The notes under the pieces were generated by a model. The model did no database searches. It was not told the DNA's origin and saw nothing but the letters and a program-made list of their open reading frames with translations. The translations under genes and the position numbers were made by a program. From Antedon mediterranea (Eukaryota > Echinodermata > Crinoidea > Comatulida > Antedonidae): a stretch of 64,000 bases of DNA. Location: positions 37,320,501 through 37,384,500 of the forward strand of contig NC_092672.1 of the NCBI RefSeq assembly GCF_964355755.1, in the 5' to 3' direction. Positions 1 to 64,000 of the stretch are shown piece by piece (position 1 is the first letter of the stretch; the number at the start of each line of letters is the position of its first letter).

Positions 1-1
1 A

Positions 2-2598
2 TTTGCATTTAGCGGACCATCAACATCCAATCTCACTTTTATTGCATTACATCTTTTGGCAACTGGAAGTTCCAATCTCATTGTAACAAATACACAGGTA
101 ATTTAGTAAAACATAATATTCTTTGTGATAAGGTATTTTTTCCTGAATAAAAAACTATGTAAATGAACCTACTTTTTTTAAAAATAAAACAAACTATATT
201 CAGCCAATAACTATATAATTGTATATAGATCAAAATGTAAAGGAAGAAAGCAAATGTATGAAATGTTCCAAATGTTTTCTTGACAATTACTTCATTTTTT
301 CTAAAGGTTGGAAATATCTTCGGTAACCGTCGTTCAACTGTTATTGGGCTTATTTCTGGCGCGTGTGGATCGTCTGCCGTCATAATGGTTTTTATACAGG
401 TTTGTGGTCATACTTTACTAGACAAAGCAATTGTGTACATTACATACGGTTAATTAAGTATGTACGGTTAATTAAGTATGTACGGTTAATTAAGTATGTA
501 CGGTTAATTAAGTATGTACGGTTAATTAAGTATGTACGGTTAATTAAGTATGTACGGTTAATTAAGTATGTACGGTTAATTAAGTATGTACGGTTAAGTT
601 CGTAGCCTACTAACTCTGTATGGTTTAAGTATCATCTAACTCTACTGTTTAAGTTCCATTTTAATAATATCAACATTTTTGTTTCTTTTTTTAGATTGCT
701 TACAATGCAGGGATATCAATGATGGCAAGTTTCTCCTTTTTAGCTGGGTTAACTGTCTTCTTTACCATTAACACAGTATTATTGCCGAAATACAAGTTTC
801 CTTGGCCTGTACCAACTGATTTGGAAAATAGGATGCAAGTGGCTACAATGTATGGTGGTACTAATGCAAATCAGTTTAATGGTAAGCAGTTTAAAACATT
901 AATATAAACAAGACTAAATTGGTCTTTCTATACTAAACACAATCCATTTGTTTTCTTGTTAGCGTCGGGAAGTGATCCAGCCACTACTTCTAACAACGAC
1001 ACATTATGGGTGGATGTTGAATACAAGACACGTTTGAGTTGTCTTTCTTCTCCGATGTTTTTGTTATTTTTGATGTGGTTCTCAATTATTCAACTTATAC
1101 ATCTGTTTTATTTGGGAACTGTAAATCCAAGATTACAGCAACTTACAGGCAACTCTACTGAAGCAAGTAAGTATGTTTTGTCCTAAACAGTGACAGCAAT
1201 TAGACAGTCATGATACGAAAAACTACGAAGATGTTTTGCATAGAAAGTAGTATGGCTGATGCAATTTTTACATTGGTAGATTTAAAAGATAACATTGTAC
1301 TTGCTGATGTAAAGTGAGTCTAGCTCTAAAAACATTTTTCTTACTCGTTCCTGCTCTTTGTAAATTGCTGCTATAACTTACAAATCTTTTCTTTTTCTAG
1401 TTTCAACATACAGTAGCATTTACACAGTTTTATATTCTACTATCATTGTATTTGCGTGGTTATGTGGAGCAGTTGTTGACAGAAATAAGAACAAAGTATC
1501 TAAAGTTAGAAATAACGATTCTAACAACCAAAGTATGTTATGCATGTTTTGGGGTTTTGTTTTAAGTCTTTTTCCTTCTTGTCTTTTTAAAGTATTTCTG
1601 AATCAGAATTGATTTGAGAAATGTTGTAATTTGACTACGCTACAGGACAATCATAACGACACTAACATTTCTTCTTTATAATTTTGAACAATTTGAAGAA
1701 CATTATGAGCTTTCCGACGACCTATATCCACCAAAACTGTCGACTGGAGGTCCGCACAATGATGAAAATAAAAGCTATTATAGATATTCTTTTTTTGGTT
1801 AACAGGCCACAGAATACGTTCTCATTTTAATGATCTTCAAGATTTTATTCCGGCACTTATTATAACCAATCTAGCGACGGCGTTTTTCAATGTCTGTTCG
1901 ATGATACCAATTCTAAAACTTCAAATACTAACATTTATTTTGCAAGTAATGGGAAGGACATTTCTCTATGTCATTATAGCAGCTTTTCTTGCATTAGCGT
2001 AAGTTAAACAACTGTTATTGGAAATTCTGCGTTTCGTATTCAACTTCACTGAAAATTTTATTTTAGACCTAGTAAACAGGAACAGCCATTCTCAACAGTG
2101 TATTCATTCATCATTTCACCAACAGGTTAAAATAAGTAAACACTTAATTTACTGTCTTATCTGGAAAATTAATGTTACATGCTTCCTACAGCTCTTTTGC
2201 CAGAATGTTTCTTTTTCAAATCGTAGTTTTTTCCTGTACTTGTAGATTTCCAGCTAAATACTTTTTGGTTCGGTTTACGGTATCTGCCGCATTGTTGCTG
2301 CGTGCATTAGTCTTTTGCAATACCCACTATTACAAATGGTTCAAAACGTATTTGCTGACAACTTTTTATATGTAAGTAGTTTAATGCATTAATTCTACAC
2401 ATGCTTGTTTCTATAATTTTTAAATATAAAATCTTCTTTAACAACTACACACATTCAGTACCGTAAACAAACTTAACGTTGATATTAATTAAAATATTTC
2501 TTGTTTAGATTGATTTATTGCTCGTATTGCTGAACGTATGCAGTCTCTCTCTACCTGTGTATGTGTATTACTTTGTGCTTAAAAAAGAACACGCGTAG
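2..2598 (+). CDS. SLC43: SLC43-family membrane transporter, 3' part, with apparent frameshift
   Basis: Plasma-membrane solute carrier of the SLC43 family (LAT3/LAT4 large neutral amino acid and ENBT1 nucleobase carriers). The gene enters from the left edge. Exons with GT-AG borders and matching phase: 2-97, 307-399, 695-881, 963-1166, 1401-1532, 1806-1998, 2246-2371, 2509-2598 (stop TAG). Family landmarks are VGNIFGNRRSTVIGL, YNAGISMMASFSFL and a late FPAKYF...SLLQYPL block; several hydrophobic segments are present, and the C-terminus is a short basic tail (KKEHA). In exon 7 the T run at 2262-2266 breaks the frame: FPAKYF is in the frame entering from exon 6, but the conserved GSVYG...SLLQYP follows in another frame, which is the one that joins the last exon. 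The shift equals 2 extra or 1 missing base. It could be an assembly error, an allele or a decayed gene. Which SLC43 paralogue this is cannot be decided. Confidence 0.87.
448..596. repeat. 18-bp tandem repeat in SLC43 intron
   Basis: About eight near-perfect copies of an 18-bp unit, GTATGTACGGTTAATTAA, in the intron after exon 307-399. Because the unit is a multiple of three it gives an open frame reading RLIKYV repeatedly; nothing suggests that this is translated. Confidence 0.9.
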
Positions 2599-2639
2599 AA
2601 TCCGAGAATTAACGCATCCAATGAAAGGTTCACCTCGAC

Positions 2640-3050
2640 ACTATTGCATGGAAAAACATTATAAATTGGATAAAAAGACACTATTATAGTGTAAAAACCA
2701 CACTATTGCATGGGAAAAAATTATATACACTGGACAAACAGACACTATTGCAGTGAGAAAACAACACTGATGAATGGGAAAACATTATACATTGGACAAA
2801 ATGACACTATTGCAGTGAGAAAACGACACTGATGAATGGGAAAACATTATACATTGGAAAAAACGACACTATTGCAGTGAGAAAACGACACTGATGAATG
2901 GGAAAACATTATACATTGGACAAAATGACACTATTGCAGTGAGAAAACGACACTGATGAATGGGAAAACATTATACATTGGACAAAACGACACTATTGCA
3001 GTGAGAAAACAACACTATTGTAGTGAGAAAACGACACTGTTGCATGGAAA
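2640..3050. repeat. ~62-bp tandem repeat in SLC43 3' UTR
   Basis: Roughly five full and several partial copies of a unit containing GACACTATTGCAGTGAGAAA and GGGAAAACATTATACATTGG. It lies between the SLC43 stop codon and the poly(A) signal, so it is probably transcribed as 3' UTR. Confidence 0.85.
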
Positions 3051-3139
3051 GAGGAAAATAATTTATAGACAACAAAGGACACCAGTGCACGGCGATAGGA
3101 CACCTCTGGATGATTGGAACATACACTTTAATATTTAAT

Positions 3140-3330
3140 CAATAAAGTTTATCGCAAATAGCTTGAAATCGCAAGGAATGTCATTTTACAATTCATGATG
3201 GGAAGGGTTTGGGAGCAAACGTCACAACGCGTACGTACAAAAAATAAATCACGTACGTACGCGTTGTGACGTTTGCTCCCAAACCCTTCCCATCATGCGT
3301 CTCGCACGCTATTTGCGATAAACCTTATTG
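3140..3330. mobile_element. Palindromic MITE-like element carrying a poly(A) signal
   Basis: Two nested inverted repeats. The inner arms 3195-3238 and 3253-3296 are perfect over 44 bp with a 14-nt loop. The outer arms 3140-3162 and 3308-3330 match over about 23 bp with one mismatch. There is no coding capacity. The left outer arm contains AATAAA, the likely cleavage signal of the SLC43 transcript. Confidence 0.8.
3141..3146 (+). terminator. Poly(A) signal of SLC43 gene
   Basis: AATAAA 543 bp after the SLC43 stop, inside the left arm of the palindromic element. It is the first clear AATAAA that I see after the stop codon. Confidence 0.55.
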
Positions 3331-3624
3331 AACAATAATAATAATAATATATAATTATATTACCTCATTATGTTATTACTGTAGTACATTACCCTAGCTT
3401 ATTAATTTAAACTGGTTGTCAATAAAGTTATAGTGAGAGAGCTGGGCAACACATCAAGGCAAATTATTTGAAAATAAATTAATAAAAGTAATTGGGGGCT
3501 GTGACTACTCAACATTTTGTTATGGCATTTGCGACAATGCCTAAATACGCGCGCAAAAATGATGACGCGCGCTTCCTGCGCGCCAATGTATTTTTGCGCA
3601 TATTTTTCCATAGTTACAACCTCC

Positions 3625-3638
3625 GTTACTTTAGCAAC
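3625..3638. promoter_or_regulatory. Candidate RFX X-box upstream of TSSK gene
   Basis: GTTACTTTAGCAAC, an imperfect palindrome resembling the RFX X-box (GTTRCCATGGYAAC; about 10 of 14 positions), 100 bp before the kinase ATG. RFX factors commonly drive ciliary and sperm genes, which suits a TSSK. The rest of 3331-3737 shows an ATA-rich stretch and CpG-containing sequence but no gene. Confidence 0.35.
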
Positions 3639-3737
3639 GTTTGTAGCACACACACACACCATCACAGGAGACTGATCAGAGTGGCTTAAGTATAGACACA
3701 TCCTTTTTTAGTTAGCAATGTAAACAACTAAATCCAC

Positions 3738-6700
3738 ATGACAGGTAAACAATCGGGTACCCGTCAACAGCAATTTAGCTACGTGAAAACTAAACAACAG
3801 TACACTGCCATTGAAACAGCCGATTGTAAAAGACATGGCTACGTGCTTACGGACACTACGTTAGGAACTGGCGCGTACGCAAAGGTAAAATTAGCACGAG
3901 TGGTCGATAGAAAACTCGAGCGATATGAAAGATTAAGAACAGATTTGAAAGATAAAGGACATAATCTGGTAAGTCTACATACACTATACTAATTTTCTAA
4001 AATCTCGGCTGTTATAAAGTATGAATTTGAATCTCTATTTTTTACCTGTGTTGTCTGTCATTGCATTTTCTATATTTCCAAAAGACTTCTATTATAATTC
4101 TCTTATATCTTTAGATCATGGTTCAAATTCACTATTGTCATTTCCATTCAATGTCTCTATTGGCACTCATTCCTCTGAAAATCATAAACAAAATATTTAA
4201 TTAATTGATTTTATGAATTTTTAATTAATATTCAAATTTCAGGTAGCAATCAAGATTATTTCAAAGAAGGAAGCACCGTCTGAATACATCAACAAGTTTA
4301 TGCCACGTGAAGTTGACGCTTTGAAAGTCACATACAAACATGCTAACCTGGTAAGAACAAAGTTAGGCCTAAGTATGTTGTCTAGATGCTGTAGGCCTAT
4401 ATGGCATTGCTACGGTACCTTATCGGATTGTATCGGATAAAATTAAAACTTTAAAAAGTCAATATTAAAAAAAATCCACGACGGAGAATGGGAACGTTGA
4501 AACTTCGCTTTTTATATTCTAATTGAATTTTATTAGGTTGACTTGAAATGCGTTTTGTTTGTCAAGGCAACACAATAAAATCCCCATAAAATAAATTAAT
4601 CACAAATTAAATACAATATCATACACAAGGGTTAGAAAACAAATACAATATTAATATTCAAATTTCATAAACGACAAGTAGTTTTTATTCGATTACATCT
4701 AAATAACTCTACATTCAATGATTTTATTTTAAAACAACGTGAAACTAAATAACTCTTCTTGGATCATCTGTCGCTTGTGATAGGTAAAATTACTTATACT
4801 CGTGTTACACCTAGTTCTTGTACAGTGGCGGATCGGATTGAAATAGTGGAGTCAGGGTAGAGTCGGGGATAACTTATATCTTTTGAATTGTGGTGTCCCC
4901 GTGTCTCCCACCCACCAGCTATGGTAAATAAATGTATCTTTTCATATTTTTAGGTCCAGTTATACGAGGTATTTCGGACAGACATTCGTATTTACTTGGT
5001 GGTAGAGTACGCCCCTAACGGTGATATTCTATCGTACATTAATGAATGCGTACTACAGAATGGATGTGGTATCAAAGAAGACAGGGCTAGGCAACTGTTT
5101 AAGCAAATAATCGCAGGAGTGGCATACTGCCATAACCTGAATGTCGTGCATAGGTATGAAATATGACCTGCTACAATTTAATTAACTTCACTCTGATTAG
5201 ATACGTACTTAACTTAGATCGGCTCTAATGCTCTCATTCCTATTATATATACAGTTATGGCTAAAATGTGATTTAAATTAGAGAGTCCAAGATAATCATT
5301 ATAGTTCACTCAAATTGCTCCAAGGTAGAAAGATATAGCAAGGTTTCGTTTGGGCATGCGCATATATTAACGGTGTTAACAATATATGTATACGTTTTAC
5401 TTTCAAGGGATTTGAAGTGTGAAAATATTCTACTGGATGAAAACGACAACATTAAAATCACTGGTAATTATTATAATTATTTACTTGTCATTTACAATTT
5501 AATGTTGAACTATTGTCTGTTGGTCGATCTGTATATACTCATTTCATTGCGTGTTCATACGTCCATGGCCTCTATAGTTACACAATGACAATCTGAATCT
5601 GTATATGTGTACGGGGCGCCGTATGGGACAATGCTAATTTTGTCGAAATATTACAATTTTGTCTACACATAATTAATTTTGTCAATACAAAATTCATTTT
5701 GTCAACACAAAATTCATTTTGTATTGACAAAATTCATTTTGTGTTGACAAAATTTATTCTGTGTGGACAAAAGTAATTTTGTCTTGACAAAATTCATTTT
5801 GTCTCGACAAAATTAATTCTGTGTAAACAAAATTCATTCTGTGTAGACAAAATTAATTCTGTGTTGACAAAATTATTTCTGTGTAGACAAAATTCATTCT
5901 GTAACGACAAAATTCATTTTGTGGCGACAAAATTCATTCTGTAACGACAAAATTCATTTTGTGTAGACAAAATTAATTCTGTGTGGACAAAATTAATTCT
6001 GTGTAGACAAAATTAATTCTGTGTGGACAAAATTCATTTTGTGGCGACAAAATGTATTCTGTGTAGACAAAATTTATTCTGTGTAGACAAAATTCATTCT
6101 GTGTAGACAAAATTCATTCTGTGTAGACAAAATTCATTTTGTTGCAACAAAATTTATTTTGTCGCGACAAAATAAATTTTGTTAGCCGAGCCTACTCAAG
6201 CGTGGGACAAAACGTTTTAACATTTAAATTAGAAGGCGGGGTTGTTATGGGAAACTCGAAGATTGACAGTTATAGGCCTACGATCAAACAGCTCGCGAAT
6301 ATCATTTTACGACCTCCTCTACACCGGTGAACTTGAATACTTTGCGTCGAGTATAAGTACAGTTTATACTGACGTATAACAATATTATTGTATACTTGAA
6401 ATTAATTCCGATTCAGCAAAACGGAACACGTAGCCCTCCCGGGTAGCCCTATATGCCTACCGATTTTGGTAATAAATATTAAAGATGGTTGAAGATTTAT
6501 ATCGATACCGATAATATTGATAAAGAAAATGACAACACTATTTACGATAACATCTGATAAGTTGAGTAGTAATGAAATGATTTTAGTTAATACATTTATT
6601 TTAATATAATAGTTAGTATAGGCCTATTTATTCTTATGGGAATTGCGTCGTCTATATAGGCCTACCAAGTTTATTTGATAGGAATACTAAATTGCTAATA

Positions 6701-9700
6701 GGCCTAACTCAAGGGAACAAAACTATGATATATCTCTTAAGACATATATTAATTGTCTCTAATTGGAATAATAGAGATATCTTTATTGAAAAGATATCTT
6801 GGTTATAACAGGGATATATCTCTATTGGAACCTAAGATCTATATTGTAAACTAACTACATCTATTAAAAACTAAGATATTTTAGTTGCCTAAATAAATGA
6901 CAGTTTGGTACGCCATAGATTATGAGTATTGCAAATTGTCGTTAAAAAGTTAAATTTAATTTCAAATTTACGTTTAACTATTAATTTTACTCTCGGTTGC
7001 ATATTATTATATATTTACACCCTCGAAAGATATAATTCAACTTTGACCAAATAGTTAAATGGGTGTTCACACAACTGACATATGGCGCCACTCAAGTATC
7101 CATTCCCATGGCAGTGTATATAATCTTTCCACCTTCTCCATGATTGATTTTATTTATTATACATTGGTAATTGCAAATAATTGTTTATAGGTTTACATTG
7201 TTCTTTGTACTTTTAATGTACGTATTCAGTCTTTGCCTGGCTTGATAAGATTGATGTTAAATAAAAATGCATTTTCCACTAATAAAATATGGAGTTGTAT
7301 CGAGAAAGTATTGTAATTTCGGGCAGAATGGTTTTCGGTCTGGAAAGGTCATTATTACACTGTCTGGGGTGTTGATATTTATACATCGAATGTTCGAATC
7401 GAATCGAATAGCCCCATTATTGAAGCTTTACCTGAAGAGGTCCTAGACAACTTGCGTAATCTTGGAGAAGCCCAGACCCTCAGTCAAACCAGCTTCGGTC
7501 TGGAAAGGTCATTATTACACTGTCTGGGGTGTTGATATTTATACATCGAATGTTTTATGGGCAATCAGTCCTGAACCTAGCCAACATAGGCTACCTGGCC
7601 TACTTACTACTCTAGGTTAAAGGTTATTAGGTTTCGCAGGGTGGATGATTGTTATAATAAAACTAACGTGAGCAATCTTCTGTAGTCAGTTCTTTAAATG
7701 TTTTTTTTTTCAAATAACGGACAGCTTTCAGCATCATTATTTCTGCAATGATTATTATTATCTTAAAGATATATTGTCCCCTGAAAAAAATGTTTTTTTT
7801 AAATCTTTTTGTTGAATATGTTATTTTAATGTCACATAATAGTTATTCACTTTCACAAAAAATTGGGTCTGAAAAAAAATTATTTACCTGAAAAAACTGT
7901 AATTTAAAGCAAAAAATTGTCAAATTGTCTGGAAGCCAATGAGTTTTTGGGTAATTTAACTGTTTATTTTGTCTTTTTATAGTTGAAATAATTGTTTTCC
8001 CCGTTCTTTTTTCTTATGGAAGTGAACAACTTCATTAAAATTGCATAATGGCCTATTCTTTATTTTTCATGATTTTGGGAGACAATACATCTTTAATTTT
8101 AAAATAAAGTATATACATTTTATAAGATTAATAAATAATATTTTAAACGACAAAATATTAAATAGCCCCATTACTACAATTTTACTTAAGTAATAAGGGC
8201 TCTAATGAAAACCATTTTCCGATTTTTTAATATAGAATACATTATAATAATAATTATTACTGACGACGTAGATATTAAATTGTCAAAGTATGAATACTGA
8301 TCATATCTGATATTTTCAGGGGTTCCCTGATATTATAAAATAGATTAATATGATAGCAATAGAGACGGAGGCATGCTCAGCCATAATAACTTAACCAATA
8401 ACAAATGTCAAAGATAGCTTCACCCTGTCTTGCCCTTTTCACGTTTAAACTCCGCCTTCTAATTTAAATATTAAAACGGAGCCTACTCAAGCGTGGGACA
8501 AAATGTTTTAAAAAACGTTTTGTCCCACGCTTGAGTAGGCTCGGCTAACAAAATTTATTTTGTCGCGACAAAATTTATTTTGTCTCGACAAAATGAATTT
8601 TGTTGCAACAAAATTCATTTTGTCTACACAGAATGAATTTTGTCTACACAGAATTAATTTTGTCCACACAGAATTAATTTTGTCCACACAGAATTAATGT
8701 TGTCGTTACAGAATGAATTTTGTCTACACAGAATGAATTTTGTCTACACAGAATTAATTTTGTCCACACAGAATGAATTTTGTCGTTACAGAATGAATTT
8801 TGTCGCCACAAAATGAATTTTGTCGTTACAGAATGAATTTTGTCTACACAGAATTAATTTTGTCAACACAGAATTAATTTTGTCTACACAGAATGAATTT
8901 TGTTTACACAGAATTAATTTTGTCGAGACAAAATGAATTTTGTCCACACAGAATAAATTTTGTCAACAAAAAATGAATTTTGTCAATACAAAATGAATTT
9001 TGTGTTGACAAAATGAATTTTGTATTGGCAAAATTAATTATGTGTAGACAAAATTGTAATATTTCGACAAAATTAGCAATGTCCCAAACGGCGCCCCGTA
9101 TATGTGTAGGCCTATGTATGATGAACAAACAAAATCATTTTTCTGAAAGGTACCAATTTTGATAACTCTTTTCTAAAAACGTAAACTGTATATTTTTGCT
9201 GCAGACTTTGGTTTCGCATGTCGGTTTCCGACAAACCGCTGCAACATGTTATCAACTTTCTGCGGATCGTATGCTTACGCAGCTCCGGAGATTCTATCGG
9301 CAAACAACTACGACGGCAAACTAGCTGATATATGGAGCCTGTGAGTGATTTTAACTAATATTGTTTAACCACCTTGCCATTTATGTTGTTTATGTCTTGT
9401 TGTTTTCTAATGATAAAAGTTGAATCAATTCAATGCAATTTATTCTCATAAGATACTTTTTAAATAAAATGAGAGTTTAAAAACATTTCCACAAGAAAAC
9501 AAAAAAATAGAAAATTAGATCCCAAATCATATCAATTTGGAAGCTCTTCTGAAATTTAAGTCAATTATTTAAGGTAATGGTACTCTGTACCTTGTTGGAT
9601 ATCTTGAATTCCTGGTTCTCGGTGACGCAAATCGGTTTAAATTTAAAAATTGCAAGTATTAACTCATCTTTATCTTCAGAGGTGTTGTGCTGTATGCGAT

Positions 9701-12700
9701 AGTGAACGGAAGACTTCCATTCAATGACCAAAATCTCGCCACGCTTCTTCAACAAACCAAAAAGAGGCCACATTTCCAGCCATGGGTTTCAAAAGGTGAG
9801 ATAGTTATTGTTAAATATTGTATTTTTTTTGTAAATGCGAAGAATGAATGATACGATAAATAATAATATCCGATTTTATCAAACGTACAATAAGTTTATT
9901 TTTAATGTTCTACAGATTGTGCCGATTTAATCCGAAAGTTACTACGACCACGCCCTCTTACACGTCTGCGCATGCACGAGATTAATCACCACCCGTGGGT
10001 TCGGAAACAGGTCATGAAATTTGACCCATCTGATTACGTAAGTTTTTTTGGTTCTTTTTTTTTTTTTTTTTTTTTTTTGAAGCATCAAAAAACTTTATAA
10101 TGAACAACAAATGAATGAGAATAAACTTGATGTGTTTAATTATTTCAGGGATTTACTAGGCCGATAAACGGTGCTGGAGAACCTGGTGATGAGACTCAGT
10201 CAGACGAAACAATAGAGTTACAAAAGACGCCACCACCCAAAGAACAGCATGTGATGGTCTTACTACCGAATGGTGAAACAACACGCAAGAAAATCAACGA
10301 GTTGACTCCACAAATACGTTCTCCACCAGGTGCGTGTCAAACTTACTGGTCTCCACTAGGACGCAACGCAAGGACGTACGTGCAATATAATTTGACCAAT
10401 CACAATGGACAGCTCGGATGATCAATTACTTTTCATTAGTCATTTTATGCGTACGTCTTTGCGTTGTGCGTATGTTCGTTGCGCTATAGTGAGAACCAAG
10501 CTATAGCTCTGTCTACACTAGACTTGCCCCAAGTCTGTATTGTTTTTTTATTTATTTGTTTTTATTTCGACCGCGATTTTTGTCTGAAAATACAGACTTG
10601 TGAAACACGTATAGAAATCGATTTGCAGACCGCAAACATCCGATAATAATGACGTAGGTTATCATACCGTATTTGGCTATATGGGGCGGGCGGTATGTAA
10701 ATATGGATTTCGAATCAACCAATGATCATTTTGTTTCAAAATGAAAAAGATCGAGTAGGCCTATACGTACAGTGCTGAATGTACGATCGAGTCTGTTGAA
10801 ATATGAAATCGTGTTGCCAAGTTGTTTTGTTTATTAATTGTTTAGTCCTTAGCCTAGGTCTCCTTCGTAGGTCCTACTCAACTCGCACGTACGACCTGCC
10901 AAATAAAACGCCAATAAGGTAGGCCTACATAATACCACCACCGGCACACAACAGGATTCACACACAACACAGTGCTACACCACTACACAGAACAGGCAGT
11001 GGTGGCGCCAGCGGGGGGGGGGCGCTACGGGGGCTCTAGCCCCCTCGTCGGGGAGCCTAGCCCCCCCCCCCCCCCCCAGTCGGGGAACACGGGTACTTTT
11101 TGTCGGGGAATATAATATACACTAAAAAACGTTCGCGTTCACTACATATAGCTTCAGCGCCTAGAAAACCACGACGTTCCATTGACCGTGAGAGTACGTC
11201 AGAGGGCTATTATGCACTTATATGCATTCATTTATTGCCAGCGATCTAACTTACTACTAAACATTAGCTAGGTTCGCACTTGTCTGGCGGTATCCCTTTG
11301 TACGAATCGTTCAACGTTGGGTCGACACGCGTGATATCAAGTTCCATCCAGGGACCAAAATGTGTAATGTAGTTATTTTCCAGGCGAAGTTTACTGACGG
11401 TTACGTCGTGTACTGCGTCGACGTACGCTACACGTAACACTACAGCAAAAACGAATTATGTTAATTGTTCGTATGTTCACCAATTTTTTAATTTACAAGT
11501 AACATTCTGTACCGTGGGGCACCTAAAATAAATTTTTCATCCATTACTAAACAAAAAAACATGCCATTTTCGCTTAGCCAACATCTTATTATAGCTAAGT
11601 TATTACATTTTCAATGTCCTCCTGTATGTCATGAATTTCTCACCACTCGGAAGTCCAGATGGTACGCACGCATACACTTGGGAGGAATAAACTTATTTCC
11701 CCGACTGAAAAAGGTCTACGCTTGCGTTTTTTAAGCCTCTAGGCCGGATATTTCAGCTCTAGTTTTAAACAGTTTCTTAGTTCAGCCCCAACAATAAAGC
11801 TGGTCATATTTCGAAGTACAAGAAGTGCATTTTCCGGGACGTAACATCTCTATTTTTCAAACATTTCTTAGCTCAGTCACAACCTTGATAGGGACTTATA
11901 TATTTTGTTTCATGTTTTGAAGTATAATAAGTCCAATTTCCGGGACCTCCAACTCTATTTTTCTAAATTTTCTTTGAACTTTTATTTTTTAAATTGAAAA
12001 ATATGGATTAAAACAGTCATCGCGCATCGTTTTTTTGCACGCAGTATACGTGGGAATTAAATCAAATTATCTCCGCGTAATATTAAATGATCCATATAAA
12101 ATCCTTTCCAAACTTTCATCAATGTACCCAAGTACACATTGTCTAAACGTAACATAGCGCATGCGTACCATCTTAGTTGTTGAGTCTTTGAAATTCTGAA
12201 ATATGAATATTAAAACGGTGTACGAGTGAGTAGCCAATCGCATGCAGCTGAAACTAGTCAACTGGATAATCTATGCACCAAGAATTCTTGGTGTCAAACC
12301 ACGTGACTTTTGCGTGTTTCCCCAGACGGAGTATCCAAACTCAAGTAATACACGTATGAAACGCCATATGTGCAAAAATATTTATATTTTTACTAATATT
12401 AAGAAAAAACTCCGTCTGGAACCCAGACTATGTCTACACTATCAAACTAGTTTGACAAAACAAGTGTGATATGCTTAAATATGGTAGTGATATGATCACC
12501 ATGTCCATTTTTGGGCACATCACATTTTTGTTGTAACATAAAATTTGATAGTGCAGACAGAGCTTAGATGTATAGAAGAACGAGTGTACATTGTGTCGTC
12601 AATAGTTTATATATAATGTTTGACTACCCACTAATCTCATTTATTTTCAGAAAAGTCAGTTGAAATAGCCGAAGCTCACCAGAAAACAAAAGCGCGGGAA

Positions 12701-13528
12701 GTCGTCAAGACATGCGCACAACACCCAAAATCAATACTAAAAAACCGAACAGATTTAGTTTCTAGCAACGCGGCGGACACTGAGGAAGCACGCACCAGAA
12801 TGAAGAACTTGTATCGAAGAATTCTACAACCACCTCTAAGAGAAGACTACGTATTTGAAGTTGTAGATAAGCACAAATACAGACAATACGATCGTAGGTC
12901 TGCATGTTCATCTGTAAGTCCAACAAAACGAACAGATTCTCCTACAAAATTGCGCCTTTCTGACAGACTCAACTCAAGAAAATCGCCTACTAAAAAATCA
13001 TCAAAGAAACACGTTGTTGTTTCTACGCCGGTGGTAAACCCAGAAGCTACTGCGTTGACACTAATACCTGTATATAAGCGAGAAGTACAATCAAAACAAG
13101 CATGTCAACCGGATTTAACGCGAATCACCTACCGGCTAGGTCACCCTCCAGGTCAAGCTCCCTGCCCTACACCTACTAAATGGGACGGCTATAAGAGCCT
13201 TCCTAAGGAATCACAATCACCTGCTGTTAGTCAGAAAAAAGATGTTGAAATTGAAGAAGCCCGACCAGAGGCAAGTAAAGCATCTGCTATCAAGGCTAAC
13301 AGGAACGAGTTCCAAGGTACGCCAGTTGTGGCACGTAGTTGGGATTTGACCTTAGACTCACCAAGTCCAATGAACAGTCCGATACAGAGTCCGGTCAGAA
13401 GCCCTGACCTCTCTAGTACACGCTATATGCTGCTACGACGTCGCGCAACAAAACCACCAAAGAAGGTCAATGACCCTAAAACTGAACACATGTTTAGAAG
13501 ACTATGTGGCTTTCCTAATTTAGGCTAG
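3738..13528 (+). CDS. TSSK: Testis-specific serine/threonine kinase (TSSK-like), 675 aa
   Basis: Serine/threonine protein kinase of the TSSK group (CAMK-like), known from sperm and spermatids. Exons: 3738-3968, 4243-4350, 4954-5153, 5408-5463, 9205-9340, 9680-9795, 9916-10037, 10149-10329, 12651-13528; all phases agree (2028 nt). Kinase domain about residues 36-311: glycine loop GTGAYAKV (43-50), VAIK lysine 81, helix-C E100, HRDLKCEN (D181), DFG (D199), then [11 protein letters not shown], so all catalytic residues are present. A basic insert of about 20 residues lies between the glycine loop and the VAIK lysine ([20 protein letters not shown]). Odd feature: a C-terminal tail of about 360 residues, rich in basic residues and SP sites ([14 protein letters not shown]), whereas most TSSKs total about 270-370 residues. 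Intron 5 holds a 3.5-kb foldback element. Intron 8 (2.3 kb) holds MITEs and G/C runs. The closest paralogue is unknown. Confidence 0.93.
5611..9099. mobile_element. 3.5-kb foldback (TU-like) element with 8-bp target duplication
   Basis: Long inverted arms, 5611-6243 and about 8455-9099, inside TSSK intron 5. The ends are ACGGGGCGCCGTATGGGACA on the left and, on the opposite strand of the right end, ACGGGGCGCCGTTTGGGACA. Flanking direct repeats ATATGTGT at 5603-5610 and 9100-9107 are an exact 8-bp target duplication. The outer part of each arm is a tandem array of ~20-bp units built on AAAATTCATTTTGT with TCTACACAGAAT variants; the inner part is unique (GCCGAGCCTACTCAAGCGTG). The 2.2-kb centre shows no transposase. 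An 8-bp duplication is typical of hAT or P-type transposases, so it may be mobilised in trans; the superfamily is inference. Confidence 0.88.
7334..7554. repeat. 61-bp direct repeat inside the foldback element
   Basis: Copies at 7334-7394 and 7494-7554 are identical over 61 bp (starting TTCGGTCTGGAAAGGTCATT), separated by 99 bp. Because they are perfect, they look like a recent local duplication within the element core. Confidence 0.85.
10345..10502. mobile_element. Palindromic MITE (family with ACGCAACGCA ends) in TSSK intron 8
   Basis: The left end has CTCCACTAGGACGCAACGCA and the right end reads as its approximate inverse (TGCGTTGTGCG...GTTGCGCTATAGTGAGAACC). About 155 bp, no coding. The left-half sequence recurs in the tandem repeat at 62870-63115, so it is a dispersed family. 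Confidence 0.6.
10980..11100. repeat. Poly-G / poly-C runs in TSSK intron 8
   Basis: A run of G near 11013 and a run of about 16 C near 11065, with a GGGGCTCTAGCCCC-type palindrome between. It may be prone to assembly error. The remaining intron sequence to 12420 shows no exon that I can support. Confidence 0.6.
12424..12570. mobile_element. Palindromic MITE, TCTGTCTACACTATCAAACT family
   Basis: Palindromic ~150-bp element with ends close to CTGTCTACACTATCAAACTA and an inner ATATGGTAGTGATATGA...GGGCACATCACATTTTT. At least eight other copies lie in this window (27038-27429, 28139-28306, 32455-32595, 35007-35140, 37608-37772, 61704-62501, 63660-63781, and a fragment near 29765-29820). Confidence 0.75.
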
Positions 13529-13572
13529 ATTTTAAATGCCACACAAATTACCACATGGGTTTAAAAAACGGC

Positions 13573-13578
13573 AATAAA
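13573..13578 (+). terminator. Poly(A) signal of TSSK gene
   Basis: AATAAA 45 bp after the TSSK stop. About 40 bp further on, TTTATT at 13611-13616 is the likely poly(A) signal of the oppositely oriented SELENOH gene, so the two transcripts end nearly back to back and may overlap. Confidence 0.6.
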
Positions 13579-13795
13579 ATGTATAAATTATATGTCTTCT
13601 TGGTTTATATTTTATTTACGACTTTAAAAAACAACAATGTAAACATAGTTAAAGTTTTAATAGCTGAAGAAATTGAAAGTAAAACATATTTTTGTACAAT
13701 CAACTGAAAATCTGTAAAAGAATTTACAAAACAACTACCTCTAAAATATCAAATTGAAAGATTTCAGTTTTTAACATCGTGAAGAAATTCAGAAT

Positions 13796-13875
13796 AAGTT
13801 GTACAACTTCAGGATCAAAACGTAAGCTTTTACTTCTTGAGTTTTTCTCCGTCATAATAACTCAACAGAATCACT
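13796..13875 (-). promoter_or_regulatory. Candidate type II SECIS element of SELENOH
   Basis: In the SELENOH 3' UTR, about 450 nt after the stop. On the minus strand: ATGA (13855-13852), then a 10-bp helix (GGAGAAAAAC against GTTTTGATCC with a tandem G.A pair inside), an unpaired AA 13 nt after ATGA, a small apical stem GTAA/TTAC with loop AAGC, and TGA (13811-13809) opposite ATGA. This order of quartet, AA and extra apical stem is that of a type II SECIS. The helix below the quartet is weak as I draw it, so the exact fold is uncertain. Confidence 0.5.
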
Positions 13876-13910
13876 TTATGACGTGGTAAACTGAAACCTA
13901 CAAAAACAGA

Positions 13911-13970
13911 TAGAAACTAGTAGATATCAAGGTAATGGTTCGAATCCTGCTGCTGCCCTAACTAGTCATT
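13911..13970 (+). repeat. tRNA T-arm-like SINE fragment
   Basis: AATGGTTCGAATCC matches a polymerase III B box, but no convincing A box precedes it. Probably a truncated tRNA-derived SINE. The remainder of 13529-14321 is shared 3' flank of TSSK and SELENOH. Confidence 0.25.
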
Positions 13971-14321
13971 CTTTCATATACTTTCCTAATTACTGAATGC
14001 AACACCTTATATTTGTGTATCAATGTTTGTGTAATATTGTTCTTCTTGAATATCAAAAAATACTTATTTTGGTCTCCTTCTGCACACTTTTTTTTATACT
14101 AGTATAATTTTGTTTTTTCATTGCAAATGTTAATTGTTAAGTGTGTGTGTGCAGAGAAACAAGAAAAACAAACATTGTGTGTGATAATTCAATAAAGTTA
14201 TTCATAACCGTGTACTATGCGTGTGTAACAAACTTCCAAATTTTGCTAATGTGATTGAATTAGATAATATTAAGAATAAGAGCATGTACCTTTTTCTTAA
14301 ACAAAAATACTGTATGACTTA

Positions 14322-16550
14322 TTACTGGATCTCTTTCTTGAGGGCGCTAAGAATGATGGAAGACTCTGGGAATTTGAGCTTTCTTGGCGGCCCTTTCTTC
14401 AATCCAGTCCAAATGCTAATCTCTAATAATAATGAAGCAAAGAACAGAAATGTTATGGTACTACTGGTAGATAACTGTTTAGTATCATCGTCTGTTTCTC
14501 AGCAGTGTGTATTGCTTGGTTCCATGACCTAGGCCTTCTGTCCTCCACTTAATTCACTTCTTAATATCTTTCTTTGCTTTTCCCCCTATCCTATGGTCAT
14601 TGGTCTGTCAACTGGTCATTGATCTGTCAACTGGTCATTGATCTGTCAACTGGTCAAAGATCTGTCAACTGGTCAAAGATCTGTCAACTGGTCAAAGATC
14701 TGTCAACTGGTCATTGATCTGTCAACTGGTCATTGATCTGTCAACTGGTCAAAGATCTGTCAACTGGTCAAAGATCTGTCAACTGGTCATTGATCTGTCA
14801 ACTGGTCATTGATCTGTCAACTGGTCATTGATCTGTCAACTGGTCATTGATCTGTCAACTGGTCATTGATCTGTCAACTGGTCATTGATCTGTCAACTGG
14901 TCATTGATCTGTCAACTGGTCAAAGATCTGTCAACTGGTCATTGATCTGTCAACTGGTCATTGATCTGTCAACTGGTCAAAGATCTGTCAACTGGTCACT
15001 GATCTGTCAACTGGTCAAATATCTGTCAACTGGTCATTGATCTGTCAACTGGTCATTGGTCTTTCAACTGGTAATTTACAATATAATAGACAATTACCTG
15101 TGTCATTTTTACATAAGATGATTTCAAAACTTTTTGAGCGAGGCTTTTTAGGGTTTATGTCAAAGGTCAGGTTTGGAAATTCTTTCACAATATCTTCTGA
15201 AAGCCGTACTGCATTTTTCTTGTAGACGTGTCATGATTTACTACAACAAAACATTTATAAACAAATATAAATAATATTAAGCCTTGGCTAAAGATACGGT
15301 ACCGAATCCTAACTTCCGTTTTCAAAAGGTACAGTAAAATTGCATTACGTCATAGTCAGCCAATGGGGTGCTGGTACGTGTGTGACGTCATCGTATTAAG
15401 GACTTGGGATTTTTTTTCATATCGCGAAAACAGTGATCAACCGGCGGCTTAACATTTTCTTTATTATGCTTCATTTATCGCTATTATCCCTGTCGTCTGA
15501 CAAAACTAAATGTAGCCTAGGCCTACGTCTGTTATTATTGATAGGCCAAACAAAACATGTTGATTTTTTTAGAATACAGAAATTTACATTTTCAAAAAAG
15601 GCCTACTACGTACTATAACCATGCTATAGCCTCGGTATATGAGGTTGTTTGCCAGGCTGGGGCCAGCTGCATGTGTGCGCTGATTTCTGTGACTAAGACC
15701 TGGGGCTAGGCCTATTGTCTAAATCAAAGTATTTGAGGGCCCCTTTATTGTCCGAATTTGGTTTTTGTTTATGGTCACCATCTGTAAACAAAGTTTTTTT
15801 TTAAATATAGGCCTAAATAGGCCATTTGGAATAAAAATAAAACCCTCATAGTAACTATAGGCCTATGGACGAATGAACTAGATGCAACACAATTTCCAAC
15901 ATTTAATTAAACGGAAGTTAGGATACGGTACTGTATCTTTAGCCACGGCGATAATATTAATAATAATATCTTAAATTAAAATTAATTAAGCCTACGGCCT
16001 ATATAGGCTAGGCCTAGTTATTTTTAGTAAGGCCCACCAGTAAGCTTTATTTCTACCACCACTACTTTAGGCTAGAGTAGGCCTCCACATATAGTATAGT
16101 GCTAGTAGCCTACTTATTAATTACTGGGCCTAGTAGGCCTACTATACCTAACTACCGTCAACTGTAACGTAAGCGTATGTAGGCCTAGGCCTACTAGCTA
16201 GGCCTAACTACTTCTACTAGCATTAATTAGTTAGATTGGTTTGGCTAAAGGTAAAGATAAAGATCTGAGACCGCTAATACCTTCAAGAATCGCATCGACA
16301 CAATGTAGTTGATATGGGGTTTAAAAAGGCACATCGCCTAAACTTTCCCATTATAACTAAACTAAACTAAACTAAACTAAACTAAAGCAGGAGTTTCTTA
16401 CCAATGTTCAATCATAACCCTAATGTTTTCCTTGTCTTTAACTTTTTCCTCTTTTGCTTTTTTAGATGGAATTTCTGTTTCTACTACCTCTGGTGGTTCA
16501 TTTATTTCGTCAGATTTTGCTGCACGTTTTCGTGTTCTGCGCGGCGCCAT
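14322..16550 (-). CDS. SELENOH: Selenoprotein H (UGA recoded as Sec), 130 aa
   Basis: Thioredoxin-like nucleolar selenoprotein implicated in redox control and DNA binding. Three exons on the minus strand, phases matching: 16550-16402 (ATG, MAPRRTRKRAAK...), 15240-15098, 14422-14322 (TAA). Cys50 is split across intron 1 (TG|T), and exon 2 then reads K-S-TGA-H-V-Y, giving the redox motif C50-K-S-U53. Reading continues open past the TGA with family sequence (NAVRLSEDI, INPKKPRSKSFEI), and exon 3 carries the family hallmark WTGLKKGPPRKLKFPE. The human protein is 122 residues with C-T-S-U. The N-terminus is basic with RK clusters. TGA is at 15233-15231. A candidate SECIS lies downstream. Intron 1 contains a MITE and a LINE tail; intron 2 contains a 19-bp minisatellite. 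Gene finders that treat TGA as stop would lose exon 2. Confidence 0.94.
14595..15072. repeat. 19-bp minisatellite in SELENOH intron 2
   Basis: About 25 copies of ATCTGTCAACTGGTCATTG, with a variant ending in CAAAG. It ends about 25 bp from the splice donor of exon 2 (15097-15096). Confidence 0.93.
15281..15950. mobile_element. 670-bp MITE with ~10-bp target duplication in SELENOH intron 1
   Basis: Inverted ends of ~40 bp: the left begins GCCTTGGCTAAAGATACGGT and the right, read in reverse, begins GCCGTGGCTAAAGATACAGT. Both are flanked by ATAATATTAA (15271-15280 and 15951-15960). Inside is non-coding, GGCCTA-rich sequence. A 9-10-bp duplication is the only superfamily hint. Confidence 0.75.
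16264..16386 (+). mobile_element. 5'-truncated LINE tail
   Basis: Nearly identical to the last ~110 bp of the LINE at 38684-39540 (GAGACCGCTAATAYCTTCAA, then GGTTTAAAAAGGCACATCGC) and ends in an ACTAA-type simple tail. Inserted in SELENOH intron 1, antisense to that gene. Confidence 0.8.
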
Positions 16551-17974
16551 GTTTTTAAAAACACCGTGGTTAGGATTCCGACACAACTGCTGCCTAGCGT
16601 TAGGGAATGCGACACGCTATTGCGCATGTCCAGAGCGAGGTAATTGGCGACTCTGAAGTGTGCAACATGCAATGCACGCGACGGTAATTCAACAAAACAA
16701 AAATTATGAAATACAAACAGAGCTAGCACACAAAACCTACTTACTAATTTTAATATTTCTAAATTTAGAAAACTACAATTATCACCTTTGATAATTACAA
16801 TGTTAAATTTAAACTATCCAGATGCGAATTTTAGGTTGAGTTTTAAAAAACTTGACTTCATATGCTTCAATTTCGAAGATTTTTATTTATTCTACCATAA
16901 ACTTTTATTCACAACATAATATCAGTAGGCCTACAATACAATATCTTGCATGAAACGGATATTTAAAAATACACTATAATGTGTAATGGTAGAATTATAA
17001 TTATAATGTAAAAGATTAACAAAATAAAAATTGAACAGTGTTGTGTGTTGATTGCGAATGACTAACTAACAATACCATCTTTCCCACAGCACATGTGCAC
17101 ACTCATTTGCATAACAAACGCACGACATACCAAACTACGATGAGATAAAATTAATTCTCTTCTAAACACGTAACGAAGAGAATTAATTCCCTTTTCTAAC
17201 ATTAAAATAAATTGAGGGCGCTAAACATAAAATTTATACCATCAAAGCAGTTGGCGAGAGCCGAAAAAAAAATATGGTAAATGTGCTCTCCCTGCCTCAG
17301 CACTAAGGCCCTGCCAACTTGTACAATATACGTACCCACTTATTTTCTCTTGTTTTGTAGGCAGATTCTGTAGGTCATACTATATTAAGTACTCTTTATT
17401 CGCGATAATTAACATTTATTATAGAAGGGTTATTATAAAGCTATGATTGATTAATTATCATCTTGGACCCCATAAAATATTTGAAACAAATAAATAAATT
17501 TGTATACTATTTTATTCATATCCTGATGATTCATAGTTTTATTGCCTTTATAAATTAGGCTAAAGTACGCATATTAATTGACCTGGAGCGAGGTGGGTCG
17601 AAATTAATTGAATGCTCTGTCTATACCAACGATAGGCCTATCGCCACCTATGATCGTTATGATAAATGTTAACATTTCAACTATCCAGATGCCTCAGCAC
17701 TAAGGCCCTGCCACAGCCTTTTGGGGTCGTTTCCACCACATCACCAGATGCATTGATGTTGTCGCCTCATGATGTGTGGTGGAAGGGGGGGGGAGGGTGG
17801 GGACGTATTATCTGTGAACCTCAAACACAGTGGCTCGCATAGCCTTAACTCTATTCCACCGACCAGCGTGGGAATCGAACCCAAGGTTAATAGGATATTT
17901 ATGACGTAATGATGAATTACGTAATACACGTATAAATAGACTATTATCAGCTCTTCAGTCGAGTCATGTTTCAG
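16551..17974. other. Intergenic; SELENOH upstream region and SINE-like fragments
   Basis: No gene recognised. The SELENOH promoter should lie just above 16550. A segment GCCTCAGCACTAAGGCCCTG occurs at about 17296 and 17691, and AACTATCCAGATGC at about 16814 and 17679, so this is a mosaic of duplicated pieces. GGGAATCGAACCCAAGG at 17870-17886 is a B-box-like T arm on the minus strand, probably a truncated SINE. Confidence 0.5.
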
Positions 17975-18042
17975 TTTGTGGTGCAACGGGTAATGCCCAG
18001 TTTTGAGTGCTATCGGCTGGGGTTCGAACCTCAACGGATATT
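17975..18042 (+). repeat. tRNA-like sequence / possible SINE head
   Basis: TGGTGCAACGG resembles an A box and GGGGTTCGAACCTC a B box, about 35 bp apart, followed by an AT-rich stretch. No full cloverleaf could be drawn, so a tRNA-derived SINE head is more likely than a functional tRNA gene. Confidence 0.35.
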
Positions 18043-18180
18043 TTATTTTTTTTTATATATATATATTTTTTTTAATATTGTTTTTTTTTTAATAGAGATA
18101 TGTGACACTGTATTGTCGAACATGTATGGTTCCATACCGGTAGGTATTCAAATATGCTTAATACGAAAAGATATTAAAAT

Positions 18181-20499
18181 TCAGTGACTTATTTCTATTT
18201 TATATCACTGTGCTCCACTGGCTCCAAGTTGGGTCCACTTGAGCACAGTGTATTAACATACGAAAAGATATTAAAATTCCGTGAATTATTCCTATTTTAT
18301 ATCACTGTGCTCGTCTGGTACCAAATTGGGTCCACTTGAGTACATTGTATTAAAATACGAAAAGATATTACAATTCAGTGACTTATTTCTATTATATATC
18401 ACTGTGCTCCACTGACGCCAAATTGGGTCCACTTGAGCACAGTGTATTAAAATACGAAAAGATATTAAAATTCAGTGACTTATTTTTATTTTATATCACT
18501 GTGCTCCCTTGGCTCCAAATAGGGTTCAATTGAACAAAGTGTATTAAAATACGAAAAGATATTAAAATTCAGTGACTTATTTCTATTTTATATCACTGTG
18601 CTCCCCTGGCTCCAAATTGGGTCCACTTGAGCACAGTGTATTAAAATACGAAAAGATATTAAAATTCAGTGACTTATTTTTATTTTATATCACTGTGCTC
18701 CCCTGGCTCCAAATAGGGTTCAATTGAACAAAGTGTATTAAAATACGAAAAGATATTAAAATTCAGTGACTTATTTCTATTTTATATCATTGTGCTCCCC
18801 TGGCTCCAAATTGGGTCCACTTGAGCACAGTGTGTATTAACATACGAAAAGATATTAAAATTCAGTGACTTTTTTCTATTTTATATTACTGTGCTCACTG
18901 GCGCGCGCGCCAAATTGGGTCCACGTAAGCACAGTGTATTAACATACGGAAAGATATTAAAATTCAGTGACTTATTTCTATTTTATATCACAGTGCTCCC
19001 CTGGCTCCAAATCGGGCCCACTTGAGCACAGTGTATTAACATACGAAAAGATATTAAAATTCCGTGAATTATTCCTATTTTATATCACTGTGCTCGTCTG
19101 GTACCAAATTGGGTCCACTTGAGTACATTGTATTAAAATACGAAAAGATATTACAATTCAGTGACTTATTTCTATTATATATCACTGTGCTCCACTGACG
19201 CCAAATTGGGTCCACTTGAGCACAGTGTATTAAAATACGAAAAGATATTAAAATTCAGTGACTTATTTTTATTTTATATCACTGTGCTCCCCTGGCTCCA
19301 AATAGGGTTCAATTGAACAAAGTGTATTAAAATACGAAAAGATATTAAAATTCAGTGACTTATTTCTATTTTATATCACTGTGCTCCCCTGGCTCCAAAT
19401 TGGGTCCACTTGAGCACAGTGTATTAAAATACGAAAAGATATTAAAATTCAGTGACTTATTTTTATTTCATATCACTGTGCTCCCCTGGCTCCAAATAGG
19501 GTTCAATTGAACAAAGTGTATTAAAATACGAAAAGATATTAAAATTCAGTGACTTATTTCTATTTTATATCATTGTGCTCCCCTGGCTCCAAATTGGGTC
19601 CACTTGAGCACAGTGTGTATCAACATACGAAAAGATATTAAAATTCAGTGACTTATTTCTATTTTATATCACTATGCTCCCCTGGCTCCAAATTGGGTCC
19701 ACATGAGCACAGTGTATTAACATACGAAAAGATATTAAAATTTAGTGACTTTTTTCTATTTTATATTACTGTGCTCACTGGCGCGCGCGCCAAATTGGGT
19801 CCACGTAAGCAGAGTGTATTAACATACGGAAAGATATTAAAATTCAGTGACTTATTTCTATTTTATATCACAGTGCTCCCCTGGCTCCAAATCGGGTCCA
19901 CTTGAGCATAGTGTATATTAAATACGAAAAGATATTAAAATTCAGTGACTTTTTCCATTTTATATCACTGTGCTCCACTGGCGCCAAATTGGGTCCACTT
20001 GAGCACAGTGTATTAACATATGAAAATATATTAACATTCAATGACTTATTTCTATTTTATATCACTGTGCTCTCCTGGCGCCAAATTGGGTCCACTTGAG
20101 CACAGTGTATTAACATACGAAAAGATATTAAAATTCAGTAACTTTTTTCTATTTTATATCACTGTGCTCCACTGGCTCCAAATTGGGTCCACTTGAGCAC
20201 AGTGTATTAACATACGAAAAGATATTAAAATTCAGTGACTTTTTTCTATTTTATATCACTGTGCTCCACTGGCGCCAAATTAGGTCCACTTAGCACAGTA
20301 TATTAACATACGAAAATATATTAACATTCAGTGACTTCTTTCTATTTTATATCACTGTGCTCTCCTGGCGCCAAATTGGGTCCACTTGAGCACAGTGTAT
20401 TAACATACGAAAAGATATTAAAATTCAGTGACTTATTTCTATTTTATATCACTGTGCTCCCCTGGCTCCAAATTGGGTCCACTTGAGCACAGTGTATTA
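18181..20499. repeat. 97-bp satellite array with higher-order structure
   Basis: About 24 copies of a 97-bp unit including TATTAAAATTCAGTGACTTA, TATCACTGTGCTC and GGGTCCACTTGAGCACAGTG. Variant monomers recur in the same order about 782 bp apart (for example the GGTACC variant at about 18317 and 19099), an eight-monomer higher-order repeat. Each unit carries an inverted pair CACTGTGCTC / GAGCACAGTG. The array resumes at 25907 after the inserted element. Confidence 0.93.
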
Positions 20500-21289
20500 C
20501 ATTACGCGGACCAGGCTACGTTAGCGTTACGGTTAGGCAATTTGGTTTTGACAAGCAATTACTGTCAGTGCTTTGTAAGTTATTGTGATTTTATTGCCCT
20601 GGAGTGTCATTTGAGCCACAAGTTCTAACTACAAGTCCTGCCCACTGGAGGTTGGTCTAACCTGAGATGATTCGCATGGAAGAGCTTGAGTCATTCTCTT
20701 AAGTTTGGCCTCGATGACCTTTGCGCAGGCTACCTAGAATTCTCATGGGCCATTAAATATTCAGTTTCAACTTTTAGATTTTATGTGGTTTGAGACTTTG
20801 TTGAGCATTTTTTTAAATGTGTATAGGCCTACTACAGTACATAATATTAATATTTAATCAAAGATAAGAACAATAATGCAATATACATTGAGATATAAAT
20901 AATGTAAAATAAACCATAAAGATTAATACAATAAACTACAAATAGCCAATTTTTTAGTTTTAATGGAAAAAAATGATTGACCTATGAAAGAACCCTAAAA
21001 TAAACATATAAACAAAAATAAACGCCAAGTGATGATAACCAATTTAAATTAATACACATTCAAAAGTTTTATCATCATGTAAATAATTATCTTAAATTAA
21101 AAATGAAAGATATATTTAGGTTAACAAATTGAATATAATATGTTTCCTTTTTTCTTATCACTCTTGAAAAGTAATGTTATCTGTTATCTGCCAGAGTCAC
21201 ATGTTCTGACCCTTTCCTTCATTTGTTTAGCTCTGTTGATGAATACTCTGATACTTTTTTTCGTAAAATGCTACAAATAAGTGTGTATG

Positions 21290-22345
21290 TTTTTTACCCT
21301 GCCACTGTTTTAGTACAACACAATTTTGTGTACCCTGCCACTGTTTTGTATCCCTGCCACCGTTTTTGTATCCCTGCAATCTTATTTTTTCACAGAAACT
21401 TTGTATACAACACAAGTTTTTGTATCCTAGATCATTGTTTTGTACCCTGACACCGTTTTTGTTCCCTGCTACTGTTTTTGTACCCTGCCACCGTTTTTGT
21501 ACCCTGCTACTGTTTTTGTACCATGCCCCAGTTTTTGTACCCAGCTGCCATCGTGTTTGTACCCTGCCACTGTTTCTGTACCCTGCCACTGTTTTTATAC
21601 CCTGCCACCGTTTTTGTACCCTGCGACTGTTTTTGTACCCTCCCACCGTTTTTTTTATCCTGCCACCGTTTTTGTATCCCTGCCACCGTTTTTGTACCAC
21701 TGTCATCGTCTTTTTTCCCAGACACTTTGTATACAACACAAGTTTTTGTACCATAGACCACTGCTTGTCATACCCTGTCTCTGTTTTTGTACCCTGATAC
21801 CGTTTTTGTACCATGTCACCGTTTTTGTACCCTGCCACTATTTTTGTACCTTGCCACTGTTTTTGTACCCATCTGCCATCGTTTTTGTACCCTGCCACCG
21901 TTTTTGTACCCAGCTGCCATCGATTTTGTACTGCCACCGTTTTTGTACCCTGCCACTTTTTTGTACCCTGCCACCGTTTTTGTACCCTGCCACTGTTTAT
22001 GTACCCTGCGACTGTTTTTGTACCCAGCTGCCATCGTTTTTGTACCCTGCCATCGTTTTTGTACCCTGCCACCGTTTTTGTACCCTGCCACCGTTTTTGT
22101 ACCCTGCCACCGTTTTTGTATCCTGCCACCGTTTTTGTACCCTGCCACTGTTTTTGTACCGAGCTGCTATCGTTTTTATACCCTGCCACCGTTTTTGTAC
22201 CCTCCACTGTTTTTGTACCCTGCTCATTTTTTGTACCCAACTGCCATCAATGTTGTACCCTGCCACTGTTTTTGTACCCTGCCACTTTTTTTGTACCCAG
22301 CTGCCATCGTTTTTGTACCCTGCCACTGTTTGTACCCTTCCACCA
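21290..22345. repeat. 19-bp minisatellite (GTACCCTGCCACCGTTTTT)
   Basis: More than 50 degenerate copies of a 19-bp unit, with periodic longer variants containing CAGCTGCCATCG. Because 19 is not a multiple of 3 and the unit lacks stops, several frames on both strands stay open (up to ~340 codons); these are repeat artefacts. Confidence 0.95.
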
Positions 22346-22439
22346 GGGCCTTCCAGCCTTTTAAACACTGCCTGACATACAAAGATATTTTAAGTCATTT
22401 TGTGAAAAATATACATTTATTTAATTTAATGGAATATCA

Positions 22440-22512
22440 CAACCACTAAGTATTTATTCCTGTATAAGGTCAGCAATCAGATTTCCCGCGAACTATTGTA
22501 TAAAATTAGTGA
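22440..22512. repeat. Direct repeat, copy 1 (copy 2 at 25554-25628)
   Basis: About 75 bp beginning AACCACTAAGTATTTATTCC and ending in TATAAAATTAGTGAC, repeated at 25554-25628 with roughly 90% identity. Copy 1 interrupts the 19-bp minisatellite. Confidence 0.8.
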
Positions 22513-22860
22513 CGCTGTTTTTGTACACTGCCACCGTTTTTGTACCCTGCCACCGTTTTTGTACCCTGCCACTGTTTTTGTACCCAGCTGCCATCGTTTT
22601 TGTACTCTGCCATCGTTTTTGTACCCTGCCACCGTTTTTGTACCCTGCCACCGTTTTTGTACCCTGCCACCGATTTTGTACCCTCCACTGTTTTTGTACC
22701 CTGCTCATTTTTTTGTACCCAACTGCCATCGATGTTGTACCCTGCCACTGTTTTTGTACCCAGCTGCCATCGTTTTTGTACCCTGTCGCTGTTTGTGTAC
22801 CCTGCCACTGTTTTTATACCCTGCCACCATTTTTGTACCCAGTCAATGTTTTTGTACAAA
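22513..22860. repeat. 19-bp minisatellite, second block
   Basis: Same unit as 21290-22345 (TTTTTGTACCCTGCCACCG), including the same CAGCTGCCATCG variants in similar order, which suggests that the block was copied together with flanking sequence. Confidence 0.93.
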
Positions 22861-23171
22861 ACAATTTTTTTTTACAAGTGTTGTACCCAGAAACGTTTTA
22901 TAACAATTTTATACAATGCAAAATAGAACAAAATACGTGATAATTGCAAATAAATATAATTTCATTTTCAATTTAATTTTATTTCCTCAATATAATAACA
23001 TACATACAGGATAATACATGCAATGAAGTAATCATGTGGGGAGAGAGTCATAATAAGTCAGTCAGTAAGTTTGACCCACCACGAAATATAACATTAAATA
23101 CGAATACGAAAAAAAAATATATATATATACATAAACTAATAATAAATAAAAGAAAACAAAGCTACAATTTA

Positions 23172-23860
23172 TGCATATTCTCTGTTATACTCATTACTTA
23201 CTAAATGTTTACTGTTAACATGATATTGTTCTCATCCTTTAACATTAATATTAATATTTTTGTTCTTTAATGTTTACAAAACTTTTATTTCCAGCAGATT
23301 ATCCTTTTTTTGCACTATAACTTCTTAAATTTTCATTTAACTTTTTTACTTTCTTCTCTTATGTGGATTCATTCCACTTTTTTTTAACTTATTTTCTTTA
23401 AAAAAACTATTTCCATATATCATTTTGTTTATACATACATTATCATTTAACCACATTGATTACATAGTTTCCTCTTTTTATACATAATTATTATCTATTA
23501 CACATTTTCATTAACAAAGCTTATTTTTTCTTACATAGTTGTTTTTTTTCATCTACATGGATATTTATTTCATACAATTATAATATACGTTTATGTTTAC
23601 TAAATCCATCCCATGGGTTTGTCCCATTTTATTTTTCTTTGGATTTATCTATGCAAACATATTTTCATTTAAACAATGCATATTCTCTGTTATACTAATT
23701 ACTTACTAACTTTTTACTGTTAACATTATATTTTCCTCATCCTTTAACATTGATTTTTTTGATCTTTAAATGTTTACAAAATTTATTTCCAACAGATTAT
23801 CCTTTTTTGCATCTACAGTATAACCCATCAAAGTTTCATTTAACTTTTTTTTTCTTATGT
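23172..23860. repeat. ~180-bp direct duplication about 500 bp apart
   Basis: Segments at about 23172-23350 and 23675-23860 share TGCATATTCTCTGTTATACT, TTACTGTTAACAT and CCTTTAACATT blocks. T-rich and non-coding. Confidence 0.7.
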
Positions 23861-24225
23861 GGGTTCATTCAATTTTTAATTATTCATGATCTAACGTTAT
23901 TACATAAGAAATTACTTCTGGTGCAGTCCATGGAAAGCATTTCTTCCACCTAATCTTCTCCTCCGATGACAACTTTAAAGGAGTAGGCCTACTCCGTCCG
24001 GTCCGAAACGCCTTGCCATAATCTATTGTTACAGGTATAAATTAATTTTACCATCAATCATGAAGCACGTACCACGTTATTACCTGTAAGAGAAAAGACA
24101 ATTGGGAAAATGAGAAAATAATTGTAAAATAATCACTGAATTGTGTATGGTATAATTGAATTTAATGTATGATAATGAAAAATTAGTGGCTTAATTTAAA
24201 AAAATTACGCATAGGCCTATAACAT

Positions 24226-24672
24226 ATGACTAGAAGTAGTGTCAATGGTTTTTCAGTTCCTAAATCTGATAGTCAGATATCTAAAACGTTTTATTATACA
24301 GGCATAAAGGCATGGAATAACCTACCTCATTCCATTCAACAAATAGAAAACAAATTTAATTTTAAGAAAAATGTTAAATCACATTTCTGTTCTACCAAAT
24401 AATTTTATAAGTCAATCATAATCTTTAATTTAACTTGTTTTTTATATTATTGTTTTTGTAATATTTACGTGTTTAATGCAATACTTTGTAATGTTTATAT
24501 TTTTTATTTTAGATTGTAAAAGGATCCCAATGGAAATAAGCTGATAAGCTTTTTGGGCTATCCTGGAAAGTCTTTTATAAATGTATTATTTGTAATGTCC
24601 GTAATTTGTGTTATCACTTTGTATGTATTTTTTATGATGATTTTCCAAATAAATTCAAATCAAATCAAATCA
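24226..24672 (+). pseudogene. Non-LTR retrotransposon (LINE) 3' remnant
   Basis: An open stretch 24226-24402 ends with GIKAWNNLPHSIQ...FKKNVKSHF and stop TAA, the C-terminal signature after the reverse transcriptase in many jockey/CR1-like LINEs. A 3' UTR follows and then an AAATC-type simple tail (near 24652-24672). No reverse transcriptase core remains. Confidence 0.75.
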
Positions 24673-25906
24673 TAACAGATTCTTATTATTGATATCATTA
24701 TGGACATAATCCTGAGTTGTGGAAATTAGGATATTTTATACGAATATATATTAGGCCTACTGATATACTGTAAATAAGACCTCTTTAGTCCTACTTCACA
24801 CGTTTACGTAGATCTATCTGATAAGAATTTGTTAATTATTTTATTTTTATCGGCACGTTGATTTCTACCTACCATGCAAACGCATGCAGCAAGTCAGATT
24901 TTCCTCCACAATGAATCTTCCGAGAAAGATCTTTTATTTATTTTCGATGCGCTTCCATTCAATTTTAAAATCGCTTTGATGCCTGCCGCCTCAATCCATC
25001 AAGAGGAATGGCGGGGGATATTTGAACTCCGTGGTATATCTGGCTTAGGCCTAACCCTTTTGCGATTAATTCTTTCTAATAGTTCTGTTGTAGGCTACAT
25101 TTTCTTTCACGGGCTCGTCGTTTATATTATCAAGTAGACGGTCATTGATGACCGAGTCTACGCATTTATCTCGTATAAAATCGCGTAGAGTTATCAAATT
25201 TAAATTGTGTTTATTTGTATCAATTATGTATGTTTGTTGCTGCTGTACATTGTCTACAAGATGTCCACCACCCAACAACAGGAGAATAAAACATGAAACA
25301 CTAATATGCTTTCGTGATACATTAGCACTGTTCGGAAGTACTCATGATTGACTATCAATCCATTTTGTTCCCAAAAATGTGAAAGATATATGCTTTCCCA
25401 TTAAATTTAATAAATTGAATATCACATGGCCATCCCAATTCCCTAACAAAACTATTGTTCATGTTTAAAAGTATTTATTTAATGTGTCTGTAGTTCTAGT
25501 TAAATTGCTTTGCATAAAGCAGCATTGAGAAATATTTAGATTATTATTATAAACAACCACTAAAGTATTTATTCCTGTACAAGGTCAGAAATCAAATTTC
25601 CCGCAAACTATTTTATAAAATCAGTGACCTATCTAATAGTACATTGATTGGTTAATACCCAGTCAGTGAGGACCTGATTGACAAGCAGTGCCTGTTTGCT
25701 ATTGGTCATTGGTAAGAGGAAGTTGAAAATGGACAGCAAGTTATTCTTAACACTTGCAGTCTTAAATAAACACGCTGGCATTTTTATTACACCACAGAGT
25801 ATTATTCCTGTCAACTTATACCACAATTGACATGTTGAGGGGATAGGTCATCCACTGATTCAGTGGATGCCAAACGTAACGCTAAAGTAGCCTGGTCCGT
25901 GTAATG

Positions 25907-26100
25907 TAACATACGAAAGGATATTAAAATTCAGTGACTTATTTCTATTTTATATCAATGTGCTCCTCACTGGCGCCAAATTGTGTCCACTTGAGCACAG
26001 TGTATTAACATACGAAAAGAATATTAAAATTAGTGACTTATTTCTATTTTATATCACTGCGCTCCACTAGTGCTAAATTTGGTCCACTAGAGCAGCTACC
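25907..26100. repeat. 97-bp satellite, right-hand remnant
   Basis: Two more monomers of the 18181-20499 satellite, more diverged, continuing in phase right after the TA that ends the inserted element. Confidence 0.88.
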
Positions 26101-26851
26101 GTAGTACTATTTCTATTTCGTAAGTAAATAAAGGCATAAATGGCGCTCCGTAGAAGTAGAGAATGCTCGATCGTCGAAATGACGCTCTGAATATACCTCA
26201 ATGACACTCTGAATATACCTCAGAATTTGAGGGCGCTATTTATGATTGACAGAGCCATTACAGTATAAAAATACGGCTTTCTTTGATTTCATGAACACGT
26301 CCTTCAATCTGTCATCTTGGTGCCAAAACTTTCCAAAAGAAAGTACGCCTTTTTTCAATCATTTGATCGACTATAGAATTAGCATCACGTCACAATTATC
26401 TCTTAATAACTACACTGTACAAATAATTTAAAACAAGCATTCATATAGAAAGATGAAACCAGAAAAAACTTCTGATTTTTAACTTTTTAATAAATACAAA
26501 ATGTGTATAAGACAACAGACAACACTCAGTAATACTGTATTTTACATCAGTAGGTATGGTATTATGGACTCCTAGCTGAAGCTTTGACAACAAATCTGCA
26601 TGCTCAGGGAAAGCCACTGGTTGTTTTTAAGATCATTTCTAGGATCTCACCAAACTACCGGTTTATTATTTTATCAGATTTTTTTTTTCTTCTTTCAGTT
26701 TGCCGAATCTATTTCTTTCATCTTTTCTTTTGTCATCTTTTGTTATATTAGTGTTTTCTTTCACATGATTTGTCTTTTCTTTCACACGACTTCTTTTTGT
26801 TCCAACTTGTCATCCTCTCGTGATATGTTTCAATTGTTCATCTTTCTTCTT
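26101..26851. other. SGF29 3' flank
   Basis: Between the satellite and the SGF29 stop. TTTATT at 26662-26667 (AATAAA on the minus strand) is the likely SGF29 poly(A) signal. No other gene seen. Confidence 0.5.
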
Positions 26852-29800
26852 TCACCTTCTCTTCGTTTCTTTGACTTGTACCACGTATCGTTGAGCAACT
26901 TTTAATGGCGGTGAGTAACCATCAACATACGAAGTATCTTCAAATAAAACTAAATATTCGTCTTGTGGCTGTTACAAAAAAAAACAAATGTTTACACAAT
27001 TTATCATTATTAATTTGATTCGGTAAAAAGATACTAAAGCTCTGTCCACAACATCAAACTAGTTTGACAAAAAAAGTGGGATGTGCTTAAATATGGTAGT
27101 GATATGACATCATGTCTATTAAGCTCTGTCTACACTATCAAACTAGTTTGACAAAAAAGTGGGATGTGCTTAAATATGGTAGCGATATGACATCATGTAT
27201 ATTAAGCTCTGTCTACACTATCAAACTAGTTTGACAAAAAAGTGGGATGTGCTTAAATATGGTAGTGATATGACATCATGTCTATTAAGCTCTGTCTACA
27301 CTATCAAACTAGTTTGACAAAAAAAGTGGGATGTGCTTAAATATGGTAGTGATATGACATCATCACATCCATTATCACATTAGATTTTTTTGTTACATAA
27401 CGTTTGATATAGTGTAAACAAAGCTTAATGTAATAATTTTAGAATTGAAATAACTTACCCCAGTAGGAGGTGCATTAACAATTGCTCTATAAAAACAAGT
27501 GGTTTGTGGATACAATGCCATCACAAGCTAAAATAATCAAAGAAAATAAAAAATACATTTTTTTCATTTTTACACTGCAGAACATACTACTCAAATATTT
27601 TCATATAATTGTTTTCTTTTGAATGATCCAAAAATATCTATTTATTTAATGTCTTTGTGGCCAAGGATTACCAATAGTAAATTAATAACTGTTCTATCAG
27701 ATAGGTGGTAATCCCCCAGGGGCTATTTTGTAAACCCCTATTTGACTCGAATGATGAACTGGGTTCTTTAAAGTACACACAGGTTATAACTGTGTACACT
27801 GGACCTATGATTTATAGTCCTTATCCGAGAAGACTTGTTCTACCACCAGAAATGTACACACATATTTTTGTCTATGGATTGTTACTTACTGTTCCTTTAC
27901 TAAACAGTGCTTCTGGGTTTGTCTCTGGGTTTGTCTTCATCAAAGGTAGTGGTAAAACTCTTCTTTTAGATAAAAGATGTCTCCTGAAATCCAAATAATA
28001 ATAAAGAAAATTTGTCATTTTCAATTGTGTGTATACCTCCCTGCCTTTATCTTAACACTAAATGTTTTATTTGAATACTATGATCTATCCCACAATTTTA
28101 ATTATTTCAGAATTTAATCATCAAGTGGTTTAAGTTTAAAGCTCTGTCTACACTATCAAACTTTATTTGACACAAAAAGTGTGATGTGCCCAAATATGGT
28201 AGTGACATACCCAAATATAGTAGTGATATGACATCATCATGTCCGTATATGGGCACATCACACTTTTTTTGTCACATAAAGTTTGATAGTGTGGACAGAG
28301 CCTTAGCAGTCAATATTTGTTCCTTGTCATTAACAAATAATTTGACTCACTCTTTTCCCTCTTCATCGATATCTTCTACTTCATATTTATTTGTGTTTAC
28401 ATTAAACATATCGACCTCAGCCAGAATCCAGTTCTCATCTCCATCTGACCCTCGAACTCTTGCGGCGACCTTATCACCCTTCTTTGCAACGTAATTATTT
28501 TCGGCAGCAATTGCACCACACAATGGTGGTGGACTGATTAAAAACAAATTAAAAATAAAAACAATTGGAATCAATTATTCATCTAAACATTTACTATGTC
28601 CAATTGGTAGAATTAGAAAAAATATGGTACAATATACAATTATTATATCATAATCAATTCTAATTAAACTAAAGGCTATAAGACATTAAACTTAACAATC
28701 CATTTCTATTTGAACTCTAAAACTCTGTTATACCAGGGTAACTCTTCCCTGGTTATACTGACCTTTCACCTGGCTTTCCCACCCACAATGGAAGCAAGAG
28801 GGCGCTCTGTTGTAACATCGTCATCAGCACGCCTCTTCTCATTGTTTTTCTAGGCCCATCCGATTCATTAAAGTTACCACTGAGTCGAGCTTGAATCCGG
28901 TGCTCATTCTGGATATTTCTCACTTGTTTAATTGTGTCCAACGCTTTCCACAAAACTCTAAAAATCATCAATATCACAATTTAGCAAAAATATTTAAAAA
29001 ATGATTTGCTGTAATTTAGATGGGAATCTTATACAAACTCTATGTACTCCTTTTCTGCCATAAATGGGACAATCTATATTATTTATTTACAATAAAACAA
29101 ATTTAGTTTTGTTGTAAGAGAATGAATAAAATAATAGATGAATGACAATGAATGACTATACCGTGTATCCTCTGGTATAATTCCACCCCCTAGAACACTA
29201 ATTGAGGCCTACTTTGGGGTGGAACTACACCCGGGGAAATCTTGATTCAGAAAAAAAAAGTAATAAGTATTTCTTGTGAAAACTCATCTAAACTGGCTAG
29301 AGAGAGACCTACATCCAGACCAAAAGTCAATACTGGGACTATACCTGGGGATATGCTGTTTGTGAAATCAGACATAAAGTAGGGGTATGGATTAAACCTG
29401 AAGTGGGGTTAAACCCAAAGTGGGATTATACCTAAGGATATACGGTGACAGTGACTTACTCTGCCTCATTTTCTGCATCTGACATAGCATTTGTGTAAAG
29501 AGTCTTGAGTTTTGTTTTATAGTAAGGAGTAATCTTCTGCTCTGTCTGCATCTTTTCATGTGTTTTAGTAATGTTGCCCAGGTTATGATCTCCCTTATCA
29601 CGTTCTTCCTATAGAACAGAAATGAAAAGTTTTTACATTAAATTCATTTATAAAACATCTACAAAACATAGAGTAGATTTTCAGTAGAAATAAACAGCAA
29701 AGACTGTCAAATAAAACGCTCTACAAAAAGGTCAAGACAGCTATCAGATGAACTTTAACCTTAAACTCTATCAAACTTTATGTGACAAAAAAAATGTGAT

Positions 29801-30064
29801 GTTCCCATATATGGACATGATGATGTCTTAAGATTTGAAAAATGATTTTAATATTTTATTCTACTAGTCTACTAGCTTTTATTCATTTATTGTATTAAAA
29901 ACATGCATTTATACCTGTACTTGTTTAATGAGTTTATGTAACTCAACAAGATGTTCTTGGATGGTGCTTGTTGTTTCTTGTGCAGTTAGAGCAGGGGATG
30001 GCACAGACGCTAGGCTGATGGGGGTGTTGTTGTTGGCATTCTTGCCTCTTCTAGCTGAACTCAT
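26852..30064 (-). CDS. SGF29: SAGA-associated factor 29 (SGF29), complete, 318 aa
   Basis: Reader subunit of the SAGA/ATAC acetyltransferase complexes that binds H3K4me2/3. Seven minus-strand exons with consistent phase: 30064-29915, 29608-29460, 28957-28763, 28533-28351, 27983-27890, 27527-27459, 26968-26852. The N-terminal coiled coil (HLVELHKLIKQ, EKMQTEQKITPYYKTKL) is followed by PRKTMRRGVLMTMLQQSA, the hinge PPPLCGAIA, and the tandem Tudor domain (KKGDKVAARV, ILAEV, EVEDIDEEGKE, LYPQTTCFYRA, EDTSYVDGYSPPL). The acidic DID residues and the aromatic-cage Tyr/Tyr/Phe positions of the human protein are conserved. The human protein is 293 residues; the extra length is an N-terminal extension (SSARRGKNANNN). 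Head to head with GTF2H3, ATG to ATG 663 bp. Introns carry MITE copies. Confidence 0.97.
27038..27429. mobile_element. MITE whose left half is tandemly amplified four times
   Basis: Four consecutive ~82-bp copies of the left half of the CTGTCTACACTATCAAACTA family (near 27041, 27124, 27206, 27289) followed by one right half ending near 27429. Located in the last SGF29 intron. Confidence 0.85.
28139..28306. mobile_element. Palindromic MITE copy in SGF29 intron
   Basis: Full-length copy with ends AGCTCTGTCTACACTATCAA and the inverse GATAGTGTGGACAGAGCC. It has an internal direct duplication of the ATATGGTAGTGA block. Confidence 0.85.
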
Positions 30065-30727
30065 CTTCTTGTTTTAAGTCAATCAACACATATTCTAATA
30101 ATAATGAAAACAATGAATAATGTATTTTCCACTGTGCTCTGTGGTGCTATATTTATTTATAAAAAAATATAGGCCTAGGCCTAGGCCTAGATTAAATTAA
30201 ATTATATAAAAAAAATATTGTATAATTGGATCATAATTAAACAGGCCTACCATACTGGGTATATTTACTAAAGAATCTTTTCGATAAACATCATGATGAG
30301 TATGCCTGTCACGATATAAATTATATGAATTAATCTAGGCCTACCAAAGTGAGCCCAAGTGAGCCAGTACGGCACAGGTTCGCCTATCAAAATGAATTTA
30401 CTTCGCTAGAACGTTAAGCCAAACAAAACAAAAATATATCAAAGAAGGGCTTAGCTTATTTGGCGATTTCACACTACCCTTACAACTGTGCTTTCTGTAT
30501 TTTTAACACTAATCTAATTCTTAACGTTTTGCTTTATAATTAGGCCATTTATTTCAAAGTAAAGTTAAATAAAATTGTTAAAAAATCACCTTTTAGAAAA
30601 GAAAACAAAAGAAGTACGAGTGTATTTACGACGCTCAATAAAATTGTGTAAACAGCGCCACCAATTTGTAAACATTTTGTGAAAACAGCGCCACCAATCG
30701 TTTTGATTTTCCTGGCGTGAAAAAAGA
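30065..30727. promoter_or_regulatory. Bidirectional promoter region SGF29 / GTF2H3
   Basis: 663 bp between the two start codons. AACAGCGCCACCAAT occurs twice (30651-30665, 30684-30698), 33 bp apart; each copy has a CCAAT box, and the second ends 29 bp before the GTF2H3 ATG, so transcription starts may be very close. No coding sequence. Confidence 0.6.
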
Positions 30728-33700
30728 ATGTCTGACGGTAAATGTTAGCTTTAATTTTCACATTTCAATACAAATAGCCGATTATTTACTTCAAACTACG
30801 TCAATAATACTGCAACAAGATTTTTGCTAAGTACAGACAGATTCATAACAATCCTTAATATTGTAAAATCTGACTGTACACTGTATTGTATTTTGTAGGC
30901 CTATTATTTACTGTTACTGTTCAGTCAAGCATGACAAATAATTTATATAGGCATTTTCTTTTGTATTGTTTTCTGTTATGGTTTCTTAATTTTAGAGGAG
31001 GACTGTGATTGTCTGGTGGTTATTGTTGATGTTAATCCCGTCTGGTGGGGTCAACGTAGCAAGTCATCACATCAGGTACGGTATATACGCCGTACGGATA
31101 TCAAATCAATATTAAATTCCAATTTCTGTTAATAATGCAATAATAATGCAGTACCTTAATGTTTAAATTTCTTTTTCTTTTATAGATTACACTCACAGAA
31201 TGTATAGAGAATGTATTAGTTTTTGTTAATTCGCATCTAATGATGAAGCATACAAACCAAATAGCTATAATAGCAAGTCATACACATGAGAGGTAAATAT
31301 GCACACAGTTTTTATATGACTGCTGTCGTCTAACTTACTCAGATAGTACTGTAGTATATCGCCCTCATCGTACCACTCCTTATCTTCTACTTTGTTTATT
31401 CGATAAATAATTGTGTTGTAATTTTTCACTTTAAAATGTTTATAGCCGATTCTTATATCCGCGACGAAATAGTGAAAGCACAGATGCGACAGATGAAATA
31501 AGATCAGCCGATGGGAAATACGAGTTGTTTGCTTTGGTTGATAACACAGTCATGGAGGAATTTAAGAAACTTATGACTGAAAGTAAGTTACATGTCTCCG
31601 TCACCATCATTTATATCATCATCACAATCACCATTATCATCATCATCACCATTATCATCATCATCATCATCATTTAAATCATCATCATCATTTAAATCAT
31701 CATCACCATTTAAATCATCATCACCAATACCATCATCATTATCATCATCACAATCACCATTATCATCATCATCACCATTATCATCATCATTTAAATCATC
31801 ACCATTACCATCATCATTATTATCATCACAATCACCATTATCATCATCATTATTATCATCATCATCAACATCATCATCAATAATTATAAAAGTTAATATT
31901 GTAAACCACATCATTAAAGTACCTACATTTTTAGAATATCAGTATAGTATAAAAAGATTGTTAACTTGGTGAGGGAGACTTGTCACATACAAACTAATAG
32001 ATCCACAAATAGAAACAGTAAACAAACAAAACAAAAACAGAAATTGCACAAAAGACCACAATGAAATGATACCATCTTTTGATTTATCTTTTCAGGTCAC
32101 ACAGGCAGTGTCCATACAGACACGTTGCTATCAGGGTCTTTAGCAATGGCATTGTGTTATATAAACAAACTCGACAAAAAAAGCAAAGGTATGTTGTAAT
32201 ACTGATTGTTTTATTATCTTAGCATCATTCTTGTTTTGTTTTTTGTTTGTTAGTTACAACATCATTTATTTTTTATTTCATTTCAGTTGGAGTAAAAAGA
32301 AGATCAAGAATTCTTGTAAGACATTTATTTCTATAGTTTAACAACAAACTGAATATCCTTATCTTTTGCTTTGTGATTTTAGAAATTTAGCCCCCTGACG
32401 CCACTTCAATCTGAATCTATGACAGCCCCACTATCAGACATGGCAAATGCTATAAAATGTTATGTGACAACAAATATGATGTGCCCATATGGACATGATG
32501 ATGTCATATCATTACCATATTTGGGCACATCACTACCATATTTGGGCACATCACACTTTTTTTGTCAAACTAGTTTTATAGTGTAGACAGAGCTTTATAT
32601 ACATACCTACCCATACAGTAAACAACCACTATAATTCATAAACCTTGAGGAAAGTTCTTGAAATTGTGTCATTAATTTTGATGTAATATCATTCAGAAAT
32701 GGTATAAAATGTAATCATTACTAGGTTATCAAGGCCTCGGATGACAGTGCTTCTCAGTATATGAATTTTATGAACGTCATATTCACGGCCCAAAAGCAGG
32801 TACTATTATTGGTTTTGTATATTATGTAGTATTTAAATGAAATTAATATATAATACTTAATAGTGAGGGAAGTATTAGTTGTAAATGTTAATTTTACAAG
32901 AGTTTCTTAATCAATTTTTCATTTATTGTTTTTACAGAATGTTTTAATTGATGCATGTGTCCTTGGTAATGACTCTGGGTTGCTACAACAGGTAATTGAT
33001 TTTATAGTTACTATGGTTACTGTGGTCCACAGTTTCTAAAGGGAAGCTTACAGACATACCATATTTTTTACAGACATACCATATTGTGTAAATTAGTCAA
33101 ATATTAGCTATGTTACTTCCCAAGGCCGTAGCGAGAGGTTAAAAACAGATGAGGCAAAGATGCTTTAAATATAATGATTAAATATAAAATATGCAATCTG
33201 TGCTGGGGAATTTGGGAAGATGAGCACGATGGCCCTGCTTCCTACTAACAGACACTGTTTGTTGTTGTTATAGGCATGTGATATAAGTCATGGAATCTAC
33301 CTGAAGATACCACAAATCAAAGGACTAGTACAGTACTTATTGGTGAGTAAATACTTAGATACTGCGCAAGTAAGGACAGTACTTATTGGTGAGTAAATAC
33401 TTAGATACTGTACAAGTAAGGACAGTACTTATTGGTGAGTAAATACTTAGATACCGTGCAAGTAAGGACAGTACTTATTGGTGAGTAAATACTTAGATAC
33501 TGTACAAGTAAGGACAGTACTTATTGGTGAGTAAATACTTAGATACCGTGCAAGTAAGGACAGTACTTATTGGTGAGTAAATACTTAATTACTGCGCAAG
33601 TAAGGACAGTACTTATTGGTGAGTAAATACTTAGATACTGTACAAGTAAGGACAGTACTTATTGGTGAGTAAATACTTAGATACCGTGCAAGTAAGGACA

Positions 33701-34773
33701 GTACTTATTGGTGAGTAAATACTTAGATACTGTACAAGTAAGGACAGTACTTATTGGTGAGTAAATACTTAGATACCGTGCAAGTAAGGACAGTACTTAT
33801 TGGTGAGTAAATACTTAATTACTGTGCAAGTAAGGACAGTACTTATTGGTGAGTAAATACTTAGATACCGTGCAAGTAAGGACAGTACTTATTGGTGAGT
33901 AAATACTTAGATACTGTGCAAGTAAGGACAGTACTTATTGGTGAGTAAATACTTAGATACCGTGCAAGTAAGGACAGTATTTATTGGTGGATAAATACTT
34001 AGATACCGTGCAAGTAAGGACAGTACTTATTAAACGGCGTCATGTTCTTTCTTTCAGTGGGTGTTTTTGCCTGCTGCTAGTTTGCGTGACACACTGGTAC
34101 TGCCCCCAGCTATACAGGTTGACTATAGGGCAGCTTGCTTTTGCCATCGAACGCTGGTAGATGTTGGATATGTTTGTTCAGTTTGTTTGTCCAGTAAGTT
34201 AATGAAATAAAGACCAGTTGTATATTGCTAGACTGTTTTATTATTTGGTGGTATGGTAAATATAAGTAGTAGAAGAAAAACATAAAATTGAAATGTATTA
34301 ATATGTGGTGTTTGTTCTTTTTTTATTTTCAGTTTTTTGTCAATTTAGTCCAATTTGTTCAACATGTCAGTAAGTAGACTACATTTTTTTTTTTTTTTTT
34401 TTTACCATATTAAATGAGGGTGATCCAATTGCTGATCATTAGGGACCCTCAGAGGTTGACAAGACAAACAGATACACAAGATGCTCTACATAAACAAATT
34501 ATTACAAGTCTTTGGGAGTGGAGTTGTAATTTTGTCCTTACAAAAAAAACTTGACATGAGACGGAACTTGAACCCAGGACTATTGGAGTGGTAGCCAAGC
34601 ATCATAACCACCAAGCCACAACTCCACAGATCATTATTATTACATTAATACTGACACATTTGAATCCAAATTGTATCAAATATTAAATTTCCTTTTCCAG
34701 TACTGCATTCAAGTTTATGGGACCACCATCGATGAAATCAAAGAAGAAAAAAAGTAGTTTGCCGGCTAGCTGA
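30728..34773 (+). CDS. GTF2H3: TFIIH subunit p34 (GTF2H3/Tfb4), complete, 299 aa
   Basis: Core subunit of TFIIH, acting in transcription initiation and nucleotide excision repair beside p44. Twelve exons, phases all consistent (900 nt): 30728-30737, 30996-31075, 31186-31292, 31446-31582, 32096-32188, 32287-32315, 32725-32799, 32938-32991, 33274-33342, 34058-34193, 34333-34369, 34701-34773. The N-terminal von Willebrand A-like domain ([50 protein letters not shown]) is followed by YLLWVFLP and the C-terminal zinc-binding region ([18 protein letters not shown]), with a lysine-rich end. The human protein is 308 residues. Odd feature: the donor after exon 9 is embedded in a 46-bp minisatellite that repeats the exon end plus splice site. 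Poly(A) signal AATAAA at 34951. Confidence 0.97.
31590..31882. repeat. ATC/ATT trinucleotide microsatellite in GTF2H3 intron 4
   Basis: Nearly 300 bp of CATCAT/CATTAT triplets with TTTAAATCATC interruptions, starting just 8 bp after the splice donor of exon 31446-31582. On the minus strand it reads as a false open frame of Asp and Asn. Confidence 0.95.
32455..32595. mobile_element. Palindromic MITE copy in GTF2H3 intron 6
   Basis: Same family as 12424-12570; contains CATATGGACATGATGATGTC and ends in TAGTGTAGACAGAGCT. Confidence 0.75.
33330..34035 (+). repeat. 46-bp minisatellite carrying the exon 9 splice donor
   Basis: The unit is CAGTACTTATTGGTGAGTAA followed by ATACTTAGATACYGYRCAAG and TAAGGA. 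The first copy is the real end of exon 9 (CAGTACTTATTG|GTGAGT, donor at 33343). About 13 further intact GTGAGT copies follow, then one degenerate (GGTGGATAA) and one truncated copy. Every copy keeps the last 12 exon bases next to a consensus donor. Adding one unit to the mRNA shifts frame (46 nt) and meets an early TAA. Confidence 0.95.
34430..34627 (-). mobile_element. tRNA-derived SINE in GTF2H3 intron 11
   Basis: On the minus strand, a head beginning GTGGAGTTGTGGCTTGGTGG (A-box region about 34601-34616) is followed by GGGTTCAAGTTCC (B box, 34563-34575) and a short body. The spacing suits a tRNA-derived SINE; the tRNA source is not identified. Confidence 0.55.
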
Positions 34774-34950
34774 CAAGAAAAAAATAGTGTAAAATGAAGG
34801 AGTGCAGAGAGTGGAAGATGAAGAGCCTCAGTATTGAAGAATAGAATAAAGTGGACAAGAAATGAGATGAAATTAAAAAAATGATCATCTAGATTCTAAA
34901 AAAAAACATATTTCTTTGTATATTGTGTATATTTACGTACAGAAGTTTGT

Positions 34951-34956
34951 AATAAA
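34951..34956 (+). terminator. Poly(A) signal of GTF2H3
   Basis: AATAAA 178 bp after the stop codon, following TTTGT. Confidence 0.6.
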
Positions 34957-35006
34957 CAAGAATTCAGCACAAAAAAATAATACAGGTAATTTTCAAATTA
35001 TTGGTG

Positions 35007-35140
35007 TAAAGCTCTGTGTATATATCAAACTGTGTGACAAAATAATGTGATGTGCCCATATATAGACATGATGATGTCATATCACTACCATATTTGGGCA
35101 CATCACACTTTTTTGTCAAACTTGTTTGATAGTGTAGCTT
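35007..35140. mobile_element. Palindromic MITE copy downstream of GTF2H3
   Basis: Member of the CTGTCTACACTATCAAACTA family, slightly decayed at the left end (AAGCTCTGTGTATATATC). Confidence 0.7.
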
Positions 35141-37331
35141 TAGATTGTGAAAAAAGGTGAAGAGTTTCCAGGAATTTGTAGTTTAAGCAGGGATTTCACT
35201 TTTGTCTGGTTTAACTTGATTGCTTCCACTTCTTACAAAAAACATGTTTGTGTTATCTCTTCAAATCAATCGATGAGTCATTATCATACACCAAGTTGTC
35301 TGGTGGTCACATGACTAATCCTCCTACTCACACAAGTCACCTGATCAAACTTTGTGCACACCAAGTCATCTGATCACACCTTGTGCGCACCAAATCACCT
35401 GACCAAAACAATGCAAGCACCATGTGATTTTTTCCAACTGTTGTTTATGTTCATATGAAAAACACAATGGTATTTGACAAAGTATTTTATTTCAAATAAT
35501 CGCCTTATATTATTTTAATAAAAGAAATTGATTGAATATATTTGTTTTTCATACAATATTATAATATTTAAATCTACATAGATAGATGGATAATACTACT
35601 AATGATTAGCATGTAGATAAATCAATACACAGGGATTAAAATAAACGAAAACTTTCTGTACTGTATCTCAACATATTCAGTCCAGTATCCTGGGACAATT
35701 CTGTGATACAGTGTCACACATTTATCACATGTGGCAACTCTATTATAATTCATATAGTTTGTTATAGGTTCTGTGTTATTTTAGAAATATGCATGTGACC
35801 TGATACAGGTATCACGATGTGCTACTGTATCACAGAATTGGCCTATGATACTGGACAAATTATAGATACTGTACCATCACCAGAATAGGTTTAAAAACTA
35901 CATTTTCACTGATACCCTAATGGTTACTACTATTTCTAAAAAAAAAAATATATATAATTGATGGAATAAAATATAGTAACAATTGACGTACACTAAGAAA
36001 TTATACAAAAACTGTTTAGGCCCTACTAATCACATGATTTGTGTGCGTTTGTACTCTCTATCTTCATCATTAAATAACATACTTTGGGATCGTTGCCAAT
36101 AAATAATCTCAGTCACTAGAATGCTTAGGTTTAGCTACAACATAATTTACATACTTATGTTTCTCTACAAAATTTCAGTATAAAATTAACAAAATAAAAT
36201 CCATTTTGTATTCTTGGCACTTGCAATAAAGAAAGTGCTCATTATACATAAACATCAAAATTAATATTTTTAAATATAACTAATATATGTCCAACAAGTG
36301 TATATATTCCATATTACAAAAAAAAAATTAAAATAATTTTGTAAAATACCTTCTACTTGCCAAATTTAAAAGGAATTTTTAGTTTGAACAATATCAACTA
36401 AATCAGGCTATACCCATTACTAATTTCAGTACATTAAAAGCTCAGGTAAATTCCTGGTAATTTGCTATCAAGGTTATTGTTCAAAGGTACAATCAGAGGG
36501 GGAGGGGGGGAGTTCCAGGATTTGTTTGAGAGGGAGGGGGAGGGAGGACTAACTAATAACAATACAGTAATAGCCTGTTAAATATACTGTAGATCAAACA
36601 AAGTAGTTCATTTTAGCGGCAGAACCGCCCCTGATAAACAGAAAGATTATGCTATGGGAATTCAATGAAATTTACATTGCTTTTGTTTGCCAAGAAGTGT
36701 ATATTGAAGGTAGTGTTTTGGGGACGAGGCCAATATTCACTGTAAATCATGTTTATGTCAACAACACATGTAAAAAAAACATTACATTGATGTGCTGCTG
36801 AGTTAAAATAAATACTGTATTAATGATTGCCATTAACAAGCTCACTACAAAGGGTGTCTGGAAAACTAAGATATCTTGCAGTATTAAACTACTGAAGGCA
36901 TTAACTTTCTAGATACCCTACTACAAAATAGCTACAAATATTATAATCTACTCCGTGTTACGACCCTGGTTTGACAATTAAGTAGCATTAATTTACTCAC
37001 AATACAATTTAAATTCTTGTACTCAAGATGATTGTTTTTAATTCACAAATAACTCGTGAATAACAGTGACTCCCACCAATTTTTTCAATTTCAGATTTTA
37101 AACTTTAAAACAGCCATGACCAAACTCACTTCCGTTTTTCATGAAATAATTTGCTACTCGTCTTAGGTGGAAGAGAATTCAACCCAGAGGGTGTGGGCTT
37201 AATTGAGCAACCCCCTCATATCATACATTTTTTTTACTCCTACTAACTTTAAAACCATAACCAGATGTGACATTTAGAGATTACAGTACAAACATGAACC
37301 AAACACCATACAATACAAGCTATTATTACAG
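35141..37331. other. Intergenic region between GTF2H3 and NUDT9
   Basis: No gene seen. An imperfect inverted pair near 35655-35720 and 35815-35880 (GACAATTCTGTGATACAGTG against ACTGTATCACAGAATTGGCC) looks like another small palindromic element. The rest is AT-rich with G-rich runs near 36500-36545. It includes the NUDT9 3' UTR. Confidence 0.5.
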
Positions 37332-40300
37332 TTACCAATGTGCTTCCAGACGTGTTGCTACCTTCTCTATAAACGATATATGACTGGCATACAGGGAAAG
37401 GTCAGAGCCTATATCCGTCCAATGAACGTCGGCTGCATCATCGCCGGCATGCAACGTAAACTTTCCTACACTCTTTCCTGTGTCATCGTGGAAGTTGACA
37501 GCGACGGTTTCCATCCATGCATTGTCTGTATTCCGTGGGTCATCCACATAGCCTCTATAGACCTGAAATAATTGAGATGTATTGTATTAAATGCAATAAA
37601 TATTGTGTAAAGCTCTGTCTACACTATCAAACTTTATGTGATAACAAAAATATAATGTGTCCATATATAGACATGATGATGTCATATCACTACCATATTT
37701 GAGAATAATACTACCATATTTGGCCATGTCACATTTTTTTGTCAAACTAGTTTGATTGTGTAGACAGAGCTTCAACCTCACACCACCATTTAAGTATATT
37801 CAATGCCAATCGCATATAGTTGCAGCCATTAACCGTTAATTTTTCTATTTAAATACTTTAATATGTACCTCAATTCCATGGCGAAATAATTTGGCAACTT
37901 CTTTTTCCAAGGCCTTCTTCTCTTTTCCTGTGGCTTCTAAGGAATTCATTGCTTCTTCTCCAAATTCTCTTTTTAACGTTGCTGATACCGTGTCGCCAGC
38001 ATCTACCATTCCCTGTCATTGGGTAATAATAACCATTTATTAACCAACATATGCAGAGAAAAATTAAGGAGACACAACCGTATCTCTGACATACTTTTTT
38101 AAATACCTTCAAACATACTGTACTGTACAGAGAGCTATTTAAAACATCTCTGGTATCAACAACAAAGGCACATGCCACGCATATATGTATATAACATCTC
38201 TGGCATCAACAACAAAGGCACATGCCACGCATATATGTATATAACATCTCTGGCATCAACAACAAAGGCACATGCCACGCATATATGTATATCACATCTC
38301 TGGTATCAACAACAAAGGCACATGCCACGCATATATGTATATAACATCTCTGGAATCAACAACAAAGGCACATGCCACGCATATATGTATATAACATCTC
38401 TGGCATCAACAACAAAGGCACATGCCACGCATATATGTATATAACATCTCTGGCATCAACAACAAAGGCACATGCCACGCATATATGTATATAACATCTC
38501 TGGTATCAACAACAAAGGCACATGCCACGCATATATGTATATAACATCTCTGGCATCAACAACAAAGGCACATGCCACGCATATATGTATATAACATCTC
38601 TGGCATCAACAACAAAGGCACATGCCACGCATATATGTATATAACATCTCTGGTATCAACAACAAAGGCACATGCCACGCATACAAAGATCTACTCAGTA
38701 GTTAACAACAGAAATGATGGGCAATTATTACAAGAATCTTTAAACAATGCACTGCAGTGGAGTAAAGAATGGATGTTGGCTTTTAATAAAAGCAAATGCA
38801 TGGTGATGCACTTTGGGCATTCAAATGTTCATTTTAAATACCAAATAGATGAAGTTGAACTGGAAACAGTTGAGAAAATAAAGGACCTAGGAGTACTAAT
38901 TACTAATGACTGTAAACCAAGCCAACACTGCGCCAAAGTATCTCAGCGGGCCATGAACTGTTTAAGAAGCATCAGAAGGACTTTCGTATATATGGATAAG
39001 GATTGTTTTAACGTCATCTACAAGCATTATGTACGCCCACATCTCGAATTTTGTGTTCAAGTATGGAATCCGTATCTTCAAAAGGACATAAATGTAATTG
39101 AAAGAGTACAACGTCGTGCGACTAAATTAGTTCCATGTATCCGTTCATATTCATATGAAGATCGTTTAAAGTTTCTTGGCCTAACAACCTTGTATGACAG
39201 AAGAATTCGAGGTGACCTGATTGAAGCATATAAAATTGTTAAAGGTTTCGAGGGTGTAGCCAAGGATGACTTTTTCCAAATGAGAAGTAACATTAGCAGA
39301 ATTACTCGAGGGCATCACCTGAGATTTTTCAAGCCTACTTTCCATAAAGGATTGAACTGTAGAAGACATACCTTCTCGCAACGAGTAATAAACCATTGGA
39401 ACAGTTTACCAGCCGACGTTGTCAATTCTGAGACCGCTAATATCTTCAAGAATCGCATCGACACAATGTAGTTGATATGGGGTTTAAAAAGGCACATCGC
39501 CTAAACTTTCCCATTATAACTAAACTAAACTAACTAAACTATATATGTATATAACATCTCTGGTATCAACAACAAAGGCACATGCCACGCATATATGTAT
39601 ATAACATCTCTGGCATCAACAACAAAGGCACATGCCACGCATATATGTATATAACATCTCTGATATCAACAACAAAGGCACATGCCACGCATATATGTAT
39701 ATAACATCTCTGGTATCAACAACAAAGGCACATGCCACGCATATATGTATATAACATCTCTGATATCAACAACAAAGGCACATGCCACGCATATATGTAT
39801 ATAACATCTCTGGTATCAACAACAAAGGCACATGCCACGCATATATGTATATAACATCTCTGGTATCAACAACAAAGGCACATGCCACACATATATGTAT
39901 ATCACATCTCTGGCATCAACAACAAAGGCACATGCCACACATATATGTATGTAACATCTCTGGCATCAACAACAAAGGCACATGCCACGCATATATATAT
40001 CTAGAAGAGCATTTGATTTTTGGACGTATTGGTACAAATACTCACCCCTGGTATAGCCCATAGGTGTATAGCCCATAGGTATTTAGCCCATGGTATTTTT
40101 GGACGTATTGGTACAAATACTCACCCCTGGTATAGCCCATAGGCCGGAATCCTTACGCTTTATTGCTACAAACTGTAAAATGTTTTTACCATCAGAATGT
40201 TTTACTTTATCTGAATTGGTACTTCGTTTCCACCTGAATATAAAAAATAAAATTAGGATATAAATTAATAATCCTAAATTTAAGGTTAGTAAAATGTGTA

Positions 40301-42271
40301 CATATACAGTAGTAGTACTGTAACTGTTTAAAGCCAAAGACAGAAACAACTTATTAAAGGCAGAAAGAAATGCACAGAACATTATCAGTTGTTACACCAA
40401 CCACTCTCTCTCACCCACATACCTTGTGACAATAGGATCTGCTGCGTGATTCGGACCCCATTTTCCTAGAGTTCCACGACCTTCCATACCTGTCCTTCCA
40501 CAAGGATTCCTATTGATAGTTTAAATAACATGATAATTGTTGGTAAAAAAATGTTTGCTTGATATGCCCCTTACATTAATCCATTGAGGTGCTATTATAT
40601 GTTGTCTTTTAAGTAGAGTAGATACATTAATTAACTAAATAATTAAGTAACTGTATATGTAGACTTTGTGTGTTACAGTACTTACTGTGGTAAACTATCT
40701 TGCAGTCTGTACTTTCCCATGTGACTTCTTCGATTTACCTTTCCATCTATTTCATTGAATTTTAGTTTATTTTTACTGTTTTTGCTACAAAAAAATCAAA
40801 TCATTTTTAAACAGAGTCTTAAATGATACCACAATTCAGTTGAAAATGAATGCATTTGGTTATTAATTATACTAAGTATCCGTGATAAAATTATGATAAT
40901 GTTTGAGCCATTGATTGGTTTTATAGTTTTATGTTTAATCACCAAGTGCCATAAACAAATATGCAGAACAAGTTCTCATTTAATTGGCTTTGTACACATA
41001 AATTATTAATATGTTATTATATACATACAGTAATAATTTATTAATACTGAGTGATAAAATACTACTAATTAAGATACCTGATCCGGGGCGTTTCTCAAAT
41101 GTATTTTAAACACTTCCATTTACAATTGCGTTTTTTCTGATAATTTTGATACTTTATGTGTATGGGTTCATGGTGCAATTAGCAGAATTGTGTATAAACG
41201 AACAAACAAACAGCTTAATTACTGTATGTAGTGAAAATTAGTGGTTTCAGAAGCCATTTTGTTCGTCAATTTGGATTCAAGAAGAAGGATAATTTTAAAA
41301 TGTACAATTCAAACTCTCTCTTTCTCTTATATATTATATAATATATTCCATTTATAATAATATTATAATGAAATATATTTAACAATAACATATTACATGA
41401 TACTGTAACAAATGATAAGCAATGTAAATACTGTGCTGGTATTAGATATAGCCTGTAAATTGCTGCTATTATCTGGAGTGTCAAGTGTTTATGACAAACT
41501 ATTACTATGAATAAAGTCACATTCAAGTTGGGGAAAAACCAGATTCTAGAAAAGGAAATGCTTATAATAATACAGTGTACATTATATTTTAAAACTACCA
41601 GATATACATACTGTTAAGACTATGCTAAACACCTATGCTACAGTAGTTGATCAACCAAAACAATAATAAATTAAAACAAATTAAATTATGACTATAATTT
41701 AACATCTACTGTAGTGTTAGTAAATGATAGTTCAATAGCACTGATTATAAATTACTGTAGATGTATTATTTAAGATGTACTTTTAATCCTTATATTAGTT
41801 TTCTATGAAATGAAGATATGGTAGTGTACTGTACTGTAAAATCTATGATAATACGTCTGCATACTAATGATGTTGTTTTGTTCATATTTCATTAGTCTAT
41901 ACCAGCAAATACAACAAATAATAAAATGAAAATTCTAAAGAGTGAACAAATCTGATATTATACAATATTTAGACAAATAATATTTCTTTACATGACTATG
42001 ACACCGTAACTGATTGAATGAACTGCCTCAAGGCACAGCAGGGGTGTACATGTCAAATGCATACATACCTCAGATCTGGATCAGCCCATACTGGTTTTGA
42101 TAAAACATGATCTGTCGTAAATTCAATTGGTTTATATTCCAGCCAATCAACCTCCCACGGTACTTTGTCGTCCGGTACAGGGAAACGTTTAACTCCTCCA
42201 ACCGGGTACGGGGTTTGCCTCGCCTTGCAATGCAATGGAACACGGAAGGCTGACTGTGTTGTCAGCGACAT
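37332..42271 (-). CDS. NUDT9: ADP-ribose pyrophosphatase NUDT9, 290 aa (5' end may be incomplete)
   Basis: Nudix hydrolase cleaving ADP-ribose to AMP and ribose 5-phosphate; related to the TRPM2 C-terminal domain. Minus-strand exons, phases consistent: 42271-42069, 40784-40686, 40509-40423, 40233-40125, 38012-37869, 37562-37332. Landmarks: [62 protein letters not shown], Nudix box [20 protein letters not shown] (167-186), [15 protein letters not shown] and ASHISFIEK. The catalytic REFGEE is intact; the first Nudix Glu is Asp173. The human protein has a mitochondrial presequence of ~60 residues. Here the open frame continues upstream of the ATG to an acceptor at about 42321, so an unseen 5' exon may encode one. 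The 38013-40124 intron holds a minisatellite and a LINE; 40785-42068 shows nothing recognisable. Confidence 0.93.
37608..37772. mobile_element. Palindromic MITE copy in NUDT9 last intron
   Basis: Same family as 12424-12570, with both ends (CTGTCTACACTATCAAACTT and the inverse GATTGTGTAGACAGAGCTT) and a duplicated inner CTACCATATTTG. Confidence 0.85.
38144..39998. repeat. 50-bp minisatellite in NUDT9 intron, split by a LINE
   Basis: Unit of 50 bp: ATATATGTATATAACATCTC + TGGCATCAACAACAAAGGCA + CATGCCACGC. About 11 copies at 38144-38683 and 9 at 39541-39998, with single-base variants (GGTATC, GGCATC, GATATC). Open frames across it are artefacts. Confidence 0.95.
38684..39540 (+). mobile_element. 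5'-truncated LINE inside the 50-bp minisatellite
   Basis: It encodes the end of a LINE reverse transcriptase protein with stop at 39469-39471. It begins just after where the YxDD catalytic motif would be (KIYSVVNN...), then [42 protein letters not shown] and [10 protein letters not shown]. The 3' UTR is short with an ACTAA-type tail. Comparison with the minisatellite unit suggests a 3-bp (ATA) target duplication. The open frame is intact over its length, suggesting a fairly recent insertion. Jockey/CR1-like; exact clade not determined. Confidence 0.88.
40017..40145. repeat. ~80-bp tandem duplication including a NUDT9 splice donor
   Basis: GGACGTATTGGTACAAATAC plus TCACCCCTGGTATAGCCCATAGG occurs at 40022-40064 and 40101-40142. 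On the minus strand this is the last ~18 bases of the exon 40233-40125 followed by its GTGAGT donor. The distal copy would be a cryptic donor about 80 nt into the intron. Confidence 0.9.
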
Positions 42272-43420
42272 CTTATCGCAGACTAAAAACCGGGAAAGTA
42301 TATTACTCAAAAGAAACAATCTGAAATAGAAAACAAAAGCACAGTTTAGAGGTATTAATTAACAATGTGCTGTAATAATGTTAACTTCCTTCTAAGTAAA
42401 TAAATCAAAATACAACTAGATTTGAACTCGTCACTACGGACGAGTTAGGTTATCCGCAGTCCTAAAGCCACGTGCACGTCATACGTTGGAATATTGCGCG
42501 CAGAAAAACGATTACGCCATTGAAAAAATGTGAGTGCGCTCTCTATTTTGCGTCACGTCAAAGTGTATACGGTATACACTATATACCGTATACGTACTAC
42601 ATACAGTTCAGAATAGGTGAAAATAAGTGACCAAAGTTATTGACGCTTTTGCACATGATGACGTCATAACAATTTTTAAAATGGTGAATCATGCGAAAGA
42701 TAATTGATTGACATAGACAATATAAAGAAATGGAGGGCAATGGAATACGGATAAGTGGAGATGCGCTCTATTAAATCTGATGAGCTATACGAAAGAGACA
42801 AAAATCCTATATTTTATATTCGAGTGGCCATACGATGACGTCACAATGTCCTGATATCCATATTGATACATGATTCGATATCTACAACTCATCTACTACC
42901 AGAATATGTAATTATAAAAAAGTTTACCACGTAGTTTAGAATCTATGACTGTTTAAAAAAAGGCATAATTTTGACAAATTTTTGGACTTTTTCATCAAAA
43001 TTGCGCGCAAATTGTTTAATTCTACGTGCTCGTATGACGAGATTTTAAGGCAAAATTGATTGAAAATTGGTAAATTTATTATAAAAGACAGAAAAAAAAA
43101 AAATCAAGCAAAAAAAAGATGTTTTTGCGCTACGTGCGCACGGGCGCGTAAAAAAAGTGCGCACGCGTGGGAATTTTTGAAATGCTCAAAATGACATGAA
43201 ACGCGTAGAAAGTTGATTAGAAATTGATTTTTCGCAATTTAAAATTTTAAACGCGCGTGCGCGCGTAACTTTTTGTAAAACATGCCATTTTTAATCCACA
43301 GAAACTTTGCCCTTGATATGACTTAAAAGTTCACTAAGTGTCATTACAAAATGACTTTTAGTTTTTAGTCTATGTTAAATACGCGAAATTCATTAAATCG
43401 CGCGTAACTTACGCTGCGCG
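42272..43420. other. NUDT9 upstream region
   Basis: GGTTATCCGC near 42449 and palindromic GGTTATCCGCCAAGTGCGGATAACC-type sequence at 43597-43621 could be ends of a ~1.17-kb element (low confidence, no clear target duplication). The inside is rich in GCGCGT words and poly-A but has no recognisable gene. A missing NUDT9 5' exon could lie here. Confidence 0.35.
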
Positions 43421-44100
43421 ACTCTAAATTAAAAAAACGAAACGTCCTGCACTTCTACAGATAGAGGTCAATCTTCTGACAAAGTTATACGATGTAATGT
43501 TGATAAGAATTTGAGATACACGTGACACAAAATTCTGGGAAAGAAAGAAGAATAAGATAGAAAAAAAAAAAAAAAAAGATCCTGACAATAACAAGAGGTT
43601 ATCCGCCAAGTGCGGATAACCAATAATTCTTTACTTTCTATTCTAAGTTAAAACAATATCAAATTAGCTAAAATGGCCCATAGACTAGCACCATAATATG
43701 TTCTATAAATTGATTTAAAAATATATAAATTTATAAAACACCTTAACAAAAATGAAATTAAAAATTCTAATGTGCTTTCATCAAATACTGTTCCACTAAA
43801 AGTGAAGATCCCAAATAAAGATTATTATTTTATAAACTTGACTAAATAAAGTTTATCACCAAATAATCTATTCTTAGAAGTCTGTTAAGCACACACTATG
43901 AAAACGCCCACAATGTTTTCCAACTGTGGTCACTTTCACAAGCTCACCTAATTTAATGACAACTGTTGATTGAGATATCTCTTAATATTAAACCAGGAGA
44001 TATCAGTCATAGATTCCCAGAATTTATCTAACATTAAACTTTATCCTGGATTTGAATTTGAGAAGGATTTTAACATCCTTTTTATTACCCAACATATAAG
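43421..44100. other. Intergenic, nothing recognised
   Basis: A-rich runs (43560-43578) and AT-rich sequence; no gene or repeat family supported. Confidence 0.4.
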
Positions 44101-44411
44101 CAGGGAGTTGTTATTAGATGGAGTAACAACAAATTTATCAACTGATCTACAGCCAATAAGCGACGAGCGGTATACAGGAACCTCAAAGGATTATGCAGTC
44201 AACTGGCACTAATTTCCTGCCTTTTGTTTGGAGTCTACTTTGCCGACGATGCCAGGCCCTCTATCGCCGGGATTCGTCCATTTTGAGTAAAGACTTCCGA
44301 TGCATTCCTGACAAACAAACATTGTAGGCATGCGCAGATGATTCCTTCTTCGTCTATAGCGAGCTATATATCCAATACCAAATTGGCGAGTAAATCATGT
44401 TTTACTTTAAA
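44101..44411. repeat. Left outer arm of large inverted structure
   Basis: 44101-44127 is the exact inverse of 55689-55715 (27 of 27). 44221-44247 resembles the inverse of 55651-55675. 44354-44411 is the inverse of 53374-53432 at roughly 80-85% (core GGCGAGTAAATCATGTTTTA). The three anchors are in mirrored order on the two sides. Confidence 0.7.
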
Positions 44412-44739
44412 TTAAATGTATACGCTCTTCCACAAGGTAAATTGTTAGTTATACATACAGACTATATTAAAACAATGATTTTGAACACGTAGGGCATTTC
44501 TTTGAATTCTTTCCTATTGTCGTTTTGTGGTAATTTACAGCTTTTTATATGTTTAACAAACGTACATAATCAATTGCGTCTGCATCATGCTAGACTACAA
44601 CTTCCGGTAGTGACGTAATCAGCATATTTTTGGTAATAAAACTTTTTCACTAAGCTAGGGAATCTTCTGATATCAATATTCATTAGACCGTACTTTAGTT
44701 AGCCAATCAAAATAAACGTATAAACAATTTTGCGGCGAT

Positions 44740-47700
44740 GTTGTTGAAGTAAAATATACTGTGTTTTACAATAACCAATTTGGTTAGAGTAAAACACAAT
44801 GATAAAGAATAGGAAACATTTAATAATATGATAAATGTCATTACATAGCAATTTATCACTGTGTTTTACTATAACCAATTTGGTTAGAGTAAAACACAAT
44901 GATATAGAATAGGCAACATTTAATAATATGATAAATGACATTTACATAGCAATTTAGCACTGTGTTTTACTATAAACAATTTGGTTAAAGTAAAGCAGAA
45001 TGATAAAGAATAGGAATTCAATAATATGATATATGACATTTACATAGCAATTTAGCACTGTGTTTTACTATAACCAATTTGGTTAGAGTAAAACACAATG
45101 ATAAAGAATAGGAAACATTTAATAATATGATATATGACATTCACATAGCAATTTAGCACTGTGTTTTACTATAACCAATTTGGTTAGAGTAAAACACAAT
45201 GATATAGAATAGGAAACATTTAATAATTTGATAAATGACATTTACATAGCAATTTAGCACTGTGTTTTACTATAACCAATTTGGTTAAAGTAAAACACAA
45301 TGATAAAGAATAGGAAACACTTAATAATATGATAAATGACATTTACATAGCAATTTAGCACTGTGTTTTACTATAACCAATTTGGTTAAAGTAAAGCAGA
45401 ATGATAAAGAATAGGAATTTAATAATATGATATATGACATTTACATAGCAATTTAGCACTGTGTTTTACTATAACCAATTTGGTTAGAGTAAAACACAAT
45501 GATAAAGAATAGGAAATATTTAATAATAATGATTATTTACATAGCAATTTAGCACTGTGTTTTACTATAACCAATTTGGTTATAGTAAAACACAATGATA
45601 TAGAATAGGAAACATTTAATAATATGATAAATGACATTTACATAGCAATTTATCACTGTGTTTTACTATAACCAATTTGGTTAGAGTAAAACACAATGAT
45701 AAAGAATAGGCAACATTTAATAATATGATAAATGACATTTACATAGCAATTTAGCACTGTGTTTTACTATAAACAATTTGGTTAAAGTAAAGCAGAATGA
45801 TAAAGAATAGGAATTTAATAATATGATATATGACATTTACATAGCAATTTAGCACTGTGTTTTACTATAACCAATTTGGTTAGAGTAAAACACAATGATA
45901 AAGAATAGGAAACATTTAATAATATGATATATGACATTCACATAGCAATTTAGCACTGTGTTTTACTATAACCAATTTGGTTAGAGTAAAACACAATGAT
46001 ATAGAATAGGAAACATTTAATAATTTGATAAATGACATTTACATAGCAATTTAGCACTGTGTTTTACTATAACCAATTTGGTTAAAGTAAAACACAATGA
46101 TAAAGAATAGGAAACACTTAATAATATGATAAATGACATTTACATAGCAATTTAGCACTGTGTTTTACTATAACCAATTTGGTTAAAGTAAAGCAGAATG
46201 ATAAAGAATAGGAATTTAATAATATGATATATGACATTTACATAGCAATTTAGCACTGTGTTTTACTATAACCAATTTGGTTAGAGTAAAACACAATGAT
46301 AAAGAATAGGAAATATTTAATAATAATGATTATTTACATAGCAATTTAGCACTGTGTTTTACTATAACCAATTTGGTTATAGTAAAACACAATGATATAG
46401 AATAGGAAACATTTAATAATATGATAAATGACATTTACATAGCAATTTATCACTGTGTTTTACTATAACCAATTTGGTTAGAGTAAAACACAATGATAAA
46501 GAATAGGAAACATTTAATAATAATGATTATTTACATAGCAATTTAGCACTGTGTTTTACTATAACCAATTTGGTTATAGTAAAACACAATGATAAAGAAT
46601 AGGAAACATTTAATGATATGATATATGACATTCACATAGCAATTTAGCACTGTGTTTTACTATAACCAATTTGGTTAGATTAAAACACAATGATATAGAA
46701 TAGGAAACATTTAATAATTTGATAAATGACATTTACATAGCAATTTAGCACTGTGTTTTACTATAACCAATTTGGTTAAAGTAAAAAACAATGATAAAGA
46801 ATAGGAAACACTTAATAATATGATAAATGACATTTACATAGCAATTTAGCACTGTGTTTTACTATAACCAATTTGGTTAAAGTAAAGCAGAATGATAAAG
46901 AATAGGAATTTAATAATATGATATATGACATTTACATAGCAATTTAGCACTGTGTTTTACTATAACCAATTTGGTTAGAGTAAAACACAATGATAAAGAA
47001 TAGGAAATATTTAATAATAATGATTATTTACATAGCAATTTAGCACTGTGTTTTACTATAACCCATTTGGTTATAGTAAAACACAATGATATAGAATAGG
47101 AAACATTTAATAATATGATAAATGACATTTACATATCAATTTATCACTGTGTTTTACTATAACCAATTTGGTTATGGTAAAGCACAATGATATAGAATAG
47201 GAAACATTTAATAATATGATAAATGTCATTACATAGCAATTTAGCACTGTGTTTTACTATAACCAATTTGGTTAGAGTAAAACACAATGACAAAGAATAG
47301 GAAACATTTAATAATAATGATTGTTTACATAGCTAGCAATTTAGCACAATGTTTTACTATAACCAATTTGGTTATGGTAAAGCACAATGATATAGAATAG
47401 GAAACATTTAATAATATGATAAATGTCATTACATAGAAATTTAGCACTGTGTTTTACTATAACCAATTTGGTTAGAGTAAAACACAATGATAAAGAATAG
47501 GAAACATTTAATAACATGATAAATGACATTCACATAGAAATTTAGCACTGTGTTTTACTATAACCAATTTGATTAGAGTAAAGCACAATGATAAAGAATA
47601 TGAAACATTTAATAATATGATAAATGACATTTACATAGTAATTTATCACTGTGTTTTACTATAACCAATTTGGTTAGAGTAAAACATTTTAACTATGATA

Positions 47701-47850
47701 AATGATATTTAGCACTGTGCTGGATACAGTAAAACACAAATTAAGAATAGGAAACATATAATAATATGATACATTTACATACAAATTTAGTATTGTGTTT
47801 TACTATAGCCAATTTGGTTACAGTAAAACACAATGATAATGAAACATTTA
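44740..47850. repeat. ~100-bp palindromic satellite, left array
   Basis: About 31 monomers of ~100 bp. Each contains a near-perfect 37-nt palindrome centred on ACCAATTTGGT (GTGTTTTACTATAACCAA and its inverse around one T). Variant monomers (AAGCAGAATGATAAAGAATA with GGAATTTAATAATATG) recur about 797 bp apart, an eight-monomer higher-order repeat. The array decays at its right end. Confidence 0.93.
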
Positions 47851-48032
47851 TTATATGATATTATTTACATACCAAAATATTATATTAAACATATCTTATT
47901 ATCTAAACGTTATGAAAAGAATAGGATACATATAATGTAATAATATAATAAATACAAGTTACATAGTTTATCATCTTGTTTTACAGTAAAAGCAATTTGG
48001 TAACACAGTTAAACACAGTGGTAAAGAATAGA

Positions 48033-49662
48033 TACTGTTTTAGGTTATATAACCCTAACCCTAGTTTGAAGCGACATAATAAATTCATCGCGAAAAAGTA
48101 CGTATCGTATTCAGAAACTTTTGAAATTTGTTAGATATGTTTAATAGGTTCTTACGTCTATAAAACAAACAAAAAATATAAATTTCACAAAAAATTCGTG
48201 ATTTTAATAATTTGCATTTCTAAAAATGTACACTTATGAAATACTATACATTTTCCAACACATTTTTACTTCATTGATGATTCCCAGAAATCAAAATAAA
48301 ACAAATTATGATATTTCTTTTACATTATAGATGTAAGAACCTATATTGAACATGTACCAAATTTCAAACGTTTTTTAAGACGATACGTATTTTTATCGAT
48401 GAATTAAGTATGTGATCGCTTCAAACTAGGGTTAGGGTTAAATAACCTAACAGTTCATTCTTTAACACTGTGTTTAACTTTTAACCAAATTGGTTTTAGT
48501 ACAACACAATGATAAACTATGTACATTTTATTTTTCATATTACATTATAGGATACATATAATGTAATAATAATAAATACAAGTTACATAGTTTATCATCT
48601 TGTTTTACAGAACCAATTTGGTTACACAGTTAAACACAATGATAAAGAATAGACACTGTTTTAGGTTATATAACTCTAACCCTAGTATAGTTTGAAGCGA
48701 TCACATACTTAATTCATCGCGAAAAAATACGTATTCAAATTTGGTAAATATGTTCAATAGGTTCTTACGTCTATAAAACAAACAAAAAATCAAAGTTTCA
48801 AGACAAATTCGTGATTTTAATAATTTGCATTTCTAAACATTTACACTTATGAAAGACAATACATTTCCAACACATTTTTACTTCATTGATGATTCTCAGA
48901 AATCAAAATAAAACTATTAGGATATTTCTTTTGCATTATAGATGTAAGAACCTATATTGAACATATCTACCAAATATCAAACGTTTTTCAAGACGATACG
49001 TATTTTTAGCGATGAATATTAAATATGTGATCGCTTCAAACTAGGGTTAGGGTTAAATAAACTAAAACAGTTCTATTCTTTATCACTCACTGTGTTTAAC
49101 TTTTAACCAAAATGGTTATAGTAAAACACAATGATAAACTTATATGTCAATTTTATTTTTCATAACATAAAATGTTTGATATTCTTTATAATATTTAATA
49201 TTATATTTTAGGCCTACTATTAATGACGTATAAATGCACACTACATCTGAAATAACTTTCTACTTCATTGGCGATTTTTACCAAAAAAAAGAACTAATTT
49301 TGTTATGTATATAGAGCAACCTATTATAACATGTCTTGTATGATTTTTATCTCGTTTCAATGACATTTTATACTACAATTCAAATGAAAAAGCATCACAA
49401 AAAAATACGTCTGGTATTCAAAAAGTTTCTAAACTCGGTACACAGAAAAAAGGAAATGTTGAAAATGTATGGTCTTTCATAAGTGTGAATTTTTTGAAAT
49501 GCAAATAATGGAAATCATCGATTTGTCTTGAAATTTATAATTTGTTTTGTCTTATTGAACATATCTATACAAAATGTCGAACGTTTCTGAATACGATACG
49601 TTTTTTATCTCGATGAATTTATAATGTCGCTTCAAACTAGAGGGTAGGGTAGTAACCTAACA
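48033..49662. mobile_element. Two and a half palindromic elements with CCCTAACCCTAG ends
   Basis: Copy 1, 48033-48452; copy 2, 48663-49066; a right-half remnant about 49390-49662. The ends read GGTTATATAACCCTAACCCT and the inverse CTAGGGTTAGGGTTAAATAA, with GTTTGAAGCG just inside. The interior is itself inverted (TTCATCGCGAAAAA...TCGATGAATT). They sit among degenerate satellite monomers (AACCAATTTGGT, near 47985, 48485, 48615, 49110). No coding. Confidence 0.75.
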
Positions 49663-50074
49663 AGTATCTATTCTTTATCACTATGTTTAACTGTGTAACC
49701 ATATTGGTTCTAATAAAAAACAATGATAAACTATGTAAATTGTATGTTTCATATATTACATTTTTGCCAAAAAAAATTATTGGGAATGTTAAATTTCTTT
49801 TTCATGACATATATCTACAAATTTCAGAAGCTTTTGAGTACGAGTATTTTACGCGATGTTTTTTTATCCTCATTTTAATATTTTGGTAATGTAATTCACA
49901 TAAAGTTTTGTATCCAAAAATTGTTTATTCTTGGGTAGAAATGAGGAAATAAATAGTATTCCTGTATAATATAATAATCAATAATAAAGTATAAAAAAAG
50001 TGTTGTGTAAACGAACGTTTTTTACGCTTCGAATTTTCTGTTACATTATGTTTGAATTGAAGCTACAGATATTG

Positions 50075-50115
50075 AATCATGGACCTATAAATTAGTAATT
50101 TATAGGTCCATGATT
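50075..50115. repeat. Perfect 41-nt palindrome
   Basis: Arms of 20 bp, AATCATGGACCTATAAATTA and its inverse, around a single G at 50095. It stands between the degenerate satellite and the next foldback element. Confidence 0.9.
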
Positions 50116-50379
50116 GAACATATCGTCACTCACCACACATTTTTTGTTTTGTATTTTGAAAGTATTTATTCTAAAGAACAATTGATGCAAACATCAACTG
50201 CGTAACTTATTTCATTAATTAATTATATTAATTATAATTTGGCGATTATTCGTCACACGAAGAGTCGAATATCGATTCGTCTCGTCATGGGCCGGAAGAA
50301 AACGTGCATTGCGCACACTGTTTACGCGCCTCAACAATAAACGGCGAATATGCGATTCGTCACTTATGGAACGCCGTTT

Positions 50380-51300
50380 TACACAAGTTTTTGGCGATGA
50401 TAAAAATTGCGTCGATGATGAAATTGCGTCGATGAAAATTGCATCGACGCAATGTAGATTGCGTCGATGCAATGTAGATTGCGTCGACGCAATTTACATT
50501 GCGTCGATGAAAATTGCATCGATTAAAATTGCGTCGATGAAAATTGCGTCGATGAAAACTGCATCGATGAAAATTGCGTCGATGAAAACTGCATCGATGA
50601 AAATTGATGTGATGAATTTAATTGATTATGAAAATTCCAAATGGTTTTAATTCAATCAATGATGAAATGACTACTAGTAAAGTAAATGATGATGTTAATA
50701 ATGATGTTAATAATGTTATTATGTTGCTAAAAATTGACGGTTTCTGAATATTTTGATATGATAAACATGTTTACCGCTTGCGCTAGCGCGCGTTATAGAC
50801 AAGCGCACAGTGATCGCGCACTAAAACAAGGTTGAAATATATGCACTGATTAACATTTTAGTGATTTATTGTCAACACATTTTAGCAATGGATCCATTAT
50901 TGTCCTTTCGGACACATTATATCTTCTAGCTAATTGCTTCCGTTAATCCACCAGTTCAGTACATAAAATCCAGAGGTCCAGCATCCATGACATCATATTC
51001 AAATCATACCGGCAGGGAGATCGCAATTTTCATCGATGAAAACTGCATCGATGAAAATTATTTTTTTTTTCATCGATGCAGTTTTCATCGATGCAGTTTT
51101 CATCGACGCAATTTTCATCGACGCAATTTTCATCACATTAACGCAATTTTCATTACATCGACGCAATTTCATCGACGCAATGTTCATCACATCATTATAT
51201 CAATACTATATTCATCGACGCAATTTTCATCACATCGACGCAATTTTCATTGCATCATCGACGCGATTTTATCATCGCCTAAACTGGCATTCCACACTAA
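50380..51300. mobile_element. Foldback element with 15-bp GATGAAAATTGCGTC arrays
   Basis: The left array, about 50395-50610, is made of GATGAAAATTGCGTC units. The right array, about 51022-51270, is made of their inverse (GACGCAATTTTCATC). The outer sequences match as inverse (TTTTGGCGATGATAAAAATT against TTTTATCATCGCCTAAACTG). The central 400 bp is unique and non-coding. Same architecture as 5611-9099 with a different repeat. Confidence 0.75.
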
Positions 51301-51649
51301 TTGCGTGTGATCTGATTGGTGTATTATAAATAAATTCATCGCGATGAATTTTTCAGTAGATGTAATGAGACAGTTCAGTAGATGTAATGACAGTTAATTT
51401 AATTGTTCTGCTCTTTTTGTACAAATCTATACTACTTTATATTATGGATTTTGTAGTACTGTTAAAATTATTAAATCTCTGGAAGTGTGTTTTACGAGTA
51501 TGTCCGCAAATTTATGCGTTTACGGTTTTAAAATGTGAGTTTTAAATAGCGAACATGATCTTGTTGGTGCACTACGCACGCAGTATTCCAAAATGTCTTA
51601 CTAATTGGGAGAAAATCATATTGTATCATATCATATTATATCCATTCTT

Positions 51650-53200
51650 TAAATTCATATTCTTTATCCAAAACTAAATTGGTATAGTAAAACACAGTGC
51701 TAGCAATTTATCATATTATTAAATGTTTCATATTCTTTATCATTGTGTTTTACTCTAATCAAATTGGTATAGTAAAACACAGTGCTAAATTGCTATGTGA
51801 ATGTCATTTATCATATTTTTAAATGTTTCCTATTCTTTATCATTGTGCTTTACCATAACCAAATTGGTTATAGTAAAACACAGTGCTAAATTGCTATGTA
51901 AATGTTATATATCATATTATTAAATTCCTATTCTTTATCATTGTGTTTTACTCTAACCAAATTGGTTATAGTAAAACACAGTGATAAATTGCTATGTAAA
52001 TGTAATTTATCATATTATTAAATGTTTCCTATTCTTTATCATTGTGTTTTACTCTAACCAAATTGGTTATAGTAAAACACAGTGATAAATTGCTATGTAA
52101 CTGTAATTTATCATGTTATTAAATGTTTCCTATTCTTTATCGTTGAGTTTTACTCTAATCAAATTGGTTATAGTAAAACACAGTGCTAAATTGCTATGTA
52201 AATGTTATATATCATATTATTAAATGTTTCCTATTCTTTATCATTGTGTTTTACTCTAATCTGATTTGTTATAGTAAAACACAGTGCTAAATTGCTATGT
52301 GAATGTCATTTATCATGTTATTAAATGTTTCCTATTCTTTATCATTGTGCTTTACTCTAACCAAATTGGTTATAGTAAAACACAGTGCTAAATTGCTATG
52401 TAAATGTCATTTATCATGTTATTAAATGTTTCTTATTCTTTATCATTGTGTTTTACTCTAACCAAATTGGTTAGAGTAAAACACAGTGATAAATTGCTAT
52501 GTAAATGTAATTTATCATATTATTAAATGTTTCCTATTCTTTATCATTGTGTTTTACTCTAACCAAATTGGTTATAGTAAAACACAGTGATAAATTGCTA
52601 TGTAAATGTAATTTATCATGTTATTAAATGTTTCCTATTCTTTATCGTTGTGTTTTACTCTAATCAAATTGGTTATAGTAAAACACAGTGCTAAATTGCT
52701 ATGTAAATGTTATATATCATATTATTAAATGTTTCCTATTCTTTATCATTGTGTTTTACTCTAATCTGATTGGTTATAGTAAAACACAGTGCTAAATTGC
52801 TATGTGAATGTCATTTATCATGTTATTAAATGTTTCCTATTCTTTATCATTGTGCTTTACTCTAACCAAATTGGTTATAGTAAAACACAGTGCTAAATTG
52901 CTAAATGTCATTTATCATGTTATTAAATGTTTCTTATTCTTTATCATTGTGTTTTACTCTAACCAAATTGGTTATAGTAAAACACAGTGCTAAAAATTGC
53001 TATGTAAATGTAATTTATCATATTATTAAATGTTTCCTATTCTTTATCATTGTGTTTTACTCTAACCAAATTGGTTATAATTTATTTAATTTCATTTCAA
53101 AAGACATTTACCTAAATTGCTATTTAAATGTCATTTATCAAATTATTAAATGTTTCCTATTATTTATCTGGTTATATAGTAAAACACTGTGCTAAATTGC
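51650..53200. repeat. ~100-bp palindromic satellite, right array (inverted)
   Basis: About 15 monomers of the same ~100-bp satellite as 44740-47850 but in the opposite orientation (TTTCCTATTCTTTATCATTG, GTGTTTTACTCTAACC), ending near 53200. 51301-51649 between the foldback element and this array shows nothing else. Confidence 0.93.
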
Positions 53201-53373
53201 TATTGTATTAAGGACGAGTTCCGAGAAGATGTATTCAAAGCTACAACCAATCAGAACAGTGTTAATCAATATAGTCCATGGCTACAGCCAATCAGAAACG
53301 TCCAAATCGCAATAACCCCTAGGCTAATAGAAATTATTGGTCCGAGTAGCCTTTTCAACCAGACGTTGCGAGG

Positions 53374-53432
53374 TTTAAAAAGTAAAACATGATTTACTCG
53401 CCAGTTTGGTATAGTTTATATACCTGCTATAG
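53374..53432. repeat. Right counterpart of inverted anchor 44354-44411
   Basis: AAAGTAAAACATGATTTACTCGCC is the inverse of the left anchor, extending to GCTATAG at 53432. Confidence 0.75.
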
Positions 53433-54128
53433 CTTTACAATTTGTTTACGTCATTAGAGAATTCTGCAATATATATTTTACAAAAAACCGCTTTAAATTC
53501 CAACCTTTCGTTAAAAAGTTACGATAATTCAAAGTGTACGTTCATCTGTTTGTTTGTAGACCTTCTTTCGTGATTTTCAGAGACTTTTGGTAAGTTTTAA
53601 AGTTAATATTTGATATTTTCCGCACGTTTCTCCATTTTAACACCAGCGCTAATATTTAAAAGAGTATGTCTTCTATCATTCTCTTGATATCTTATTTTCT
53701 TACAGTTTCTTACATAATCGTAATTTTGGTTAAAATACAACATGTTTTTATAGGTGTGGGCATGTTGTCAGTAGTGATAAACGCCAGCGTGTAATCTGGG
53801 TAATTAACACCCTCCGATCGTATGTTTGTTGGCGGCTGGAATCGCCGATTCTGGTGATGCAATAGGTACACCACCAGGGCCTAGGCCTAGCCAGGGAGAT
53901 GGTCTAATAACAAATCCCTGGCCTAGCCCTCTCCCATAAATAGGCCTAGGCCCCTGCACGTATGCTAGGCGGGGAATTACCTATACAACTAAGCATAGCC
54001 TATAGAATAGGCCTATATAATTATAGGATGTCCACTATAAATAATATTTAATATTAATACAACTCTATGACTATGTATGAATGTACTGACTGTAATTTAT
54101 TTTGTTGTCTTCTTGTTATTCATTATAG
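53433..54128 (+). other. Promoter / 5' UTR region of zinc-finger gene
   Basis: TTTTGGTAAGTTT at 53586-53598 contains a good splice donor and could end a non-coding first exon that joins the acceptor at 54128. 53860-54050 is rich in AGGCCTAG motifs. No protein-coding exon seen. Confidence 0.35.
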
Positions 54129-54145
54129 GAATTTGTACTGTAATA

Positions 54146-54559
54146 ATGGAAATACAGGCTATTTGTCATTTATGTGGGCGAGAGACTGCTGCATCTGACT
54201 CAAGACGTCTAATTTTGAAATCTGATTATTCAGATTTAATCCAGCGTGCACTACAAGTAGATGTGAACACGGATATTCTCCCACCATACAGTTGTAACAA
54301 CTGTAGAGTAAAACTTGACACATGGAAGAAGAATATGCGCTCTAAAAAGAAGGATGTAAAAATTGGAATAAACCTTGCTGATTTTGATTCCAGTGAAAAA
54401 CAGACAGAAGAATCTTTTTTCTGTGAGGCAGCAGTAGTTGCATTGCATCTCAAATGGGATACATTCTTTGGAAAGAAGGAGAAGACAAACACATGTTTAC
54501 AAACATTGTTATTTGTACATGTATTTATTTTTAAATATGTATTTAATACAAAGAATTAA
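54146..54559 (+). CDS. Small C2-C2 zinc-finger (ZAD-like) protein, 137 aa
   Basis: A TATAG acceptor at 54128 precedes ATG 54146 (ATAATGG). The N-terminal half has CHLCGRETAASDSRRL, about 40 residues, then SCNNCRVKLDTWKKN. This C-x2-C ... C-x2-C arrangement followed by a basic helix resembles ZAD-type or transposon-derived zinc-binding domains. A lysine-rich stretch (MRSKKKDVK) follows. The last ~30 residues (LLFVHVFIFKYVF) look like read-through of intron or UTR, so the true C-terminus may be on another exon. Function unknown. Convergent with the PHD gene, 48 bp between stops. Confidence 0.5.
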   Translation: MEIQAICHLCGRETAASDSRRLILKSDYSDLIQRALQVDVNTDILPPYSCNNCRVKLDTWKKNMRSKKKDVKIGINLADFDSSEKQTEESFFCEAAVVALHLKWDTFFGKKEKTNTCLQTLLFVHVFIFKYVFNTKN

Positions 54560-54606
54560 AAAATGACTCAGTATATCGATTATTTTTATTTACAGTATAT
54601 CATTCA

Positions 54607-57600
54607 TTAAAAGCCTTGGTTACATTTAGATATAAAGTACTGTACAGTACTTGATTTTTTCTTCTGCACTGTAGCCCCTTTCTTCTTTGTCTGTGCAGGG
54701 AGTTCCCTGGTCTGTGCAGGAACATCTTTGTCTAGAATTGAAAAAAAAAAACAATTAACATAACTCCCTGGTCATACATTTAATCAGGCGTTGTCAATTT
54801 AACTCCCGGCATTTGTTAACAAATGAAAAATACATAAATCTTCCCAATTGTCAGTAGTGACAACCCAGGTCATAATTAATAAATGGAAATAATACTGCAT
54901 CATCAGAAAGTTGTTTTTATTGGGGTAGGCCTAGCCCCTAGTTGACCGTCCCTCCCTTCCTTCCTGATGAAATATTAAAGTTCAATGAATAAATACCTGT
55001 AAAAAAAGGCAACGTAAAAAAGGCCTCCTTTCTTTCCTAGAGATTCTAGCTAGGAACGGTAGGCTGCAGTAGTATCAAATATTGAATAGGCTACACCAGT
55101 TACTAACCTGTTTCTTGAGTAGTAGTACTACTACTAGGCCTAGGTCGCTTAACACTAGGCCTACTTGAGCCAGGCCAATGCCCAATATTATTAACGTCGT
55201 GTTGTTGACAGCATTGCTCACAAACCCATTTGCCAGCTGGAACTTCAGAAGATGTGAGCTTCACACATTCAAAATGGAACCATTCATTAGGACATGCTTT
55301 TCCTTCACAAGCGATCATTTGATCGTCAGAACTTTCCCCACATGGGCAATACATTGGCACATTTTCATTTAGATCAACATCTTCTAAATCGCTATCATCT
55401 AAATCGGAAAAGTCTACGTACGTACATCGGTATAGAAGTCGTCAGTTGTCATTGTGTGTCGCGATTGTATCATCTGGCTTTCTGAAACACCATGACGATG
55501 TGTGACGTAGGCCAGAGTTATTCAAGCGGCGAAGAGCGAAGCAACTTTGACTTTTCTGCGCATGCGCGTGTCATTGATTACGTCAGGGAAAATTGTTTAT
55601 TTGATGAGGAACTGTTTATCGGGGATTAAGTCTTATCTATTTTACTTCCTGTCGGAAAAGTAGACTGATCAAAAGAACATACTATGATGTTACTCCATCT
55701 AATAACAACTCCCTGATATAAGGAAGTCAATGGCATGATCGAATGTACTTCCTTTAGTACAATCAGGAGGGAAGAGAGAGGAATTCCCATCAGAGGTAAT
55801 TTTTTTCATCATATGTTTTTAATCTAAAAAAGGAAGTGTATGCTGTAAATGTTTATTCAATAATTAAACTTATAAACTTATTTAATTTATTCTTAGAAAG
55901 AAATTCTAAACCACCCTGTAATTATTTTTATTGAACATACTCTTTAAAATAAATATATATTTAAATGGCTAGAGCAAGGCAATCTACTGTATCAACAGGA
56001 TGCTCAGGGCCGGAGATCAAAGGGTTTATCTGTGGCTGCAACATGATCAGTTCCACACCCCTTAAGAGATCAAAGGGTTTATCTGTGGCTGCAACATGAT
56101 CAGTTTCACACCCCTTAAGAGATCAAAGGGTTTATCTGTGGCTGTGACAGGATGCTGAGCTCCAGAGATCAAAGGGTTCATCTGTGGCTGTGACAGGATG
56201 CTGAGCTCCAGAGATCAAAGGGTTCATCTGTGGCTACAACAAGTCAGTTCCACCTGCGCGCCTCAGAGAATTATGTACAGTACCGGACAGAATTATTGCA
56301 GATTTTTGCAGTTTCACGCCCCTTCAAGAGATCAAAGGGTTTATCTGTGGCTGTGACAGGATGCTGAGCTCCAGAGATCAAAGGGTTCATCTGTGGCTAC
56401 AACAAGTCAGTTCCACCTGCGCGCCTCAGAGAATTATGTACAGTACCGGACAGAATTATTGCAGATTTTTGCAGTTTCACGCCCCTTAAGAGATCAAAGG
56501 GTTTATCTGTGGCTGTGACAGGATGCTGAGCTCCAGAGATCAAAGGGTTCATCTGTGGCTACAACAAGTCAGTTCCACCTGCGCGCCTCAGAGAATTATG
56601 TACAGTACCGGACAGAATTATTGCAGATTTTTGCAGTTTCACGCCCCTTAAGAGATCAAAGGGTTTATCTGTGGCTGCAACATGATCAGTTTCACGCCCC
56701 TTAACCAAGGAGTTTTGAACTGCACAGCGGAGAATATGTAAATAGTAAGCCTACCATACTGTGTTGGTATTTGTCGCAGCCAGACATAAGATCAAAGGAC
56801 TGTTATGAGTTCCTAGGCGAGCTCAGTGTCCTCTTGTTGGACTGGTTAAAAACACTATTACCACGAAAATAAATGTTCTGCTTGATATATACAGACATCA
56901 ATAATTTGACCACTGTAGGTTCAATGCGAGTTCATGACAGATTTTTTTCACCAATACAGTAGCTAAGTATGATTTAAAATTATATTTCTATATAAAAAAT
57001 ACAGTACTGTTGTTCAACGAGAAAGCTTATTGACTGAATTGAAATTTTAGATGACAAAAATATATTTCTATACAGATCAATGACCTTTATTTCACAGTTT
57101 TATAATGCAGGGTGTGATTCTGTATAAAAAGAACAAACCATACTTGTAATACAAATAATAGCATATTCAGTCTATAGACTAAATGTGTGACAATAGCCTT
57201 TGTTAGATGCATTGTGTTAAAACCAATCAATATTTAATAATATATTAAGTATGAAAAACCAAGAATAATTAAATATTGTGATTGGAAATTTTAAAAACCG
57301 ATTATGTGTTAATACCGTACCTACCACCTGCGATTAAATAAAAAAAATGTAATCATGCAATACAAATTGAATACTGTTGATAAGAAGTTAGGGCCCTCTC
57401 ATACTGGGTGGGCCAGACAGAGCATATTATTTAATTAAATTTAAAATGTTCATATTTCAAAATGCGAAATCCAAAAATGCCTACAATACAACCATACCAT
57501 CATGATGATATTGATGGGTGTATTCTGATGATCCTTTATTAGTTAGTCTTCTGACACAGTGAGTATTATTATGCCTAGGCCTAGTAGGCCTACTAGGCCC

Positions 57601-57796
57601 TAGTTTAGTTAAGGCATAATAAGCTGATGTTAAAACTCATATTTCACCATTGTCATTGACATTACACGTCACCTAACAACATACTGAATTCTGTAGTCTG
57701 TCGCGGCGGTGGTTCGGCGATCAAGCCCTTGGGGCCGGGCCTTGTCTTGTTGTTGGCAGGTGGTGGTGGGTTGGTACTTATAATAATACTCTCCAT
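54607..57796 (-). CDS. PHD-finger protein (ING-type PHD), about 180 aa model
   Basis: Minus-strand exons: 57796-57685 (ATG, proline-rich STNPPPPANNK, donor A|GTATGT), 55413-55108 (acidic linker SDLDDSDLED, then PHD finger), 54731-54607 (basic tail KKKGATVQKKKSS, stop TAA). Phases fit (543 nt), but the link from the first exon over 2.3 kb of repeats is inference; the other two exons are firmer. The PHD is YCPCGE...MIACEGKACPNEWFHFECV...GKWVCEQC, with the full C4HC3 ligand set, and is closest in spacing to ING family PHDs that read H3K4me3. The ING N-terminal coiled coil is absent. It could be a chromatin reader or a domesticated transposon-associated PHD protein. Confidence 0.58.
55440..55980. 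other. Right outer arm of the large inverted structure and unassigned sequence
   Basis: Contains 55651-55675 and 55689-55715, the inverse counterparts of the 44.1-44.25-kb anchors. Inside the intron of the PHD model. No coding region seen. Confidence 0.5.
56008..56705. repeat. Complex tandem repeat (GAGATCAAAGGGTTTATCTG)
   Basis: GAGATCAAAGGGTTTATCTGTGGCTG-type ~50-bp units are combined into a longer ~180-bp block (GTCAGTTCCACCTGCGCGCC ... GAATTATTGCAGATTTTTGC) repeated three times. Repeats are nested at two scales. 56706-57684 beyond it is AT-rich with nothing recognised. Confidence 0.88.
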
Positions 57797-58574
57797 CGAT
57801 TCCCAGCCCAGCCTACACACAAAACGGGATACAAACGCCTATCAAAAATTGCAAAACGATTTCGTAAATTTAAAAACAATTGGCATATTTACCTCTTAGT
57901 AGACAGGTGAACAACTCCGCACACCATAAACAAGTGAATGTTGTCATACACTAACCCAAATAATGATCTTTTTTACTGAACAAAAATGTCATTTTGCGAA
58001 AAAACATCAACAATAATGAATTTGAGTGTTGGCGTGGCGATAGAGGGGGCTATATACAAAAAAACGGTCTAATATATAGAGCACCCTCTATATAATACCA
58101 ACATTATTTTGTTACTATCGCGACGTACGTCTACAATAATAATAATATATCGTTGTAGTTGTATCTTTTAATCTTTAAAAAAATTACAAAAATAACGTTC
58201 AGTGATAGTGAAACAGTCAGAATTCTTTTTTTTTAAACTTTAAGGTAGGTGTCAGTTGATCATTTTTACTATGAATATAAACAATAACTGATATAAAGAG
58301 CAATATAAAATGAATAGGCCTAGCTAGTAGTAGTAGGCTAGGCTAGGCATCAGAGAGGAGGCCTAGCCTAGTAGTACTACTAGCCTACTAGGCCTACTAC
58401 TAGTCTAGACTAGAGGCTTAGCCAAGCTTGGCCTCAGTCAGGCTCTGCGCTTCTCCCTCTGATGTATGTTCTCAATCTCACCATCGAGGTCTAGCCTCTA
58501 GGCCCTACCTAGCTAGAGGCCTATTATTAGCTAGTCTTGCCTGCTACAGGAGTGTATTCTAGGCCGGGTGCAGG
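57797..58574. other. Intergenic; possible DRC2 promoter
   Basis: GTTACTATCGCGAC at 58111-58124 is an imperfect X-box-like palindrome. TTTAAGGTAGGTGT near 58240-58253 could be a donor of a non-coding first DRC2 exon. 58310-58520 is dense in AGGCCTAG/CTAGGCCT words. Confidence 0.3.
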
Positions 58575-59400
58575 TCAAGTCGGCCCCAAACCGTCCCGGC
58601 CAAAGTCAAGTCGGCCCCACGTCAAGTCGGCCCCAAGTCAACTCGGCCTCAAGTCAACTCGGCCTCAAGTCAACTCGGCCTCACGTCAACTCGGCCAAAA
58701 ACTAATCGGTCAACTCGGCCACAATAAAGTATGGAACGCAAAAAGTACTTAATATTATTACGATTCTTACTATCCACGTTTTAAAAAAAATGAAGAAATA
58801 AAAAATATAATATCATATAAAAAAAATGAACTCATTGCCGATATGAATAGAAGTACCCGCGTGTTACAAAAAACACGTGCAGGTACCGTATTTTAGGAAA
58901 TCGAAGACGGAGGCCTACGTTCCACCATTTGGCCATAGAAAAAATGATCGTACATCGTTTTTGTGCATGATTTGCGTTTTAAAAAAAGGGGAATCCCCCG
59001 GTCAGCGAAAACACGTAGCAGTTGTAGATATCGAAAAAGCTGGCAAACGCACAGGGAGGCTCAGCTACGAAATTTTATTAAACGTAAATAAAGGAAAGTT
59101 GGTGAAATCATTCCTATTTTTTTTTGCTAAATATATTATTGTCTAAATAATAGTATTCATTAAAAGTCAGAATTATTCATAGTTAAAAAATTGTGAAGAA
59201 ATATTATTTTATCAATCCCCTTTATTTGCACTTTTTGCGTTCCATACTTTAATGGGCCGAGTTGACCGATTATTTTTTGGCCGAGTTGACGTGAGGCCGA
59301 GTTGACTTGAGGCCGAGTTGACTTGCGGCCGAGTTGACTTGAGGCCGACTTGACTTGGGGCCGACTTGACTTTGGCCGAGACGGTTTAGGGCCGACTTGG
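58575..59400. mobile_element. Short foldback element with 15-bp CAACTCGGCC arrays
   Basis: The left arm 58575-58745 is tandem AAGTCAACTCGGCCTC-type units; the right arm about 59230-59400 is the inverse (GGCCGAGTTGACTTGA). The inner ends also match as inverse (TATGGAACGCAAAAAG against CTTTTTGCGTTCCATA). The ~480-bp core holds an open frame 58877-59146. No target duplication is clear. Confidence 0.88.
58877..59146 (+). CDS. Unrecognised open frame inside foldback element
   Basis: Up to 89 codons (ATG 58877). The first 70 residues have protein-like composition, with a single C-x2-C (FLCMICVLKKG), basic clusters and a RKSKTEAYVPPFGHRK segment. It lies wholly in the core of the foldback element. 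No family recognised; it could be a captured exon or chance. Confidence 0.2.
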   Translation: MQVPYFRKSKTEAYVPPFGHRKNDRTSFLCMICVLKKGESPGQRKHVAVVDIEKAGKRTGRLSYEILLNVNKGKLVKSFLFFFAKYIIV

Positions 59401-59449
59401 ATCGAAACCTTCTAGACCTAGAAACTTTATGTTTTTTTTACAGATAAAA

Positions 59450-62400
59450 ATGGCTCCCAAGAAGAAGAAAAAGTCTGGAAAAGGCAAATTAGCAAAGATG
59501 ACGGAAGAAGAGAGAATTATTTACCTGGAACAAAAGGCATTGCAAGAAGAAGAGATGAAGAAGAAAAAAGAGGACATGCTCAATCAATTTCTTAAGGTTA
59601 TCTAATTTGAATAAAGATTGTGAAAACAAGATTATACTGTACATCATTAATAAAATACCTGTATAACAACGTAATATTATTTTTACAATACAAAACAAGA
59701 CTTAAAAAATATGTTGTTTTTCTTCTTTTAGGATAAACTTGTGAAGGAAGAGCGAAGTGCACATTTTAATCTTTTCAAATTAAACCACCAATGGCGAACT
59801 ATCATGAGAACAGCTAAATCAAAAGAACTAAAAAAAGATATTGAGATTCTTAGTCAGACATTTGAAAGAGTCGTGGACCGTAAAGACAGCGTAATCAAGT
59901 CGTTAGTTAAAGATCTTGGAGAGGCAGAAGAGCAATATTCCATGGCATTGAGAAGTCATTTACAAAATATGGATCATTTAATAGGTAAATATGTTATCAG
60001 AAATGGAGTAGTAGTCAGTATCCAGTATAAAGTGTGGCTTATCATACACTTCCATAATTTTATTTACTTTTTTTTAACTGTTTTATCATGTTTTAATGTA
60101 ATATAAATGAGCACCTACTGTTTTATCATGTTTTAATGTAATATAAATTAGCACCTACTGTTTTATTTTTTGTTTTATAGGCTGCCTCATACATTATTTA
60201 ATATTATATACTTATAGAGAGAAATAAATGTTACTTTGATTGATTGATTGAAACACCAACTTTCAAAATTGAATAACTATATATATTAAACAATTGGTTA
60301 ATGACAAATTTCAAAGTTACAACGTACTTTAATCCTCATACAGAATCCTTATGACCATGCTATAGTATAGTATTCATAGTGGTATATTTAATACTTAGCT
60401 GCATAAAACCACTCATTTTGAAGCCTGATGTAGATGTAAATCTATTTTTAGATCTTCAGCGATGTCGTCTTGAAGTGTTACTAAGTGAATACGAGGAAGA
60501 ACTAAAAGTGCTCAAGAAAGAATTTGACACAGAACGACAGATGATCGTAGAACAACATAAACAAGAGATGAATGACCTTCAAGATATTCTATTTGCTATG
60601 GAAGAGAATGCTAACGAACGAGAAGCAGAGGCTAGGCAAGACTTTCAGAGTCTGAGAGATGAGATCAAAAATAAGGTTAAGATTTCATGGCCTGTCACTT
60701 TAATTTTTAATTGCTCTTTTTACTTTATTTATTTATTTCATAGATTACTTTTATTTTTATGTAAAGCGCATAGAAGTGTTATGCGTTATGCGCTTAAAAC
60801 TCTAAATTTATTATATTTGGACTTGTTGGGTGTAACAATAGTACATTGTCTAAACTCTATTCTAACCATACTTAATTACCCGAACATATATGACTAGATT
60901 CCTACATAATTTCCTATCTGCCATTGTGACAGCCAGTTCATCTCTCTGTTTACCAGTATCCATCTCCAGTACATCAGTATATGTGAGAGCTGGCCTTCAT
61001 AGAGAAAAAAAAACAGAGCTTTTCCTTCACCAAACCCCACTTCATCTAATTACCAATACTTTTTCAAAATGTTGGTTCAGCTGTTGTTGCTCACTCTCTT
61101 ATATTTTCATAGCTCTGTACATATTAGTGTAAATCAAAACAGCATGTTTCTTATTCCTATAGAACCTTGAGGAGAAGCATGCCCTGCGGATCCAACTGGA
61201 AAGCCAAGTGGAAGATTTATGGAAGCAATTTCAACAGGCTTTGAGGAATTACAACGAAACAACGGAAGAAAGAAAGGCAGCGTTTGAAAACCTTCGTGAT
61301 AAAGATGAAAAAAGTGCAAAAGAGATTGAAATGCAGATGAGGAAGTTACAAAGAATATCTGTAAGCCTGAGTTGTTGTGATTTGTAGATGCTCTTCTATT
61401 AGTGTGCTATGTACAGTTCCTAACACCAAGATCATTTTCATTGTATAGTATATTATTAAAATGAAATGAAAGGTTACTTACAGTATACCAGGATTACTGA
61501 TCAAATAAATAATGTAATGTACATGTAATGTACAGTATGGATAATGTACAGTATGGATAATGTACAGTATGGATAATGTACAGTATGGATAATGTACAGT
61601 ATGGATAATGTACAGTATGGATAATGTACAGTATGGATAATGTACAGTATGGATAATGTACAGTATGGATAATGTACAGTATGGATAATGTTTATCATTT
61701 ATTAAGCTCTGTCTACATTATCCAACTAGGTGGTGATATGCCCAAATATGGTAGTGATATGACATCATTATTTCCATATACATTTGTCTGGTGCAACTCT
61801 TATCCTTCCAGTATTAAAAAACTTCAAACTCTTCAAAAAAAGGCCATCAGGGTTATATCTGGCGCCCCACCCCTGTCTAATTCATCTCATCTTTTTTCAA
61901 AGCTTAATCTTCTCAAAGTCTCCGATATCAATCTAACCCAACAAGGCTCGTTCATCTTTTCTTCTATTAATTCCAACCTTCCCAAACATCTCTGCTCCAT
62001 GTTCACTCCAAATTCTTCAATTCATTATCATAATACCCGTATTTGTTCAAAATTACATATTCCAACCCATAAAACCAACCACTTTCAACACAACATTAGG
62101 TATTCCGGACCCACTTTTTGGAACGATCTGCCACTCCCCATCTTAAACTCTGTTTCTAGTTAATCATTTTTATCTTAACTTAAAAGTCACCTTATTGCCA
62201 AATATTAACTTTTCCTCGGTCAGTTTTTTTATTTATTTATTTTTTTATTTTTGTATTTTTTTTATTTTATAAATTTTTATTGTCTGTGTCTGTAATAGGT
62301 ACGTCCTCCACAAGATGTGTTTTTCATCTTTCTGGGCGTGTACCTTCTTCTTTCGAATTTTGTTTACATATTTATTGATCACTGAAATCTATTTTGTATA

Positions 62401-64000
62401 TGAAAGGAGAAAATAAATGTTGCTTTGAATTGAATTGAATTGATATATGGGCAAATCACATTTTTTTTCACATAAAATTTGATAGTGTAGACAGAGCTTA
62501 ACAATGTTGGTTATATTTTCAGGATACAATTGCGCAGTTGAGAGCTAAGATGGCTCAGAATTCAAAAGAAAGCGAGGAACGAAATCGTGAACTACGTGAC
62601 CAGCGTGAGGTCATTGCTCATCACTTCCATGAACTGAAGAGCCAGATGAATAGATTCCGTGAGAATGAACGAGCCAGACTGACGCAGTTAACGCTTCAGA
62701 GTAGTGCTGCTTTGAAGGAACTGCAAAGAAAAGTTGATAAGGTTCACATTTTAACTTTTAAGTATTAAATTTAAGTACAGTATTATCATAATATAAAAAT
62801 ATATATTCAAGCATCTTTTGAAATTTGCCAAGAAAGAATAAGTGACAACACATCAACTTTCAATACTGCTAAAGCGTGGTTCCCACTAGAACGCAACACA
62901 GTGACGTATCAAGTGCTGTATTGCATGGCAAATACTGCTAAAGCGTGGTTCCCACTAGAACGCAACACAGTGACGTATCAAGTGCTGTATTGCATGGCAA
63001 ATACTGCTAAAGCGTGGTTCCCACTAGAACACAACACAGTGACGTATCAAGTGCTGTGCTAAAGCGTGGTTCCCACTAGAACGCAACACTGTGACGTATC
63101 AAGTGCTGTATTGCGTATGGCAAATAATGTTGTCGCCCAACTACAAAGGTTTGATTTCACACAGGCGAGGCAAACACAATGAATTTTCTTATATTGCATT
63201 GGTTGAGTTACATGCTAGTGGAAATCATACTTAAAGTATAAGATTATCCTGAATTAATAAAATAATAATGATGACTAAAAGATAATTTAAAAATAATATC
63301 CTATTTATAAGACTGTGTAAATGTATAAATTATTAATCATCTGCTAAAAATAATGAATTTCCTCTTTTTAGGGTGAGAGAATTTTAAAGTTAGCTGAACA
63401 ATGTAGGAAATTGGAGACGGAGGAGGAGAAGGTATTGCCTTTCTACGCCTCATCGCTGACAGAGGAAGAACAGCATGATGTTTCAGCAGCTGTTGCTGAA
63501 GCACCTTCAGAACCACTAGCAGAGGTAACATATTGCAGCAATATTCAGCATACTGTCCCTGGCCAGTGTCCAAATAAATGTATTAACTTTTAAGTGTAGT
63601 TTTATCTTGATAGTTGAGAACTTAAGTTTTGAAACCAAACTGGAAATACAAGAAAACTAAAAGCTGTCTACACTATCAAACTAGTTTGACAAAAAAAAGT
63701 GTGATGTGCCCATATATAATGGTTATATGGCCACATCACATTTTTTTGTCACATACAATTTGATAGTATAGACGGAGCTTTAATTTCTCATTTTCTTTGT
63801 TGAAACTATTATTTTCTCCCTTTTTCCAGATAATGCACGAGTACACGTCTCTGGAGAACTTCTGGAAACGATACAACAAGGTACTTCTGGATAAAGTGGC
63901 ACTAGACAAAGAAAAGAGCACTTTAACAGACGAGAATCAGAGGTTACGTGCTATTCTTAAGCAGTATCTGGATGGCATCTCTGTCAATGATGAGATACTT
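59450..64000 (+). CDS. DRC2: Dynein regulatory complex subunit 2 (DRC2/CCDC65), 3' end beyond window
   Basis: Coiled-coil subunit of the nexin-dynein regulatory complex that links axonemal doublets and controls ciliary beating; it pairs with DRC1. Exons: 59450-59596, 59732-59984, 60452-60675, 61163-61360, 62523-62741, 63372-63524, 63830-64000 (continues); 455 codons in consistent phase. Family landmarks: [13 protein letters not shown] start, [104 protein letters not shown] and [13 protein letters not shown]. Nearly all is predicted helix or coiled coil. The human protein is 484 residues, so only ~30 are likely missing. An acceptor at 59442-59443 just before the ATG implies an upstream non-coding exon. 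Intron 4 contains a MITE with a nested LINE; 60080-60165 has a ~38-bp tandem duplication. Confidence 0.97.
60200..60250 (+). repeat. LINE 3' tail fragment in DRC2 intron 2
   Basis: GAGAAATAAATGTTACTTTG followed by ATTG repeats resembles the end of the LINE at 61781-62442 (GAAAATAAATGTTGCTTTGA plus ATTGA repeats). Confidence 0.6.
61513..61692. repeat. 16-bp tandem repeat in DRC2 intron 4
   Basis: About 11 near-perfect copies of TATGGATAATGTACAG. Confidence 0.95.
61704..62501. mobile_element. MITE split by a LINE insertion
   Basis: Left half of the CTGTCTACACTATCAAACTA family at 61704-61780 and right half at 62443-62501 (GATAGTGTAGACAGAGCTTA at the end). The sequence between them is a LINE flanked by ATATA on both sides. 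Confidence 0.82.
61781..62442 (+). mobile_element. 5'-truncated LINE nested in the MITE
   Basis: Encodes a reverse transcriptase C-terminal region ([54 protein letters not shown]) with a stop at about 62161. A 3' UTR and ATTGA-repeat tail follow. The ATATA flanks at 61776-61780 and 62443-62447 look like its target duplication. Confidence 0.85.
62870..63118. repeat. ~69-bp tandem repeat in DRC2 intron 5
   Basis: Three full copies and a partial copy of GCTAAAGCGTGGTTCCCACT + AGAACGCAACACAGTGACGT + ATCAAGTGCTGTATTGC. The unit equals the left half of the palindromic MITE at 10345-10502, amplified in tandem. Confidence 0.85.
63660..63781. mobile_element. Palindromic MITE copy in DRC2 intron 6
   Basis: CTGTCTACACTATCAAACTA at the left, the inverse TTTGATAGTATAGACGGAGC at the right; ends about 50 bp before the acceptor of exon 63830. 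Confidence 0.8.

Follow-up and report, generated by a model that had tools for sequence, protein, structure and literature searches.

Exon 9 of the GTF2H3 gene of the crinoid Antedon mediterranea ends inside the first unit of a 46-bp minisatellite, and each of the first 14 units carries an identical copy of its 5' splice site. Tandem repeats across exon-intron boundaries are known as 'mirages', a name given in the amphioxus Adh3 gene (PMC3087553, PMC3902484, where Canestro et al. 2002 NAR 30:2871 is cited). We consider it probable (about 0.8) that the GTF2H3 array is a young, mostly neutral minisatellite of this type, which the gene would tolerate with the first donor normally used and with early stops in most mis-spliced RNAs. 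The same layout was found in nine other genes.

The GTF2H3 gene and its minisatellite

The window, i.e. the whole stretch of 64,000 nucleotides that was analysed, contains the following features, all on the plus strand; a slash marks a splice junction.

30728-34773 (+): GTF2H3 (TFIIH p34 / Tfb4) gene, from start codon to stop codon, 12 coding exons
30728-30737, 30996-31075, 31186-31292, 31446-31582, 32096-32188, 32287-32315 (+): coding exons 1 to 6
32725-32799, 32938-32991, 33274-33342, 34058-34193, 34333-34369, 34701-34773 (+): coding exons 7 to 12
33274-33342 (+): exon 9, 69 nt, 3' end CAGTACTTATTG; the final 13 nt are part of repeat unit 1
33330-34031 (+): minisatellite from TRF and the unit table, with the 46-bp unit ACAGTACTTATTGGTGAGTAAATACTTAGATACTGTGCAAGTAAGG in 15 complete copies, followed by a 12-nt stub (34020-34031)
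33343-33350 (+): authentic 5' splice site (donor 1), GTGAGTAA after TTG, the sole donor giving full-length p34
33343-34057 (+): intron 9, 715 nt long; with a single unit it would measure about 71 nt
33370-33375 (+): second donor-like site CAA/GTAAGG, the first of 15, one per unit
33389-33948 (+): donors 2 to 14, GTGAGTAA unchanged, from 33389 every 46 nt to 33941
33974-34019 (+): unit 15, main donor lost (GGTGGATAA), no good donor
34020-34057 (+): 3' end of intron 9 with the 12-nt partial unit; acceptor TTCTTTCTTTCAG/TGG, outside the repeat

The joined exons translate into a protein of 299 aa that matches human TFIIH p34 (E 8e-103) and the Pfam Tfb4 profile (353 bits, profile positions 3-273 of 273). 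GTF2H3 is intact and single-copy; no other Tfb4 gene was found in the genome. Exon 9 ends with the codons CAG TAC TTA TTG and exon 10 starts with TGG GTG; the resulting junction, QYLL/WVFL, is identical in human p34 in the protein alignment, and donor 1 (33343) therefore makes the normal protein. Both the identity of the gene and exon given in the first-pass annotation, and its statement that the first unit is the real junction, are correct. The other nine GTF2H3 introns that were measured span 98-513 nt, against 715 nt for intron 9. An impure ATC triplet array is also present in intron 4 (31615-31879) and starts about 32 nt past the exon 4 donor.

TRF describes the array at 33330-34031 with a period of 46, 15.3 copies, 94% match and a score of 1264, and the minisatellite multiplying the exon 9 donor, as first proposed, is real. 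Its start lies 13 nt inside exon 9, and the exonic portion of the unit is these 13 nt (ACAGTACTTATTG, 33330-33342), not the 12 bases given initially. The units vary in only a few columns: a few changes recur from unit to unit, and unit 15 has three of its own. One and the same 5-unit block forms units 2-6 and units 7-11, with a difference of one base, and this repeated block is probably the sign of a recent block duplication.

This arrangement agrees with the structural definition of a mirage: a tandem repeat of the minisatellite type (46 bp x 15.3, 94% match), a unit across a genuine exon-intron boundary (13 nt of exon 9 and the start of intron 9, from the p34 alignment), and splice signals in many units with the genuine boundary at the array edge (a donor in units 1-14, that of unit 1 being the genuine one). 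The name was absent from the first-pass annotation, as were the second donor of each unit, its in-frame option of +27 nt and the recurrence across the genome.

We considered whether the unit is a dispersed element and rejected this, as the array locus is the one place where it was found: a search of the 354-Mb genome with a 20-nt core at up to 2 mismatches gave nothing elsewhere except two lone sites with 2 mismatches. In this assembly 11 large contigs hold 353.5 of 354.4 Mb. The window has a GC content of 33%; contig number and GC content do not seem to match Branchiostoma. Minisatellites make up 21% of the window; none of its other 18 minisatellites is a donor array. Among these other arrays, a common 101-bp repeat occurs in opposite orientation at 44758-47686 and 51705-53079, with about 4 kb between. 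A common 50-bp repeat (38143-38683 and 39541-40000) flanks a reverse-transcriptase-like ORF (38545-39471), as if a retroelement had carried, or sat within, an array.

Donor sites and their coding outcomes

The first-pass estimate of about 14 near-identical donors was accurate, as the 9-mer TTGGTGAGT is invariant across units 1-14. The claim that all later units keep the donor applies to units 2-14; unit 15, at the array edge, reads TTGGTGGAT at the same position. According to a textbook matrix, the main donor scores 8.9 bits and CAA/GTAAGG 8.1 bits, and the array contains 29 donor-like sites of at least 7 bits in total (14 main donors and 15 CAA/GTAAGG). Just 13 sites reach 8.9 bits on the plus strand in the remaining 63.3 kb of the window, and the donor count of the array is therefore far above chance.

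Donor 1 alone leads to normal p34 (299 aa, full Tfb4 domain). Downstream donors had been said to add 46 nt per unit and an early stop, which is correct for donors 3-14, where translation runs for 235 aa and ends in unit 2. With donor 2, the additional 46 nt shift the frame, and the stop comes 23 nt into exon 10. Each of the stops from donors 2-14 is followed by a later junction at a distance of more than 50 nt, so that nonsense-mediated decay (NMD) would be expected where this pathway works as in vertebrates.

Same layout in other genes

The genome was searched for donor octamers or heptamers that recur as three spaced copies, and the 5' flanks of 37 arrays, that of GTF2H3 included, were read unblinded. 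The arrays were drawn from among the matches listed (about 100 places per listing, dominated by low-numbered contigs, with a few listed arrays omitted). At least 10 of the 37 strong-donor-octamer arrays among the matches listed, including GTF2H3, start at homology-supported coding exon ends, a figure that counts layouts and does not measure a preference of arrays for real donors. The authentic donor was the first copy in all of the arrays starting at such ends (10/10). In the nine other genes (5' edges labelled L072, L083, L086, L088, L096, L098, L099, L115 and L119), the minisatellite begins a few nt inside the exon and multiplies the donor, with units of about 21-47 bp. The upstream and the next exon are both recognisable, and correctly joined from the first donor, at four of these loci (DHX8, TDP2, DNAH1 and EHHADH). 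The support for each array is as follows.

DHX8: homology across the junction, E 7e-58
TDP2: homology across the junction, E 2e-33
DNAH1: homology across the junction, E 4e-33
EHHADH: homology across the junction, E 1e-26
TIMELESS: upstream exon only, E 2e-18
CMP-sialic acid transporter: upstream exon only, E 1e-20
UTP6: upstream exon only, E 1e-7
NEK-like kinase: upstream exon only, weak (7e-4, whole-sequence score)
TPR protein: upstream exon only, weak (Pfam matches below cut-off)

At three further arrays (L085, L097 and L100), the upstream stretch is open and bounded by an acceptor, without a homologue, and the first copy is the donor at its end. L074 was rejected as an exon-anchored case, since this 48-bp repeat has no clear exon end. 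For the octamer AGGTATGT, a threshold of at least 20% of new arrays at real exon ends was fixed before the flanks were examined; it was reached, with 2 of 7 arrays of this fresh octamer at such ends.

Acceptor octamers gave 1 of 13 arrays at a real acceptor. This mirror case (L101, G000 C1:41235906 onward) repeats the start of a DDX54-like exon in a 39-bp unit, with the last copy being the real acceptor. The difference between donors (8/30 or 11/30) and acceptors (1/13) is not significant (Fisher p = 0.24 or 0.07). Another locus (L108, G000 C6:1773587) carries at least three copies of an 18-bp unit, TTTTTTCAGGTAAGTCAC, in which an acceptor is directly followed by a donor, as in a recursive splice site.

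Across the genome, arrays of donor motifs showed no consistent excess over arrays of the reversed motifs. The numbers of places, in which a single array is counted many times, were 463 for the motif and 413 for its reversed control with GGTGAGT, 193 and 230 with AGGTAAGT, 69 and 81 with TGGTGAGT, 249 and 163 with AGGTAAGA, 271 and 92 with AGGTGAGT, and 544 and 277 with AGGTATGT. As the listings of AGGTGAGT and AGGTATGT are dominated by dispersed C3 satellites, these counts do not amount to a consistent enrichment of donor motifs. Counted singly, the octamer AGGTAAGT occurs less often than its reversed form does (12,558 vs 20,543). The C3 satellites comprise a 34-bp unit that includes a perfect donor octamer (AGGTGAGTAACATTAGATCATTAGGGACAGGTAT) and another unit of 23 bp (AGGTATGTACACACTATAACAAA), found at several places (G000 C3:20.09-21.65 Mb, C3:21.10-22.24 Mb).

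Donor-spanning minisatellites might form a class that extends across the genome in conserved genes (TFIIH p34, DHX8, DNAH1, EHHADH, TDP2, TIMELESS, UTP6 and others), with the authentic donor always the first in rows of a handful to about 27 near-identical donors, with a rule of 'first donor wins' in vivo and with leaky isoforms that rise with copy number. We put this forward tentatively, as a proposal that may well prove too broad.

Choice of donor and alternative explanations

Two outcomes had been opposed in the first-pass annotation, namely the choice of the first donor and a poison-isoform switch. The first is favoured by the ten arrays described above and by the splicing of lancelet mirages (see below), and the switch finds no support in the sequence; some leaky use of later donors may nevertheless occur. 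According to the switch explanation, a steady share of transcripts would use donors 2-14 and be degraded, the number of units would tune the GTF2H3 level, and the array would be under selection. Donors 2-14 do equal donor 1 by sequence and lead to stops, and a minisatellite of human IFI6 has been reported as a source of alternative donors, as cited in PMC4526556. The stops after downstream donors are nevertheless not special, because GTRAGT contains TRA, and a stop occurs within two units of the real donor in all seven class genes with a readable frame. Arrays of the same kind occur in genes unrelated to one another, as would be expected from neutral expansion, unit 15 has lost its main donor, and donor arrays do not consistently exceed reversed-motif arrays; moreover, the units are too alike to reveal selection on donors. 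We therefore regard such a switch as unlikely.

RNA folding gave no basis for the selection of donor 1. The RNA UACUUAUUGGUGAGUA (33334-33349, recurring in each unit) is self-complementary when G-U pairs are allowed, so that the exon end is similar to the U1 snRNA 5' end and could pair with the donor; the folding of this region and of the units showed nothing unusual compared with shuffled units. The units of the array are able to pair with one another, and arrays of shuffled units fold equally well (fraction 0.40), for which reason folding was rejected as the selector. Accessibility was rejected as well, since the unpaired probability of donor 1 is not above that of the other donors, a result that is also compatible with a poison switch. 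As folding fails to single out donor 1, exon-body signals, the order of transcription or the decay of mis-spliced RNA remain as candidates for the basis of the choice.

A stable minor isoform, in which the first CAA/GTAAGG site (33370) is used at times, is very improbable. The site scores only slightly below donor 1 and its use would insert 27 nt in frame without a stop, placing the nine residues VSKYLDTAQ before WVFL; on the other hand, it has an A at position -1, and the nine residues would break a stretch conserved with human p34. An artefact of assembly as the source of the array, or of its length, is hardly credible: the copy number of long minisatellites is often misassembled, and one lancelet mirage has been described as aberrantly assembled in the report consulted (PMC3087553), but the unit differences are ordered, with the 5-unit block repeated with a private change, and the layout recurs in nine unrelated genes, so that an error in copy number is possible and an array invented by the assembly is not likely.

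Proposed origin of the array

A mostly neutral origin accords with the sole complete Tfb4 product from donor 1, the near-identical units, the 5-unit block and the recurrence at exon ends. A tandem duplication between two ACAGTACTTATT stretches would have reached from a point 13 nt inside exon 9 into intron 9; in the simplest course, its ends would have been the copy of this 12-mer at the end of the exon and the copy that is now the stub at 34020. The resulting unit, an exon tail with a donor, would then have expanded by slippage or unequal exchange, including the duplication of the 5-unit block, and intron 9 would have been lengthened from about 71 nt to its present size, so that 14 identical donors now follow one another from its start. 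The spliceosome would mainly take donor 1, and the remaining copies would be removed with the intron. Transcripts from later donors, with a stop upstream of later junctions, would be degraded where NMD operates. A donor-spanning array may be tolerated if the first donor is used, because the later copies then leave with the intron; and given the share of minisatellites in the window, overlaps with splice junctions must arise often.

One consideration counts against the use of the first donor. When duplicated donors compete in experiments, the intron-proximal copy is often preferred, and by that rule donor 14 would be used; natural arrays are informative for this reason.

Comparison with known systems and significance

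Later amphioxus mirages were described in the globins BflGb6 and BflGb9, troponin C and PGBD5; RT-PCR of Adh3 and the globins suggested normal splicing despite the mirages, which show length polymorphism and somatic instability (PMC3087553, PMC3902484). The reports so far come from cephalochordates, which is the habitat of the term and not a structural criterion (PMC3087553, PMC3902484). Compared with these, the GTF2H3 array has 14 identical donors and 15 secondary ones and lies in a housekeeping gene. In the minisatellite of the human IFI6 (6-16) gene, two downstream units reportedly serve as donors, and three mRNA species result (Turri et al. 1995 NAR 23:1854, as described in PMC4526556). 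As far as these accounts go, both arrays have a splice donor in each repeat unit and downstream units right behind the normal donor; in contrast to IFI6, donors 2-14 of GTF2H3 are predicted from the DNA to lead to a frameshift or a stop.

Introns may also be gained by tandem genomic duplication, for example in a potato RdRp gene (PMC4974935), and a model of this kind is attributed to Rogers in PMC3087553. In the cases outlined there, as in GTF2H3, duplication multiplies splice signals, but GTF2H3 has no new intron and an existing one was lengthened. An intron gained in this way was rejected for GTF2H3, as both intron ends would derive from the unit and the acceptor TTTCAG (34057) lies beyond the last partial unit.

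The GTF2H3 array thus belongs to a known but little-studied kind, and its recurrence across the genome adds interest. The choice of the spliceosome among identical donors has been studied mostly with artificial constructs. Rows of up to about 27 near-identical donors in conserved genes, where the coding consequence of each donor can be read, provide a natural test of donor choice, which bears on whether the first donor is the exclusive choice, how frequent slips are and whether they increase with copy number. The recurrence suggests that mirages may arise more broadly in genomes rich in minisatellites, and that introns may lengthen by this route.
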